NCBI RefSeq assembly: GCF_025666195.1
Contig: NZ_CP102592.1
Coordinates: forward strand, 4,092,001-4,156,000
DNA: 64,000 nt
Origin: Xanthomonas sp. CFBP 8443
GTDB lineage: Bacteria; Pseudomonadota; Gammaproteobacteria; Xanthomonadales; Xanthomonadaceae
Direction: 5' to 3'
The position numbers were made by a program, and so were the translations under genes. Below are positions 1-64,000 of the stretch, one piece after another; the stretch's first letter is position 1, and every line of letters starts with the position of its first letter. The notes below the pieces were generated by a model. That model was given only the letters and a program-made list of their open reading frames with translations, was not told the origin of the DNA and did no database searches.

Positions 1-885
1 GTGGTGCAGGACAGCGAAATGGCTGCCGTCGGCGGCCAGCGCGCGCGCGCTCCACTCGAACGCCGGATCGAAACCGAAGCGCTCCACCGGCGTCCAGCAG
101 CCCATCGCCAGCACCTCGCGCAGATGCGCGTCCTCGCCGTTGACGATCAGTCGCCCGCGTCGCGGCACGGTGCGTACCAGGTGATGGAACTGGCGCTGGA
201 TCGCGGCCACATCGGGAAAGATGTCGGCGTGGTCGTATTCGAGGTTGTTGAGGATCGCCACCAGCGGCCGGTAGTGCACGAACTTGCTGCGCTTGTCGAA
301 GAACGCGGTGTCGTACTCATCGGCCTCGACCACGAACAGCGGCCGCTGCGCCGCGGGCGCGCCTTCGCCGCCGTTCGCGCCGCTGGCGACCACTGCGGAC
401 GCGTTCGCGGCGGCGGCCGGGGACGCGGTGCGGCCCAGCCGCGCGGACACGCCGAAATCTTCGGCCACGCCACCGATCAGGAAGCCCGGCTCGCGGCCGG
501 CGGCCTGCAGCAGCCAGGTGAGGATGCTGGTGGTGGTGGTCTTGCCGTGGGTGCCGGCCACCGCCAGCGTGTCGCGCCCGGGCAGCACCTGCTCGCTCAG
601 CCACTGCGCGCCGGAGGTATAGGCGCGGCCGGCATCCAGCACCGCCTCGACCGCGGCGTTGCCGCGCGACAGCGCATTGCCGACGATCACCTGCTCGCAA
701 TCGGCGCCGATGTGCTCGGGCAGATAGCCCTGCTTCAGCGCGATGCCGAGCTGCTCCAGTTGCGTGGACATCGGCGGATAGATCGCCTGGTCGCTGCCCT
801 CGACCGCATGGCCGAGTTCGCGCGCCAGCGCGGCGACACCGCCCATGAACGTACCGGCGATGCCGAGAATATGGATCTTGCTCAT
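1..885 (-). CDS. mpl: UDP-N-acetylmuramate:L-alanyl-gamma-D-glutamyl-meso-diaminopimelate ligase (partial, C-terminus off window)
   Basis: Murein-recycling ligase of the cytoplasm. It joins the recovered tripeptide L-Ala-gamma-D-Glu-meso-DAP to UDP-MurNAc. The reverse-strand product begins MSKIHILGIAGTFMGG, the Mur-ligase N-terminal Rossmann motif. It has the ATP-binding loop GTHGKTTTT at about residue 110, then VEADEYDTAFFD and NNLEYDHADIF, which are typical Mpl/MurC central-domain motifs. 295 codons are present out of about 450-470 in the family, so the C-terminal part lies beyond the left edge. The start is the ATG complementary to 883-885. The family assignment is very secure. Long open frames on the opposite strand and in other frames here are composition artefacts. 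Confidence 0.93.
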   Translation of the reverse strand, partial: MSKIHILGIAGTFMGGVAALARELGHAVEGSDQAIYPPMSTQLEQLGIALKQGYLPEHIGADCEQVIVGNALSRGNAAVEAVLDAGRAYTSGAQWLSEQVLPGRDTLAVAGTHGKTTTTSILTWLLQAAGREPGFLIGGVAEDFGVSARLGRTASPAAAANASAVVASGANGGEGAPAAQRPLFVVEADEYDTAFFDKRSKFVHYRPLVAILNNLEYDHADIFPDVAAIQRQFHHLVRTVPRRGRLIVNGEDAHLREVLAMGCWTPVERFGFDPAFEWSARALAADGSHFAVLHH

Positions 886-1797
886 GCGCCGATTGTCGCC
901 GATCCCCCGGCGCGCGCAAACCGGCGCGACGGCGGCAGGACCCGCCGCCGCCCAGCATCGGCAAGGCCACGCGCGCCACCGAGTGCATGCGAATGGCAAC
1001 CGCGTCAAGTAGGGAATTCCCCACACCCCCTGCAGAAAACTCCCGATAGGCAAGTCGGGAGCCGACATCGAAAATGAACAGGCCAGCCGCAGCACCCTGC
1101 GGTCCTACTCCCCAAGAGGCCATCCCCAAGGGAGCTCATGTTGCGGGGCCCTGAGCAAGCCCGTTCGCTGGCACCTGACGGTTCCGGCCTCCCGCCCGCG
1201 TCCACGCGTGGCGGGAGGCATGGATTTGGTCTTGGCCCACTGCTGGCGCCGGATGACGTTGAATCTTGGGCAGAATGCGGTTCGCCGACGACATGGCGCG
1301 GACGCGCGGCAGCCGAAGTCAGGACGGCGCCTGGCGGGCTTGAGCGCTGCGCGCACCCCGCACACGCCTGCCTTACGTCCTTATCCCTTGCAGGAGCGGC
1401 TTCAATCGCGACGAGCGAAGTGTGAGAGGTGCAGACTTCGGACACAGCCTGTCGGGGCTGAAGCCGGCGGCGCAATGCGTTGGGACTGAAGTCACCCCTA
1501 TAGTGCTCCAGCGGCTGGCCGCCAGCTTCCCCTGTGGGAGCGACTTCAGCCGCGACGAGCGCAGCAGCAGACCGCGCAGTATCCGAACAGGACCGCGTCG
1601 GGGCTGAAGCCCCTCCCACACTGTCCCAGCCAGCGAAGCGCGCGGCTATTGCAAGAGCGGTTCCAAGGCGACGATCGCAGCGGCGGACAGCGGCGGATGT
1701 GCCGGTGGCGGATACGGTCCGGGCCGAAGCCCCTCCTACGGTGCACTAGGCCAGATGCCGCAGCCTGCGCAGTACCTCCGGGATCGGCCCGGAAGCA
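886..1797. other. Gene-free stretch with degenerate REP-like palindromes
   Basis: No coding frame here looks like a real protein. The left part (1035-1061) holds a short stem, ctcccga/tcgggag, followed by TTTT when read on the minus strand, so it could end a transcript coming towards mpl. From about 1383 to 1745 there are at least five degraded copies, in alternating orientation, of the window's REP motif (aggagcggcttcagccgcga): around 1392-1412, 1451-1466, 1534-1556, 1597-1620 and 1719-1741. Confidence 0.6.
1383..1745. repeat. Cluster of degenerate REP-like elements
   Basis: Alternating forward (aggagcggcttcaatcgcga, gtgggagcgacttcagccgc) and inverted (gtcggggctgaagcccctcc) copies form a REP array. 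The copies diverge from the sharper pairs near 11.8, 44.2 and 51.8 kb. The array looks old. Confidence 0.65.
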
Positions 1798-1800
1798 TTC

Positions 1801-1835
1801 GTGCCGAGCGCCGCCTCGAGGCGGCCGCTCGGCAC
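1801..1835 (-). terminator. Long palindrome downstream of adk
   Basis: The arms gtgccgagcg and cgctcggcac are perfect complements and enclose a second palindrome, ccgcctcgaggcgg. The result is a near-continuous 35-bp hairpin 10 bp past the adk stop. No T-run follows on the minus strand, so it may stabilise the 3' end or act as a weak or Rho-assisted terminator. Confidence 0.5.
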
Positions 1836-1844
1836 GGGACCGCC

Positions 1845-2408
1845 TCAGCGGCCGATCGACGCCAGAATGCGCGCCAGCACTTCGTCCAGCGAGCCGACGC
1901 CGTCCACGCGCGCCAGCGTGCCGCGCTTGTCGTAGAAGCCGATCACCGGCGCGGTCGAATCGTTGTACACCTGCAGGCGCTTGCGCACCGACTCGGGATT
2001 GTCGTCTTCGCGGCCTTCGGCCTTGGCGCGGCCGGCGATGCGCTCGACCAGCAGTTCGGTGGCCACGTCCAGCTGCACCACCGCGTCCAGCGGCTGGCCG
2101 ATCTTGGCCAGCAGTTCGTCCAGCGCCGAGGCCTGCGCCAGGTTGCGCGGATAGCCGTCGAGGATGAAGCCGTTGGCGACGTCGTCGCGGCCCAGGCGCG
2201 ATTCGAGCATGCCGAGCAGGATGTCGTCGGAAACCAGGTCGCCGCGCGCCATCACTTCCTTGGCCTGCACGCCCAGCGCGGTGCCGGCGGCGACTTCGGC
2301 GCGCAGCAGATCGCCGGTGGAAATGTGCGGAATCTGCAGCTTGTCCTTCAGGCGGGCCGCCTGCGTGCCCTTGCCCGATCCGGGCGGTCCCAACAGAACC
2401 AATCGCAT
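1845..2408 (-). CDS. adk: Adenylate kinase, short type
   Basis: Cytoplasmic phosphotransfer enzyme (ATP + AMP = 2 ADP). The Walker A loop GPPGSGKGT lies at residues 7-15. It is followed by the AMP-binding segment HISTGDLLR and the motif DGYPRNLAQA. The central part GRAKAEGREDDNPE is the short-LID form, which gives 187 residues rather than about 214. ATG at 2406-2408 is preferred because GAGGAG sits about 10 bases upstream; a TTG one codon earlier is also possible. It is divergent from the PPi-dependent phosphofructokinase gene, so both promoters share the 145-bp gap 2409-2553. Sure. Confidence 0.96.
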   Translation of the reverse strand: MRLVLLGPPGSGKGTQAARLKDKLQIPHISTGDLLRAEVAAGTALGVQAKEVMARGDLVSDDILLGMLESRLGRDDVANGFILDGYPRNLAQASALDELLAKIGQPLDAVVQLDVATELLVERIAGRAKAEGREDDNPESVRKRLQVYNDSTAPVIGFYDKRGTLARVDGVGSLDEVLARILASIGR

Positions 2409-2553
2409 CAACCTGACTCCTCGAGGAAATTACCGTGCGCGGCCGGCGGCGTTAGACTCGGGGGCCACGCCTGCGCTGTACCGCAATTTCCCCAGCTTAC
2501 CGCATCCGGGCAATGTCCCGGCAATGTCCCCACCCCAGGAGCGAGCCCCGACC

Positions 2554-3813
2554 ATGGCCCAAGGCACCCTGCTGTACGCCCAATCCGGCGGCGTCACCGC
2601 CGTCATCAATGCCAGCGCCGCCGCCGTGATCGGCGAGGCGCGCGCGCGCAAGGTCAAGGTCCTGGCCGCGCGCAACGGCATTCTCGGCGCGCTGCGCGAG
2701 GAGCTGATCGACACCTCCAAGGAGTCGGCCGCGGCGATCCGCGCGCTGGCGCACACGCCCGGCGGCGCGTTCGGCTCGTGCCGCTACAAGCTCAAGTCGC
2801 TGGAAGCCGACCGGGCCAAGTACGAGCGCCTGCTGGAGGTGTTCAAGGCGCACGACGTGCGCTACTTCCTCTACAACGGCGGCAACGACTCGGCCGATAC
2901 CGCCTGGAAGGTGTCGCAGCTGGCCGAGGCCTTCGGCTACCCGCTGCACTGCATCGGCGTGCCCAAGACCATCGACAACGACCTGGCGGTCACCGACACC
3001 TGCCCCGGCTTCGGCTCGGCCGCCAAGTACACCGCGGTGTCGGTGCGCGAAGCGGCGCTGGACGTGGCGGCGATGGCCGAGACCTCGACCAAGGTGTTTG
3101 TCTACGAAGCGATGGGCCGCCACGCCGGCTGGCTGGCCGCCGCGGCCGGGCTGGCCGCGCAGTCGCCGGACGACGCGCCGCAGATCATCCTGTTCCCCGA
3201 GCGCGCCTACGACGAAGCGGCATTCCTGGCGCAGGTGCGCAAGGTGGTGGACAAGGTCGGCTGGTGCGTGGTGGTGGCCAGCGAAGGCATCCAGACCGCG
3301 GACGGGCGCTTCGTCGCCGATGCCGGCGGCGGCACCGACGCGTTCGGCCACAGCCAGCTCGGCGGCGTGGCCTCGTATCTGGCCGGCAAGGTCAAGGCCG
3401 AACTCGGTTACAAGGTGCATTGGACGCTGCCCGACTACCTGCAGCGTTCGGCCCGCCACATCGCCTCCAAGACCGACTGGGAGCAGGCGCAGGCCGCCGG
3501 CAAGGCCGCGGTGCAGTTCGCACTGAAGGGCATGAACGCGGTGATGCCGGTGATCGTGCGCAGCAGCGACGCGCCGTACCGCTGGAAGATCGAGGCCGCG
3601 CCGCTGAGCAAGATCGCCAACCACGAGAAGAAGATGCCGCCGGCGTTCCTGCGCAAGGACGGCTTCGGCATCACCGACAAGGCGCGCCGCTACCTGCAGC
3701 CGCTGATCCGCGGCGAGGCCTATCCGCCCTACGATCGCAACGACGGCCTGCCGAAGTACGTGGCGCTGAAGAACGTGGCGGTGAAGAAGAAGTTGCCGGC
3801 CTGGGAGGGCTGA
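2554..3813 (+). CDS. pfp: Pyrophosphate-dependent 6-phosphofructokinase
   Basis: Reversible glycolytic enzyme that phosphorylates fructose 6-phosphate with PPi. The product is 419 residues starting MAQGTLLYAQSGG. GGNDS at residues 109-113 and PKTIDND at 137-143 are the diagnostic sites: Asp112 replaces the Gly of ATP-dependent enzymes, and Lys138 replaces the Gly of PGTIDND, so PPi rather than ATP should be the donor. MGRHAGWLA and the Glu-containing ASEGIQ segment form the sugar-phosphate site. The start at 2554 follows AGGAG by about 12 bases. An in-frame ATG at 2524 lies upstream of that ribosome site and is less likely. It fits with hppA and ppa nearby, all handling PPi. Confidence 0.94.
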   Translation: MAQGTLLYAQSGGVTAVINASAAAVIGEARARKVKVLAARNGILGALREELIDTSKESAAAIRALAHTPGGAFGSCRYKLKSLEADRAKYERLLEVFKAHDVRYFLYNGGNDSADTAWKVSQLAEAFGYPLHCIGVPKTIDNDLAVTDTCPGFGSAAKYTAVSVREAALDVAAMAETSTKVFVYEAMGRHAGWLAAAAGLAAQSPDDAPQIILFPERAYDEAAFLAQVRKVVDKVGWCVVVASEGIQTADGRFVADAGGGTDAFGHSQLGGVASYLAGKVKAELGYKVHWTLPDYLQRSARHIASKTDWEQAQAAGKAAVQFALKGMNAVMPVIVRSSDAPYRWKIEAAPLSKIANHEKKMPPAFLRKDGFGITDKARRYLQPLIRGEAYPPYDRNDGLPKYVALKNVAVKKKLPAWEG

Positions 3814-3954
3814 CGGGCGAGGGACTCGGGAATCGGGAATCGGCCATCAGCGTGCTTCGCTTGTCGCCGAAGAACAGTGCTGCTTCGGTGAAGCCTGGTC
3901 GCGGACGCCAGCCATCGCATCCGACGCGCCGTGCCGGATGAGCGCTGAGCGACA

Positions 3955-4533
3955 TCAGTCCGGCTGGCGCAGGAGCTTCTTCAGGCCGCCCTGGACGATC
4001 TCAGCAAATACCTTCGGCTCGCCGTAGGCGCGCGCGGTGAGCATCGCGCCGTACACGATCGACATGAACGCTGCCGCCTCCAGACGGGCGGAGCCTTGCA
4101 GCTGGAACCGGCCCAGTTGCGCGCCCTTGGTCAACACGATTTCCAGCCAGTTCGACAGGTCGCGAAAATGCGCACGCACGTGCTCGGCCAGATCGTCGGG
4201 CAGGGTGGGCAATTCGCTGGCGAGCATGCCGGCGACGCAGAACGGGGCGGACGCGTCGGCGATGCACCTCTCCCAGTATCCGGTGTAGAAGCCGAGCTGT
4301 TGCTCGGGATCGAAGACACCGCTTTCCAGCATCCGCGTCTGCGCGACGATCAGCGCGCGGGATTCCTCCACCACCGCCCGCGCCAGATCGGCCTTGGCAG
4401 GAAAGTGGTGGTGAATGCTCGCCTTGCGCACCTGCACCTGTTCGGCGACATCGGCATAGCTGAAGCCGTTGTAGCCCCGCGTCTGGATCAGATAACGGGC
4501 CGAATCGATGAGTTTCTGCTGTGTCGTCGTCAT
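3955..4533 (-). CDS. TetR/AcrR family transcriptional repressor
   Basis: 192-residue DNA-binding regulator. The N-terminal helix-turn-helix (roughly residues 8-50, with GFSYADVAEQVQVRKASIHH and FPAKADLARA) is a classical TetR_N domain. The C-terminal all-helical part would bind an unknown ligand. It is divergent from the membrane-protein gene at 4670. The 136-bp gap holds two related palindromes, CTACCA-N2-TGGTAG and CTACCA-N2-TAGTAG, which are good candidates for its operators, so it probably represses both itself and its neighbour. The family is certain; the ligand is unknown. Confidence 0.9.
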   Translation of the reverse strand: MTTTQQKLIDSARYLIQTRGYNGFSYADVAEQVQVRKASIHHHFPAKADLARAVVEESRALIVAQTRMLESGVFDPEQQLGFYTGYWERCIADASAPFCVAGMLASELPTLPDDLAEHVRAHFRDLSNWLEIVLTKGAQLGRFQLQGSARLEAAAFMSIVYGAMLTARAYGEPKVFAEIVQGGLKKLLRQPD

Positions 4534-4542
4534 GGGACGATT

Positions 4543-4556
4543 CTACCACCTGGTAG
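4543..4556. promoter_or_regulatory. Candidate TetR operator 1
   Basis: Perfect inverted repeat CTACCA-cc-TGGTAG, 10 bp upstream of the TetR start codon, where binding would block its own transcription. Confidence 0.55.
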
Positions 4557-4627
4557 GTAGTCGTCTAAGCCTGATCAATCCGCACGAGCTCTATGACAGC
4601 CCTACAGATGATTCATTGATTGTTTAT

Positions 4628-4641
4628 CTACCAACTAGTAG
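4628..4641. promoter_or_regulatory. Candidate TetR operator 2
   Basis: CTACCA-ac-TAGTAG shares the left half-site and spacing of the repeat at 4543-4556. It lies 29 bp before the start of the divergent membrane-protein gene. Confidence 0.5.
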
Positions 4642-4669
4642 GGTGGAAACTCCTTCGAGGACACTCTTC

Positions 4670-5209
4670 ATGAATTCACTTCGCAACTTCTACTTCCTGC
4701 GCGCTGGCGTCGCGTTTGCCTGGGTGGCCGCGGTCCTCCTCTCCGCGCCTGCATCCGTGGCGCTCGCCGGAACGCTGCTGGCGTTCTACCCGGCCTGGGA
4801 TGCGCTCGCGAACGTTCTGGATGCGCGCCGCAGCGGCGGACTCCAGGCCAACCCCGGGCAGGCGTTCAACGCGCTGGTCAGTGCCGTCACCGCCGTCGCC
4901 ATGGCCATCGCGTTCGCGATGCACGGCAACGCGGGCGGCGTCCTGGTCTTCGGCGCATGGGCGCTGCTCGCCGGACTGTTCCAGCTCGCCGTCGGCATCC
5001 GCCGCCGCAAGCTCGGCGGCCAGGTCTTCATGATGATCAGTGGCACCCAATCGGCGCTCGCCGGCGTCTTCTTCGTCATCCAGTCGTTCGGCGCCGCGCC
5101 GACGCTCGCCCAGCTCGCGCCTTACGCTGGATTCGGCGGCGTCTATTTCCTGCTCTCCGCGCTGTGGCTGAGCTTCCGCAAGCCGCGTCCGGTCTCCTCG
5201 GGTTCCTGA
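4670..5209 (+). CDS. DUF308/HdeD-like integral membrane protein
   Basis: 179 residues, mostly hydrophobic, with about five or six predicted membrane helices (about residues 12-40, 65-83, 88-106, 118-136 and 146-166). The layout of short paired helices linked by small polar loops resembles the DUF308/HdeD family, whose members are inner-membrane proteins of poorly known role. The start ATG at 4670 follows GAGGA by 9 bases. It is transcribed away from the TetR repressor and is very likely its main target, so it is probably inducible by a small molecule. Function not known. Confidence 0.75.
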   Translation: MNSLRNFYFLRAGVAFAWVAAVLLSAPASVALAGTLLAFYPAWDALANVLDARRSGGLQANPGQAFNALVSAVTAVAMAIAFAMHGNAGGVLVFGAWALLAGLFQLAVGIRRRKLGGQVFMMISGTQSALAGVFFVIQSFGAAPTLAQLAPYAGFGGVYFLLSALWLSFRKPRPVSSGS

Positions 5210-5347
5210 GGCCTCCCGCCAGAACGCGCGCCAGCTCGAAGAATTCTTGCCCAGGTGCACAGCGCAACGGATTCACGGCGAAGGATGCGGTTACGCTGCC
5301 GCGTGCAAACCGACATCCGCCCCGCGAACCGGCGACAAGGAACCAGA

Positions 5348-5575
5348 ATGGATGTCGATTGGCACAACGGTCCGATCACGCGCGCGACGCAGGTCGACGA
5401 GAGCTACCGGAGTACGCAGGCCGTACGCCGGTTCCTCGCCGGCGCGTGCGGGGCCGAGTTCAAGTTCGATCGCGCCTTCATGGCGTGGATCAAGGACGGC
5501 GCGCCCAAGAACATGGGCGAGGTCGCCGACGAATGGATGCGGCGACGGCGCGCCGGGCTGGAATCGATTCGGTAA
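5348..5575 (+). CDS. Small conserved protein, DUF6434-like
   Basis: 75-residue basic protein beginning MDVDWHNGPITRATQVDE, with the segments YRSTQAVRRFL and FMAWIKDGAPKNMGEVADEW. This pattern matches a family of small proteins I associate with DUF6434, sometimes found fused to or near SAP-type DNA-binding domains. The ribosome site is an AAGGA-like sequence 9 bases before the ATG. No partner gene is evident. Function unknown; the assignment to this family is from memory of the motif. Confidence 0.65.
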   Translation: MDVDWHNGPITRATQVDESYRSTQAVRRFLAGACGAEFKFDRAFMAWIKDGAPKNMGEVADEWMRRRRAGLESIR

Positions 5576-5829
5576 CCTGCATTGGCGCACATGCATGGTC
5601 CATGCGCCGATCGAACAACGGCGGTGCGCGGCAGCATGCGAAGCAGGTTGAGAGACGCATTGCCAGGCCGCCACCAGCGACGCGGTGAGCGGTGCGCCGG
5701 GGAAGCCTGCACGCATCGAGCCATGCAAGAGCGCATGGCACTACCGATGCCCATGGATGGCATGGTCAGCGCCATGCGCCCGGGCACCCAGTGGCAGCCG
5801 TCCCGTAAGCCTGCCGCCACGCACCCGAC

Positions 5830-6366
5830 TCAGCGGCAGGCAGTCCCTTCCACTTTCATCTGCGCGGTGAACTGCGGCACCTGCGCGATCGCGCCGGCCG
5901 CCGCCTGCTTCTTCGCCTCTTCCAGATAGATCCGCGACTGGCCCTGGCCGTCGAGATCCGCCTTGGTCGCCACCGGCTTGCGCCAGACCCGCACCACCGC
6001 CTGCTGCGACGGGCAGGCCGCGCTGGGAATGCGGATCACATCGTTGAACTTCCACCCCGTCGCCTCGCTGGGCTTGGCCTGGTCGAACTCCACCAGCTTG
6101 GCGCGTGGCTGGCAGGTGGGGCTGCTGCGGACCGCGGAAAACTTGTAGGGCTGCGCGGCCTCGCCGGTGTAGACGCCTTCGAAACGCACGCAGGCCTCGG
6201 GAATCTGCCGGATCGTGTGCACCACGCCCACCGCCTGCGCGGCACCGGGCTGGCGCTGCAGTTCGGGCACCGGATCGGCGGCCATCGCCAGCGGCGCGCA
6301 GGCGCACAGGCCAAGGGCCAGGGTCGAAGCGATTGCGCGCATCCGCGCCGGGGTCGTCGATTGCAT
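5830..6366 (-). CDS. Exported hypothetical protein
   Basis: 178 residues. Basic residues near the start, then a hydrophobic stretch ([17 protein letters not shown]) and a cleavage site near residue 30, indicate Sec export; a lipoprotein Cys is possible but not in a good lipobox. The mature part contains four spread cysteines (EACVRF, SPTCQP, SAACPS, GTACR), suggesting two periplasmic disulfides. The start is preceded by AAGGAG. The leader sequence ccaaggagcaag is also found in front of the exported-protein gene at 8713-9198, on the other side of hppA. I do not recognise the fold. Confidence 0.7.
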
Positions 6367-6623
6367 GGGCTTGCTCCTTGGAAGCGATGCGCAACGCTGC
6401 CACGCGCCGACTGAACGCGGCGCCAAGACAGGGCAGGCGCCCGCCGCTGGCGATGGGCAGGACCCGGGCGCATACTCGGTCCGGTTCAAGCCAGGTCGAA
6501 CATTGCGATACGCACCACCGGCGCATTGCGGCCGCGGAGTCGTTGCATGCCTCAGACTCCTTCCGGTGTGATCCCGTTGTACGTCCCACCGCTTGGGCGT
6601 CATCCACATCCTTGGGAGGGGTC

Positions 6624-8651
<2,028 letters not shown>

Positions 8652-8712
8652 GGCCTGTCATTGGACGCATCGGCGCTGGCGACCCGCCGGCGCCGGTGCG
8701 TCTGCTCCGCGG

Positions 8713-9198
8713 TTACAGGCAATCGATCAGGCCGTCGTTGACGCTGCGCTGGCTGTGCGGCAACGGCGCGAACAGCGGATGCTCTCCCGCCAGGGCCTTG
8801 TACAGCGCCACCAGCCGGGTCTGCGGCAGCAGCGGCGTCGGGCATTGCCAGAGCTTCGCATCGACCAGCACCTGCCCGGTGGCCGGGTCGATGCTGGATT
8901 CGCTGGCGCCGAAGGTCCATACGCACTGGCCGAGCACGCCGTCGCGCTGGCGCACCGAGCAGCGGTAGCGCAGCGGCTGGTAGTCGCTGTACTCGCCTTC
9001 GCAGAAGGTGTCGCCGCAACTCTGGTCGAAGTCCTCGGCCAGCCGCCGCTCCAGATCGTAGAACGCCTCCCAGCCTGCGCCCGGGGTGGGATAGTCGACC
9101 GCATCCACGTAGACCTGTTGCGCCTGCGCCCGTGGCGCGCCGAGGGCCAGCAGCGCGACCGTCAACAGCATGCCCATCGAAAACGAGATTCCCTTCAT
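8713..9198 (-). CDS. Exported hypothetical protein
   Basis: 161 residues with a clear signal peptide (MGMLLTVALLALGAPRAQA, cleaved before QQVY). The mature protein has cysteines in SCGDTFCEGEY, YRCSVRQ, GQCVWTF, LWQCPTP and LIDCL, so it is probably disulfide-bonded in the periplasm. The start follows AAGGAG, inside the same ccaaggagcaag leader seen before the gene at 5830-6366. It converges on hppA with a 61-bp gap. No family recognised. Confidence 0.7.
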   Translation of the reverse strand: MKGISFSMGMLLTVALLALGAPRAQAQQVYVDAVDYPTPGAGWEAFYDLERRLAEDFDQSCGDTFCEGEYSDYQPLRYRCSVRQRDGVLGQCVWTFGASESSIDPATGQVLVDAKLWQCPTPLLPQTRLVALYKALAGEHPLFAPLPHSQRSVNDGLIDCL

Positions 9199-9642
9199 TG
9201 CCTTGCTCCTTGGGGTGGACTGTGGACACAGCGTCGCGCCGCGCCCGGCCGGGCACCATCGGAAATCCTCCCATGCGCAGGGGTACGGAGCCCGAAAACC
9301 TTGTAGGAATAGGCTGAGGTGTGTCGATGCGCCTCGGGGTAGATCGCCTCACGCTGGTGTGCGTGTCGGCGAGGAAAACCCAAGGAGCTCACGCCGCGCG
9401 ACCTGGTGATGCCGCTACGTCGGGCTCCCCCAAGCCGGCCCGGCGGCGGTCGCATCCGCCGCTCGGCGCATGACTTGGCCCACGCGCGCCCTTGACGACT
9501 ACGCCGCCACGCACAGTCACCTGGTGCCGCATCCGGCAGCCTGGCCGGCCAGATCGCAGGCCCCTCCCCGTTCTCGCTGCATTGCAACAGCCAACCGACT
9601 AGAATGCAGACCTCTTTGAAGCCACTCCACTGGAGCTAGCGC
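9199..9642. other. Intergenic region upstream of ppa
   Basis: No gene or sharp repeat seen. A TAGAAT hexamer at 9600-9605 is a possible -10 for ppa, which is also preceded by a GGAG ribosome site. The rest holds nothing I can support. Confidence 0.5.
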
Positions 9643-10176
9643 ATGGGTCTGGAACTGGTCACCTCCGGCAAGAATCTCCCGGAAGAAATCAACGTCGTCA
9701 TCGAAATCCCCAAGGATTCGGAGCCGGTCAAGTACGAAGTGGACAAGGCCAGCGGCGCGATCTTCGTCGACCGCATCCTGTCCACGCCGATGCGCTATCC
9801 CTGCAACTACGGCTACGTGCCCAACACCCTGTGCGGCGACGGCGACCCGGCCGACGTGCTGGTGGTGCTGCCGCTGCCGCTGGTGCCCGGCTGCGTGGTG
9901 CGCTGCCGCCCGGTCGGCGTGCTGAAGATGAGCGACGAGGCCGGCAGCGACGAGAAGATCCTGGCAGTGCCGGTGGCCAAGGTGTTCGAAGGCTACGGCC
10001 ACATCGAGGACATCGCCCAGGTGTCGGGCCACTGGATGGAGCGCATCGGCCACTTCTTCGAGCATTACAAGGATCTGGAGAAGGGCAAGTGGGTCAAGCT
10101 GGACGGCTGGGGCAACGCCGCCGAGGCCAAGCAGATCCTGCTGGACGCGGTCGAGCGCTACAAGGCCGGCGCCTGA
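9643..10176 (+). CDS. ppa: Soluble inorganic pyrophosphatase, family I
   Basis: Cytoplasmic enzyme that hydrolyses PPi to two phosphates, pulling biosynthetic reactions forward. It has 177 residues, the normal bacterial length. The signature DGDPADVLV supplies metal-binding aspartates, and [16 protein letters not shown] and the terminal [14 protein letters not shown] complete the family-I pattern. The start follows GGAG. It competes for PPi with the PPi-PFK and the proton-pumping pyrophosphatase encoded within 7 kb. Confidence 0.97.
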
Positions 10177-10287
10177 AGAACCCGGCGCCGCGGCGGGCGT
10201 CCGCCCGCCGCGGCTGACCCGTTTCACGTTTTACGACGGCGAACGCTGCCGCATTCCGGGGTTTGGGGTACATTGCGGATCGAATGT

Positions 10288-10310
10288 CCGGCTGGTCGAA
10301 CGCCAGCCGG
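10288..10310 (+). promoter_or_regulatory. Hairpin in the leader of the HDOD gene
   Basis: The arms ccggctgg and ccagccgg, separated by seven bases, form a perfect 8-bp stem ending 21 bases before the preferred TTG start. It could act on mRNA stability or translation; its role is unknown. Confidence 0.4.
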
Positions 10311-10331
10311 TCTCTATTGGGGGATAGTCTC

Positions 10332-11444
10332 TTGCGCATCCTGTTCGTCGGCGACGAAGCGAGCCTGCCGGCCGAAGTCACCGAATACATCCGCGAATTG
10401 GGCGAGGACTGGCAGGTCCAGACCGTGACCGACGGCAATGCCGCCATCGCCGCCGCCGCGACCGTGCAGCTGGATGCGGTGATCGCCGCGCCGGCGCTGC
10501 CGGACCTGACCACGGCCACCCTGCTCGGCCAGATCCGCACGCTGAGTCCGGAGACCATCCGCATCGCGCTGATCGAGGCGGAGCAGAGCAATCGCGCGCC
10601 CCCGGCACGGATCATCGGCGTGGCGCATCGGTTCCTGCCGCTGCCGCTGTCGCCGGAGATGCTGCTCGAGGCGGTCACCAGCATCGAGGAACTGCAGGAG
10701 CTGCTCGGCAACCCGATCCTGCGCGCCAGCATCGGCCGCATCGAGAAACTGCCGTCGCCGCCGCATCTGTACCTGAGCCTGATGCACGCACTGGAACAGG
10801 ACGACGGCAGCAATGCCGCCGACCTGGCCAAGCTGGTCTCGGCCGATCCGGCGATCGCGGCCAAGGTGCTGCAGCTGTGCAACTCGGCGTACTTCTCCAA
10901 CGGCCGCACGATGTCCGACCTGCGCACCGCGGTGACCCGGCTGGGCATCGCCACCTTGCGCGACCTGGTCCTGGCCAGCGAAGTGTTCTCGGTGCAGGCG
11001 CTGTCCAACGCCGAACGCAATGCGCTGCAGCAGCGCTCGCTGCTGGCCTCGAAGCTGGCCTCGAAGATGCTGCCGTCCTCCAGCGCCGAACTCGGCGCGA
11101 CCGCGGCATTGCTGGCCGACATCGGCCTGCTGCTGCCGGGCATCCGCAACGAGCGCGAGCCGGTCGACCCGAACGACGATCGCCCCGGCCATGCCGAGGC
11201 CGGCGCCTATCTGCTCGGCCTGTGGGGCCTGCCGATGCCCATCATCGAGGCGGTGGCGTTCCACCGCCAGCCGCAACGCTCCAGCACGCGCAGCTTCTGG
11301 GTCACCGGCGCGGTGCACGTAGCGATGGCCTTGGCCAGCGGCACGGAGATCGACGAGGACTACCTGGCCAAGACCGGCGTGCTGAACAAGCTGCCGACCT
11401 GGCGTGAGCAGGCGGAAAGCCTGATGGGGCTGACTTCGGCGTAG
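10332..11444 (+). CDS. Pseudo-receiver plus HDOD domain signalling protein
   Basis: About 370 residues in two parts. Residues 1-115 resemble a CheY-like receiver (RILFVGDEASLP, then the LDAVIAAPALPDL strand), but the expected phospho-acceptor Asp position appears to be Ala, so phosphorylation is unlikely. Residues about 140-340 are an HDOD domain (LSLMHALEQDDG, LVSADPAIAAKVLQLCNSAYF, VAFHRQPQ), a relative of HD phosphohydrolases used in signalling. TTG at 10332 is preferred because a G-rich ribosome site (ggggga) lies upstream and the product then starts directly at the receiver fold. An open frame continues to a TTG at 10263. Confidence 0.8.
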   Translation: MRILFVGDEASLPAEVTEYIRELGEDWQVQTVTDGNAAIAAAATVQLDAVIAAPALPDLTTATLLGQIRTLSPETIRIALIEAEQSNRAPPARIIGVAHRFLPLPLSPEMLLEAVTSIEELQELLGNPILRASIGRIEKLPSPPHLYLSLMHALEQDDGSNAADLAKLVSADPAIAAKVLQLCNSAYFSNGRTMSDLRTAVTRLGIATLRDLVLASEVFSVQALSNAERNALQQRSLLASKLASKMLPSSSAELGATAALLADIGLLLPGIRNEREPVDPNDDRPGHAEAGAYLLGLWGLPMPIIEAVAFHRQPQRSSTRSFWVTGAVHVAMALASGTEIDEDYLAKTGVLNKLPTWREQAESLMGLTSA

Positions 11445-11766
11445 CGCCGCGTCGGCTGCCCTCGCAGCACAAGACGCCTCCCGGGGCTGGTTTCGCCGCC
11501 AGGACGACCCGACATCGCAATTGACGCATGAGCGGCAGCGCAACGCTGCCGCTGCCGATGGTCTTTGCCGACGCTACCGATGCACATGTACCCGCCATCG
11601 GCGCGAGCGGCCCAAGGGACTGACAGCCCGGCTTCCCGATGTCCGCATCCGCCGTGTTCGTCAACAACTGGCGCGCCACCGATTCCTCGTGCGCGGCGTC
11701 GGCGCCATGCCAGCTTGTGCAGCGACACCTGCTGGACACGGATTTCGAGCGTTCCCGGCGCAGCCG

Positions 11767-11832
11767 TTGTGGGACGACTTCAGTCGCGACGCGCTACCGG
11801 GAATGCCCGTCGCGGCTGAAGCCGCTCCTACA
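11767..11832. repeat. REP pair (inverted)
   Basis: A degenerate left copy (gtgggacgacttcagtcgcg) faces an intact right copy (gtcggctgaagccgctcctac-like; the sequence gaagccgctcctaca is exact at 11818-11832). The right copy contains the same gaagccg-CT-cctaca string that the IS110-type element occupies near 50.65 kb. Confidence 0.75.
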
Positions 11833-11883
11833 AAACAACTTCTCGCGCATCGCCCGCCGCCGCGATCGGCGGATATCGCGGAC

Positions 11884-11916
11884 AAAAAAAGACGGGCCTT
11901 GCGGCCCGTCTTTTTT
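11884..11916. terminator. Bidirectional intrinsic terminator
   Basis: An 8-bp stem, gacgggcc/ggcccgtc, with a TTGC loop, flanked by seven A on the left and six T on the right. It works on the minus strand for the TonB receptor, 20 bp after its stop, and also on the plus strand. Confidence 0.9.
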
Positions 11917-11936
11917 ATTACTCAGACGCCGGTGGA

Positions 11937-14813
11937 TCAGAAGCGCTGGGTGTACTTCATGTAGAGCATGCGGCCGATGTCGAAGCTTCCGTTGTAGGAG
12001 AAGTTCGAGTTCGGCTGGCTGTACATGATCGGGCCTTCGTGGTTGAACACGTTGTTGGCACCCAGCGACACGGTGGCATCCCACGGCGCGTTGTAGCGGA
12101 CCTGCACGTCATGGAAGGTGTTGGAACCGACCGTGCGCGACGGCTGCTCCAGCGTGTACGCCGAGGTGAAGCCCGGCTCGTTGCACTCCGAACCGCCTTC
12201 CAGATCGTACGCACATGCCTCGCGCAGACCGGAGTAGTAACGCACGCCCCAGTTGACGCCGAAGTTGCCGTAGCTCCAATCCACGTTCAGGTTGGAACGG
12301 ACGCGGAAGTTGGAACCCCAGTCGCTGCTGCCCCAGCCGTTGCGCTGTTCGACCGGCGTTTCCGACTCGTTGTCGCGCTTGTATTCCTGGTAGTCCACGT
12401 AGGTGGTCTTCCAGTCGAACACGAAGTTGCCGAAGCCGGTGTCGGTCAGGCGATAGCGCACGCCCAGATCGTAGCCCGCGGTTTCCTGGTAGCCGCCGTT
12501 GATCAGCGTACGGGTCACGTCGGTGACCTGGCCGCTGGTGGCGTCACGCACGAAACGGTCGCAGGCCGCGCCGATGTTCTGCACGTAGCACTGGTTGAGG
12601 ATGGAGGTGACCGACTCGGCGGCGATGACGTCGTCGATGCGGATCTTCCACCAGTCCAGGCTGATGTCCAGGCCGTTCACGTAGCCCGGGCTGTAGACCA
12701 GGCCCAGCGTGTAGGTCTTGGAGGTTTCCGGCAGCAGCTCCGGGCTGGAGCCGGACAGGTACGCGTAGTTCGACTGCGACCCGGGGCCGCTGGCGTCCAC
12801 GCCACCGGAGGCTTCCTGGCGGAAGTTCGCCGGCACCACGGCGCCGCAGCGCCCGGCCACGCCCGCGTTGCGGGTCGCCGCACCGAACAGGGTGTCGCAC
12901 GGATCGGTGTAGGAGTCGAAGGTCTCCGAGGTACCGCCGTACAGATCCGACACGGTCGGCGCACGGAAGCCGGTGGCGTAGGTGCCGCGCACCAGCAGGT
13001 CGTCGATCGGCTTCCACTTCAGGCCGAACTTGCTGTTGGTGGTGTCGCCGAAGGTGTCGTAGTCGGAGTAGCGGCCGGCCACGTCGAACGACAGTTCCTT
13101 GGCGAACGGCATGTCGGCCAGCACCGGGATGTTGAACTCCAGGTACACCTCGTCCAGCGAGTAGCCGCCCTTGGTCGGCGCGCCGGCCAGGTCGGTGCTC
13201 AGGCCGGACTGCAGCAGCGCGTCGGGATCGTAGCGCGCGTCTTCGCTGCGGTGCTCGATACCCGCGGCCATCGCCAGGTCGCCGGCCGGCAGCGCCATGA
13301 TGGTGCCGCTGAGGTTGGCGCTGTAGACCTTGGTGGTGCTCACCGAGGTGTCGTGCGACGGCAGGAACAGGTAGGCCTGCAGGGCCGGATCGGCCAGCGA
13401 GCCGGCACCGGTGGCGCCGTTCGGCAACAGCGGGTTCCACGGCATGCAACCGGCGATCACGTTGCCGGCCGAGCCGCACTTGACCACGCCGTCGCTGTCC
13501 AGGAACGACGGGCCGACCGCGTTCTGCACATTCGGCACGAACAGGTTGCCGGTGCCGGTCTTGGTGCCCTTGTTGCGGTTGTAGACGTAGCCGACGTCCC
13601 AATCCCAGTAGTTGTCGCCCAACTGGAACGACCCTTCGAGCCCGCCGCTGAAGCGGAAGGTGTTCAGCTCCGAACGGGTCTGGCGCGGCACCTCCCAGGT
13701 ACGACGCATGAAATCGACGTCCTGGCCCGGCAGCGGATTGAAGTAGCTCTCGCCCGACAGCGGGCTGTCGAAGGCGACCGAACGGTACGGATAGCCGGCG
13801 ATCTGCTGCAGCGTCTCGCGCTCGGTGTACAGCACGCTGGCGGTACCGCGGACGTTGTCGGTGAAATCGAAGTTGCCGTTGGCGAACACCGAGCGGCGCT
13901 CGATCCCGGTCTGCAGGAACATCTGCTGGCTCGGGTTGGACAGGTCGGCGTTGCTGAAGTCGTGGTAGTCGGCGAAGTTGCGCGGGTTGCCGCCCGGGTT
14001 CAGCGAATACATGTTGCCGGAACCGTCGATCAGCACGCCCTTCTCGCTGATCGCGCTCCAGCCGTTGGCGTCGGCGTCGGTCGGAACCGGGTGGAAGTAG
14101 CCGTTCGGCGAGGCGCTGTAGTCGCGATCCTTGGCGTAGACCGGATCTTCCTTGCTGTACTCGGCGCCCAGGGTCAGCGAACCGCGATCGTTGCTGGCGC
14201 CGTAGACGAAGTTGTAGGTTTCCTTGTGGCCGTCGCCCTGGCCGTACTGGCCGACGTAGGCGCTGGCTTCCAGACCGTCGAAGTTCTTGCGGGTGATCAC
14301 GTTGATCACGCCGGCGATGGCGTCGGAGCCGTACAGCGCCGATGCGCCGTCGGTCAGCACTTCCACGCGCTCGACCATCGAGGTCGGAATCGAAGCCAGA
14401 TCGGTGTAGCCGCCGGAGCTGACGCCCATGCGCTTGCCGTCCAGCAGCACCAGGGTGCGCTGCGGGCCGAGGTTGCGCAGATCGACGTACTGGCCGCCGA
14501 CTTCTTCGCCCGAGGACAGCGCGTCGGCGCGGCTGATCGCCGGCGAACCGGTCGCGGACAGGTTCTGCACGATATCGGCGACGCTGGTGTAGCCCTGCTT
14601 CTCGATATCGGCACGCTGCAGCGCGATCACCGGCTGCGCGGTCTCGGAACTCGCCTGACGGATGCGCGAACCGGTGACCTCGATGCGGTCGAGGTTGGTC
14701 GGGTTGCCATCGGTGGCGGTGGACTCTTGCGCGCCGGCAATGGCCGGCGTCAACGCGATCGCGATGCTGGCGGGCAACAGGCCCAGCCGCACTGCGGAAG
14801 TGCGAAGGTTCAT
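11937..14813 (-). CDS. TonB-dependent outer-membrane receptor
   Basis: 958 residues: signal peptide (cleaved after about residue 28 in TPAIAGAQ), then the plug domain with IEVTGSRIR, LVLLDGKRMG, VERVEVLTDGASALYGSDA and GVINVITRK, then a long beta-barrel ending in MLYMKYTQRF with the C-terminal aromatic residue needed for barrel assembly. Such receptors import siderophores, vitamins or oligosaccharides using TonB energy; the ligand is not evident. The start ATG at 14813 follows GGAGAG. An AraC regulator lies 48 bp upstream in the same direction, so it may share a transcript with or control this gene. An intrinsic terminator follows. Confidence 0.93.
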   Translation of the reverse strand: MNLRTSAVRLGLLPASIAIALTPAIAGAQESTATDGNPTNLDRIEVTGSRIRQASSETAQPVIALQRADIEKQGYTSVADIVQNLSATGSPAISRADALSSGEEVGGQYVDLRNLGPQRTLVLLDGKRMGVSSGGYTDLASIPTSMVERVEVLTDGASALYGSDAIAGVINVITRKNFDGLEASAYVGQYGQGDGHKETYNFVYGASNDRGSLTLGAEYSKEDPVYAKDRDYSASPNGYFHPVPTDADANGWSAISEKGVLIDGSGNMYSLNPGGNPRNFADYHDFSNADLSNPSQQMFLQTGIERRSVFANGNFDFTDNVRGTASVLYTERETLQQIAGYPYRSVAFDSPLSGESYFNPLPGQDVDFMRRTWEVPRQTRSELNTFRFSGGLEGSFQLGDNYWDWDVGYVYNRNKGTKTGTGNLFVPNVQNAVGPSFLDSDGVVKCGSAGNVIAGCMPWNPLLPNGATGAGSLADPALQAYLFLPSHDTSVSTTKVYSANLSGTIMALPAGDLAMAAGIEHRSEDARYDPDALLQSGLSTDLAGAPTKGGYSLDEVYLEFNIPVLADMPFAKELSFDVAGRYSDYDTFGDTTNSKFGLKWKPIDDLLVRGTYATGFRAPTVSDLYGGTSETFDSYTDPCDTLFGAATRNAGVAGRCGAVVPANFRQEASGGVDASGPGSQSNYAYLSGSSPELLPETSKTYTLGLVYSPGYVNGLDISLDWWKIRIDDVIAAESVTSILNQCYVQNIGAACDRFVRDATSGQVTDVTRTLINGGYQETAGYDLGVRYRLTDTGFGNFVFDWKTTYVDYQEYKRDNESETPVEQRNGWGSSDWGSNFRVRSNLNVDWSYGNFGVNWGVRYYSGLREACAYDLEGGSECNEPGFTSAYTLEQPSRTVGSNTFHDVQVRYNAPWDATVSLGANNVFNHEGPIMYSQPNSNFSYNGSFDIGRMLYMKYTQRF

Positions 14814-14861
14814 CAATCTCTCCAGGGTAACGTTAGGGGCGTGTTAAGCGCCCTCGGCACG

Positions 14862-15758
14862 TTACGTTCCGGTGAGCATGGCTGCTTTGCCGCGGCCGTT
14901 CGCAGACTTTGCCGAATCTGGCGGCACCGCCGTCTCTTGTCGATATTGCGAAGCGGAGACGCCGAAGCGCGCACGGAAGGCGCGGGCGAAACTGCAGCAG
15001 TTGTCGAAACCGCTGGCCGCGGCGACCTCGCCGATCATCATCGTGGTGTCGCGCAGCAGATCCGCGGCGCGTTCCAGCCGCAACCGCGCCGACAACGCCT
15101 GCGGGCTTTCCTCATACAGGCTCTGGAAGGTCTTGGACAGATACCAGCTGGAGAAGTTGGTCAGTTCGGCCAGTTCGCTGATCCGCACCACGCGGTCGCG
15201 GTGCCCTTCCAGGTACAGATGCGCGCGCTGCATGCGCCCGAACACCTGGCGCTTGCGTATCCGCGAACGGCCCGGGCACCGCTGCACGCGGTGCGACAGC
15301 TCGTCCTGCATCGAGGCCAGGTGCAGCAGCACCGGGCGCATCGCCAGCACGTCGCCCGGCCGCGCCGCGGCCTGCCGCCACAGCCGCAGCGCGATCCGCG
15401 CCTCGCGCGCCGGCAGCAGGCCGCGGCCGGTGTACAGGGTCGCGTCGGCCATGCGTCCCAGCGCCTTCAACGCATCGGCGTCCAGGCTCAGGCCGATGCA
15501 CAGGCCATCGCGATCGGCCTGCACCAGCGGCCGCGAATCGCGCTCGAACGCCAGCCACTGGCCGCGGCGCAGTTCGAAGCGGCCTTCCTTGGCCTCGATC
15601 CAGGCGCTGCCGCGCAGCTGGATCCACACCGTGAACGCGGCAGCCGAGGCCTGCAGGCTGCCCAGTCGCGCCGCGCCCAGGCAGGCCGACCCGCTCGGCG
15701 CGTCCTCGTTGTCCAGAATCCGTTGTTGCCCACGATCGGCCATGAACACGTGCCGCAT
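14862..15758 (-). CDS. AraC family transcriptional regulator
   Basis: About 298 residues. The N-terminal cupin-like sensor region (AFTVWIQLRGSAWIEAKEG, LRRGQWLAFE) precedes a C-terminal double helix-turn-helix at about residues 185-285 (ISELAELTNFSSWYLSKTF, MIGEVAAASGFDNCCSFARA, FRARFGVSASQYR), the AraC/XylS signature. The ATG at 15756-15758 is my choice; a GTG three codons upstream is possible and neither has a strong ribosome site. It lies immediately upstream of the TonB receptor on the same strand, so the receptor is the obvious target. Inducer unknown. Confidence 0.88.
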   Translation of the reverse strand: MRHVFMADRGQQRILDNEDAPSGSACLGAARLGSLQASAAAFTVWIQLRGSAWIEAKEGRFELRRGQWLAFERDSRPLVQADRDGLCIGLSLDADALKALGRMADATLYTGRGLLPAREARIALRLWRQAAARPGDVLAMRPVLLHLASMQDELSHRVQRCPGRSRIRKRQVFGRMQRAHLYLEGHRDRVVRISELAELTNFSSWYLSKTFQSLYEESPQALSARLRLERAADLLRDTTMMIGEVAAASGFDNCCSFARAFRARFGVSASQYRQETAVPPDSAKSANGRGKAAMLTGT

Positions 15759-15879
15759 CCGACGCACCCGCTTTGCTTGAACCGGCGCGCAGTCTTGCCG
15801 GATGTGGCGGCAGGGTCAGGACGATGTGGCGATGTTTGTCCGAAATCGGCACGAAGCCGTCACGAACAACTTACGATGC

Positions 15880-18210
15880 TCATTTTCCCTTGTGCGGCAA
15901 CCACTTGGAGGTCACCACCGAAAACCAGCCGGCGCTCTCGGGCATGCGCATGAAGCCGATGTCGCTACCATCCTCCACCGCCAGCGACGCATACACGTCG
16001 CCGCTGTGCGGATCGATGCTGAAGCCATTGACCGAACTGAGCCGGTCGCGGTCTAGGCACACGCTGTCGCCGAGCCCGCCACCGATCCGCGCCAGCCGGC
16101 TGGCGCACTCGCCGGTCGGGAACAGATAGCGCACCTCGCCGGCAGCGCCGATCGCCCAGGTCCGGTAGCGCCACAGCGACGGCACCGCTGTGTCGACCGC
16201 CGCCACGCTGGCCGGGCTCAGCGCGGCATCGGCGCGCCACAGGCCGCTGCGCGCCATTCGGGTGAACAGCACCTGCCCGCCGTGCGGATCCATGCGCAGC
16301 TGCGAGACGTCGTCCAGCGCGGCCAGCCGCCGCCACGGCAGGCTGCGCCGGTCGTACAGCTGCAGGCGGGTGCGCCCGTTCTCGCCGAGCAGCACCAGCA
16401 ACTGCGCCGGATCGGCGGTGTACAGCGCCTGCAGCGGCTCGCCGGACGGCACCGGCAGGGGCACGACGCTGCCCGACTGCGGCCGCACTTCGTAGATCAC
16501 CGAGCGTCCCTGCGCGTCGCGGCCGCTGACCAGCAGCGACTGGCTGTCGGCCGACCACGCCGGCGGCTGCCGGTTTTCAGGGCGCAGCCCTTCGATCAGG
16601 CGCAGCGATTGCGGTCGGGTCACGTCGCCCCACCACAGCGCGTAGCTGCCGGAGCGGTCGGAGGTGAAGACCAACTGGCGACCATCGGGCGCGATCACCG
16701 GCTGGCCGTCGCGCCCGGTGGAGGCGAACAGGCGCTGGCTGTCGCGCTTGCCGCGGCCATCGCCGGCGGCGATGCGATACAGCGCGAACTGCGGGCGCCG
16801 GTGCACGAAGCCCAGGCGCCCGCCGTCGCGCGACAGGGTCGGCGACTGCGCGTCGCCCAGGTCCAGATCGCGCAGGCGCCGCGAGGCGGTGTCCAGCCGG
16901 TACAGGCGGGTCTCGCTGTCGACCCGGCGTCCGAACACGATGCCGCGGCCGTCCTGGGTCCAGTCCCAACCACGGATCTCGGCGAACTCGCGGGTCAGCG
17001 GCTCGGCGCGGCCACCCGCGGCTGGGATCCGCCACAGGCCGCCCATCTGCGGGTTGCGCACGAACGCGATCCACTGCCCGTCGGGGGAATAGCGCGGCAT
17101 GTAGTCGAACTCGCCGGCGGCGACCGTGTAGGACAGCGCGCGCCAGCGGCCGCTGGCCAGGTCGAGCACGCGGATCCCGCGGCCGGGTTGGCGCCCGGTC
17201 ATGCTGCCGAACAGCAGCCCGCGCCCGTCCGGGGTCCAGGCGAAGCTGAGCAGCTCGGTGCCGTCGCAGCGCACCGCCGGGCGCGCCGCGCGATGCCCAT
17301 CGGCGGCCGCCACCATCACCTGGCACTGGCCGTCCGGTCCGAGCCGGGCGAAGGCGATGCGGCCGCCGTCCGGCGACCAGGCCGGCAGGCGGTCGGAATA
17401 GCCCGTGCCCGGCACCAGCAGCGGACGCGGCGGCGCGCTGCCGGCGGCACGGCCGGTCGCCTGTACCAGCAGTTGCGTGCCGCCGCGACCCTCGATCCCG
17501 GCGGCATACACCACCTGGGTGCCGTCCGGCGACAAGGCCGGCTCCAGTTCGAAGCCCGGCATCGTGGTGATCAGCCGGTACGGCCGCTCCGGGCTGCCGA
17601 CCACCCGCTCCTGCTCGCCGTCGACCGGATCCGCAACACCATGCGGCAGCCACCACAGCAGCATCGCCAGCAGCATCACGCCGGCCCCGGCGACGGCGGC
17701 CAGCGCCACCTGCACGCGGCGCGGCGGCGGGCGTGGCGCAGGCGGCACCACGGCCGGCGGCGGCAACGCGGCGGCAGGCGGCTCGGCGGCGGCGGGTCCG
17801 CCGTCGGCCAGCGCCGCAGCGGCCAGCGCAGGCGCGTCCGCCTCCACCTCCGGCAACGCCTGCACCGGCGCCACCAGCCGATAGCCGGTCTTGGCCAGGG
17901 TCTCGATGTAGGCCGGCGCGTCGTCCTTGGCGCCGGCGGCGAAGGCCTTGCGCAACTGGGTGACGGCCTGGGTCACCACATCGTTGGTCGGCAACGTGTC
18001 CGGCCACACCTGGGCCAGCAGCGTCTCGCGCTCCACCACCTGCCCCGGTTGCGCCAGCAGCACGCGCAGCACGCCCATCGCCTTGGGCGTGAGCCGCTGC
18101 GGCCGGCGCGCGCGCGGCGCATGCACTTCGCGCAGCGACAGCAGCACCAGGCAGTCGCCGACCTGCATCCGGTCGGGAAGCGGCGGGGTGGCGGGGGATG
18201 GCGAGGACAT
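15880..18210 (-). CDS. ToxR/CadC-type membrane regulator with periplasmic TolB-like propeller
   Basis: 776 residues in three parts. Residues about 15-115 are a winged-helix OmpR/CadC DNA-binding domain (LTPKAMGVLRVLLAQPGQVV, LAQVWPD, YIETLAKTGYRLV). A Pro/Ala-rich linker leads to one membrane helix at about 168-188. The remainder carries repeated PD40/TolB-type blades (ALSPDGTQVVYAA, AWSPDGGRIAFAR, RYSPDGQWIAFVR, IAPDGRQLVFTSD, AWSADSQSLLVSG), a beta-propeller placed outside the membrane. Such proteins sense periplasmic conditions and act directly on DNA without a kinase. The target is unknown. The start at 18210 has no clear ribosome site. Confidence 0.87.
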   Translation of the reverse strand: MSSPSPATPPLPDRMQVGDCLVLLSLREVHAPRARRPQRLTPKAMGVLRVLLAQPGQVVERETLLAQVWPDTLPTNDVVTQAVTQLRKAFAAGAKDDAPAYIETLAKTGYRLVAPVQALPEVEADAPALAAAALADGGPAAAEPPAAALPPPAVVPPAPRPPPRRVQVALAAVAGAGVMLLAMLLWWLPHGVADPVDGEQERVVGSPERPYRLITTMPGFELEPALSPDGTQVVYAAGIEGRGGTQLLVQATGRAAGSAPPRPLLVPGTGYSDRLPAWSPDGGRIAFARLGPDGQCQVMVAAADGHRAARPAVRCDGTELLSFAWTPDGRGLLFGSMTGRQPGRGIRVLDLASGRWRALSYTVAAGEFDYMPRYSPDGQWIAFVRNPQMGGLWRIPAAGGRAEPLTREFAEIRGWDWTQDGRGIVFGRRVDSETRLYRLDTASRRLRDLDLGDAQSPTLSRDGGRLGFVHRRPQFALYRIAAGDGRGKRDSQRLFASTGRDGQPVIAPDGRQLVFTSDRSGSYALWWGDVTRPQSLRLIEGLRPENRQPPAWSADSQSLLVSGRDAQGRSVIYEVRPQSGSVVPLPVPSGEPLQALYTADPAQLLVLLGENGRTRLQLYDRRSLPWRRLAALDDVSQLRMDPHGGQVLFTRMARSGLWRADAALSPASVAAVDTAVPSLWRYRTWAIGAAGEVRYLFPTGECASRLARIGGGLGDSVCLDRDRLSSVNGFSIDPHSGDVYASLAVEDGSDIGFMRMPESAGWFSVVTSKWLPHKGK

Positions 18211-18349
18211 GCGCGACTAAGGCAACGACGATCTGCGATGGGGTGGGAACCACGTCACGGCGCGGAGGCGCCATGTGGCGCCAACGGGCAGATTCGGCAA
18301 ACCAATGCGACGAATGCAGCCAGGCGTGGCGACGCCGACAAATTCTACC

Positions 18350-18458
18350 CTAGTCGTTGCCGCCGCCAATCGCGGCGAAGCAACTACAGGCTCTCTCTCC
18401 GCCGACGACGCTCACATAAACGCTGCAAGATTACGCGCCCACTTGGCGCGTTTTTTTT
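18350..18458 (+). ncRNA. Candidate small RNA with intrinsic terminator
   Basis: A plus-strand intrinsic terminator at 18433-18458 has no coding gene upstream of it, because both neighbours are on the minus strand. Before it lies a strong hairpin at 18356-18384 (gttgccgccg / cggcg-aa-gcaac arms), then a pyrimidine-rich single-stranded stretch ctctctctcc at about 18391-18400. A -10-like TACCCT at about 18346-18351 fits a start near 18356. Hairpin, open linker and terminator is the usual layout of a trans-acting sRNA of about 100 nt. No known family recognised. Confidence 0.42.
18433..18458 (+). terminator. Intrinsic terminator on the plus strand
   Basis: Stem acgcgcc/ggcgcgt followed by eight T. 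It points away from the minus-strand ion-channel-like gene that ends at 18468, so it serves another transcript, probably the candidate sRNA. Confidence 0.8.
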
Positions 18459-18467
18459 AGCTGCGAT

Positions 18468-19133
18468 TCAGGCTTTCGGTTTGTGCGTGATGGTGAGCCC
18501 AATCAGCCGCGACACCACCAGCGCGATGTACATCACCCCGGCGAACTGTTCGAGCATGACCAGCGAACGCGCCAGCGGCTTCACCGGCACCACATCGCTC
18601 AAGCCCACTCCGGACAGCACGCTGAAGCTCAAGTACAGCAGTTCCATCCAGGTTCTGGGCGAGGACGCGTCCACCGCGGCGGTGAAGCTGCCGGGCAGCC
18701 ACTGCTGGCACACCGAGAACGCGAAGGCGAACGCCCATGCCAGCAGCGTGAAGGTCGCGCCGGCCGCATACAGTTCGTCGCGGGTGACCTCGTGGTCCTG
18801 CAGCATGTAGGCGATCAGGCTGACCGCGGTATAGAAGTACAACAGGCTTTCCAGCAACTGCGCGAATGCGCCGAGTGTCACGCTGTCGAGCATGGCCGCC
18901 GCGATCGACAGCACCACCGACGGCACCGCCAGGCACCAGGCGATCCACAGCATCGACGGGCTGCGGTTGACCACCCACACCGCCAGCGCCAACACCACGA
19001 TGCCGAACGCGCCGAACAGGGCGCGCCCGGCCGCGGTGTCTTCCATCAGCGGATACAGCAGCAATCCCAGCAATTGCACGCCCAGCAGCAACGCGGACGG
19101 GTGGCGGCGCAAGGCGAGCGCGTAGCGGAGCAT
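18468..19133 (-). CDS. Ion-channel-like membrane protein (Ion_trans_2 type, degenerate filter)
   Basis: 221 residues with about six hydrophobic helices. The last two flank a pore-loop-like segment (YLSFSVLSGVGLSDVVPV) in the position of the K+-channel selectivity filter TVGYGD, but here it reads SGVGLSD, so K+ selectivity is doubtful. Proteins of this type are often annotated as two-transmembrane ion-channel family in xanthomonads. The start ATG at 19133 (MLRYALALRR) is chosen because the upstream residues are not conserved-looking. It sits between the ToxR-type regulator and thiC without obvious links. Confidence 0.7.
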   Translation of the reverse strand: MLRYALALRRHPSALLLGVQLLGLLLYPLMEDTAAGRALFGAFGIVVLALAVWVVNRSPSMLWIAWCLAVPSVVLSIAAAMLDSVTLGAFAQLLESLLYFYTAVSLIAYMLQDHEVTRDELYAAGATFTLLAWAFAFAFSVCQQWLPGSFTAAVDASSPRTWMELLYLSFSVLSGVGLSDVVPVKPLARSLVMLEQFAGVMYIALVVSRLIGLTITHKPKA

Positions 19134-19199
19134 GCTGAATTCCGAAGGTGACGTGCGCGCATCATAGACAAGCGCACGCCACCACGGCGGCACGCGGCG

Positions 19200-21260
<2,061 letters not shown>

Positions 21261-21402
21261 ACGGATTAGAGCACGAAACGCGCAGCGTCCCAACTCCGTC
21301 CCGCCATGCGCCGAACGCAGGCCGCTTCGCTGACGCCGATCTGGACGCAGCCACACCCGCCGGCCATGATGCGCCCCCAATCCCGACCGGACACTACCGA
21401 CC

Positions 21403-22014
21403 ATGCCCTCCACCATCGCACGCCGCCCCTTGAGCGACAGCGAGGCCGCCGAACTCCAGGCACGCACCCCGCCGAGCTGGGAGCAGCTGCGCTTCCGTGC
21501 CGGCGAGGAAGGCTTCGATGCCTGCGACGGCCCGTTGCTGCTCGATGGCGCGCTGGAGATCGAGGAGAACGTGCTGGTGGTGCTGGGCGACCTGGAGTGC
21601 GACATCCTGTTCGTCAACGACATCGCCAGCCTGATCGTCGCCGGGCGGCTGCGTGCCCGCGCGGTCATCGGCAACGGCGGCATCTACGTGCTCGGCGACC
21701 TGGACTGCCAGACCCTGGTCGGCCTGTCCTACGGCGATCGTATGTTCGGCTGCGCCGGGCACGCCCGGGTGGGCGCGTTGCTCGAAGACGCGCATACCTT
21801 CGCGTTCGTCGGCGGTTTCGAGGCCGACCTGGTCGCGCCGGTATCCAATGTCCTGAGCCTGCCGGCGGACGCACGCATCGCGCGCGATTTCAGCGACGGC
21901 ATGACTCCGCAGCAAGCGCGCGCGGCGTTCGTCGAGGCCGTGCTGGAGGACGACGCGCTCGACATCGACAGTGTCTGCGGCGAACTCTGGGAAGGCCGCT
22001 CGCCGCTGCGTTGA
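21403..22014 (+). CDS. Conserved hypothetical protein with beta-helix-like repeats
   Basis: 203-residue cytoplasmic protein without signal or membrane segments. The middle (about residues 46-125) shows repeating short strands separated by Gly/Asp/Asn turns: LLLDGALEIEENVLVVLGDL, ECDILFVNDIASLIVAGRL, RAVIGNGGIYVLGDLD, CQTLVGLSYGD. This pattern suggests a small parallel beta-helix of the kind seen in bactofilin-like proteins, but I do not recognise a named family. The C-terminus is acidic and helical. The neighbours (thiC divergent, chemoreceptor-like gene convergent) give no clue. A terminator follows at 22159. Confidence 0.75.
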   Translation: MPSTIARRPLSDSEAAELQARTPPSWEQLRFRAGEEGFDACDGPLLLDGALEIEENVLVVLGDLECDILFVNDIASLIVAGRLRARAVIGNGGIYVLGDLDCQTLVGLSYGDRMFGCAGHARVGALLEDAHTFAFVGGFEADLVAPVSNVLSLPADARIARDFSDGMTPQQARAAFVEAVLEDDALDIDSVCGELWEGRSPLR

Positions 22015-22059
22015 GCCTGCGAGAGGCGGCCGGCTGAATCGGCGCACAACCGGGTCCGC

Positions 22060-22187
22060 TTCTTGTCAGCCCCGCCACGCGCGCAGCGCCTTGCGGCACA
22101 TCACGGCGAACTGCCGGGCGTAGCCTGGGCCCCACAAGAACGACGACTCTCTCTCCCTGCCACCGGTCATGCCGGTGGCGTTTTTTT
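22060..22187 (+). ncRNA. Possible small RNA or 3' transcript tail
   Basis: The 145 bp between the hypothetical gene and the terminator are GC-rich, contain a short ctctctctcc stretch at 22148-22157 and end in a clean intrinsic terminator. The order pyrimidine run then terminator matches the candidate sRNA at 18350-18458. It could equally be only the 3' UTR of the gene ending at 22014. Weak. Confidence 0.22.
22159..22187 (+). terminator. Intrinsic terminator
   Basis: Stem gccaccgg/ccggtggc followed by g and seven T, 145 bp after the hypothetical gene ending at 22014. Confidence 0.85.
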
Positions 22188-22209
22188 GTCCGGCGTCCGC
22201 GCGCGGCGC

Positions 22210-24060
22210 TCACTCCAGCACGTAGGCCACGCGCAAGCCGCCCCAGTGGCGGCCGCGCACGTACACCGGCACCGACAGGTCGAACAGGATCTGCCCGGTG
22301 TCGCGCCGGTACACCTGCAGCAGATAGGGCTGGGTGTGGCGGCCGACGCTGCGCCCGACCCGGTCGGTGAACATGCGCTTGGTGCGGTTGCCGACCAGGT
22401 CGCGGGCGCGGTCGCCGCTCAGCGGCTGGCTGAAGCGCAGGTTGTGGGTCGGCACGTAGCCGTCCGCAGTGGCGCAGATCGCGAACACGATCCACGGATG
22501 CGCGGCCAGCAGCGGTTCCTGCAACGGCGGCAGCAGTTCGTCGCACAGCGCGTCGAAGGCGGTGCGGTACTTGGGCGGATCGATGCCCGCGATCGGCGTG
22601 TAGTCGGTGGAGAACAACGCCTCCTCGCCGATGCGGCCGCGCGCGATCGCCTCGGCCAGCGCCTGCCCGATCCTGCCGGCGGTCGCCGTCGCCAGTTCGC
22701 GAATGCGCGCGTGGCGCGGCTGCTGCATCGGATCGGTGGGCAAGCGGAACAGGCCCACGCAGTCGTGCAGCGTGGCGCTGCCCGCGGCCAGCGCCGCGCT
22801 GCGCTCGACCACCTGCGCCACATGCTCCAGATTGCTGCGACTGAGCCCGACCACGTGCTCGACCGCGCGGTCGATGCCGCCGATCTCCTCGCCCTGCGCG
22901 GCGACGCGGGTGGCCACGGTCTCCATCGCCGCGCTGGCGCGGCCCAGCAGCTGGCCGATGCCGCCGAGCACCTGCTCGGTGCGCTGCGCCGAGGCGGCGC
23001 TGTCGTTCAAGGCGCTGCCGGTCTCGCCGATGATGGTGCGCACGTCGCGCGCGGCGGCGGCGGCGCGTTCGGCCAGGCGCCGGATCTCGCTGGCGACCAC
23101 GGCGAAGCCGCGCCCGGCGGCACCGGCATGCACCGCCTCGATGCTGGCGTTGATGGAGAGGATGTTGGTCTGGAAGGCGACCGCGTCGATCACCTCGATG
23201 ACCTCGGTGGCGCGCGCCGAACGCCGCTCCACTTCGCGCATCGCCTGGCCCAGCGTGCGCGCCGCCTCCACGCCCTGGCGCGCGCTGTCGTCGGCGCTGG
23301 CCGCCACCGCGATCACCACGCGCAGTTCCTGGTCCATCTCCTGCAGGCCCTGCAGCAGCCGCCGGGTGGTCGCCACCACGGTCTGCAACGCCTCCATCTG
23401 GGTCTGCGATTGCTGCGCCAGTTCCTCGTTCTCGGCGACCACGTGTGGCACGTCGGCGGCGATCTGCAGCGACAGCGCCACCGCCTGGCGGATCGCCTCG
23501 GCCAGGTTGCCGAATCCGGCCGACAGGCGCCGCCCGGCCATCGCCTCGGTGTCCTGCGCGGACAGCGGCGTGCTCAGGCCCAGGTCCAGGTCGCAGCCGG
23601 TCAGGCGCTCGCCGACGCGCTCCAGCAGCGCCTGCGCTTCGGCGCCGGCCTGCAGCCGCTGCGCCAGCGCCTGCAGCGCAGGACTGGTCGCGCCCTGCGC
23701 CTGCCCGGCGCCGAGCAGGGCCACGTCGCGCAGCAGCGCGGCGGTCTCCGGATGCGGCAGCGACAGCAGCCAGCCGTCGCCGTCGCGATCGCGCTGGTAG
23801 CGCACCCGCCGCGCCGGATCGTCCGCCGAGGCCAGCCAGCTGCCTTCGGCGCCGGCCAGCGATGCCAGCGGCAGGCCCCACACCGCGTCGCAGGGTTCGC
23901 CGATCAAGCCGTCCGCGGGCACTCCGAGCAGGTCCAGCGCGGCGCGATTGGCGGCGGCGATCCGCCCTTGCGGGTCCAGCCGCAGCAGCGCCACCGGTGC
24001 ATCCGGCAAGGCCGCGGCGTGTCCGGCATCAGCATCCGGACTGCGTGTGAACAACGACAT
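22210..24060 (-). CDS. Soluble PAS-containing methyl-accepting chemotaxis-type protein
   Basis: 616 residues without a convincing membrane helix, so probably cytoplasmic. Residues about 20-65 look like a PAS fold ([20 protein letters not shown]). Residues about 200-400 are the MCP signalling coiled coil with the conserved hairpin tip region ([40 protein letters not shown]). The last 170 residues form a separate sensor-like domain ([66 protein letters not shown]). The start follows GGAGGGG. It probably feeds a CheA/CheW complex; none is encoded here. Confidence 0.88.
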
Positions 24061-24526
24061 CGTCTTCCCCTCCAGGAATTCCACGCCATGGTATCGGCCG
24101 CCACCGCGCAACCTGAGGGCATGCGCGCAAGCGCGACCGGCGTCATGCTCGTTCAGGTGCCGGCCGCCGCCCCGCCCGTTCCCGTCTGTCGCACTCTTCG
24201 CGGCGGCGAAGACCGTCCGGGGACGCGCACGGCGGCGGAGGTCGTGGCGATTCCCAGGTTCAGCCCGAGATGCGTCGGTCGGCGGTGTGCTCTGGCGGTA
24301 CTTCTGCATGGGCGGCATGAAGCACGCTCACGCCATGCGCAGCGGATCGCGCCATAACGGCGCCGTGACGATCCGCCCGGTACCCTTGCCTGCTTCGTTC
24401 CTGCGCTGCCCTTCACTGCCGCCGCAACGCTTGCAGACCGGCAACCGCTGCGTGCCGCTCGCGCCTGCGCATCGCTGCGAGGCCGGCGCGCTCCCTCTCT
24501 CGATTCTTGATCGGAGACGCTCCTTC
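24061..24526. other. Divergent promoter region, no gene seen
   Basis: 466 bp between the divergent chemoreceptor-type and BCCT transporter genes. Open frames here lack protein-like character. No repeat, riboswitch or clear operator was found. Confidence 0.5.
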
Positions 24527-26104
24527 ATGGTGTTCCGTATTTCCATCGCGCTGGTGGCCTTGCTGGTGCTGATCGCCGGCCTCGCGCCCGGCCCGTTCGA
24601 CGGCGTGGTGCAGGCGGCGCTGGCCCAGGTCATCCGCGGCGCCGGCTGGATGTACCTGCTGGTGGTGTTCCTGACCCTGGCCTTCATGCTGTATCTGGCC
24701 TTCGGCCGCTTCGGCCATCTGCGCATCGGCGGCGAGGACGCCGAGCCGGACTTCTCGCGCGCCAGCTGGCTGTCGATGCTGTTCGCCGCCGGCATGGGCA
24801 TCGGCCTGGTGTTCTGGGGCGCGGCCGAGCCGATCTCGCATTTCCTCAAACCGCCGGAAGGCTTGCCGCCGGAAAGCATGCAGGCCGCGCGCGCGGCGAT
24901 GCGCTACGCGTTCTTCCACTGGGGCCTGCATCCCTGGGCGATCTATGCGCTGATTGGCCTGGCGATGGCCTGGTTCCAGTACAACCGCAACGGCCGCGGG
25001 CTGGTCAGCGACATGCTGCAGCCGGTCATCGGCCGCCACCACCGCGGCTGGTTCGGCCACGCCGTGAACATCGCCGCGGTGGTGGCCACCGCGATCGGCG
25101 TGGCCACCACGCTGGGCTTCGGCACGATCCAGATCGCCGCCGGCCTGCAGCGCGTGTTCGGCGTGCAGGCGAGCATCCCCGTGCAGATGGGCATCATCGC
25201 CGTGGCCTTCGTGCTGTACATGGCCTCCACCGCCAGCGGCGTGGAGCGCGGCATCAAGTGGCTGTCCAACTTCAACCTGGCGCTGGCCGCGCTGCTGCTG
25301 ACCGCGGTGCTGGTACTGGGGCCGACCGGCTTCATCTTCGACGCCTTCACCACCACGCTGGGCTCCTATCTCAACCAGCTGGTGACGATGAGCCTGCGCA
25401 TGTCGCCGTTCTCCGGCAGCAAGTGGGTGGCGGAGTGGACCATTTTCTACTGGGCATGGTGGATCGCCTGGGCGCCGTTCGTCGGTGCGTTCATCGCCCG
25501 CGTCTCGCGCGGACGCAGCATCCGCGAGTTCGTGGTGGGCGTGGTGCTGGCCCCGACCCTGCTCGGCTTCGTGTGGTTCTCGGTGTTCGGCGGCGCTGCG
25601 CTGTGGGCGCAGCTGTTCGGCCACGTCGACATGCTGCAGGCGCTGGGCAACGGCTACGAGACGGTGCTGTTCACCCTGTTCGACAGCCTGCCCGGTTCAC
25701 TGCTGCTGTCCAGCGTGGCGTTGCTGTTGCTGACGATCTTCTTCGTCAGTTCGGCCGACTCGGCGGTGCTGGTGCTGGCCAGCATGTCCACCGACGAGGC
25801 CGGCGACCCGCCGCTGGCGCGCAAGCTGGTGTGGGGCGTGGCGGTGGCGCTGATCGCGGCGGTGCTGTTGCTGGCCGGAGGCCTGGACGCGCTGCAGGGC
25901 ATGATCACCATCGCCGCGCTGCCGTTCGCGGTGCTGATGGTGCTGGTGATCGTTTCGCTCTACCGCGTGCTGGACGCCGAGCACACCCGCGAACGCCGCC
26001 GCGCGCAGCGTACCCGGCACATGATCGAGGCATGGATCGCGCGCGAACAGGCGGCGCAGGAACAGACGCGCGGGGAGGCGGAACGCGCGCAAGCGCAGGA
26101 GTGA
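24527..26104 (+). CDS. BCCT family (betaine/choline/carnitine) transporter
   Basis: 525-residue inner-membrane secondary transporter of the LeuT fold with 12 helices, driven by Na+ or H+. The family fingerprint EWTIFYWAWWIAWAPFVGAF followed by IARVSRGRSIREFVVG is intact. GMGIGLVFWGAAEPISHF marks the first substrate-binding helix. The C-terminal tail is long, charged and helical (RRRAQRTRHMIEAWIAREQA), as in osmosensing members. The N-terminus is compact. The start follows GGAG. The substrate is most likely a quaternary amine; the exact one is unknown. Confidence 0.93.
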   Translation: MVFRISIALVALLVLIAGLAPGPFDGVVQAALAQVIRGAGWMYLLVVFLTLAFMLYLAFGRFGHLRIGGEDAEPDFSRASWLSMLFAAGMGIGLVFWGAAEPISHFLKPPEGLPPESMQAARAAMRYAFFHWGLHPWAIYALIGLAMAWFQYNRNGRGLVSDMLQPVIGRHHRGWFGHAVNIAAVVATAIGVATTLGFGTIQIAAGLQRVFGVQASIPVQMGIIAVAFVLYMASTASGVERGIKWLSNFNLALAALLLTAVLVLGPTGFIFDAFTTTLGSYLNQLVTMSLRMSPFSGSKWVAEWTIFYWAWWIAWAPFVGAFIARVSRGRSIREFVVGVVLAPTLLGFVWFSVFGGAALWAQLFGHVDMLQALGNGYETVLFTLFDSLPGSLLLSSVALLLLTIFFVSSADSAVLVLASMSTDEAGDPPLARKLVWGVAVALIAAVLLLAGGLDALQGMITIAALPFAVLMVLVIVSLYRVLDAEHTRERRRAQRTRHMIEAWIAREQAAQEQTRGEAERAQAQE

Positions 26105-26114
26105 GCGCGCCGGC

Positions 26115-27830
26115 TCAGTAGCCGGCGGCCTGGCCGTCCTTGCGGCTTTCCGAGGCGCCGTAGTACACGCCGCTGGCCGGATCGCGGGCGATCGCCTGGT
26201 AGCCGCCGTACGGGCCGTCGGCGAAGATCACGCGGTGGCCCTTGCGCATCAGCGCGCGGATCGTGTCGTAGGAGAAGCCCGTCTCCAGGTTGAGCTCGCC
26301 GCCATCGCGCATCGCCGCGGCCTGCCCAGTCGGCTCGGTGGAGCCTTCGTGCTGGATGCGCGGCGCATCGCCGGCTTCCTGCAGGTTCATGTGGAAATCG
26401 ACCAGGTTCATCACGATCTGCACGTGGCCCTGCGGCTGCATCGCCCCGCCCATCACCCCGAAGCTCAGCCACGGCTTGCCGTCCTTGGTCACGAACGCCG
26501 GGATGATGGTCTGGAACGGGCGCTTGCCCGGCGCGTAGCCGTTGGGATGATCCTTCTTCAGCACGAACATCTCGCCGCGGTCCTGCAGGATGAAGCCCAG
26601 TCCCGGCGGCGCCATGCCGCTGCCCATGCCGCGGTAGTTGGACTGGATCAGCGACACCATCATGCCGTCGGCATCGGCCACGGTCAGGTAGATGGTGTCG
26701 CCCTCTTCCAGCTGCTTAGGCGTGCCCGGCTGCACTTCCTTCAAGGCCTTGTCCATCGAGATCAGCGCGCGGCGCTGCGTGGCGTAGTCCTTGGAGAGCA
26801 GCCTGGCCAGCGGCGCCGGCTGGAACGCCGGATCGGCATAGAAGCGCGCGCGGTCGGCGAAGGCCAGCTTCTTGGCCTCGGCGAACAGATGGATGTGCTC
26901 GGCCGAGCCGAACGCGATCTTGGAGAAATCGTAGCCCTCCAGGATGTTGAGCATCTGCAGCGCGGCGATGCCCTGGCTGTTGGGCGGCAGCTCCCACACG
27001 TCGTAGCCGCGGTAGTTGGTGCTGACCGGCTCGACCCATTCGCCGCGGTGGCTGGCCAGGTCCTCGTAGCTGAGGAAGCCGCCGTTGGCCTTGAAATAGG
27101 CGTCGATGGTGCGCGCGATCTTGCCTTTGTAGAACGCGTCGCGGCCGCCATCGGCGATCTGCTGCAAGGTGTCGGCCAGGTTCGGGTTCTTCCACAGCTC
27201 GCCCTTGCGCGGCGCATGGCCGTCGATGGTGAACTGCTCCTTGAAGCCGGGATACTGCGACAGCCGCGGCACCGAGCGGTCCCAGTAATAGGCGATGGTC
27301 TCGGCGACCGGGTGGCCTTCGCGCGCGTAGCGGATCGCCGGCGCCAGGTTCTGCGCCATCGGCCTGCGGCCGAAGCGCTCGTGCAGCGCGAACCAGCCGT
27401 CCACCGCGCCCGGTACCGACACCGGCAACGGCCCGGTCGGCGGAATGTCCTTCAGTCCGCGGCGCTGGAACTCGGCCAGGGTCAGCGACTTGGGCGAGCG
27501 GCCCGAGCCGTTGTAGCCGTACAGCTTGCGCGTCTTCGGATCCCACACGATCGCGAATAGGTCGCCACCGACGCCGTTGCCGGTCGGCTCCATCAGGCCG
27601 AGCGCAGCGTTGGCGGCGATCGCCGCGTCCACCGCCGAACCGCCCGCCTGCATCGTGTCCAGCGCGATCTGCGTGGCCAGCGGCTGCGAGGTGGCGGCCA
27701 TCGCGTGCGGCGCGATCACTTCCGAACGCGTGGCGAACGGCTGCCCGGTGATGCGGTCGGCCGCGTGCAGCGACGGCGGCACGGCGAGCGCGGCGCACAG
27801 CAGCGCCAGGCGGATCGTCGGAATGGACAT
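26115..27830 (-). CDS. ggt: Gamma-glutamyltransferase (periplasmic)
   Basis: Cleaves gamma-glutamyl bonds, for example in glutathione, in the periplasm. It has 571 residues with a signal peptide (LALLCAALAVPPSLHA, cut before ADR). The autoprocessing nucleophile is Thr379 in EEGDTIYLTVADADG, which splits the precursor into large and small subunits. NGVGGDLFAIVWD, GSGMAPPG and MGGAMQPQGHVQ are family motifs. ATG at 27828-27830 follows GGGGAG. It converges on the BCCT transporter with a 10-bp gap, so transcripts may interfere. Confidence 0.95.
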   Translation of the reverse strand: MSIPTIRLALLCAALAVPPSLHAADRITGQPFATRSEVIAPHAMAATSQPLATQIALDTMQAGGSAVDAAIAANAALGLMEPTGNGVGGDLFAIVWDPKTRKLYGYNGSGRSPKSLTLAEFQRRGLKDIPPTGPLPVSVPGAVDGWFALHERFGRRPMAQNLAPAIRYAREGHPVAETIAYYWDRSVPRLSQYPGFKEQFTIDGHAPRKGELWKNPNLADTLQQIADGGRDAFYKGKIARTIDAYFKANGGFLSYEDLASHRGEWVEPVSTNYRGYDVWELPPNSQGIAALQMLNILEGYDFSKIAFGSAEHIHLFAEAKKLAFADRARFYADPAFQPAPLARLLSKDYATQRRALISMDKALKEVQPGTPKQLEEGDTIYLTVADADGMMVSLIQSNYRGMGSGMAPPGLGFILQDRGEMFVLKKDHPNGYAPGKRPFQTIIPAFVTKDGKPWLSFGVMGGAMQPQGHVQIVMNLVDFHMNLQEAGDAPRIQHEGSTEPTGQAAAMRDGGELNLETGFSYDTIRALMRKGHRVIFADGPYGGYQAIARDPASGVYYGASESRKDGQAAGY

Positions 27831-28649
27831 GCGCAACTCCCCTCGGTGGATACCGCGCCACCCTACCCGACGCGGCCGCGTCCTGCAGCGGCGATGCATC
27901 GGCGGTGGCGATGCCGGACACGATACGACGCCGGATCGGCATCGCGACCGGCACCGGCGGTGCCTGCCGGACATGCTTACGCAGCGCTTACGCGCGGCTT
28001 ACGTGGCGGTTACGGCGCGGGCCTATCCCTGCATCGCGCATGCCTGCCGCATGCGTACCCGCGTCATCCGGCGCGGGTCCGTCATGCGGATCACCCGGCC
28101 ATGCTCCACCCCTTTCGACGCATCGCGCTCGGCGCCGCGATGCTGCTGCCCGCCGCGGTGGCGCCCGCCGACGCCGGGCTCGCCTCGCCGGCACGCCCGA
28201 CCGCTGCCGCGGCACGGCCGCTCGGCGGCATCAGCGGCCTGCCTCTGTGCAGCGCCGATGTGCGCGACCTGTTGCTGGCACCGGTCGCGCGCGCGACCCA
28301 TGCCGTCCCCGCGACCGAGGCCGTGCCGGCCGATTGCCGCGGCGCGGCCAGTGCCGCGCGCTGCCTGCGCACGCACGGCACCGATCGCGACGGCCCCGCT
28401 GCCGGCGGCGCCGCATGAGCACGCGCGCGGCCAAGCGTCGATCTTGCCGGCCCATTCCGGCGATGCGATGCCTGCGCCGCCTTCCGCTCGCGCGAAGACG
28501 CCGCAGCGTTCCCCGCCCGAACGCTTGCGGTCGGCGGAATATCGAGAGGTTGTGGATGGCATCCAGCCAGCGGGCGCCGCCGTCGGCCGGTCGCGCGTGT
28601 CGCGACTGCGCGTGTCGCGACTGAAGTCGCCGCACAAGTGTGGCGCCTG
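27831..28649. other. Intergenic region with one weak small ORF and REP remnant
   Basis: 819 bp. A possible 105-residue exported protein is at 28101-28418. A decayed REP-like stretch (gtgtcgcgactgaagtcgcc) lies near 28600-28640. Otherwise nothing clear. Confidence 0.5.
28101..28418 (+). CDS. Possible small exported protein
   Basis: 105 codons starting MLHPFRRIALGAAMLLPAAV, which looks like a signal peptide (cleavage near PADAG). The rest is Ala/Arg-rich with three cysteines (LPLCSAD, PADCRG, AARCLR). The ribosome site is poor and composition alone could create such a frame in this GC-rich DNA. No family recognised. Confidence 0.33.
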   Translation: MLHPFRRIALGAAMLLPAAVAPADAGLASPARPTAAAARPLGGISGLPLCSADVRDLLLAPVARATHAVPATEAVPADCRGAASAARCLRTHGTDRDGPAAGGAA

Positions 28650-29504
28650 CTAGCGCGTCGCCTGCCGGGTTGGCGACGGAACAGCCTTGTCTGCCGTTGC
28701 GCGCAAGCGCTCAGCCTGGCGGCACGATGCCGCGCGCAGGGCCGCGGCCAGAAGCGCGGTATCGGTCGCCGGTGCCACGTCCAGTTCGCGGCGCAGCCGG
28801 CGCTGCAACTGCTCGAATTCCAGCCATGCCAGCTCGGGCGCGCCGGCACTGGCCAGCGTACGCATCAGCCCGCGCGCATAGCGTTCGTTGCACAGGTCCA
28901 GTGCCGCCAGACGCCGCGCCAGGCCGATGGCCGGGCGCGGCTGCCCGGCGGCCAGCAGCGCGTCGCGGCGGCGTTCCAGCCAACATGCCGAATACGCCGC
29001 GCACTGCGCGCGCGCCGCCTGCAGCCAGGCCTGGAACTCGCTGCAGTCGTCCAGTTCGATGCCCTCCAGCAGCATGCCGCCGGCATCGCCGGCGCTGCCC
29101 GCTTGCAGCGCATCGATGTCGCAGTGGGCGCACGGGTCCAGCGACAGCGTGGCGCGCGTGCACCGCAGCCACGCTTCGCGATCGATCGCGCGCAGCGCGC
29201 GGCGCAGGTCGCCGACCACCTGGCGCAGGTTGGTCAGCGCCGCAGGCTCGGGCAGCGTCGGCCACAACAGGCAGGCCAGCGCCGCGCGCCGATGCGCGCG
29301 TCGCTGCAACGCTAGGTAGGCCAGCAACGCCCAGCTCTTGCGATAGCGCAGGTCCACCGCCTGCGCGCCGCCCAGCGCCGGCTCGCCGAGCAGGCGGATC
29401 GCCGGGACGTCGGCGGCATCGTCCACGGTCGACGCGCCGTCCGGCATCCACAGCGCGCCGGGCGCGCTGTCCGTGTCGTGGCCCATTCGGTGTGGCCGAT
29501 CCAT
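28650..29504 (-). CDS. Transcriptional regulator with bacterial transcriptional activation domain (BTAD)
   Basis: 284 residues. The N-terminal part (about 30-125) carries a winged-helix-like segment of SARP/AfsR type (IRLLGEPALGGAQAVDLRYR, SWALLAYLALQRRAHRRAAL, LLWPTLPEPAALTNLRQVV). It is followed by a helical BTAD/TPR-like repeat domain (GMLLEGIELDDCSEFQAWL, RLAALDLCNERYARGLMRTL, FEQLQRRLRRELDVAP). There is no ATPase or sensor domain. The start ATG follows GGGGGG-rich sequence 5-10 bases upstream. Regulators of this build normally activate neighbouring operons, but no candidate target is adjacent. Confidence 0.8.
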   Translation of the reverse strand: MDRPHRMGHDTDSAPGALWMPDGASTVDDAADVPAIRLLGEPALGGAQAVDLRYRKSWALLAYLALQRRAHRRAALACLLWPTLPEPAALTNLRQVVGDLRRALRAIDREAWLRCTRATLSLDPCAHCDIDALQAGSAGDAGGMLLEGIELDDCSEFQAWLQAARAQCAAYSACWLERRRDALLAAGQPRPAIGLARRLAALDLCNERYARGLMRTLASAGAPELAWLEFEQLQRRLRRELDVAPATDTALLAAALRAASCRQAERLRATADKAVPSPTRQATR

Positions 29505-29661
29505 GCCGCCCCCCTTTGCCGTGATGCGCCGTCGCCCGCGCTGCCCACCGGCACGAACCGTGACCGGCATCCCGCCCCGCGTCGCAGTGCGGCCCCGGGG
29601 TTCGGCAGCGACTATGCCCAGGCGGCAGGGGCGCCGCTTGATCGCTCTTGCGGTGCGGCGG

Positions 29662-30639
29662 TCAGCCCTGCAGCGGCAGCACCACGTCCAGGTCGTGGCG
29701 GCCATCGCGCGGGCGCCATGGCGGCTGGCGGAAGAATTGGTAGCCGCCGTTGGCGTCGGCGGCGAAGGTCTCGCCGGCGCCGTGCAGCCAGGCGAAGCTC
29801 AACGCGCGGTAGCTGTGGAACAGCTCCTTGTAGGCGCCCTGGTGGCGCAGCGACACGTAGCGCCCGGGTTCGAAGTCGATCGCGGTCAGCGCGCTGCCGC
29901 CCGCATCGATGCCGGTGTCCACGATCGCGCAGTCGTAGCGCAGCATCGGTGCCGGGGTGATCTCGGGCGTGTCCTTGATCACGCCGACCGCCTGGCACGC
30001 GTCCGGGTCGACGCCGATCCCGCGCAGGACCTCGGCGAAGCGGCGCCAATAGTCCTCCACCTCGGTCCACGGGCCGAAGAAGCGCAGCGCCAGCAGGCGC
30101 TGGCCGCCGTGCCGGGCCACGCGCGCCTGTGCGGCGCGTTCGGCGTCGCCCGGCGCCGGGCCGACCGACACCTGCCGCGCGAAGGCGCGGTACTGGCTGG
30201 GCACCAATCCGAACTGGCGCTGGAACGCGCGGATGAAGGCCTCGTGGCTGGCGTAGCCGCAGGTCAGCGCGATGTCCAGCACGGGCGTGTTGCTCATCGC
30301 CAGGTTCATCGCCGCGCGGTCCAGGCGCACCCGGCGCAGGTAGGCGCTCGGGGTCTCGCCCATGGCCTCGAGGAACGTGCGCTGGAAATGGAACGGGCTC
30401 AGCCCGACGTGGCCGGCGATTGCATCCAGCGACAGCGGCCCGGCCGGGTTGCGCTCCATCAGCCGCAATGCGGCGGCGATGCGCGCGTCGTCCAGCAGCG
30501 TCGGCAACGGCGCCTTGCGCTGCAGGTGCGGCGCCGCGGCCGGCGGCGGATCGCCGAGCAGGCTCCACTCATAGGCGATGCGTTCGGCGCTGGCGGCCTC
30601 GTCGGGCGCGGCAGGCGGTTGTTCGTCGGTACGATCCAT
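29662..30639 (-). CDS. AraC regulator with GyrI-like effector-binding domain
   Basis: 325 residues. The AraC double helix-turn-helix comes first, at about residues 48-150 (LSLDAIAGHVGLSPFHFQRT, DIALTCGYASHEAFIRAF, QRQFGLVPSQYR). It is followed by a GyrI-like/SOUL-related small-molecule-binding domain (FFGPWTEVEDYWRRF, AIDFEPGRYVSLRHQGAY, LHGAGETFAAD). Relatives such as Rob and the AraC/GyrI fusions respond to drugs or toxic compounds. ATG at 30637-30639 is chosen since the product then starts MDRTDEQ just after a GGAG-containing stretch. Confidence 0.88.
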   Translation of the reverse strand: MDRTDEQPPAAPDEAASAERIAYEWSLLGDPPPAAAPHLQRKAPLPTLLDDARIAAALRLMERNPAGPLSLDAIAGHVGLSPFHFQRTFLEAMGETPSAYLRRVRLDRAAMNLAMSNTPVLDIALTCGYASHEAFIRAFQRQFGLVPSQYRAFARQVSVGPAPGDAERAAQARVARHGGQRLLALRFFGPWTEVEDYWRRFAEVLRGIGVDPDACQAVGVIKDTPEITPAPMLRYDCAIVDTGIDAGGSALTAIDFEPGRYVSLRHQGAYKELFHSYRALSFAWLHGAGETFAADANGGYQFFRQPPWRPRDGRHDLDVVLPLQG

Positions 30640-31010
30640 CGGCAGGCTCCGGCAGGGGCGGATATTGTCGTCGCTGCGCGGTACGCCCGCACCTGCCGGC
30701 GACGGGCCATCGCGATGCAATGCCGCCGCGCGCTTGCCGCGCCTGGAACGGTGATCCCTCACCTTGCGCGCAACCGGTCACAGGAAGCGGCACCCATGGA
30801 ATCTGCGCAGGCATCGCATGCACTGGCGCTTCAGCCGACGGTCCGGTGGAAGGTCGCCGATCACCTGCGTCGCGGCTCATGGCCGACCCCGGCCAAGGCT
30901 GCTTTAGCGCGGTGGCGCGAACTCGATCGGCCAATAGTGGAAAGGCGTTGGTTGCGCGCATCGAGGCAGCGTTCTTGCAGCGCTCACCAGTGGAAGCGCA
31001 GCGAAACCGC
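30640..31010. other. Intergenic region, nothing recognised
   Basis: 371 bp between two minus-strand genes. I see no protein-like frame, repeat or clear terminator. It must contain the promoter of the AraC gene at its left end. Confidence 0.45.
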
Positions 31011-33752
31011 CTAGCGCGACGCCAGCGCCTGGCCGGCGAGCAGGCGACGCAGCGCGTCGGCCTCCGGCGCCAGCTGCGCGGTCAGCACCGGCTGCGCCTG
31101 CCGCAGTTGCACCTGCGCCTCGCCATGGCGCCCGGCGGCGAGCAGGGCCTCGGCCAGCGCGACCCGCGACATCGCCGTCGGCACCGCGTCCGCACCCAGT
31201 TCGGTCTGGTTGGCCTGCACCAGCCGCTGCCAGTCGCGTACCGCCTGCGCCACGTCGCCGGCGCGCTGCGCCAGCTCCGCGGCGAGCGCGTCGCGGCGTC
31301 GCTGCAGTTGCGGCGACGGCCATCCCGACGCCGGTTGCAGCGCGTCCAGTTCGCGCCGCGCGCGCGCCAGGTCGCCGCGGCGCATCGACCATTCGATCCG
31401 GGTCATGCCCTGGATCAGCCGCCGTGGATGATCGGCCGCGTACAGCCGCGCCATGCCGTCGGCGGCGCGCGTCAGCAGCGGCTCGGCTTCCGCCAGGCGA
31501 TCCTGGCGCATCAGCATGCGGCCGAGGTTGCCTTCGGCGTTGAGCGTCATCGGATTGTCCGCGCCCAGACGCTGGCGCCGGATCTGCCACGACTGCCGGT
31601 ACAGGGCTTCGGCCGTGGCCAGCGCGCCGCGCGATTCTTCCAGCGTGGCCAGGTTGTTGAGGTAACGCGCGTGGTCGACGCTGCCCTCCAGTCCCAGCCC
31701 GGGCAACAGCGCCAGCGCGCGCGCGTAGTGGCTGCGCGCGGCGGCGTAGTCGCCGGCATCCTGCTGCACCGAGGCCAGTTCGTTCTCCGCGCTGGCGACC
31801 TGCTCGCTGCGCTCGCCGTACAGCGCGCGCGCCAGCTCCAGGTTCTGCGCCAGCTGCGCCGCGGCCGCGCCAAGCGCGCCCTGTTCGGCCAGCGACTGCG
31901 CCAGCGCATCGGCGCTGGTGAGATAGTCGACGCTGCGCGTGCCGTACTCGCGCCGCTTCATCGCCAGGGCCTGGCGAAACCACTGCTCGGCCTGGGCGTA
32001 CTGGCCCTGCGCCTTGAACACCAGGCCAAGGTTGTGCAGCACGGTGGCCACGCCGCCATCGACCTTGACCCCGGGCTGCCGGCGCAGCGCCAGCGAGCGT
32101 TGCAGCATGGCCTGCGCCTCGGCGTAGCGCGCGGCGCGGTGCAGGCCCAGCCCCAGCGCATTGGTCGCCTTGGCCAGCGCATCGAGATCGCCGCTGCGCG
32201 TGGCCAGCGCCAGCGCCTGCCGGCCCGCCGCCTGCGCATCGTCGCCGCGTTCGCCATTGGCCAGCAGCGTCGCCAGATCGCTCCACGCCGCCGCCGCCAG
32301 CGCGGGCTCGTCGACCTGCGCGCTCTGCAGTTCGGTCGCCGCCTGGCGCAGCATCGCCTCGGCGCGTTCTTCCTGGCCGAGATTCATGTAGGCCAGGCCC
32401 AGCGTCGCGCGCAGCCGCGCGCGCACCGCCGGCGACTGCGCCAGTCCCTGGTCCAACTGCATCGCGCAGCTGTCCAGCACCTGCCGCGCGCTGATGGTCT
32501 CGGTGCCGCGGGCGCCGCGCTTGCGCGGATCGGCGGCATCGAACGCGGCGGTCAGGAATTGGCTCACCTGCTGCGCGATCGCCGCTTCGCGCTGCGCCTG
32601 CGCGCGCGTATCGAGCAGCCGCCACATGAAGCCGCCGCTGAGCAGCAGCATCGCCGCGACCGCCGCGCTCTCCTTCCAGCGCCGGCGCAACAGCCGCGAC
32701 AGCGCATAGCGGCGTCCGCCGCGGCGCGCGTGCACCGGATAACGGCCGAGATAGCGCTGCAGATCGGCGGCGAGGTCGGCGACATTGGCATAGCGCTGCG
32801 CCGGATCCACCGCGCAGGCCTTGGCCGCGATCGCGTCCAGATCGCCGCGCAGTTTCCGGCGCAGCGCCGGCAACTGCGTCAGCGCGCTGGGGCGCGGGCA
32901 GGCGCCGGCGCTGGTCTGCGCCGGCAGGCGTTGCCCGGCCAACACTTCCACCAGCATCACGCCCAGGCTGTAGACGTCGCCGGCCACGCCCACCGGCTGC
33001 CCGGCCAGCAGCTCCGGGCTGGCGTAGGGCGGCGTGCAGAAGCGCCCGCGCTCGGCGCCGTCGGCCGCGTCCTGCAGCCGGGCGATGCCGAAGTCCAGCA
33101 GCACTGGCTCGCCGTCGGCGCGGACCAGCACGTTGCCCGGCTTCAGGTCGCAGTGCAGCACCAGGCGCTGGTGCGCCGCCTGCACCGCGCGGCAGATGCG
33201 CAGGAACAACTGCAGCCGCGCCGGCAGGTCCAGCGCCTGCGCCTGCAGGTAGCGGTCCAGGGCGACGCCGTCGACGTACTCCATCACCAGGTACGGCTGC
33301 CCGCCCGGGGTGGCGCCGCCGTCGTACAGGCGCGCGATGTTGGGATGCTGCAGGCTCGCCAGGATCTGCCGTTCGGCGGCCAGCCGCTGCGCGGTCAGCG
33401 CGTCGGGCAGGCCGCGCAGCAGTTTCACCGCCACCTGCCGCTGGTACTGCTCGTCCGCGCGCTCGGCGACGAACACGCTGCCCATGCCGCCGCTGGCCAG
33501 GAAGCGGGTCAGCCGCCACGGGCCGAGCCGGTCGCCCACCCCCAGTTCCGGCGCCGCCATGCGCCCGGCCAGCGCCCGCAACGGCTCGGCCAGTTGCTGC
33601 AGCTGCACGGTCTGCGCGGCGAGCAGGTCCAGCACCTCCTGCACCAGCGCCGGATCGTGGCTGAGCCGCTCCAGGGTCGGCTGCCACTGCGGCGGCGGCA
33701 GGTCGCAGACCGCTTCGAACAAGTGCCGCACCTGTTGCCAGCGTTCGCTCAT
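31011..33752 (-). CDS. Membrane Ser/Thr protein kinase with TPR sensor region
   Basis: 913 residues. The kinase domain is about 78-345: glycine loop ASGGMGSVF, catalytic lysine in VAVKLL, catalytic loop HCDLKPGN with Asp202, and DFG in LLDFGIAR. The loop reads HCD instead of HRD, a non-RD kinase. One membrane helix at about 364-382 leads to a large C-terminal region of tetratricopeptide repeats (for example LGLVFKAQGQYAQAEQWFRQ, LNNLATLEESRGALATAEAL). Its ATG overlaps the stop of the upstream ECF sigma gene (ATGA), so the two are co-translated. The pair is expected to work together, with the kinase activating the sigma factor. Confidence 0.93.
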   Translation of the reverse strand: MSERWQQVRHLFEAVCDLPPPQWQPTLERLSHDPALVQEVLDLLAAQTVQLQQLAEPLRALAGRMAAPELGVGDRLGPWRLTRFLASGGMGSVFVAERADEQYQRQVAVKLLRGLPDALTAQRLAAERQILASLQHPNIARLYDGGATPGGQPYLVMEYVDGVALDRYLQAQALDLPARLQLFLRICRAVQAAHQRLVLHCDLKPGNVLVRADGEPVLLDFGIARLQDAADGAERGRFCTPPYASPELLAGQPVGVAGDVYSLGVMLVEVLAGQRLPAQTSAGACPRPSALTQLPALRRKLRGDLDAIAAKACAVDPAQRYANVADLAADLQRYLGRYPVHARRGGRRYALSRLLRRRWKESAAVAAMLLLSGGFMWRLLDTRAQAQREAAIAQQVSQFLTAAFDAADPRKRGARGTETISARQVLDSCAMQLDQGLAQSPAVRARLRATLGLAYMNLGQEERAEAMLRQAATELQSAQVDEPALAAAAWSDLATLLANGERGDDAQAAGRQALALATRSGDLDALAKATNALGLGLHRAARYAEAQAMLQRSLALRRQPGVKVDGGVATVLHNLGLVFKAQGQYAQAEQWFRQALAMKRREYGTRSVDYLTSADALAQSLAEQGALGAAAAQLAQNLELARALYGERSEQVASAENELASVQQDAGDYAAARSHYARALALLPGLGLEGSVDHARYLNNLATLEESRGALATAEALYRQSWQIRRQRLGADNPMTLNAEGNLGRMLMRQDRLAEAEPLLTRAADGMARLYAADHPRRLIQGMTRIEWSMRRGDLARARRELDALQPASGWPSPQLQRRRDALAAELAQRAGDVAQAVRDWQRLVQANQTELGADAVPTAMSRVALAEALLAAGRHGEAQVQLRQAQPVLTAQLAPEADALRRLLAGQALASR

Positions 33753-34381
33753 GGGCGGCCCGGTTCGGCGCTGAGTTCGCGCTTGAGCCAGGCGCGGGCG
33801 ATGCGCAGGTCGCGCTCGACGGTCGGCACCGACACCTCCAGCAGGCAGGCGATCTCGTCATGGGTCATGCCGCCGAAATAGGCCAGCTCCACCGCATGCG
33901 CCGCGCGCGGATCGAACCCGGCGAAGCGCTGCAGCGACTGGTGCAGGGCCAGCACCTGGTATTCCTCGCTGGCCGCGGCGCCGTCGTGGTCGGCATGCGA
34001 CAGGGTCATCATCATCGCCCCGCCGCCGCGCTTGGCGGCCAGGTTGGCGCGCGCGTAGTCGACCAGCACCGCGCGCATCTTCAACGAGGCCAGGGCGAAG
34101 AAATGCACGCGGTCGCGGTATTCCACGTTGGCGTCGAGCATGCGCAGCAAGGCCTCGTGGACCAGTGCGGTCGGCTGCAGCAAGGCATCGTCGTGGCGCG
34201 CGGCCATGCGCGCGGCGGCCATGTCGCGCAGCGCGGCATAGACCAGCTCCAGCAACTGCGCCTCGGCCTGGGCGTCGCCGCCGCGCCAGCGCTGCAGCAG
34301 GCGGGTGACCTGCTCGCTGTCGGCCACCGCCGACGCGGAGGCCTTGCGCGCGACAGCCACGGGAAGAGGTTCGGAGTGCAT
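33749..34381 (-). CDS. ECF sigma factor of the kinase-linked type
   Basis: 210 residues. Region 2 (LLQRWRGGDAQAEAQLLELV, PTALVHEALLRMLD, FALASLKMRAVLVDYAR) and region 4 (VELAYFGGMTHDEIACLLEV, SVPTVERDLRIARAWLKREL) are both present. The sequence resembles the ECF group that has no anti-sigma factor but is encoded beside a Ser/Thr kinase; this is inferred from the neighbour and the region-2 style. It overlaps the kinase gene by four bases. ATG at 34379-34381 is chosen as the first good methionine before region 2. The target promoter is not known. Confidence 0.9.
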   Translation of the reverse strand: MHSEPLPVAVARKASASAVADSEQVTRLLQRWRGGDAQAEAQLLELVYAALRDMAAARMAARHDDALLQPTALVHEALLRMLDANVEYRDRVHFFALASLKMRAVLVDYARANLAAKRGGGAMMMTLSHADHDGAAASEEYQVLALHQSLQRFAGFDPRAAHAVELAYFGGMTHDEIACLLEVSVPTVERDLRIARAWLKRELSAEPGRP

Positions 34382-34625
34382 GCGCCGGATTCGTCGAACG
34401 GGAAAGGGCGGCCTGCCGACGACCGCATGGCAGGAGCGGCGCCAGATTACCGCAGGATCGCGACCGCCTGTTGACGCCGGATGGCATACCCCAGGGAGGA
34501 GCGAACGCCGCCGATATTCCGCGCAATCGGCCGCGCATGCACCGCACCGGAGCACCGTTTCAGGCGTAACGATGCTGTCCTGGTGCGGCTTTCGGCACAT
34601 TCGCCAGCGCGCATCGGCGACGGGG

Positions 34626-34654
34626 TTGACAGTGCCGCAAAGCCCATGTTTATC
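34626..34654 (+). promoter_or_regulatory. Probable promoter of the ilv-leu operon
   Basis: A perfect -35 TTGACA (34626-34631) is followed after 17 bp by TTTATC (34649-34654) as -10. The predicted start, about seven bases later, falls at or beside the A of the leader-peptide ATG at 34662. Confidence 0.6.
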
Positions 34655-34661
34655 TCGCTGC

Positions 34662-34790
34662 ATGTTGCATCGCCACACCAGCCCGAAGCCGACCCGCCTG
34701 CCCGCCGCGCTGCGCGCGGACGCCGCCGCGTCGCTCCTCGTACTCGTGCTTATTACCTCGCCCACAAGTGCGGGACGAACCGGCGTGTAA
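34662..34790 (+). CDS. ilv-leu operon leader peptide
   Basis: 42-residue peptide beginning [14 protein letters not shown] and containing the control run LLVLVLI (residues 25-31), four Leu, two Val and one Ile in seven positions. These are the three amino acids made by the operon. It ends 27 bases before a terminator hairpin and 120 bases before ilvC. This is classical transcription attenuation: ribosome stalling when charged Leu/Val/Ile tRNAs are scarce would disrupt the terminator. The promoter placement suggests a leaderless or nearly leaderless start. Confidence 0.8.
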
Positions 34791-34817
34791 GCGACAAGCA
34801 GCCTGGATTCGATCAGA

Positions 34818-34846
34818 CCCCGCACCGGCAACGGCGCGGGGTTTTT
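34818..34846 (+). terminator. Attenuator terminator before ilvC
   Basis: Stem ccccgc/gcgggg with an inner accgg-containing loop, then five T. It sits between the leader peptide and ilvC, as expected for a ribosome-controlled attenuator. Confidence 0.8.
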
Positions 34847-34909
34847 CATTTTAGTAACCGCGAAACGCAAACCCCTTCCTACCCACACCGTCCCGAGGAA
34901 ATCCGCCCC

Positions 34910-35917
34910 ATGACCAGTTCCGCCCAGCCCACCACCAAGATCGCCATCGTCGGCTACGGCAGCCAGGGCCGCGCGCACGCGCTGAACCTGCGCGAGTCCG
35001 GCTTCGACGTCACTGTCGGCCTGCGCGCGGGCGGCCCGACCGAAGCCAAGGCGCAGGCCGACGGCTTCGTGGTCAAGAGCCCCGCCGAGGCGGTCAAGGA
35101 CGCCGACCTGGTCGCGGTGCTGACCCCGGACATGGTGCAGAAGACGCTGTACGACGAGGTGCTGGCGCCGAACATGAAGCAGGGCGCCTGCCTGCTGTTC
35201 GCGCACGGCCTGAACGTGCATTTCGACATGATCAAGCCGCGCGCCGACCTGGACGTGGTGCTGGTCGCGCCGAAGGGCCCGGGCGCGCTGGTGCGCCGCG
35301 AGTACGAGATCGGCCGCGGCGTGCCGTGCATCTGGGCGGTGTACCAGGACAAGAGCGGCAAGGCCGAACAGTTCGCGCTTGAGTACGCCGCCGGCCTGGG
35401 CGGTGCGCGCGCCAACCTGATCAAGACCACCTTCAAGGAAGAGACCGAGACCGACCTGTTCGGCGAGCAGGCGGTGCTGTGCGGCGGCGCCTCGTCGCTG
35501 GTCCAGGCCGGTTTCGAAGTGCTGGTGGAAGCCGGCTACCAGCCGGAAATCGCCTACTACGAAGTGCTGCACGAACTGAAGCTGATCGTGGACCTGTTCT
35601 ACGAAGGCGGCATCACCCGCATGCTCGAGTTCGTTTCCGAGACCGCGCAGTACGGCGACTACGTCAGCGGCCCGCGGGTCATCGACGCGGCCACCAAGGA
35701 GCGCATGCGCGACGTGCTGACCGACATCCAGAACGGCACCTTCACCAAGAACTGGGTCGCCGAATACGAAGCCGGCCTGCCCAACTACACCAAGTTCAAG
35801 CAGGCCGACCTGGAGCACCCGATCGAAGTGGTCGGCAAGCAGCTGCGCGCCAAGATGGTCTGGTTGAACGGCGAGGCGGCTGCCGCCAAGCCGGCCACCG
35901 GCCAGCAAGCCGCGTAA
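34910..35917 (+). CDS. ilvC: Ketol-acid reductoisomerase (class I)
   Basis: Second common step of valine/isoleucine synthesis: isomerisation and NADPH reduction of acetolactate or acetohydroxybutyrate. It has 335 residues, the short class I form. The nucleotide-binding loop [14 protein letters not shown] is near the start. VAPKGPG and the metal-binding segments [12 protein letters not shown] and [13 protein letters not shown] are present. ATG follows GAGGAA by about nine bases. First structural gene of the operon, 43 bp before ilvG. Confidence 0.97.
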
Positions 35918-35960
35918 TCCGCGGCTCCCCCACCCGCTTTCACCGAAAGGTCGCCACCGT

Positions 35961-37682
35961 ATGAACTCCTCCGCTCACGGCACGCCCCGCAACGGCGCGC
36001 GCTGGCTGACGCAGGCCCTGGAAGCCGAAGGCGTGGACACGCTGTTCGGCTATCCGGGCGGCACCATCATGCCGTTCTACGACGCGCTGGTAGACAGCCA
36101 GCTCAAGCACATCCTGGTCCGCCACGAGCAGGGCGCGGCACTGGCCGCCAACGGCTACGCCCGCGCCAGCGGCCGGGTCGGGGTCTGCGTCGCCACTTCC
36201 GGCCCGGGCGCCTCCAACCTGGTCACGGGCATCGCCGACGCGATGCTGGACTCGGTGCCGATGATCTGCCTGACCGGGCAGGTCGCCACGCCGCTGCTGG
36301 GCACCGACGCGTTCCAGGAACTGGACGTGTTCGGGCTGACCCTGCCGATCGTCAAGCACAGCTTCCTGGTGCGCCGCGTGGACGACCTGCCGCAGGTGCT
36401 GCGCGACGCGTTCCGCATCGCCCGCGAAGGGCGTCCGGGGCCGGTGCTGATCGACCTGCCCAAGGACGTGCAGCTGGGCGACGCCTCGCACCTGCCCGAC
36501 CACGTGCCGGCCGCGGTGCCGGTGCCGCCGTCGCCGCACGCCGAGGCCCTGGCCGAAGCGCTGGCGGCGATCGCCGGCGCCGAGAAGCCGGTCATCTACG
36601 GCGGCGGCGGCATCGCCCTGGCCGACGCGGTGGACGCGTTCCGCCAGTTCGTCGACAGCACCCGCATCCCCACCGTGCTGACCCTGCGCGGGCTGGGCGC
36701 GTTGCCGCACGGGCATCCGCACTACCTGGGCATGCTCGGCATGCACGGCACCCGCGCCGCCAACATGGCGGTGCAGGAATCGGACCTGCTGATCGTGGTC
36801 GGCGCCCGTTTCGACGACCGCGCCACCGGCAAGCTGGCCGAGTTCGCCCCGTTCGCGCGGGTCATCCACCTGGATGCCGACGCCTGCGAGATCTCCAAGC
36901 TGCGCCATGCCGACATCGCGGTGCCCGGCGACGTGGCCGAAGCGCTGCGCACCCTGTGCACGGCCACCAGCACCTGCGAGGCCTGGCACGCGCGCTGCGT
37001 CGGCCATCGCGAGAAGTTCGGCGCCCGCTACGACGCGCCGGGCGATGACATCTACGCGCCCGGCCTGCTGAAGCGGCTGAGCGAGCTGGCCCCGGCCGAC
37101 ACCATCATCGCCTGCGACGTCGGCCAGCACCAGATGTGGGTCGCGCAACATTGCCGCTTCAACCATCCGCGCAACCACCTGACCAGCGGCGCGCTGGGCA
37201 CGATGGGCTTCGGCCTGCCGGCGGCGATGGGCGCGCAGTTCGCCTGCCCGGACCGCACCGTGGTGCTGGTCAGCGGCGACGGCAGCTTCATGATGAACGT
37301 GCAGGAGCTGGTCACCATCGCGCGCTGCAAGCTGCCGGTGAAGATCGTGCTGCTGGACAACAGTTCGTTGGGCATGGTGCGGCAGTGGCAGGAACTGTTC
37401 TTCGCCGAGCGCTACAGCGAGATCGACCTGTCCGACAACCCGGATTTCGCCGCGCTGGCGCAGGTGTTCGGCATCCCGGCCAAGCGCATCACCGCGCGCG
37501 GCCAGGTCGAGGACGGGCTGGCCGAACTGCTGGCGCAGCCGGGCCCGGCGCTGCTGCACGTGGCCATCGACGCGCGCGCCAACGTGTGGCCGCTGGTGCC
37601 GCCGAACACCGCCAACAGCACCATGCTGGAAAGCAATCCCGCGACCCAGCGCCAGGAGACCCCCCATGCGATACCAGCTTGA
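35961..37682 (+). CDS. ilvG: Acetolactate synthase large subunit
   Basis: Thiamine-diphosphate enzyme that condenses pyruvate to acetolactate. It has 573 residues. The catalytic glutamate is in RHEQGAALAANGYAR, and the ThDP/Mg motif is GDGSFMMNVQELVT with the later LDNSSLGMVRQW. FAD-site segments (TSGPGASNL, GQVATPLLGTDAFQE) are present. The end overlaps ilvM by 17 bp, so the two subunits are translationally coupled. The small partner ilvM identifies this as the IlvGM-type isozyme. Confidence 0.96.
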   Translation: MNSSAHGTPRNGARWLTQALEAEGVDTLFGYPGGTIMPFYDALVDSQLKHILVRHEQGAALAANGYARASGRVGVCVATSGPGASNLVTGIADAMLDSVPMICLTGQVATPLLGTDAFQELDVFGLTLPIVKHSFLVRRVDDLPQVLRDAFRIAREGRPGPVLIDLPKDVQLGDASHLPDHVPAAVPVPPSPHAEALAEALAAIAGAEKPVIYGGGGIALADAVDAFRQFVDSTRIPTVLTLRGLGALPHGHPHYLGMLGMHGTRAANMAVQESDLLIVVGARFDDRATGKLAEFAPFARVIHLDADACEISKLRHADIAVPGDVAEALRTLCTATSTCEAWHARCVGHREKFGARYDAPGDDIYAPGLLKRLSELAPADTIIACDVGQHQMWVAQHCRFNHPRNHLTSGALGTMGFGLPAAMGAQFACPDRTVVLVSGDGSFMMNVQELVTIARCKLPVKIVLLDNSSLGMVRQWQELFFAERYSEIDLSDNPDFAALAQVFGIPAKRITARGQVEDGLAELLAQPGPALLHVAIDARANVWPLVPPNTANSTMLESNPATQRQETPHAIPA

Positions 37683-37914
37683 CCTGGTGCTGAAGCCGGC
37701 CGAAGGCGCGCTGCTGCGCGCGATCGGCATGGCCGAGCGGCGCGGCTTCGCGCCGCTGTCGATCACCGGCGCGCCGGTGGCCGACGACGCCGGCCGCTGG
37801 CACCTGCAGATGGTGGTCGACGGCAACCGCCCGGGCGAAAGCCTGCGCCTGCAGATGGAGAAGGTGTACGACTGCGAGTCGGTGCGGGTGACCGCGTTGG
37901 ATGGGGCGCCGTGA
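37666..37914 (+). CDS. ilvM: Acetolactate synthase small regulatory subunit
   Basis: 82 residues forming a single ACT domain (YQLDLVLKPAEGALLRAIGM, RRGFAPLSITGAP, WHLQMVVDG, LRLQMEKVYDCESVRVT). It is a short IlvM-type subunit rather than the two-domain IlvN/IlvH. It starts inside the end of ilvG. It stabilises and activates the catalytic subunit and may tune feedback by valine. Confidence 0.93.
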   Translation: MRYQLDLVLKPAEGALLRAIGMAERRGFAPLSITGAPVADDAGRWHLQMVVDGNRPGESLRLQMEKVYDCESVRVTALDGAP

Positions 37915-37920
37915 CGCGCA

Positions 37921-38090
37921 CGGGACCAGGGACCGGGGACCGGGGACCCGGGATGGGCATTGCCGGCGCCTCGTGCGTCGCGCGCCGTCCGCAAGCTTCC
38001 GCTCGCCCGCGGAGGGGCCTTCTTCCATGGAGATCGCTTCTTCGCGCCAACCCGCTTTTCCGGGTCCCCGGTCCCCGGTCCCCGGTCCCG
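37921..38090 (+). repeat. 31-bp inverted repeat between ilvM and ilvA
   Basis: The arms at 37921-37951 and 38060-38090 match in 30 of 31 positions when one is reverse-complemented. Each arm is built of tandem gggaccg/ggggacc units. The 108-base loop holds no gene. The right arm ends 10 bases before the ilvA ATG, which lacks any purine-rich ribosome site, so the hairpin could control ilvA translation or mRNA stability within the operon. Confidence 0.85.
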
Positions 38091-38100
38091 CGGCCGCCCC

Positions 38101-39203
38101 ATGCCTGACCCCGACCGCCCCGCCTCGCAGGAACCGGACGTAGGCGACGTAGCGGTCAGCGTCGCCGACGTGCTGGCCGCGCAGGCGCGGCTGCGCCGTT
38201 ACCTGCCGCCGACGCCGGTGCACTACGCCGAGCGCTTCGGCGTGTGGCTGAAGCTGGAGAATCTGCAGCGCACCGGATCCTACAAGGTGCGCGGCGCGCT
38301 GAACGCGCTGCTGGCCGGGCTGGAGCGCGGCGACGAGCGCACGATCATCTGCGCCTCGGCCGGCAACCATGCGCAGGGCGTGGCCTGGGCCGCGCACCGG
38401 CTGGGCGTGCAGGCGATCACGGTGATGCCGCACGGCGCGCCGCAGACCAAGATCGCCGGCGTCGCGCACTGGGGCGCCACCGTGCGCCAGCACGGCAACA
38501 GCTACGACGAGGCCTTCGCCTTCGCCCGCGAGCTGGCCGAGCAGAACGGCTACCGCTTCCTGTCCGCGTTCGACGACCCGGACGTGATCGCCGGCCAGGG
38601 CACGGTCGGCATCGAGCTGGCCGCGCATGCGCCGGACGTGGTGATCGTGCCGATCGGCGGCGGCGGCCTGGCCGCCGGCGTGGCCCTGGCGCTGCGCTCG
38701 CAGGGCGTGCGCATCGTCGGTGCGCAGGTCGAAGGCGTGGATTCGATGGCGCGGGCGATCCGCGGCGATATCCGCGCCGTGGACCCGGTGCCCACCCTGG
38801 CCGACGGCGTCAAGGTTAAAATCCCCGGATTCATCACCCGCCGGCTGTGCGCCAGCCTGCTCGACGACGTGGTGATCGTGCGCGAGGCGGAACTGCGCGA
38901 GACGCTGGTGCGCCTGGCGCTGGAGGAGCACGTCATCGCCGAGGGCGCCGGCGCGCTGGCGCTGGCCGCCGGCCGCCGCGTCTCCGGCAAGCGCAAGTGC
39001 GCGGTGGTGTCCGGCGGCAACATCGACGCCGGCGTGCTGGCGACGCTGCTGTCGGAGGTGCGTCCGCGCACGCCGCGCAAGCCGCGCCGCCGCAACACCG
39101 AGCGACTTCGCAGCCAGCTCGCCGCCGCTCCGCCCGCTCCACGCCGTCCCATGCCCACGCCCCCCCATCCGCCAGCCACCGCCGCCGTAGAGGAAACCAT
39201 CTG

Positions 39204-39207
<4 letters not shown>
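38101..39207 (+). CDS. ilvA: Threonine dehydratase lacking the ACT regulatory domain
   Basis: PLP enzyme that converts threonine to 2-oxobutanoate, the first step to isoleucine. It has 368 residues. The PLP lysine is in [13 protein letters not shown], and [13 protein letters not shown] and [12 protein letters not shown] are the substrate and phosphate loops. The usual C-terminal ACT-like regulatory domains of biosynthetic IlvA (about 500 residues) are absent; instead a basic, proline-rich tail (about 320-368) follows. Its stop overlaps the leuA GTG by four bases. The start is ATG 38101, just after a large inverted repeat. Confidence 0.93.
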
Positions 39208-40763
<1,556 letters not shown>

Positions 40764-40844
40764 GCGGCCACGCCCCCGTCATCGTCGCCATGCACCCTGC
40801 TCCGTTCCCACCCTCGCCCAGCGTCCCTGCCAGGTAGTCCCGTA

Positions 40845-42260
40845 ATGTCTTCGACCCCCCGTACCCTGTACGACAAGCTGTGGGACGCGCACGTCGTCGT
40901 CCCCGAAAGCAGCACCGCTCCGGCGGTGCTGTACATCGACCTGCACCTGATCCACGAGGTGACCTCGCCGCAGGCGTTCACCGAACTGAAGTCGCGCGGC
41001 CTCAAGCCACGCCGGCCCGACCGCACCAAGGCGACGATGGACCACTCCACGCCGACCCTGCCGCGCGGCGCCGACGGCAAGCTGCCGTACTACACCAAGG
41101 CCTCCGAGGCGCAGGTGGACATGCTCGCGCGCAACTGCGCCGACTACGGCATCGAACTGTTCGACATGGCCTCGGACAACCGCGGCATCGTGCACGTGAT
41201 CGCGCCCGAGCAGGGCTTCACCCAGCCCGGCATGACCATCGTCTGCGGCGACAGCCACACCTCCACCCACGGCGCGTTCGGCGCGCTGGCGTTCGGCATC
41301 GGCACCAGCGAGGTCGGCCACGTGCTGGCCACGCAGTGCCTGCTGCAGCGCAAGGCCAAGACCATGGCGATCAGCGTCGACGGGCCGCTGGCGCCGGGCG
41401 TGGGCGCCAAGGACGTGATCCTGCACATCATCGGCGTGATCGGGGTCAACGGCGGTACCGGCCACGTGCTCGAATACCGCGGCTCCACCATCGAAGCGAT
41501 GGACATGGAGCAGCGCATGACCCTGTGCAACATGTCGATCGAGGCCGGCGCGCGCGCCGGCATGGTCGCGCCTGACCAGATCACCTTCGACTGGATGGCG
41601 AACACGCCGCGCGGGCCCAAAGGCGCGGAGTTCGACGCCGCGGTGCAGCGCTGGTCGCAGCTGCGCAGCGATCCGGGCGCGCGCTTCGACGTGGAGGTGC
41701 GCATCGACGCGCGCGACATCCGCCCGACCCTGACCTGGGGCACCCACCCCGGCACCGCGATCGCGGTGGACGTGCCGATCCCGGCGGCGCAGGACGCGGC
41801 CGCGCAGAAGGGCTTGGACTACATGCACTTCGCATCCGGCCATGCGCTGATCGGCACCCCGGTGGACGTGGTGTTCGTCGGTTCCTGCACCAACGGCCGG
41901 CTCAGCGACATGCGCGAAGTGGCGCAGGTGCTGCGCGGCCGCCGCGTCGCGCCGAACGTGCGCATGCTGGTGGTGCCGGGCTCGGAGATCGTCAAGCGCC
42001 AGGCCGAGGCCGAAGGCATCCACGAGGTGGTGCGCGCCGCCGGCGCCGAATGGCGCGAATCCGGCTGCTCGATGTGCATCGCGATGAACGGCGACCTGGT
42101 CGCGCCGGGGCAACTGGCGGTGAGCACCAGCAACCGCAATTTCGAAGGCCGCCAGGGCCCCGGCGCGCGCACCCTGCTGGCCTCGCCGATGACCGCGGCG
42201 TGGGCCGCGGTGAACGGCCAGGTCAGCGACCCGCGCACGCTGTTCGCGGAGGTCGCGTGA
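40845..42260 (+). CDS. leuC: 3-isopropylmalate dehydratase large subunit
   Basis: Fe-S aconitase-type enzyme that isomerises isopropylmalate together with LeuD. It has 471 residues. The cluster cysteines are in VGSCTNGR and [29 protein letters not shown] is the substrate-binding region. It ends TGATG, sharing its last A with the ATG of the small membrane gene that follows. Confidence 0.97.
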
Positions 42261-42439
42261 TGGTGCCGCACATCGCCGCGCTCGCGGCCACGCTGACCTT
42301 CGTCGCCGCGACCACCCGCGCCTTCGCCCACCGCGGCAAGCCGCTGCTGCCGCCGCACGTGCCGACCCCTGCGCTGCCGCCGGCGACGCCGGCCGACGCG
42401 GCCGCCGCACCTGCCACCGTGTCCCAGGAGACCTGCTGA
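42260..42439 (+). CDS. Small membrane or exported protein between leuC and leuD
   Basis: 59 residues: a hydrophobic N-terminal helix (HIAALAATLTFVAATTRAFA), then a Pro/Ala-rich tail with one Cys at the end. It begins with TGATG at the leuC stop and ends with TGATG at the leuD start, so all three are translationally coupled. A GGAG ribosome site for leuD lies inside its 3' end (cccaggag). I do not recognise a family. It may be a spacer coding sequence maintained for coupling, or a real microprotein linked to LeuCD. Confidence 0.6.
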   Translation: MVPHIAALAATLTFVAATTRAFAHRGKPLLPPHVPTPALPPATPADAAAAPATVSQETC

Positions 42440-43017
42440 TGGCCGGATTCGCCGCCCTCACCTCGGCCAGCGTGGTGCTGCGCCAGACCAACATCGACAC
42501 CGACCAGATCATCCCGGCGCGGTTCCTGTCCACCACCGAGCGCGCCGGCCTCGGCCGCAATGCGTTCAACGACTGGCGCTGGCAGGCCGACGGCACGCCG
42601 AACCCGGAGTTCGCGTTCAACCAGCCGCACAACGCCGGCCGCCAGATCCTGCTGGCCGGGCGCAACTTCGGCTGCGGCTCCTCGCGCGAGCACGCGCCGT
42701 GGGCGCTGACCGACCTGGGCCTGCGCGCCATCGTCAGCAGCGAGATCGCCGACATCTTCCGCAACAACAGCCTCAAGAACGGGCTGCTGCCGATCGTGCT
42801 GGCCGAGGCCGACGTGCAGACGCTGATGCAGCGTCCGGACGACGCGCTGACCGTGGACGTGGCCGCGCGCGAACTGCGCACGCCCGACGGCCGGGTCTAC
42901 GCCTTCCCGCTCGACGAGTTCTCGCAGACCTGCCTGCTCGAAGGCGTCGACGAACTCGGCTACCTGCTGCTGCGCGAACCCTTCATCGCACAGTACGAGG
43001 CCGCCCATGCACGCTGA
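42439..43017 (+). CDS. leuD: 3-isopropylmalate dehydratase small subunit
   Basis: 192 residues, the swivel domain partner of Leu[17 protein letters not shown] and [17 protein letters not shown] are the family motifs that form the substrate site. The ATG overlaps the preceding small gene, and the end overlaps leuB by 11 bp. Confidence 0.97.
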
Positions 43018-44083
43018 CATCGTCGTCCTGCCCGGCGACGGCATCGGCCCTGAAGTCACCGCCGCGGCGGTGTCGGTGCTGCGCACCATCGCCCGCCGCT
43101 ACCAGCACACGTTCGAGTTCCACGAACACGACATCGGCGGCATCGCCATCGACCGCCACGGCGAGCCGCTGCCGGCGGCGACGCTGGCCGCCTGCCAGCA
43201 GGCCGACGCGGTGCTGCTGGGCGCGGTCGGCGGGCCGAAATGGTCCGATCCCAATGCCACGATCCGCCCCGAGCAGGGCCTGCTGGCGATCCGCCGCGGC
43301 CTGGGCCTGTTCGCCAACCTGCGCCCGGTCAAGCCGCACCCGGCGGCGCTGGACGCCTCGCCGATCAAGTCGCATCTGCTCACCGGCGTGGACATCGTGG
43401 TGGTGCGCGAGCTGACCGGCGGCATCTACTTCGGCGACAAGACCCGCAGCGCCACCGACGCCAGCGACCTGTGCCGCTACAGCGTCGAGGAGATCGAGCG
43501 GGTGCTGCGCAGCGCGTTCCGGCTGGCGCAGCAGCGCCGCAACCACGTCACCTCGGTGGACAAGGCCAATGTGCTGGAGACCTCGCGGCTGTGGCGCGAC
43601 GTGGCCGCGCGCATCGGCCGCGACGAGTTCCCGGACGTGCGCCTGGAGCACCAGCTGGTCGATTCGATGGCCATGCACCTGCTGGCCAAGCCGCGCGAGT
43701 ACGACGTGATCGTCACCGAGAACATGTTCGGCGACATCCTCACCGATGAGGCCTCGATGCTGGCCGGCTCGCTGGGCCTGCTGCCGTCGGCGTCGCTGGG
43801 CGAAGGCCGGATCGGCCTGTACGAGCCGATCCACGGCTCGGCCCCGGACATCGCCGGCAAGGGCATCGCCAATCCCTACGCCACCATCCTCAGCGCCGCG
43901 CTGCTGCTGCGCCATTCGCTGGGCCTGAGCGCCGAAGCCGAGGCGATCGAACAGGCCGTGGACGCCGCGCTCGACGCGCAGGCCTTCACCGCCGACCTCG
44001 CCGCGCCGGGCCAGGGCATTTCCACCAATGCGGCGGCACGCGCGGTGGTGGAGCGGCTGCAGGCGGCGGGGATTCGGGAGTAG
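43007..44083 (+). CDS. leuB: 3-isopropylmalate dehydrogenase
   Basis: NAD-dependent oxidative decarboxylation of 3-isopropylmalate. It has 358 residues. [11 protein letters not shown] at the N-terminus, [13 protein letters not shown] for the substrate, the [20 protein letters not shown] metal site and [18 protein letters not shown] for NAD are all intact. Last gene of the operon; it overlaps leuD. A REP pair follows at 44165. Confidence 0.97.
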
Positions 44084-44164
44084 GGATTGGAGATTGGTAA
44101 CGGCCTTCGGCCGCTGCGCAGATAGGTAGCGGTCGCGCCCGAGTCAGGCCGCGTGAATCGCGTC

Positions 44165-44245
44165 TGTAGGAGTGGCTTCAGCCGCGACACATTGCACGGC
44201 GGGCCTGCAGCGCCGGATCCTGTCGCGGCTGAAGCCGCTCCTACA
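44165..44245. repeat. Intact REP pair downstream of leuB
   Basis: tgtaggagtggcttcagccg (44165 onward) faces cggctgaagccgctcctaca (44226-44245) about 33 bases away. It is the cleanest inverted pair in the window. It lies between convergent leuB and the diguanylate cyclase gene and probably protects both 3' ends. The right copy contains gaagccg-CT-cctaca. Confidence 0.85.
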
Positions 44246-44276
44246 AGGGCGCGCGCTGCCGTCTCGCGATTGCGCC

Positions 44277-47200
44277 CTACCCGATCACCCGATCGCGTCC
44301 CTCGCGCTTGGCCTGGTACAGGCGCTGGTCGGCCAGGGCCAGCAGTTCGCGGCGGGTCTGCAGCGTCGGGGCCAGGCAGGCGAAGCCGATGCTGGCGGTG
44401 CATTGCAGCGCACGGCCGTCGCCATCGAGGACCACGATCGCGGCGACGCGGCGGCGCAGCTCGTCCAGCCGCGCCCGCGCCTGTTCGCGGTCCAGGCCCG
44501 GCAAGACCAGCAGGAATTCCTCGCCACCATGGCGCGCGGCGAACGCCTGCTCGCCGAGGCTGGCACGCAACGCTTCGCCGACCCGGCGCAGCACTTCGTC
44601 GCCGAGTTCGTGCCCGTGCGTGTCGTTGATCCGCTTGAAGTTGTCGATGTCCAGCAAGGCCACGCACAGCGGCGCCGGCTTGGCCAGCGCGCGCTCCAGC
44701 GCCGCGGTCAGGTGCGGGTCGGCGGTGCGCCGGTTCGGCAGGCCGGTCAGCGCGTCATGGCCGGCCTGGTGGGCGAGCTTGCGCACCAGTTCGTCGCGTT
44801 CGCGATCGGCCAGCTTCAGCGCCAGGTTCTTCGCGCGCAGCTCGTGGGTGCGCTCGGCGATGATGCGGTTGAGCCGGCGCTGGCGGCGCAGGTAGCGATG
44901 GCTGCGGCTGCGGTACCACCACATCAGCAGGCCGCTGCAGGCGATCGCCGCGATCACCACGAACGGGCCGCGCTGCCAGAACGGCGGCACCAGCTCCAGT
45001 TGCAGCGAGGTGCGTCCGACCAGCGCGCTGCGCGACCAGTCCATCGCGCTGGTGGTGGCCTGTATCTCCAGGCGATAGCTGCCCGGCGGCAGGTTGGTGT
45101 AGACCGCAGTCTCGCTGCTGCCGGCGTCGATCCACTGCCGGTCGAAGCCATGCAGGCGATAGCGGTAGCGCACCTTGTCCGGCGAGCGGAAGCTCAGCCC
45201 CGCATAGTCGACGGCGAGCCGACCGACGCTGCCGTGCAAGCGGTAGTCGTGGCGCAGCGGCTGTTCGCGGCCGTCGACCTGCAGCCGCTCGACCACCACC
45301 GCCGGCGCGCGCAGCGCATGCCGGCTGGGCAGCGCCGGGTCGATCAGGGCCAGGCCGGCCGAGGTCGGGATCAGCAAGGTGCCGTCGCGGGTCAGCCAGC
45401 CGGCCGGCGCACTGCTGCCGTTACCCTGGCTGCCGGGCATGCCGTCGCTGCGGTCGACCGCGTCCACCGCCAGCTGCGTGCGGCGGCCGGCATCGAGTTG
45501 CGCGATGCTGTCGCGGGCGATGCGGAACACGCCCTGGTTGCTGGTCGCCCACAGATGGCCGTGGCCGTCGTCGATGATCCGGAACAGCTTGTCGCGCGGC
45601 AGTCCGACCCGATGGTCGTAGACCTGGAAGCGGTCGCCGCGCAGCCGCAGCAGGCCGCGGTCGCTGGCGATCCACAGCGAGCCGTCGGCATCGCCCAGGA
45701 AATCGAACGCGTTGTGCGCCGGGAACGCGGCGCCGCTCGGCCACGCCCGCAGCGCGCCGCTCGCCGACAGCGAGGCGATGCCGTCGCTGGTGCCGATCCA
45801 CAGCACCCCGGCACGGTCGCGGTACAGCGCCTGCACCTGCGCCGCCGGCAGCCCGTCGGCCACGGTGTACACGCGGCTGCGGCCGCCGCGGCGATGGATC
45901 AGGCCGGCATTGCTGCCGATCCACAGGCCGCCGTCCGCATCCTGCAGCAGCGCGCGCACCATCGTGCGCGGCACGCCGGCCTCGGTCCCGAGGCGCTGCC
46001 GGACCGCGCCGTCGGCCGCCAGCAGCAGCACGCCCTGGTCGTAGGTGCCGACCCACATGCCGCCGTCGTTGGCCGGCGCCAGCGCCAGCACCGACGGGTC
46101 GCGACCGCCGGTGGCGATGCGCAGCGCGCCGACGCGGCCGCGCTGCCAGCGGTCGAGCCCCGCCGCATGACCGATCCAGATCGCGCCGTCGGCGCTCTGC
46201 CGCACCACGCGCACGTAGTCGCCGGAGAGGCCGTCGCGCCGGGTCAGGCCGCCGGCATCGCCCGCGGCGACGCGAAACAGGCCGTCGGTGCTGCCGGCCC
46301 AGATCAGGCCTTCGCGGTCTTCGATCAGCGCCGGGCTGACCACGCCGGAGATCGACAGCATCTCCTCGCTGGCGCCGTTGCGCGAACGCCGCAGTAGCTG
46401 GCCGCTGGACAGGCTGGTCCACAGCTGGCCCTGGCGATCCTGCAGCGCGGCGTCGACCCGCTGGCCCTGGCGCAACCACTGCAGCGTGCCGTCGGCATGC
46501 AGCCAGAACACGCCGGCATCGCCGGCGACCAGCAATCCGCCGTCGCGGTCGTGGCCCAGGCGCCGCACCGGCGCCACGCGCATCGCCGCGGTGCGGCCCC
46601 AGCGCTGCGCGCGCGTCGTGGCGGGGTCGAGGCGGAACAGGCCCTGCGCGGTGCCGACCAGCACGCCGCCATCGGCCTGCTGCAGCAGCGCCGCGACCCG
46701 CGTCTTCGGCAAACCGGCCGCAGCGCCGACGGCGCTCAGGCGGCCATCGGCCTCGATCCGGTACAACCCGTCCTCGCTGCCGACCCACAGCGCACCGTCG
46801 CGGTCGCGCAGCATCGAGACCACCGACAGCCGCCGCGCACGCGCGTCGCCCAGGTGCTCCCAACTGCCCTCGGCATAGCGGAACACGCCGTCGTAGGCGG
46901 TGCCGATCAAGACCCCGCCCTCGCGCTCGGGCACGATCACGAACACCCCGGACATCTCCATGCCGGGCGTGTTCTGCCGATCGAAGACGGTGAAGCCGCG
47001 GCCATCGAAACGTGCCACGCCCTCCCAGGTGCCGATCCACAGCAGGCCGTCGCGGTCCTGCGCCAGCGCATGCACCAGGTTGTGCGGCAGGCCTTCCTCC
47101 ATGGTCCAGCGCACCACCGTGGGCCGCTCGGTGATGGCATGTTCGGACAGGGCCAGCGCCGCCTGCTGGGCGCCCGCACCTGCCGCACCTGCCGCACCTG

Positions 47201-47306
47201 CCGCGCAGCAAGCGCACAGCAGCGCCAGCAGCAGGCAGACGCGCACGCGGCGGCGCAACGCGTGCGCGCCGCCGACAGTCGAATGACGGTGTGCCCCCTG
47301 CTCCAT
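44277..47306 (-). CDS. Membrane diguanylate cyclase with two-component-type beta-propeller sensor
   Basis: 1009 residues. Signal peptide or anchor at about 25-50, then some fourteen Reg_prop blades (DRDGLLWIGTWEGVARF, DRDGALWVGSEDGLYR, DADGGLWIGSNAGLIHR), a Y_Y_Y domain (VDYAGLSFRSPDKVRYRYRL, YTNLPPGSYRLEIQA), one membrane helix at about 780-800, a short coiled coil and a C-terminal GGDEF domain with active-site GGEEF at 927-931. It should make c-di-GMP in response to a periplasmic ligand; the propeller fold is best known from carbohydrate-sensing hybrid kinases. ATG at 47306 follows GGAAGG. Confidence 0.93.
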   Translation of the reverse strand: MEQGAHRHSTVGGAHALRRRVRVCLLLALLCACCAAGAAGAAGAGAQQAALALSEHAITERPTVVRWTMEEGLPHNLVHALAQDRDGLLWIGTWEGVARFDGRGFTVFDRQNTPGMEMSGVFVIVPEREGGVLIGTAYDGVFRYAEGSWEHLGDARARRLSVVSMLRDRDGALWVGSEDGLYRIEADGRLSAVGAAAGLPKTRVAALLQQADGGVLVGTAQGLFRLDPATTRAQRWGRTAAMRVAPVRRLGHDRDGGLLVAGDAGVFWLHADGTLQWLRQGQRVDAALQDRQGQLWTSLSSGQLLRRSRNGASEEMLSISGVVSPALIEDREGLIWAGSTDGLFRVAAGDAGGLTRRDGLSGDYVRVVRQSADGAIWIGHAAGLDRWQRGRVGALRIATGGRDPSVLALAPANDGGMWVGTYDQGVLLLAADGAVRQRLGTEAGVPRTMVRALLQDADGGLWIGSNAGLIHRRGGRSRVYTVADGLPAAQVQALYRDRAGVLWIGTSDGIASLSASGALRAWPSGAAFPAHNAFDFLGDADGSLWIASDRGLLRLRGDRFQVYDHRVGLPRDKLFRIIDDGHGHLWATSNQGVFRIARDSIAQLDAGRRTQLAVDAVDRSDGMPGSQGNGSSAPAGWLTRDGTLLIPTSAGLALIDPALPSRHALRAPAVVVERLQVDGREQPLRHDYRLHGSVGRLAVDYAGLSFRSPDKVRYRYRLHGFDRQWIDAGSSETAVYTNLPPGSYRLEIQATTSAMDWSRSALVGRTSLQLELVPPFWQRGPFVVIAAIACSGLLMWWYRSRSHRYLRRQRRLNRIIAERTHELRAKNLALKLADRERDELVRKLAHQAGHDALTGLPNRRTADPHLTAALERALAKPAPLCVALLDIDNFKRINDTHGHELGDEVLRRVGEALRASLGEQAFAARHGGEEFLLVLPGLDREQARARLDELRRRVAAIVVLDGDGRALQCTASIGFACLAPTLQTRRELLALADQRLYQAKREGRDRVIG

Positions 47307-47595
47307 TGCCTTCCGATCGCGCCGCGCCAGCGCGCAGCCATCCCCTACCATGCAAGGAATGCAATTTATCACTGCGCGTTCGCCGCCGATGTCAGGACGT
47401 TCCCTACGCCGCGGGTGCTGCGGCACGCTGCGTTCAGCATCGTCCAGGCGGCGTGTACATGGCTTTTTCGGGCCAAGGCGGCGCACGAGTCGCACCCGAC
47501 GGCCTGGCCAGCAGGCACCATGAAGATCGCCGCAGCCAATAGTGCACTACACGGTATAGTATAAATATCGAACCGACTGGTCTAGTATTGCCGCC
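47307..47595. promoter_or_regulatory. Divergent promoter region of the GGDEF and TetR genes
   Basis: The right half is AT-rich for this genome (tatagtataaatatcg at about 47555-47570) and offers -10-like hexamers. The segment accgactggtctagta just before the TetR start contains acc-N4-ggt and may be the repressor's own operator. Inference from position only. Confidence 0.4.
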
Positions 47596-48261
47596 ATGGT
47601 CAGTAAACCCTCCGTCGTCCCCTCCCCCAAATCCTCCACCCGTGCCGCCGGCCCGGGGCGGCCCAAGGACATGGGCAAGCGCGCGGCGATCCTGGAAGCG
47701 GCCAAGCAGTTGTTCACCGAACTGGGCTTCGGCGGGGTCAGCATGGACGGCATCGCCGCGCGGGCCGGCGTGTCCAAGCTCACCGTCTACAGCCACTACG
47801 GCGACAAGGAGACCCTGTTCGCCGAAGCGGTCCGCGCGCAGTGCCAGGCGCTGCTGCCCGACGACCTGTTCGGGCATGCGCGCAAAGGACCGCTGCGCGC
47901 GCAGCTGGTGGAAATCGGCCTGGCGTTCTTCGCGATGATCGGCAGCGACGCGGCCATGGCGACCCATCGCATGATGCTCGCGCCCGGCACCGGCGACGAA
48001 CACGTGCGCGAGATGTTCTGGAATGCCGGTCCCAAACGGACCCAGCAGGACCTGGCGCAGCTGCTGCAGGCGCATGTCGCCGCCGGCGAGCTGGAGATCC
48101 CCGACCTGCCCCTGGCCGCCTCGCAGTTCTTCTGCCTGGTCAAGGGCGAACTGCACTCGCTGATGATGTGCGGCCTGTGCCGCGACCCCAGCCAGGCCCG
48201 GATCCAGGCCCATGTGCAGGCCAGCGTCGACTTCTTCCTGCGCGCCTATGCGCCGCGCTGA
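47596..48261 (+). CDS. TetR/AcrR family regulator (AefR-like)
   Basis: 221 residues. A positively charged N-terminal tail precedes the TetR_N helix-turn-helix (about 30-75: AILEAAKQLFTELGFGGVSM, GIAARAGVSKLTVYSHYGDK). The C-terminal domain (AMIGSDAAMATHRMM, LLQAHVAAGELEIPDLPLAA) resembles AefR-type regulators, which often control efflux. It lies 129 bp before the methyltransferase-tolC pair on the same strand, so it may influence the tolC operon; that is inference. Confidence 0.88.
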   Translation: MVSKPSVVPSPKSSTRAAGPGRPKDMGKRAAILEAAKQLFTELGFGGVSMDGIAARAGVSKLTVYSHYGDKETLFAEAVRAQCQALLPDDLFGHARKGPLRAQLVEIGLAFFAMIGSDAAMATHRMMLAPGTGDEHVREMFWNAGPKRTQQDLAQLLQAHVAAGELEIPDLPLAASQFFCLVKGELHSLMMCGLCRDPSQARIQAHVQASVDFFLRAYAPR

Positions 48262-48390
48262 GTCCGCCCCGGCAGGCCGGCCCGGTGACTTCCGGCACTG
48301 CGCGCCATGGCCCGCCTGCGGCGATGCTGCAGCATACGCACGGCCTTTGGGCCGGCTAAAATGCGCGACCCACCGCGTTGGATGCCCCAG

Positions 48391-49050
48391 ATGACGATCG
48401 ACTACTCCCAAGCCCGCGAAAAGATGGTTGAACAGCAGGTGCGTCCCTGGGACGTGCTCGACCTGCGCGTGCTCGACGTGCTGGCGCGGCTGCCGCGCGA
48501 GCTGTTCGTGCCGCAGGCGCATCGCGCGGTGGCCTACGCCGATCTGGAGATCCCGCTGGGCCACGGCCAATACATGATGAAGCCGGTGATCGAAGGGCGC
48601 ATGCTGCAGGCGCTGGACCTGCAGCCGGGCGAGGACGTACTGGAGATCGGCACCGGCAGCGGCTTCGTCAGCGCTTGCCTGGGCGAGCTCGGCCGCGACG
48701 TGGTCAGCCTGGAGATCGAGCCGGCCCTGGCCGCCAGTGCGCGCGCCAACCTGGATGCCGCCGCGCTGGGCAGCAACGTGCGCATCGAAACCGCCGACGC
48801 GTTCGGCTGGCACAGCGAGCGCCGGTTCGACGTGGTCTGCGTCACCGCCGCCGTCACCGAGATCCCGGCGCAGTTCCTGGCCTGGCTGCGTCCCGGCGGC
48901 CGGCTGTTCGCGATCCGCGGCCGCGCTCCGGTCATGGACGCGGTGCTGGTCCACGCCGATGCCGGCGCGCCGCGCGTGGAATCGCTGTTCGAAACCGATT
49001 TGGCGTACTACCTGCGCGGTGCCGCGCCGGTCCCCCAGTTCACATTCTGA
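48391..49050 (+). CDS. Protein-L-isoaspartate O-methyltransferase-like protein
   Basis: 219 residues of the PIMT fold. The SAM-binding motif VLEIGTGSGFVSACL, the post-I acidic strand VVSLEIEP and the region FVPQAHRAVAYADLEIPLGH are clear. The usual catalytic Thr-Ile-Ser of repair enzymes (after GxGQ) reads YMM here, so true isoaspartate repair is doubtful. This is a divergent family member located immediately (19 bp) upstream of tolC, with which it is probably cotranscribed. ATG at 48391 is preferred over 48361 on alignment. Confidence 0.8.
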   Translation: MTIDYSQAREKMVEQQVRPWDVLDLRVLDVLARLPRELFVPQAHRAVAYADLEIPLGHGQYMMKPVIEGRMLQALDLQPGEDVLEIGTGSGFVSACLGELGRDVVSLEIEPALAASARANLDAAALGSNVRIETADAFGWHSERRFDVVCVTAAVTEIPAQFLAWLRPGGRLFAIRGRAPVMDAVLVHADAGAPRVESLFETDLAYYLRGAAPVPQFTF

Positions 49051-49069
49051 TCCATCCAAGGAAGCCGCA

Positions 49070-50434
49070 ATGATCCGCCGATCCCTCGTCCTGGCGCTGG
49101 CCGCCGCGCTGTCTCCGTTGGCCGCCAACGCCACGGACCTGCTGCAAGTCTACGAAATGGCGCGCAACAGCGATCCGCAGCTGGCCACCGCCGAATCGAA
49201 CCGGCTATACAACAAGGAAGGCGAAGTGCAGGCGCGCGCGGCGCTGCTGCCGCAGTTGAACGGCTCTGCGTCGCTGCAGCGCAGCCACAGCGAGATCGAG
49301 CGCGGCACCGGCGAACTGGCCGGCACCGGCAAGAGCCGCAGCTACGCGATCCAGGGCCAGCAGACGCTGGTCAACTTCGCCCAGTTCGCCACCCTGCGCG
49401 CGCAGAAGGCCAACAGCCTGGCCGCCGACTACACGCTGGAATCGGCCAACGACGACCTGATCGTGCGCACCTCCGCCGCCTACTTCAACGTGCTGGTGGC
49501 GATCGAGTCGCTGGTCGCCGCGGAGACCAACGAAGCCGCCGCCAAGAAGCAGTTCGACTACGCCGACAAGCGCCTGGAAGTGGGCCTGGCGCCGATCACC
49601 GACGTGCACGAAGCGCGCGCCGAGTACGACCAGGCGCGCGCCGACACGATCACCGCGCGCAACTCGCTGCAGGACCTGTACCAGGCGCTGACCGAGATCA
49701 CCGGTCAGCCGGTGCGCGACCTGCGCAGCCTGCCGGAGGACTTCCGCCCGCAGCTGCCGGCCGAGAGCAGCAACATCGACGGCCTGATCGCCTCGGCGCT
49801 GGACAAGAACCCCTCGCTGCGCGCCTACCAGTACCAGGTGCAGGCGGCCGAGAACAGCGTCTCCGCCGCGCGCGCCGGCCACCTGCCGACGCTGAACCTG
49901 GCGGCCAGCGTCGGCCGCGACGCCAGCTGGGGCGACGGCGTCTCCGGCAGCAACTCGCCGCGCTCGGACAGCAACGTCATCGGCGTGACCCTGAACATTC
50001 CGATCTTCGCCGGCGGCGCGACCCAGTCGGCGGTGCGCCAGGCGCTGGCGCAGCGCGACATCGCCCAGGACACGTACGAGCTGCAGAAGCGCGCGCTCGA
50101 TCGCAACACCCGCAACGCGTACCAGACCGTGGTCGCCGGCATCAGCGAAATCGAGGCGCGGCGCCTGGCGGTGGTCTCGGCGCAGGCCGCGTACGACGCC
50201 TCGCAGGTCGGCCTGGAAGTGGGCACGCGCACCGTGCTGGACGTGGTCCAGAACCAGCGCACGCTGTACCAGGCGCAGCTGGCCTATGCGCAGGCGCGCT
50301 ACAACTTCCTGCAGAACCGCCTGCTGCTGAGCCAGGCGCTGGGCTCGCTGGACGTGGCCGAGGTGCAGTCGATCAACGCGCTGCTGACCCAGAGCGCCGA
50401 ATCCAAGCTCAACTCCGGCAGCAGCACCCAGTAA
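49070..50434 (+). CDS. tolC: Outer-membrane efflux channel TolC
   Basis: 454 residues with a signal peptide (LVLALAAALSPLAANA). Two copies of the OEP helical-barrel unit are seen (about 25-215 and 235-430: LLQVYEMARNSDPQLATAES, GLIASALDKNPSLRAYQYQV). LEVGLAPITDVHEARAEYD and LEVGTRTVLDVVQNQRTLYQ are the paired signature segments before the barrel. It forms the trimeric exit duct for drug efflux and type I secretion. The ATG follows AAGGAAG. A strong terminator follows the gene. Confidence 0.95.
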   Translation: MIRRSLVLALAAALSPLAANATDLLQVYEMARNSDPQLATAESNRLYNKEGEVQARAALLPQLNGSASLQRSHSEIERGTGELAGTGKSRSYAIQGQQTLVNFAQFATLRAQKANSLAADYTLESANDDLIVRTSAAYFNVLVAIESLVAAETNEAAAKKQFDYADKRLEVGLAPITDVHEARAEYDQARADTITARNSLQDLYQALTEITGQPVRDLRSLPEDFRPQLPAESSNIDGLIASALDKNPSLRAYQYQVQAAENSVSAARAGHLPTLNLAASVGRDASWGDGVSGSNSPRSDSNVIGVTLNIPIFAGGATQSAVRQALAQRDIAQDTYELQKRALDRNTRNAYQTVVAGISEIEARRLAVVSAQAAYDASQVGLEVGTRTVLDVVQNQRTLYQAQLAYAQARYNFLQNRLLLSQALGSLDVAEVQSINALLTQSAESKLNSGSSTQ

Positions 50435-50464
50435 CGCCGATACCGGCGTCTGTGCGGCACCGCG

Positions 50465-50495
50465 AACGGCGGGCCTTCGGGTCCGCCGTTTTTGC
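50465..50495 (+). terminator. Intrinsic terminator of tolC
   Basis: Stem aacggcgg/ccgccgtt with loop gccttcgggt region, then TTTTT; 30 bases after the tolC stop. Confidence 0.85.
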
Positions 50496-50631
50496 TTGAG
50501 GACCGGCACAGTGGCCAGGGACAATGCCTGGTGGCACCGAGGACTCCGAGCAAGATCCTGGGATGAGGGACTCGCGGGCGCTGATGCCGCGTTTTCGATG
50601 AGCGCCTTGGCATCGCGAGCGCTTCATCTTT

Positions 50632-50651
50632 CTGTCGCGGCTGAAGCCGCT
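50632..50651. repeat. Left half of a REP element interrupted by the IS
   Basis: ctgtcgcggctgaagccgct is the first 20 bases of the REP motif. The rest of this REP, cctaca, is found at 51804-51809 on the far side of the inserted element. Joining the two restores a normal REP. Confidence 0.88.
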
Positions 50652-50679
50652 TGTGTCTTACGCAGGTCTATCGTTGAGG

Positions 50680-50832
50680 TGAGAGCGGAGTGCGGCAGGC
50701 CGCTAAGTCGCAGTGCCTCACGAGCACGAGTAGGAGTCAGGGCCGCCGCACTCCGTTTCTCCTGCCAGCAAGCCCGAACAGTTGCCTGAGCCGCGAGCTC
50801 GAACCTACAAGCATGGGCATCGGCAGGAGATC
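50680..50832 (+). ncRNA. Predicted bridge RNA of the IS110-family element
   Basis: Two adjacent stem-loops. Loop 1 is closed by a perfect 10-bp stem (50686-50695 with 50746-50755). It contains aggccgct (50697-50704), matching the left target aagccgct, and gtaggag (50730-50736), exactly complementary to the right target ctcctac (51802-51808). Loop 2 is closed by a perfect 9-bp stem (50758-50766 with 50822-50830). It contains acagttgcct (50778-50787), nearly identical to the right end acagttgact (51794-51803), and acaag (50807-50811), complementary to the left junction cttgt (50650-50654). These are the four guides expected of a bridge RNA. Exact transcript ends are not known. Confidence 0.82.
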
Positions 50833-50864
50833 TCTCGTCCCTGAGTTTACTGCGGAGAACGCCT

Positions 50865-51794
50865 ATGTCTATGCAGCGCTTTGTCGGGATCGATGTCTCC
50901 AAGGCCGAGCTGGTCGTTCACGTCTTGCCGGATGGGCTGACCTGGACTCAGGCCAATACGCCCGAGGGGCACGCCGGCCTGGCCGAACGCCTGGCCTTGC
51001 TGGGATGCGAGCGGATCGTGCTGGAGGCCAGCGGTGGCTACGAACGGGCGATAGTGCAGGTGCTGACGCAGGCTGGTCTGCCCGCGGTCCGGCTGCCTGC
51101 CCAGCGTCCTCGTGCGCTGGCGCACGCGTTGGGACTCAAGGCCAAGACCGATGCTCTGGATGCGCGGTTGCTGGCTGTGGCGGCCCAGTGCATCCACGCT
51201 CAGCCCACCGCGGTGCTCCCTGCGCCGCTGCAGGCGCTGCGCGAACTGCTCCACCTGCGCAGCACCCTGGTCGCCCAGCGCGATGCGCAGCGCCGCTGCA
51301 TGGAGCACGTGACCTGCAAGGCGGTGCGCGACCAATGGCTCGAGGTGATCGCGCTGCTGCAGCAGCGCATCTGTAACGTGTCCCGGCAGATCGCACAGGC
51401 GGGGGCTGCCTGCTCCAGCCTGCCCAAATTGCCTGGGCTTGGCCCGATCCTGCGCGCCACCCTGGCAGCCCGGCTCCCCGAGCTGGGCACCGTGCATCCG
51501 CGCAAGATCATCGCCTTGGTCGGGCTGGCGCCGTTCAATCGCGATAGCGGCCGCTGGCGCGGCCAACGCCGCATCCAGGGCGGACGCGCCGACGTGCGAC
51601 GAGTGCTGTACATGGCCACGTGGGCCTCCATCCGCACCGGCTCCCCGCTGTCACACACCTACGCCCGCCTGACCGCCGCAGGCAAACCCGCCAAGGTCGC
51701 CATTGTCGCGTGCATGCACAAGTACCTGCGATGGCTCAATGCCATTGCCCGAGACCAGGCGCCTTACGCTCCTCCGGAGATCGCTTCTGCATGA
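50865..51794 (+). CDS. IS110-family RNA-guided recombinase/transposase
   Basis: 309 residues. The RuvC-like DEDD catalytic set is visible: Asp10 in VGIDVSK, Glu54 in VLEASGGYE, and Asp96 and Asp99 in KTDALDARLL. The C-terminal Tnp domain starts at LPGLGPILRATLA and carries GLAPFNRDSGRWRGQRR and the catalytic serine Ser255 in ATWAS. All key residues are present and the frame is uninterrupted. The start ATG follows GGAG. The stop codon overlaps the first base of the right-end donor sequence, so the coding region runs practically to the element's edge. Confidence 0.95.
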   Translation: MSMQRFVGIDVSKAELVVHVLPDGLTWTQANTPEGHAGLAERLALLGCERIVLEASGGYERAIVQVLTQAGLPAVRLPAQRPRALAHALGLKAKTDALDARLLAVAAQCIHAQPTAVLPAPLQALRELLHLRSTLVAQRDAQRRCMEHVTCKAVRDQWLEVIALLQQRICNVSRQIAQAGAACSSLPKLPGLGPILRATLAARLPELGTVHPRKIIALVGLAPFNRDSGRWRGQRRIQGGRADVRRVLYMATWASIRTGSPLSHTYARLTAAGKPAKVAIVACMHKYLRWLNAIARDQAPYAPPEIASA

Positions 51795-51803
51795 CAGTTG
51801 ACT

Positions 51804-52007
51804 CCTACAGTGGCAGCACCGCATTTTTGTAGGAGCGGCTTCAGCCGCGACAGAAAAGGCGCGCGCCAGTGATGCCCTATCGCGCAGATTCCGGCCGCGA
51901 GATTCTCGAGGTTCCTTTCAGCCCCGACGGGCTTTACCGGCAACGCATGTCGCGACCGGAGCCGCTCCCACGACACGTCTGCGGCCGCAACGCCCAGGAC
52001 GCAACGC
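51804..52007. repeat. REP copy on the right flank and degenerate REP
   Basis: cctaca at 51804-51809 completes the interrupted REP. An intact inverted copy, tgtaggagcggcttcagccg, follows from 51828, so the original locus was an inverted REP pair like that at 44165. A degraded copy (gcgaccggagccgctcccac) lies at about 51953-51973. No gene in this 200-bp gap. Confidence 0.8.
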
Positions 52008-53327
52008 CTATTCGCCCGGAGGCAGATCGGGCGCCACCGGCGGCAGATCGTGCGCGATCAGTTGCAGCGCACGCTGCAGCGCGCCGCGGCCATTGGCGAC
52101 CAGCGCGCACCCGGCCTCGGCCATGCGCGCGCGCGCGGCGGCATCGCCCAGCAAATCGCGCAGCGCCGCGCACACCGCCGCGGCGTCCTCGCAGATTGCG
52201 ACCGCGCCGGCCTCGCGCATGCGCCGCGAGATGTCGGCGAAATTGTGCAGGTGCGGCCCGGTCACCGACGGCGTGCCGACCGCGGCCGGCTCCAGCAGAT
52301 TGTGCCCGCCGATCGGCTGCAGGCTGCCGCCGACGAAAGCGACCTGGGCGCAGGCATAGAACGCCATCAGTTCGCCCAGCGTATCGATCACGAACACGTC
52401 GTCCTCGGCGCCGGGCCACTGCTGCTGGCGGCGCGTGGCCACGCGCCAGCCCTGGTCGCGCGCCAGCGCCTCGACCTTGGCGAAACGTTCGGGATGGCGC
52501 GGCGCCCACAGCAGCAGCAGGTCCGGCCACTGCCGGCGCAGTTGCCGGTGCAGCTCGATCACCGCCGCCTCCTCGCCCTCGTGGGTGCTGGCGGCGATCC
52601 ACACCGGCCGCGTCGGCGCCACGCGTTCGCCGAACGCGGCGACGAACTCCGGCAAGTGCTCGGGCACGGCGATATCGAATTTCAGGTTGCCCAGCGCGCG
52701 CACCTGCTGCGGGCGCGCGCCGAGCTCGATGAAGCGTTCGGCATCCGCCTGCGACTGCGCCGCCACGCAGGTGACGGTGCGCAGCGCGCGCCCGATCAAC
52801 GGCCGCAGCAGGCGGTAGCCGCGCAGCGAGCGCGCCGACAGCCGCGCGTTGAGCACATACACTGGGATGTCGCGATCACGGCAGCCGAACAGCATGTTCG
52901 GCCACAGTTCGGTTTCCAGGATCAACGCCAGACTCGGGCGGAAGTGCTGCAGGAAACGGCCCACGCTGCCGGGCACGTCGTACGGCAGGTAGACGTGGTC
53001 CAGCGCATCGCCCCACAGCGCGCGCACCCGCTCGGACCCGGTCGGGGTGATGGTGGTGATCACCCAGCGGATGTCCGGGCGCAGCACGCGCAGCGCGTTG
53101 ACCACCGGCGCGGCGACGTTGACCTCGCCCACCGACACCGCGTGCAGCCACACCCGCGGCCGCCCGCGCGCCTGCGGATACGAGGCGTAGCGCTCGTCCC
53201 AGCGCTGGAAGTACTGGCGCACGCGGAAACCGCGCCAGACCAGGTGATAGACGGTGACCGGCAGCAGCATGTACAGCACGGCCGAATACAGGCCGCGCAG
53301 CAGCCGCTCGATGAAATCGTTGCGCAT
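52008..53327 (-). CDS. waaA: 3-deoxy-D-manno-octulosonic acid transferase
   Basis: Membrane-anchored glycosyltransferase that adds Kdo to lipid IVA, the base of the LPS core. It has 439 residues with an N-terminal hydrophobic anchor (GLYSAVLYMLLPVTVYHLVW). WLHAVSVGEVNVAAP holds the catalytic Glu, followed by ETELWPNML, GNLKFDIA, APRHPERF and GGSLQPIGGHNLLEPAA. The start ATG at 53327 gives the conserved short N-terminus. It is divergent from the acyltransferase gene that acts next in lipid A assembly. Confidence 0.95.
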   Translation of the reverse strand: MRNDFIERLLRGLYSAVLYMLLPVTVYHLVWRGFRVRQYFQRWDERYASYPQARGRPRVWLHAVSVGEVNVAAPVVNALRVLRPDIRWVITTITPTGSERVRALWGDALDHVYLPYDVPGSVGRFLQHFRPSLALILETELWPNMLFGCRDRDIPVYVLNARLSARSLRGYRLLRPLIGRALRTVTCVAAQSQADAERFIELGARPQQVRALGNLKFDIAVPEHLPEFVAAFGERVAPTRPVWIAASTHEGEEAAVIELHRQLRRQWPDLLLLWAPRHPERFAKVEALARDQGWRVATRRQQQWPGAEDDVFVIDTLGELMAFYACAQVAFVGGSLQPIGGHNLLEPAAVGTPSVTGPHLHNFADISRRMREAGAVAICEDAAAVCAALRDLLGDAAARARMAEAGCALVANGRGALQRALQLIAHDLPPVAPDLPPGE

Positions 53328-53446
53328 CGCGGAAGCATAGCGGGTTGCGCCGCGCAGGCGGCAGACGATCGCGACCGCCATCCCGGCACGCGCCATCGCG
53401 ACGCGGCGCCGACGCCGCGTTGCCCGCTCCCGGCTAAACTTGGCGC

Positions 53447-54391
53447 ATGTCCGACCCATCCCCCGCCCTTCCGGCCGCCGCCACCACCGCCGCACCGCCG
53501 CCGCGTTCGCCGCGGCACTGGCCGACCTGGTTGCTGCTCGGCATCGCCGTGGCCCTGGCCCGGCTGCCCTGGTTGCTGCAGCGCGCGCTCGGCCGCGGCG
53601 TCGGCTGGATCGCGCTGCGCCTGGCCGGCACCCGCCGCCACGCCGCCGAAGTGAACCTGAAACTGTGCTTCCCCGAGCAGAGCGAGGCCTGGCGCACGCG
53701 CCTGCTGCACGACAGCTTCGATGCGCTGGGCGTGGGCGTGTTCGAGTTCGCCCGCGCCTGGTGGGGCAGCATCGCCCCGATCCGCCGCCGCACCCGCATC
53801 GAAGGCCTGGAGCACCTGCGCGCGCTGCAGGCGCAGGGCCGCGGCGTGCTACTGGTGTCGGGCCATTTCATGACCCTGGAGATGTGCGGGCGTCTGCTGT
53901 GCCAGTACGTGCCGCTGGCCGGCATGTACCGCCGCCACCGCAATCCGGTGTTCGAATGGGCGGTCAAGCGCGGCCGCCTGCGCTACGCCATCGCCATGTT
54001 CGCCAACGAAGACCTGCGCGGCAGCGTGCGCCACCTCAAGCGCGGCGGCTTCCTGTGGTACGCGCCGGACCAGGACATGCGCGGCAAGGACACCGTGTTC
54101 GTGCCGTTCTTCGGCATGCCCGCCTCCACCATCACCGCCACCCACCAGTTGGCGCGGCTGACCGGCTGCGCGGTGGTGCCGTATTTCCACCGCCGCGAAG
54201 GCGCCGACTACGTGCTGCGCATCGCCCCGCCGCTGGAAGATTTTCCGTCGCAGGACATGGTCGCCGACACCGCGCGGGTCAATGCCGCGATCGAGGCCAT
54301 GGTGCGCGAGGCGCCGGCGCAATACCTGTGGATCCACCGCCGCTTCAAGCGCCAGCCCGGCGGCCGCAGTACGTTCTACGCGCGCGATTGA
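53447..54391 (+). CDS. lpxL: Lipid A late acyltransferase (LpxL/HtrB family)
   Basis: Adds a secondary acyl chain to Kdo2-lipid IVA at the inner membrane. It has 314 residues. After a Pro/Ala-rich start and a membrane anchor (WLLLGIAVALARLPWLLQ), the catalytic HX4E motif is GHFMTLE, followed by YRRHRNPVFEW, WYAPDQDM, FVPFFG and the terminal YLWIHRRFK. It pairs functionally with the divergent waaA. Whether it is LpxL or LpxM cannot be told. Confidence 0.9.
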   Translation: MSDPSPALPAAATTAAPPPRSPRHWPTWLLLGIAVALARLPWLLQRALGRGVGWIALRLAGTRRHAAEVNLKLCFPEQSEAWRTRLLHDSFDALGVGVFEFARAWWGSIAPIRRRTRIEGLEHLRALQAQGRGVLLVSGHFMTLEMCGRLLCQYVPLAGMYRRHRNPVFEWAVKRGRLRYAIAMFANEDLRGSVRHLKRGGFLWYAPDQDMRGKDTVFVPFFGMPASTITATHQLARLTGCAVVPYFHRREGADYVLRIAPPLEDFPSQDMVADTARVNAAIEAMVREAPAQYLWIHRRFKRQPGGRSTFYARD

Positions 54392-54681
54392 GCAGTGTGC
54401 GCGTTGCGCCGATCGCGCTGCGGATGTTCAGTCAGTAGGACTGGTTGGGTGCAGGCGCAGCCTGCACTCGAAGACCGCGAGACGCAGCCTTAGCCCCTCT
54501 CCCACCGGGAGAGGGGTTGGGGTGAGGGTCCGGCGCGAAGCGGCTCGCTGATCTGGGTTCCCGAGGCTTTGCCCGTACCCTCATCCGGCCCTTCGGGCCA
54601 CCTTCTCCCGGTGGGAGAAGGGAACAGCCTAGCCCCTCTCCCACCGGGAGAGGGTTGGGGTGGGGGTACGGCGCGAAGCGA
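54392..54681. repeat. Triplicated xanthomonad-type intergenic repeat
   Basis: Three copies of a unit with core cctctcccaccgggagagg followed by ttggggtgagggt: forward at about 54492-54540, inverted at about 54577-54626 and forward at about 54632-54680. Each contains a small hairpin (ctccc-accg-ggag). They lie between convergent genes. No coding gene. Confidence 0.75.
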
Positions 54682-56043
54682 TCAGCCCGCCGCACGCGAA
54701 CCAGCCCCCGCAGCGCCGTCGGCGTCGTCCTCCGCCGCCAGCAGCGCGCCGACATACAGCCCCACCAGCATCAGCGCCAGCGAGCCCCAGAACGACGAAT
54801 AGAACGCCAGGTGGGTGTTGAACGGGAACACGGTCGCCAGCAGCGCCAGCATCGCCGGCCGCGCCCGTTCGCGCGCCTGCGGCGAGGCGTAGCGCCACGC
54901 GCGCCAGGCCTGCGCGGCGCCGGCCAGCCACAGCAGCAAGCCGATCGCGCCGGTCTCGCTGAGCACCTCGAGCACGATCTGGTGGGCGTGGAAGGCCGGC
55001 TCGCGGCCCCAGGCGCCCCCATGCGCAGGATCCGGGTCGCAGGCGACATAGGCTTCGCGGAACCCGCGCACGCCCACGCCGTTGAGCGGATGCTGGCGGA
55101 TCATGCACCAGGAGGCGCTCCAGATCTGCGTGCGCCCGGCCAGCGCCGCGTCCAGATCGGCCGGACGCCCGCTCAGCGCCAGCGTGGTGCGGGCGAAGCG
55201 CTCGCGCACCTGCGGCGAAACCGCGCCGAGCACGCCGGCGACCAGCACCGCGGCCACGCCCAGCGCCAGCAGCCGGCGCATGCCCAGCAGGCGCCAGCCC
55301 GACAGCAGCAGCACCAGCGCGTAGGTGATCCACGAGGCGCGCGACCCGGCCAGCACCAGCACCACGCCCACCGCCGCGGCGGCGCACAGCCAGCCCCAGG
55401 CGCCGCCGCGGCGCCCGGCCAGGAACAGCAGGAACGGCGACAGGCTGGCCAGCACCTGCCCGAACTTGAGGTTGCACGGCCCGAACACCCCGCTGAGACG
55501 GTCGGCCAGCGCGATCTCCTGCGGCGTGCACAGGCCATGGTGGCTGATCGCCCACTTCAGCTGGTCCATCGACCAGAACAGCGGACTGCTGCCGCACAGC
55601 GCCTGCGCCAGTGCATCGGCGGTCCAGATCGCGGCGATGATCGCCAGGCCGTTGAAGGTGGTGCGGCGGCCGCGCGGCGTCGCCACCGCCATCGCCACCA
55701 GCCACAGGAACGGCAGGAAGCGCAGGTCCACCGCCGATTCGCGCAGCGCCAGCGGCACGTCCACCGCGTCCAGCGCCGACAGCGGCTGCGGCAGCCAGTA
55801 GCTCAGGAACAGCAGCGTGGTCAGCGCCCACGCCGGGCCACTGAGCAGGCTGGCGCCGCCGCGGAAACGGCTGTGCAGCAGCCGCGCCAGGGTGACCAGC
55901 GCGCCCAGCGCCAGCACCCCCGCGGCCAGGCCCGGCGCCGGCCACAACGCCACGAACGCCAGTACCCACACCGGCGCCCAGCGCTCGTTGCGCGCCGGGG
56001 TCAGCGGCGCGAGCAGGGAGGAATCAGTCGTGGAGTTCGTCAT
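54682..56043 (-). CDS. O-antigen ligase-like membrane protein (Wzy_C family)
   Basis: 453 residues with about 12 membrane helices. The large periplasmic loop (about 265-350) carries the family segment AGRTQIWSASWCMIRQHPLN followed by GVGVRGFREAY and the His-containing EPAFHAHQIVLEVLSETG, typical of WaaL/Wzy_C enzymes that attach or polymerise O-antigen on lipid A-core. The ATG overlaps the preceding glycosyltransferase gene by 20 bp, so they form an operon. WaaL and a polymerase cannot be separated by sequence alone. Confidence 0.85.
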   Translation of the reverse strand: MTNSTTDSSLLAPLTPARNERWAPVWVLAFVALWPAPGLAAGVLALGALVTLARLLHSRFRGGASLLSGPAWALTTLLFLSYWLPQPLSALDAVDVPLALRESAVDLRFLPFLWLVAMAVATPRGRRTTFNGLAIIAAIWTADALAQALCGSSPLFWSMDQLKWAISHHGLCTPQEIALADRLSGVFGPCNLKFGQVLASLSPFLLFLAGRRGGAWGWLCAAAAVGVVLVLAGSRASWITYALVLLLSGWRLLGMRRLLALGVAAVLVAGVLGAVSPQVRERFARTTLALSGRPADLDAALAGRTQIWSASWCMIRQHPLNGVGVRGFREAYVACDPDPAHGGAWGREPAFHAHQIVLEVLSETGAIGLLLWLAGAAQAWRAWRYASPQARERARPAMLALLATVFPFNTHLAFYSSFWGSLALMLVGLYVGALLAAEDDADGAAGAGSRAAG

Positions 56044-57136
56044 ACACGGCCAGGGTCGCGCGCTGCATGGCCTGCAGCGTGTAGGGAATCTGCGCCGGCG
56101 GCGCCGGCGGATGCGCCAGCAGGCGCGCCGCGGCGGCGTGCAGCGCCACCGGATCGAAGGCCGGTACCGCGCCCTCGGGCTGCAGCTGCGCCAGCAGTTC
56201 GCCGGCGCCGCCGTGCGCCCAGCCCAGCACCGGCCGCCCCACCGCCAGCGCCTCGACCACGGTGCGGCCGAACGCTTCCGGCTTGCGCGACAGCTGCAGC
56301 ACCAGGTCGCTGGCGGCATAGGCCTCGGCGATGCGCGCGGTCGGCGCGGTGAACGCGACCGCCTCGGCGATGCCCAGCGCGGCGGCCTGCGCTTCCAGCT
56401 CCTGCATGTAGGCCGCGCGCCCGGCCTCGCGCGCGCCGGGCAGCCACAGCCGCGCGTCGCTGCCGTCGGCGCGCACTGCCGCGAGCAGGCGCAGCGCGTC
56501 GGCATGGCCCTTGAGGCGGGTGCCGCGGCCGGGCAACAACAGCAACGGGCCGTGGCCGGCCGTGGCCGGTGCCTGGGTCGCGGCCCAGGCGCGCGCCGCA
56601 GGATCGGGCTGCGCACGGCGCGGGAACTGCGCCGGGTCGATGCCGCGCGGAATCACCCGCAGCCGCGCCGGGTCGGTCTGCGGGTAATGGCGCAGCACGT
56701 AGTCGCGCACCGTGGCGGATACGCAGATCACCCGCTCGCCGCGGGCCATGATCGCGCTGTAGCGGCTCGGCGAATTGAGCCCGTGCACGGTGGTGACGAA
56801 GCGCGGCCGCTGCGCCGCCGGGAGGCCGCGCAGCGCGTGCCAGCCCAGCCAGGCCGGCAGCCGCGAGCGCGCGTGCACGATGTCCGCCCGCTCGCGCGCG
56901 AACAGGCGGCGCAGCGCCGGCACGTGGCGCAGGCTCAGCAACGATTTGCGGCCGATGTCCAGGGCGACGTGCTCGGCGCCGGTCGCGGCCAGCGCCGGCA
57001 GCAGGCGGCCGCCAGCCGACACCACCAGTGCGCGGTGCCCGGCCGCGACCAGCGCCGCGGCGATTTCCAGGGTGGAGCGTTCGACGCCGCCGGATTCGAG
57101 CGCCGGCAGCAGCTGCACCACGGTCAGGCGGTGCAT
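56024..57136 (-). CDS. Glycosyltransferase family 4 protein
   Basis: 370 residues with a GT-B fold. The N-terminal domain starts MHRLTVVQLLPALESGGVER, with a glycine-rich acceptor loop. The C-terminal domain has LLLLPGRGTRLKGHADALRL and the nucleotide-sugar motif PEAFGRTVVEALAVGRPVLG, with the conserved Glu residues of GT4. It probably adds a sugar to the LPS core in the cytoplasm. It overlaps the O-antigen ligase-like gene. Confidence 0.9.
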   Translation of the reverse strand: MHRLTVVQLLPALESGGVERSTLEIAAALVAAGHRALVVSAGGRLLPALAATGAEHVALDIGRKSLLSLRHVPALRRLFARERADIVHARSRLPAWLGWHALRGLPAAQRPRFVTTVHGLNSPSRYSAIMARGERVICVSATVRDYVLRHYPQTDPARLRVIPRGIDPAQFPRRAQPDPAARAWAATQAPATAGHGPLLLLPGRGTRLKGHADALRLLAAVRADGSDARLWLPGAREAGRAAYMQELEAQAAALGIAEAVAFTAPTARIAEAYAASDLVLQLSRKPEAFGRTVVEALAVGRPVLGWAHGGAGELLAQLQPEGAVPAFDPVALHAAAARLLAHPPAPPAQIPYTLQAMQRATLAVYDELHD

Positions 57137-57147
57137 CGCGCCGGCGG

Positions 57148-57345
57148 TCAGTCGACCAGCACGAAGACCGCGCCGCAGTAGGGGCACTGGGCTTCGTTGC
57201 CCGGCTCGTCCTCGACCGGCAGGTAGACCCGCGGGTGCGAGTTCCACAGCGCCATCTCCGGCGTCGGGCAGCTCAGCGGCAGCTCGGCGCGGTGCACGGT
57301 GTAGCGCTTCTCTGCATTGGCGGGCGCGGTGGCGGTATGGCTCAT
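57148..57345 (-). CDS. Small zinc-finger protein (zf-CHCC/NDUFS6-like)
   Basis: 65 residues. The zinc ligands are a cysteine in LPLSCPT, the histidine in NSHPRVYLPV and the CPYCG pair near the C-terminus, with AQCPYCGAVFVL matching the zf-CHCC family. It lies 11 bp upstream of the glycosyltransferase on the same strand. Members are common in proteobacteria and have no clear role. The start could also be a GTG four codons earlier. Confidence 0.85.
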   Translation of the reverse strand: MSHTATAPANAEKRYTVHRAELPLSCPTPEMALWNSHPRVYLPVEDEPGNEAQCPYCGAVFVLVD

Positions 57346-57467
57346 GGCGGTAGGCACGGCGGGAGGGGACAGCGAATTCTAGCAGCCCGTCCCGCGCGCG
57401 CGCCGGGGCGGGCGGCGCGCGCGCATGCGCCGCCCGCCATGACCTGGACGTGTCCTTGCGTAGCGGC

Positions 57468-57497
57468 TTGATGCCAAGCGATGACATCCACTATGCT
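57468..57497 (+). promoter_or_regulatory. Probable promoter of the small XRE regulator
   Basis: TTGATG (57468-57473) and TATGCT (57492-57497) are spaced by 18 bp, about 40 bases upstream of the GTG at 57538. This argues against the earlier ATG at 57481, which would fall inside the promoter. Confidence 0.5.
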
Positions 57498-57537
57498 CGG
57501 CGGTACGCGGCGCAAACCTGCCGCTCCGAGGTGTCCC

Positions 57538-57798
57538 GTGGATATAGGTGTGCGATTGATGCAGGCGCGGCGCAATGCCGGTTTCACGCTGCGCGAGCTG
57601 GCGGCCTTGCTTGGTGTGGCGCATAGCACCCTGGGTCACTGGGAGAACAATCGTTCGGTTCCCAATGCCCGGCATTTGCTGAAGATTGCCGAACTTACCG
57701 GCGTCGATGCCTACGTGCTGCTGACCGGCAAGCCGTCCAAGCTGAACCAGGGCGACCACGAAAGCCTGCCGCTGCCAGCCGGCAAGCGCCTGGCCTGA
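57538..57798 (+). CDS. Small XRE-type helix-turn-helix protein
   Basis: 86 residues starting with GTG. The HTH (about 8-60) is QARRNAGFTLRELAALLGVA, followed by HSTLGHWENNRSVPNARHLL and KIAELTGVDAYVLLTGK, a Cro/C1-type fold. GAGGTG serves as ribosome site. It stands alone with its own promoter. Similar phage-repressor-like proteins are common, but no phage genes are near. Confidence 0.85.
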   Translation: MDIGVRLMQARRNAGFTLRELAALLGVAHSTLGHWENNRSVPNARHLLKIAELTGVDAYVLLTGKPSKLNQGDHESLPLPAGKRLA

Positions 57799-58245
57799 GA
57801 ACCCTCGCGGCGCCGCTGGCGCCGCGTGCGATCCTGCGCAGCCGCGCGGCGGATGCCGCCATGGCGTCAAGCCTGCGCCCGCCGAGAGCGGCTCATCCCG
57901 CCTCGGACTCTAAATCGTTCATGCGACGCACGCCGACGGCGTGTGCGCGGGAGACGTCTGTGCGGCGTCCCGACGCCACGGCCCATCGGCCATCGATCAC
58001 GCCGGGGTTCGAGCCGCAGTTAATTCTATCGGTCAGTTCCTGACGTCTGCGCGAGGCAGCCCACTCCCGTTCGCTAGCAAGCCCGATCACCACGTTGTGG
58101 CGCGACGGGCTGGCCCGATGCGATGGCATCCGGACACGCGCCGCAGAGAGACACCGCACGCCCCGCTCGGCATGCAGTGCCGACAGCAAAACGCGCAGCC
58201 ACCACGGCTGCGCGCGCATGTACATCGAACGCCCGAAGCCAGCGC
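57799..58245. other. Convergent intergenic region
   Basis: 447 bp between the XRE gene and malic enzyme. A hairpin at 57806-57826 (cgcggcgcc/ggcgccgcg) follows the XRE stop closely and may be a weak terminator without a T-run. Nothing else supported. Confidence 0.5.
57806..57826 (+). terminator. GC-rich hairpin after the XRE gene
   Basis: Perfect 9-bp stem with a three-base loop, eight bases past the stop codon; no T-run. Confidence 0.45.
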
Positions 58246-60540
<2,295 letters not shown>

Positions 60541-60649
60541 CGAGGCTTCTGTAGTCGAGAGGCGCGAGGACCCAGGATTCTACTCCCTGGGCCATGGCCA
60601 AGCCTGTCTTGCGGCTGTCGCCGCGCAGGCCGGGGGCCGGAAACACGAC

Positions 60650-60668
60650 GCGCCGGCAAGGCCGGCGC
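60650..60668 (-). terminator. GC-rich hairpin after dctA
   Basis: gcgccggc/gccggcgc, an 8-bp stem with three-base loop, 20 bases past the dctA stop. No T-run. Confidence 0.45.
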
Positions 60669-60687
60669 GCGCGCAGGGTGATGAAAC

Positions 60688-62025
60688 TCAGCGGATCGCG
60701 GCAGGCTCGGCCACGACCGCCGGCAGCGCGTCTTCGCCGCCGTCCAGGGCAATGCGCAGGCGATCGCGATCCAGCGCGTTCTCCCAGCGCGAGACCACCA
60801 CGGTGGCGACCGCGTTGCCGATGAAGTTGGTCAGCGAGCGGCATTCGCTCATGAAGCGGTCCACGCCCAGGATCAGCGCCATGCCCGCCACCGGCACTTC
60901 CGGCACCACCGCCAGCGTCGCCGCCAGGGTGATGAAGCCGGCGCCGGTGACGCCCGCGGCGCCCTTGGAGCTGAGCATCGCCACCAGCAGCAGCGCGATC
61001 TGGTGGCCCAGGGTCAGCTCGGTGTTGGTCGCCTGGGCGATGAACAGCGCGGCCAGGGTCATGTAGATGTTGGTGCCGTCCAGGTTGAACGAATAGCCGG
61101 TGGGCACCACCAGCCCGACCACCGACTTCTCGCAGCCGGCCTTCTCCATCTTCTCCATCAGCGACGGCAGCGCCGATTCGGACGAGGACGTGCCCAGCAC
61201 CAGCAGCAGTTCCGCCTTCAGGTAGCGGATCAGCTTGAAGATCGAGAAGCCGCACAGGCGCGCCACCGCGCCCAGGATCACCAGCACGAACAGCAGCGCG
61301 GTCACGTAAAACGAGCCCACCAGCCAGGCCAGGTTGATCAGCGACTCCACCCCGTACTTGCCGATGGTGAAGGCGATCGCGCCGAACGCGCCGAGCGGTG
61401 CGGCGCGCATCAGGATGTGCACCAGCTTGAACACCGGCGCGACCAGCGCCTCCAGCAGGTTCAGCACCGGCCTGCCGCGCTCGCCGACCAGCGCCAGCGA
61501 CACGCCGAACAGCACCGCCACGAACAGCACCTGCAGGATGTTGTCGCCGACGAACGGGCTGAGCAGCGTCTTCGGGATGATGTCCATCAGGAAGCCGACC
61601 AGGGTCAGTTCGTGCGACTTCTCCACGTAGCTGTGCACCGCGCTCTGGTCCAGGTCGGCCGCATTGATGTTCATGCCGGCGCCGGGCTGCACCACGTGCG
61701 CGACGATCATGCCGACCACCAGCGCCAGCGTGGAGAAGAACAGGAAATACACCATCGCCTTGACGAAGACGCGGCCCACCGTCTTCAGGTGGGTCATGCC
61801 GGCGATGCCGGTGACGATGGTCAGGAAGATGACCGGCGCGATGATCATCTTCACCAGCTTGATGAAGGCGTCGCCCAGCGGCTTGAGCTTCTCGGCGAAG
61901 GCCGGCTCGAAGTGGCCGAGCAGCGCGCCGAGCACGATGGCGACCACCACCTGGAAATACAGCTGCCGGTAGAACGGCACATGCCGATGCACGAGGCCGT
62001 CGGCCGGGGAAGTTGGGATATGCAT
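60688..62025 (-). CDS. dctA: C4-dicarboxylate transporter
   Basis: DAACS-type symporter for succinate, fumarate and malate in the inner membrane. It has 445 residues and eight helices plus two hairpins. The substrate site is seen in [37 protein letters not shown] and [20 protein letters not shown] at 62025 follows GGAGCG. It is transcribed from the same intergenic region as the divergent porin and towards malic enzyme, so uptake and metabolism of malate are encoded together. Confidence 0.96.
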
Positions 62026-62498
62026 GCAGAGCGCTCCGGAACGGGACGGACCGGGGACCCGACGCAGGTCCCGGAATGCTGCCTTTGTACGCGGCACCGG
62101 CTTCTAAGCAGATAACCTATTGGTACTAGTCCCCTGTTCGCGGCGCCGCCGGCGCAGTTACAGTGTCCCGGCACGCTCACGGGAGGGAGATGCGACACGC
62201 AACGCCGGCGCCGGGCCGCGCCCCGCCGATGCTGCGTCGCGCACCGATCTGCCGCCGGCGCTGCCGGTGTCGCATGCGTATTCAGGGGCGATGCGCCGTC
62301 GCAGGATCGCAACATCGCTGTAAAGAACCGCCGGATGCGTCCGCTATTGCATGCGGGCGGCTCGTTGTTCCGACGGATGCGCCCGCACCGCGGCCGAGGG
62401 TCGGCCGCGGTCGGCAACTCGCTGCACCGCCCGCGCAAGCCCGTCCCGTTCAGTCGAGTGCCGGCGCGCTTTTTTCCTCATCAAGAAGACATCACACC
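62026..62498. promoter_or_regulatory. Divergent promoter region of dctA and porin
   Basis: 473 bp. An AT-rich island at about 62105-62135 contains the string ataacctattggtactagt with the palindrome actagt, unusual in this GC-rich stretch and placed about 80-105 bases upstream of dctA. It is a candidate activator site. No sigma-54 element was found by eye. No gene. Confidence 0.4.
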
Positions 62499-63668
62499 AT
62501 GCGCCATACCCTTCTCTTCGCTGCGCTGTGCCTGACCGCCGCCGCTCCCGCCGTCGCCAGCGGCTTCGACGATTGGCCGACCAAGGTCGCCTTCAACGAC
62601 GGCACCGAACTGGCCCTGACCGGCAACTACGGCTACGACTGGAACAACTTCTCCGACGACGACGCGCGCCTGGAAGACGACAACGCGTTCCGGCGCAAGG
62701 AATTCGGCGCCACGCTGAAGAAGAAGGGCGTGTACGACGCGATGGTGTACTTCGACTTCCAGTCCAAGCTGTGGCTGGACGTGTTCTTCCGCGTCGAGAC
62801 CAAGGCGCTATTCGGCAGCGACTACGGCAAGGTGCGGCTGGGCTACATCAAGGTGCCGGTCGGCCTGGAAGGCGTGACCAGTTCGCGCGCCGACAGCTTC
62901 ATGGAGACCGCGCTGCCGATCCAGGCGATCTACCAGGGCCGCCGCACCGGCGTGGAGTGGACCTTCGAGCGTCCGCAGTACCTGCTGCAGGCCGGCGCGT
63001 ACGGCGGCAAGGACCTGCAGGGCGACAACCCCGGCACCACCCAGGCGGTGCGCGGCGTGTGGACCCCGTTCAAGGCCGAGGGCGACGTGCTGCACCTGGG
63101 CCTGGCCTACTCGCAGGAAAATCCGCGCGGCTACCACAACGGCCTGGACGTGAGCTTCAGCCCTCGCGTGCGTCTGCGTGCGCGCCCGGAAGCCGGCCTG
63201 ACCGACGTGCGCCTGGTCGATTCGGGCACCCTGGTCGATGCCGACCAGGTGCGCCGCACCGGCCTGGAAGCGATCTGGATCAAGGGTCCGTTCTCGCTGC
63301 AGGGCGAGGCGCTGCGCGCCGAGGTCACCCGCGACAACGGCCGCCCCGACTACACCGCCGACGGCCAGTACGTCTTCGCCAGCTACGTGCTGACCGGCGA
63401 GTCGCGCCCGTACAGCGCCGGCAACGTGGCCAACATCAAGCCGGCCAACGCCTACGGCGCGGTCGAGCTGCTGGCCCGCTACAGCCGCCTGGATCTGGAC
63501 GACGGCAGCATCCTCGGCGGCCGTGAGCACAACTGGACCCTGGGCGCCAACTGGTACCTGACCAGCCACTTCAAGTTCCAGGCCAACTACGTGCGCGCCG
63601 ATGCCGAACGCGCCGGCGTGCGCACCAAGCCGAACTCGTTCGACCTGCGTGCGCAGGTGCAGTTCTGA
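62499..63668 (+). CDS. Outer-membrane porin of the OprO/OprP type
   Basis: 389 residues. Signal peptide (LLFAALCLTAAAPAVASG), then a 16-strand porin pattern with alternating aromatic strands (KVAFNDGTELALTGNYGYDW, DAMVYFDFQSKLWLDVFFRV, VRLGYIKVPVGLEGVTSSR) and a C-terminal phenylalanine (DLRAQVQF). The segment GYIKVPVGLEG resembles phosphate-selective porins OprO/OprP, though lysine-ladder details cannot be judged, so the substrate may be another anion. It is divergent from dctA and might admit dicarboxylates; inference. Confidence 0.88.
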   Translation: MRHTLLFAALCLTAAAPAVASGFDDWPTKVAFNDGTELALTGNYGYDWNNFSDDDARLEDDNAFRRKEFGATLKKKGVYDAMVYFDFQSKLWLDVFFRVETKALFGSDYGKVRLGYIKVPVGLEGVTSSRADSFMETALPIQAIYQGRRTGVEWTFERPQYLLQAGAYGGKDLQGDNPGTTQAVRGVWTPFKAEGDVLHLGLAYSQENPRGYHNGLDVSFSPRVRLRARPEAGLTDVRLVDSGTLVDADQVRRTGLEAIWIKGPFSLQGEALRAEVTRDNGRPDYTADGQYVFASYVLTGESRPYSAGNVANIKPANAYGAVELLARYSRLDLDDGSILGGREHNWTLGANWYLTSHFKFQANYVRADAERAGVRTKPNSFDLRAQVQF

Positions 63669-63680
63669 TCGACGCGCGCT

Positions 63681-63698
63681 GATCGGCACGTGCCGATC
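63681..63698. repeat. 18-bp perfect palindrome
   Basis: gatcggcac/gtgccgatc with no loop, 12 bases after the porin stop. It could be a protein-binding site or part of a terminator cluster. Confidence 0.5.
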
Positions 63699-63740
63699 GG
63701 CATGCCCGATCAGGACGTACGGATCGCACGTTCTGATCGA

Positions 63741-63770
63741 CGTCCCGATCGGCAATGCCCGATCGGGACG
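63741..63770 (+). terminator. 12-bp stem hairpin downstream of the porin
   Basis: cgtcccgatcgg/ccgatcgggacg with a six-base loop. No T-run. Probably the 3' end structure of the porin mRNA. Confidence 0.45.
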
Positions 63771-63773
63771 GAT

Positions 63774-63950
63774 TCAAGAGGAAAATACAGCTTGGCGCCG
63801 CCGGCCTGGCCACACCGGGCCGGCACTGCCGAACTGCATCCGACGTCCGGCCGCGACGGCCGACGGCGCGATCGCATCGGCGCCACAGGTGCCGCCTGCC
63901 AGACCGATCGCCACCAGCGCGCACGCCGCTGCCGCTAAGCTGACGGCCAT
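63774..63950 (-). CDS. Possible small exported peptide
   Basis: 58 codons from an ATG at 63948-63950: MAVSLAAAACALVAIGLAGG looks like a signal peptide, followed by a short unremarkable tail. No ribosome site of note. It may be chance in GC-rich DNA. Confidence 0.25.
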   Translation of the reverse strand: MAVSLAAAACALVAIGLAGGTCGADAIAPSAVAAGRRMQFGSAGPVWPGRRRQAVFSS

Positions 63951-64000
63951 CGTCCGGCCGCGTCCCCTCCGCATGTATTCCGCTTCGCGCTATCGCCACC

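Follow-up and report, generated by a model that had tools for sequence, protein, structure and literature searches.

An IS110-group insertion sequence that splits host REPs and carries a bridge RNA at its left end

The element, its transposase and its REP insertion sites

The window analyzed here is the whole 64,000-nucleotide stretch G000:C1:4092001-4156000, which lies on one 5.24-Mb contig. It holds an IS110-group insertion sequence that runs from a CT at 50650 to a CT at 51802-51803 and contains a single intact gene, encoding a protein of 309 amino acids (Table 1). This protein scored above the cutoffs of both Pfam families, PF01548 (62.9 bits; cutoff, 29) and PF02371 (58.2 bits; cutoff, 21.3), and matched the NCBIfam model NF033542, "IS110 family RNA-guided transposase," with 179 bits against a cutoff of 140. 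It could be aligned to the known structures of IS621 (8wt6) and ISCro4 (9t56), the similarity to IS621 being only distant (75.5 bits). In this alignment, inspected by eye, D, E, D, D, and Ser were kept in the segments GIDVSK, LEASGGY, KTDALDAR, and RDSGRW, and we take these five to be the catalytic residues. For IS621, S241 is reported to be located at the cleavage sites (PMC11208158). Relatives of the transposase include those of Xanthomonas sp. AmX2 (90% identity), a Lysobacteraceae strain, and Stenotrophomonas, and we accordingly regard the host as Xanthomonas-like; a comparison of the element with a plasmid collection gave no match. A noncoding stretch of 213 bp separates the left core from the transposase gene, and the RNA described below lies upstream of that gene; a longer noncoding stretch and an upstream RNA mark the IS110 group versus IS1111.

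Table 1. Features of the element and of its bridge RNA (window positions)
Feature	Position	Strand	Basis or remark
Left half of split REP target, GAAGCCG, with core CT	50643..50651	+	Flanks of copies, empty-site alignment
IS110-group insertion sequence	50650..51803	+	1,154 bp, counting the CT core at both ends
-10-like TATCGT	50669..50674	+	17 bp from TTGACT only after the ends join in a circle
Bridge RNA, two loops and closing GAGAG/CTCTC stem	50680..50836	+	Covariance model, fold, covariation
Target-loop closing stem, 5' strand	50687..50699	+	Bulged A at 50697; pairs with 50743-50754
AGGCCGCT, left target guide (LTG) of the sequence-only reading	50697..50704	+	Bulge, stem, and linker; not a guide
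Revised LTG, AAGUCGC(A), predicted	50705..50712	+	Adjoins apical hairpin 50713-50727
Right target guide (RTG), GUAGGAG	50730..50736	+	0/2,000 target permutations as good
Handshake guide, UC	50737..50738	+	Complementary to the two donor bases (GA) preceding the core
Donor loop	50758..50830	+	Closed by TCTCCTGCC (50758-50766) and GGCAGGAGA (50822-50830); sequence and fold
Left donor guide (LDG), ACAGUUG	50778..50784	+	Seven-mer matches that of the donor
Right donor guide (RDG), AC[CU]ACAAG	50803..50811	+	9 nt read 7 donor bases, CTTGTGT, with 2 nt skipped
Second handshake guide, C	50812..50812	+	Complementary to the target G preceding the core
IS110 transposase, 309 aa, intact open reading frame	50865..51794	+	Pfam, NCBIfam, alignments to structure proteins
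Left donor (right end of element), ACAGTTGA with core CT	51794..51803	+	Overlaps the stop codon of the transposase gene
-35-like TTGACT	51798-51803	+	Within the right end of the element
Core CT with right target half, CTCCTACA	51802..51809	+	REP head GTAGGAG on the opposite strand

Five copies of the element, identical across 1,154 bp, are present in G000 at five places with different flanks, and every one of them splits a REP at RAAGYCG-CT-CCTACA. The left flank is GCTGAAGCCG in three copies, GCTAAAGCCG in one, and ACTGAAGTCG in one, and the core CT and the right flank CCTACA are the same in all five. An earlier reading, made from the sequence of the window alone, had proposed that the natural target is the REP family of the host and that each REP is a potential landing site. 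The five insertions agree with the first proposal; the genome contains 362 exact occurrences of the 14-mer GAAGYCGCTCCTAC (341 as GAAGCCGCTCCTAC and 21 as GAAGTCGCTCCTAC), so that the second is borne out for about 360 exact sites. The window itself contains three intact sites, and the reversed patterns of the 14-mers had no occurrence in G000. The flanks of the copy in the window, when joined, aligned without gaps to an uninterrupted inverted REP pair in genome G186, this join being the best of seven tried; the pair is an empty-site equivalent by alignment, and orthology to the place in the window is not implied.

These copies also bear on whether the element is now an inactive relic, immobile and with a structure that is merely inherited. 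Some relatives are incomplete (L095, L096, and L037, the last without about half of its bridge RNA), as such a relic might be, and yet five copies are exact over their whole length at five REPs and the reading frame is intact; a relic is very unlikely here, and the element is real and probably active.

Structure of the bridge RNA

A search for relatives in the named contigs found only 8 loci, so the comparisons below rest mainly on 395 genomes of the family, 56 of which matched at an E value of 1e-40 or better. The relatives compared were 100 stretches, part of the places found, and copy numbers outside G000 are lower bounds, since no more than five candidates were scored in each genome.

When the sequence from 50680 to 50837 was folded singly, an outer stem formed by GAGAG (50681-50685) and CTCTC (50832-50836) enclosed both loops. 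The fold energy of 50660-50850 had a z-score of -2.47, with 2 of 200 shuffles as good. Among relatives there were 57 distinct left ends, and we aligned 43 of them (42 distinct rows); the unaligned ones were 9 that depart from the GAGAG...CTCTC pattern, L037, in which about half of the RNA is absent, and L040, L101, L110, and L133, which were left out. The RNAalifold consensus of the 43 relatives had 31 pairs, with 98.5% of cells paired. Two-sided changes occurred at 17 of these pairs, compared to a shuffled mean of 13.0 (1 of 500 shuffles as high), and the covariation score was 0.458, compared to 0.140 for shuffled alignments (0 of 500 as high). The number of further pair types, 31, was not above that of the shuffles (397 of 500). 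In the closing stem of the target loop, 11 of 12 consensus pairs showed two-sided changes. The invariance of the outer stem arises partly by construction, since the segments were cut by the GAGAG...CTCTC pattern.

A covariance model (R1) was built from 19 sequences of other, related clades, with none from the REP-targeting clade. In the window it matched 50680-50836 with 85.5 bits and an E value of 3.9e-20, the next match having an E value of 0.27, and across G000 it matched the five copies of the element and nothing else at an E value of 0.001, with 150 of 4,605 first-look candidates scored. These results indicate that 50680-50836 is an IS110-group bridge RNA whose structure is supported by covariation; the limits are those of the RNA structure, not mapped transcript ends. 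They uphold the two adjacent stem-closed loops of the sequence-only reading and their order, target loop and then donor loop, and they supply the covariance search that it had suggested as a check. Rfam 15 at gathering score had no family matching the bridge RNA region. Elsewhere in the window, the Rfam matches were an sX11 sRNA at 1080-1227 (+) and a TPP riboswitch at 21158-21262 (-), with no others.

Guides of the target and donor loops

For the target loop, all columns were compared with all target positions in a guide-free scan of 60 distinct element/target pairs, contributed by 38 elements that fall into 10 clusters; copies were omitted if their right end was unreadable or their left flank contained masked letters. 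Diagonals of the RTG (columns 48 to 59) ranked 1st to 6th and those of the LTG (columns 24 to 32) 7th to 9th, so that the RTG already named in the sequence-only reading stood at the top of the scan as well as in the permutations of Table 1.

The donor and handshake guides were counted with one copy per element; 106 of the 132 parsed copies have distinct flanks. The RDG segment ACAAG or ATAAG follows a left end of CTTGT or CTTAT, respectively, in 46 of 53 elements, which sustains the ACAAG first proposed, and the guide extends further past a skip of two nucleotides. With this skip, 33 of 52 cells were paired (0 of 2,000 permutations); a skip of three gave 22 of 52 (43 of 2,000), and other skips gave 7 to 15. 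For the window, GUAGGAGUC and the right junction, GACTCCTAC, are exactly complementary. The LDG had been given as acagttgcct. Its seven-mer ACAGTTG is sound, the guide and donor seven-mers being the same in 50 of 52 elements, three of which have ACGGTTA on both sides, while the final cct varies independently of the donor: the three letters after the seven-mer matched the donor in 50 of 118 cases, for which the permutation mean was 45 and 140 of 2,000 permutations were as high. For the handshake guide UC, pairing of the first base with donor base 7 was seen in 50 of 53 elements (A-U in 17/17, G-C in 33/36). The second pairs with donor base 6 in 30 and fails or is unreadable (base 82) in 23, and the base after the RDG pairs with target position -1 in 36 elements and fails or is unreadable in 17. 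The sequence-only reading missed the handshake guides and the split of the RDG. Its claim that all four guides are present thus holds as it stood for the RTG and RDG, with an LDG that was three letters too long and an LTG that was misplaced.

All four guide pairings of IS621 are reported to include the core dinucleotide (PMC11208160). In the element studied here, the predicted RTG and RDG pairings include it. The LTG would read the core C and has an A opposite the core T, and the tail of the LDG does not follow the core, a CT being found there in 11 of 52 elements. The LDG of IS621 itself is described as ending at the core C (PMC11208158), and we therefore regard the shortfall as a variation and not as an exclusion.

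The LTG had been placed at aggccgct, which resembles the REP. Its A is bulged, and its GG lies in two covarying pairs, 19-66 (GC/CG) and 20-65 (GC/CG/AU) of the alignment; both the fold and model R1 extend the stem of the target loop through GGCC. Its CCG is invariant in 43 of 43 rows, and it does not track targets, with 664 and 852 of 2,000 permutations as good without and with wobble. Because its stem pairs are compensated, its CCG is invariant, and it fails to track targets over the clusters, this segment is not the LTG. The revised LTG did track them over the 10 target-loop clusters: in the register of the REP clade 13 of 2,000 permutations were as good (2 of 2,000 with wobble), and in the register of the other clades, 0 of 2,000 (1 of 2,000 with wobble). 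A register one column closer to the hairpin gave the better fit for all five clusters with the RTG GTAGGAG (5.00 to 7.67 of 8 versus 1.00 to 2.33), and the opposite register did so for all five other clusters (6.67 to 8.00 of 8 versus 2.00 to 4.62). We therefore place the LTG of the element, as predicted from these sequence comparisons, at AAGUCGC(A), where a match of 7 of 8 needs one G-U wobble. Since the original register matches better in the window's own cluster, the error was invisible from one sequence: complementarity within a single sequence can misplace a guide when a REP-like segment lies partly in a stem.

Within the GTAGGAG clade, the mutual information was highest between column 26 and target position -3, column 29 being fourth (4 of 5,000 permutations), and stem column 20 also correlated with target position -5. 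This measure singled out no column, because close relatives share history, and the cluster permutations and the availability of REPs were used instead. At target position -3, the guide and target letters of 49 copies with distinct flanks were C/C in 28, U/T in 9, U/C in 8, G/G in 2, C/T in 1 (L030, the right end of which is unreadable), and U/G in 1 (L034). For elements with a U in the guide, 5 of 12 copies in four Xanthomonas-type genomes were on T, compared to 0.51 expected from REP availability (P = 8e-5). The excess persisted when one imperfect site was dropped (4 of 11; P = 9e-4) and when the count was confined to exact 14-mer sites (3 of 9; P = 0.005). Availability was counted from exact 14-mers only, and 3 of the 12 copies were at deviating sites (left halves AAAGCCG and GGAGTCG; right half CTCCCAC). 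A U can form a regular pair with A and a wobble pair with G, so that under the revised guide T should be met more often than REP availability would give; the left-guide U, tolerant of wobble, is found with C as well as T targets. For elements whose guide has a C, none of 22 copies in five genomes was on T, compared to 0.26 expected; T-type REPs make up just 0 to 2% of the sites in these genomes, so this half of the comparison says little.

The same evidence weighs on the sequence-only version taken as a whole, in which the bridge RNA is the same, the LTG is AGGCCGCU (50697-50704), and the LDG includes a core-reading CCU. With wobble counted, that LTG scores 7.71 matches out of 8 against the target in the cluster of the window, compared to 6.46 for the revised one, and 6 compared to 5 in the L036 cluster. 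It nevertheless contains the two compensated stem pairs, does not track targets across the 10 clusters, and sets an invariant C opposite target position -3, where the U-guide elements exceed expectation on T; the CCU tail matched the donor about as often as permuted tails did. We consider this version very improbable. Related copies had been expected to show guides and flanks that change together, and this was found for the RTG, the RDG, the first handshake base, and the revised LTG, and not for the LTG first proposed.

Proposed cycle, relatives, and known systems

The element is thus very probably an IS110-group insertion sequence with a left end encoding a REP-reading bridge RNA and with a cycle like that of IS621. 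By analogy with IS621, it would excise as a circle in which the right and left ends are joined as ACAGTTGA-CT-TGTGTC, and the joined ends would form a promoter (-35 TTGACT, 17 bp, -10 TATCGT) driving transcription of the bridge RNA, which the transposase would then bind. The target loop would read the REP, the LTG AAGUCGC pairing with the bottom strand in the palindrome arm and the RTG GUAGGAG with the top strand in the REP head, and the donor loop would read the circle junction with the LDG ACAGUUG and the RDG AC[CU]ACAAG. Strand exchange, presumably catalyzed by the transposase as in IS621, would take place at the CT core and be assisted by the handshake bases UC and C. At the left end of the integrated element, GCCGCT stands in the place of the -35. 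At a spacing of 17, the -10 place in 53 elements of shared descent has A in 53, the final T in 50, and the first T in 33; the match is 4 of 6 here and 2 to 4 of 6 over all elements, as raw counts. The native promoter of IS621 is reported to arise in its RE-LE junction (PMC11208160), and the joined ends here would likewise fit a promoter made by the circle junction.

IS621 of E. coli is also described as having a bridge RNA with a target loop followed by a donor loop, a CT core, a REP target, a 9-nt RDG that reads 7 donor bases with two flipped out, and handshake guides (PMC11208160, PMC11208158), all as in the element studied here; the REP family and the guides differ, and the RTG is 7 nt here versus 4 in IS621. 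Like this element and its companion in G000 described below, ISPpu9 and ISPpu10 of Pseudomonas putida are reported to have all copies in host REPs and to share one REP family (PMC1525189); this likeness is by description, and they differ in that both insert at the same REP position, whereas the two cores here are three bases apart. A guide RNA is also reported to pick the target of the IS1111 elements ISPa11, ISKpn4, and ISPst6 (seekRNA), the first of which targets a REP and the other two attC sites; in these, unlike here, the RNA lies downstream of the transposase gene and the target matches come in another order (PMC11187229). That IS110 elements target REPs has long been known (PMC1525189), and covariation of guides and targets over many IS110s is already published, as is retargeting of IS621 by a change of the RNA alone (PMC11208160). 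In the literature searched, no paper joined IS110, Stenotrophomonas, and bridge RNA. The kind of system is known, and our additions to it are the present member with a corrected map of its guides, the test at a single base, and the shift of the left guide.

In a tree of 39 transposase rows, the GTAGGAG-targeting elements formed one group (support, 97/93) and those with attC-like targets another (100/100). For the three relatives tested, the guides fit repeats that are abundant in the proper host: ACGTCGCTCCTAC occurred 22 times in G117 and 0 times in four other genomes, GAAGGCGCTCCTAC 46 times in G147, once in G000, and 0 times in three others, and GGCGTGGATCTACT 64 times in G277 and 0 times in four others. 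AGTAGATCCACGCCATGCGTGGAT is reported as a Stenotrophomonas REP (PMC2817692), and its first 14 bases are the reverse complement of the target in G277.

Could the transposase protein, or the shape of the hairpin, recognize the REP instead, the left-end RNA being a structured leader that regulates the transposase mRNA? Two distantly related IS110 elements of G000 do use the same REP, and the ISPpu9 transposase of P. putida is reportedly regulated by two small RNAs and by structure in its 5' untranslated region (PMC8450116). Against this, targets shift in step with RNA segments among relatives, another clade has an attC-like target with matching guides, and the reading of the REP is asymmetric, with one flank of the palindrome as the target. 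Such recognition is extremely unlikely.

With the bridge RNA as the reader of the target, we lean toward the view that this IS110 clade follows the REP families of its hosts. Its right guide would keep a GTAG-type head and its left guide would be rewritten for each palindrome arm, a related clade would have been retargeted to attC-like sites, and the left guide of the REP clade, which is placed one column closer to the apical hairpin than its counterpart in the related clades compared, would have moved one base toward that hairpin and consumed a one-nucleotide linker. The shifted left guide, if true, is a small structural variant of the target loop. Natural series of guides and targets, some of them one base apart, should make rules of bridge RNAs (wobble, register, handshake) readable from genomes.

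A second IS110 element of G000 is found at six places (L015 to L020, at C1 positions 84588, 795224, 840119, 2520484, 3427459, and 5201025), and its transposase is 31 to 32% identical to that of the first. It splits the same REP three bases rightward, at GAAGCCGCTC-CT-ACA (flanks of five copies, L015 to L019). Its left end follows the same grammar, with the LTG AGTCGCTCCT beside the hairpin, the RTG TGTAG with handshake AT, the LDG ACGGTAT, and the RDG AT[CC]ACAAG, and model R1 detects it weakly (L015; E value, 0.019).

The clade with attC-like targets, in which the RNA is also upstream, comprises L046, L050, L123, L136, L141, and L152 to L156. Its sites read CTAACGC or CTAACAC, CT, and GARTTAAGC and are attC-like by sequence, with membership in integrons not implied; the guides match these sites (LTG, e.g., ATAACGCCT; RTG, AATTCAG or AACTCAG). 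L037 and L150, which are one place in G246, keep both ends and have about half of the bridge RNA absent, including the RTG and LDG, so that this copy is perhaps movable only in trans. L095 and L096 are incomplete copies of close relatives in G214, in pieces of 54 and 85% identity. A more distant clade (L049, L116 to L122, L144, and L145) has the left end CTTGTATG, the donor ACGGTTACT, and the right target CTCAG; its copies show, by eye, little consensus in the left flank, and its left guide may be short or relaxed.
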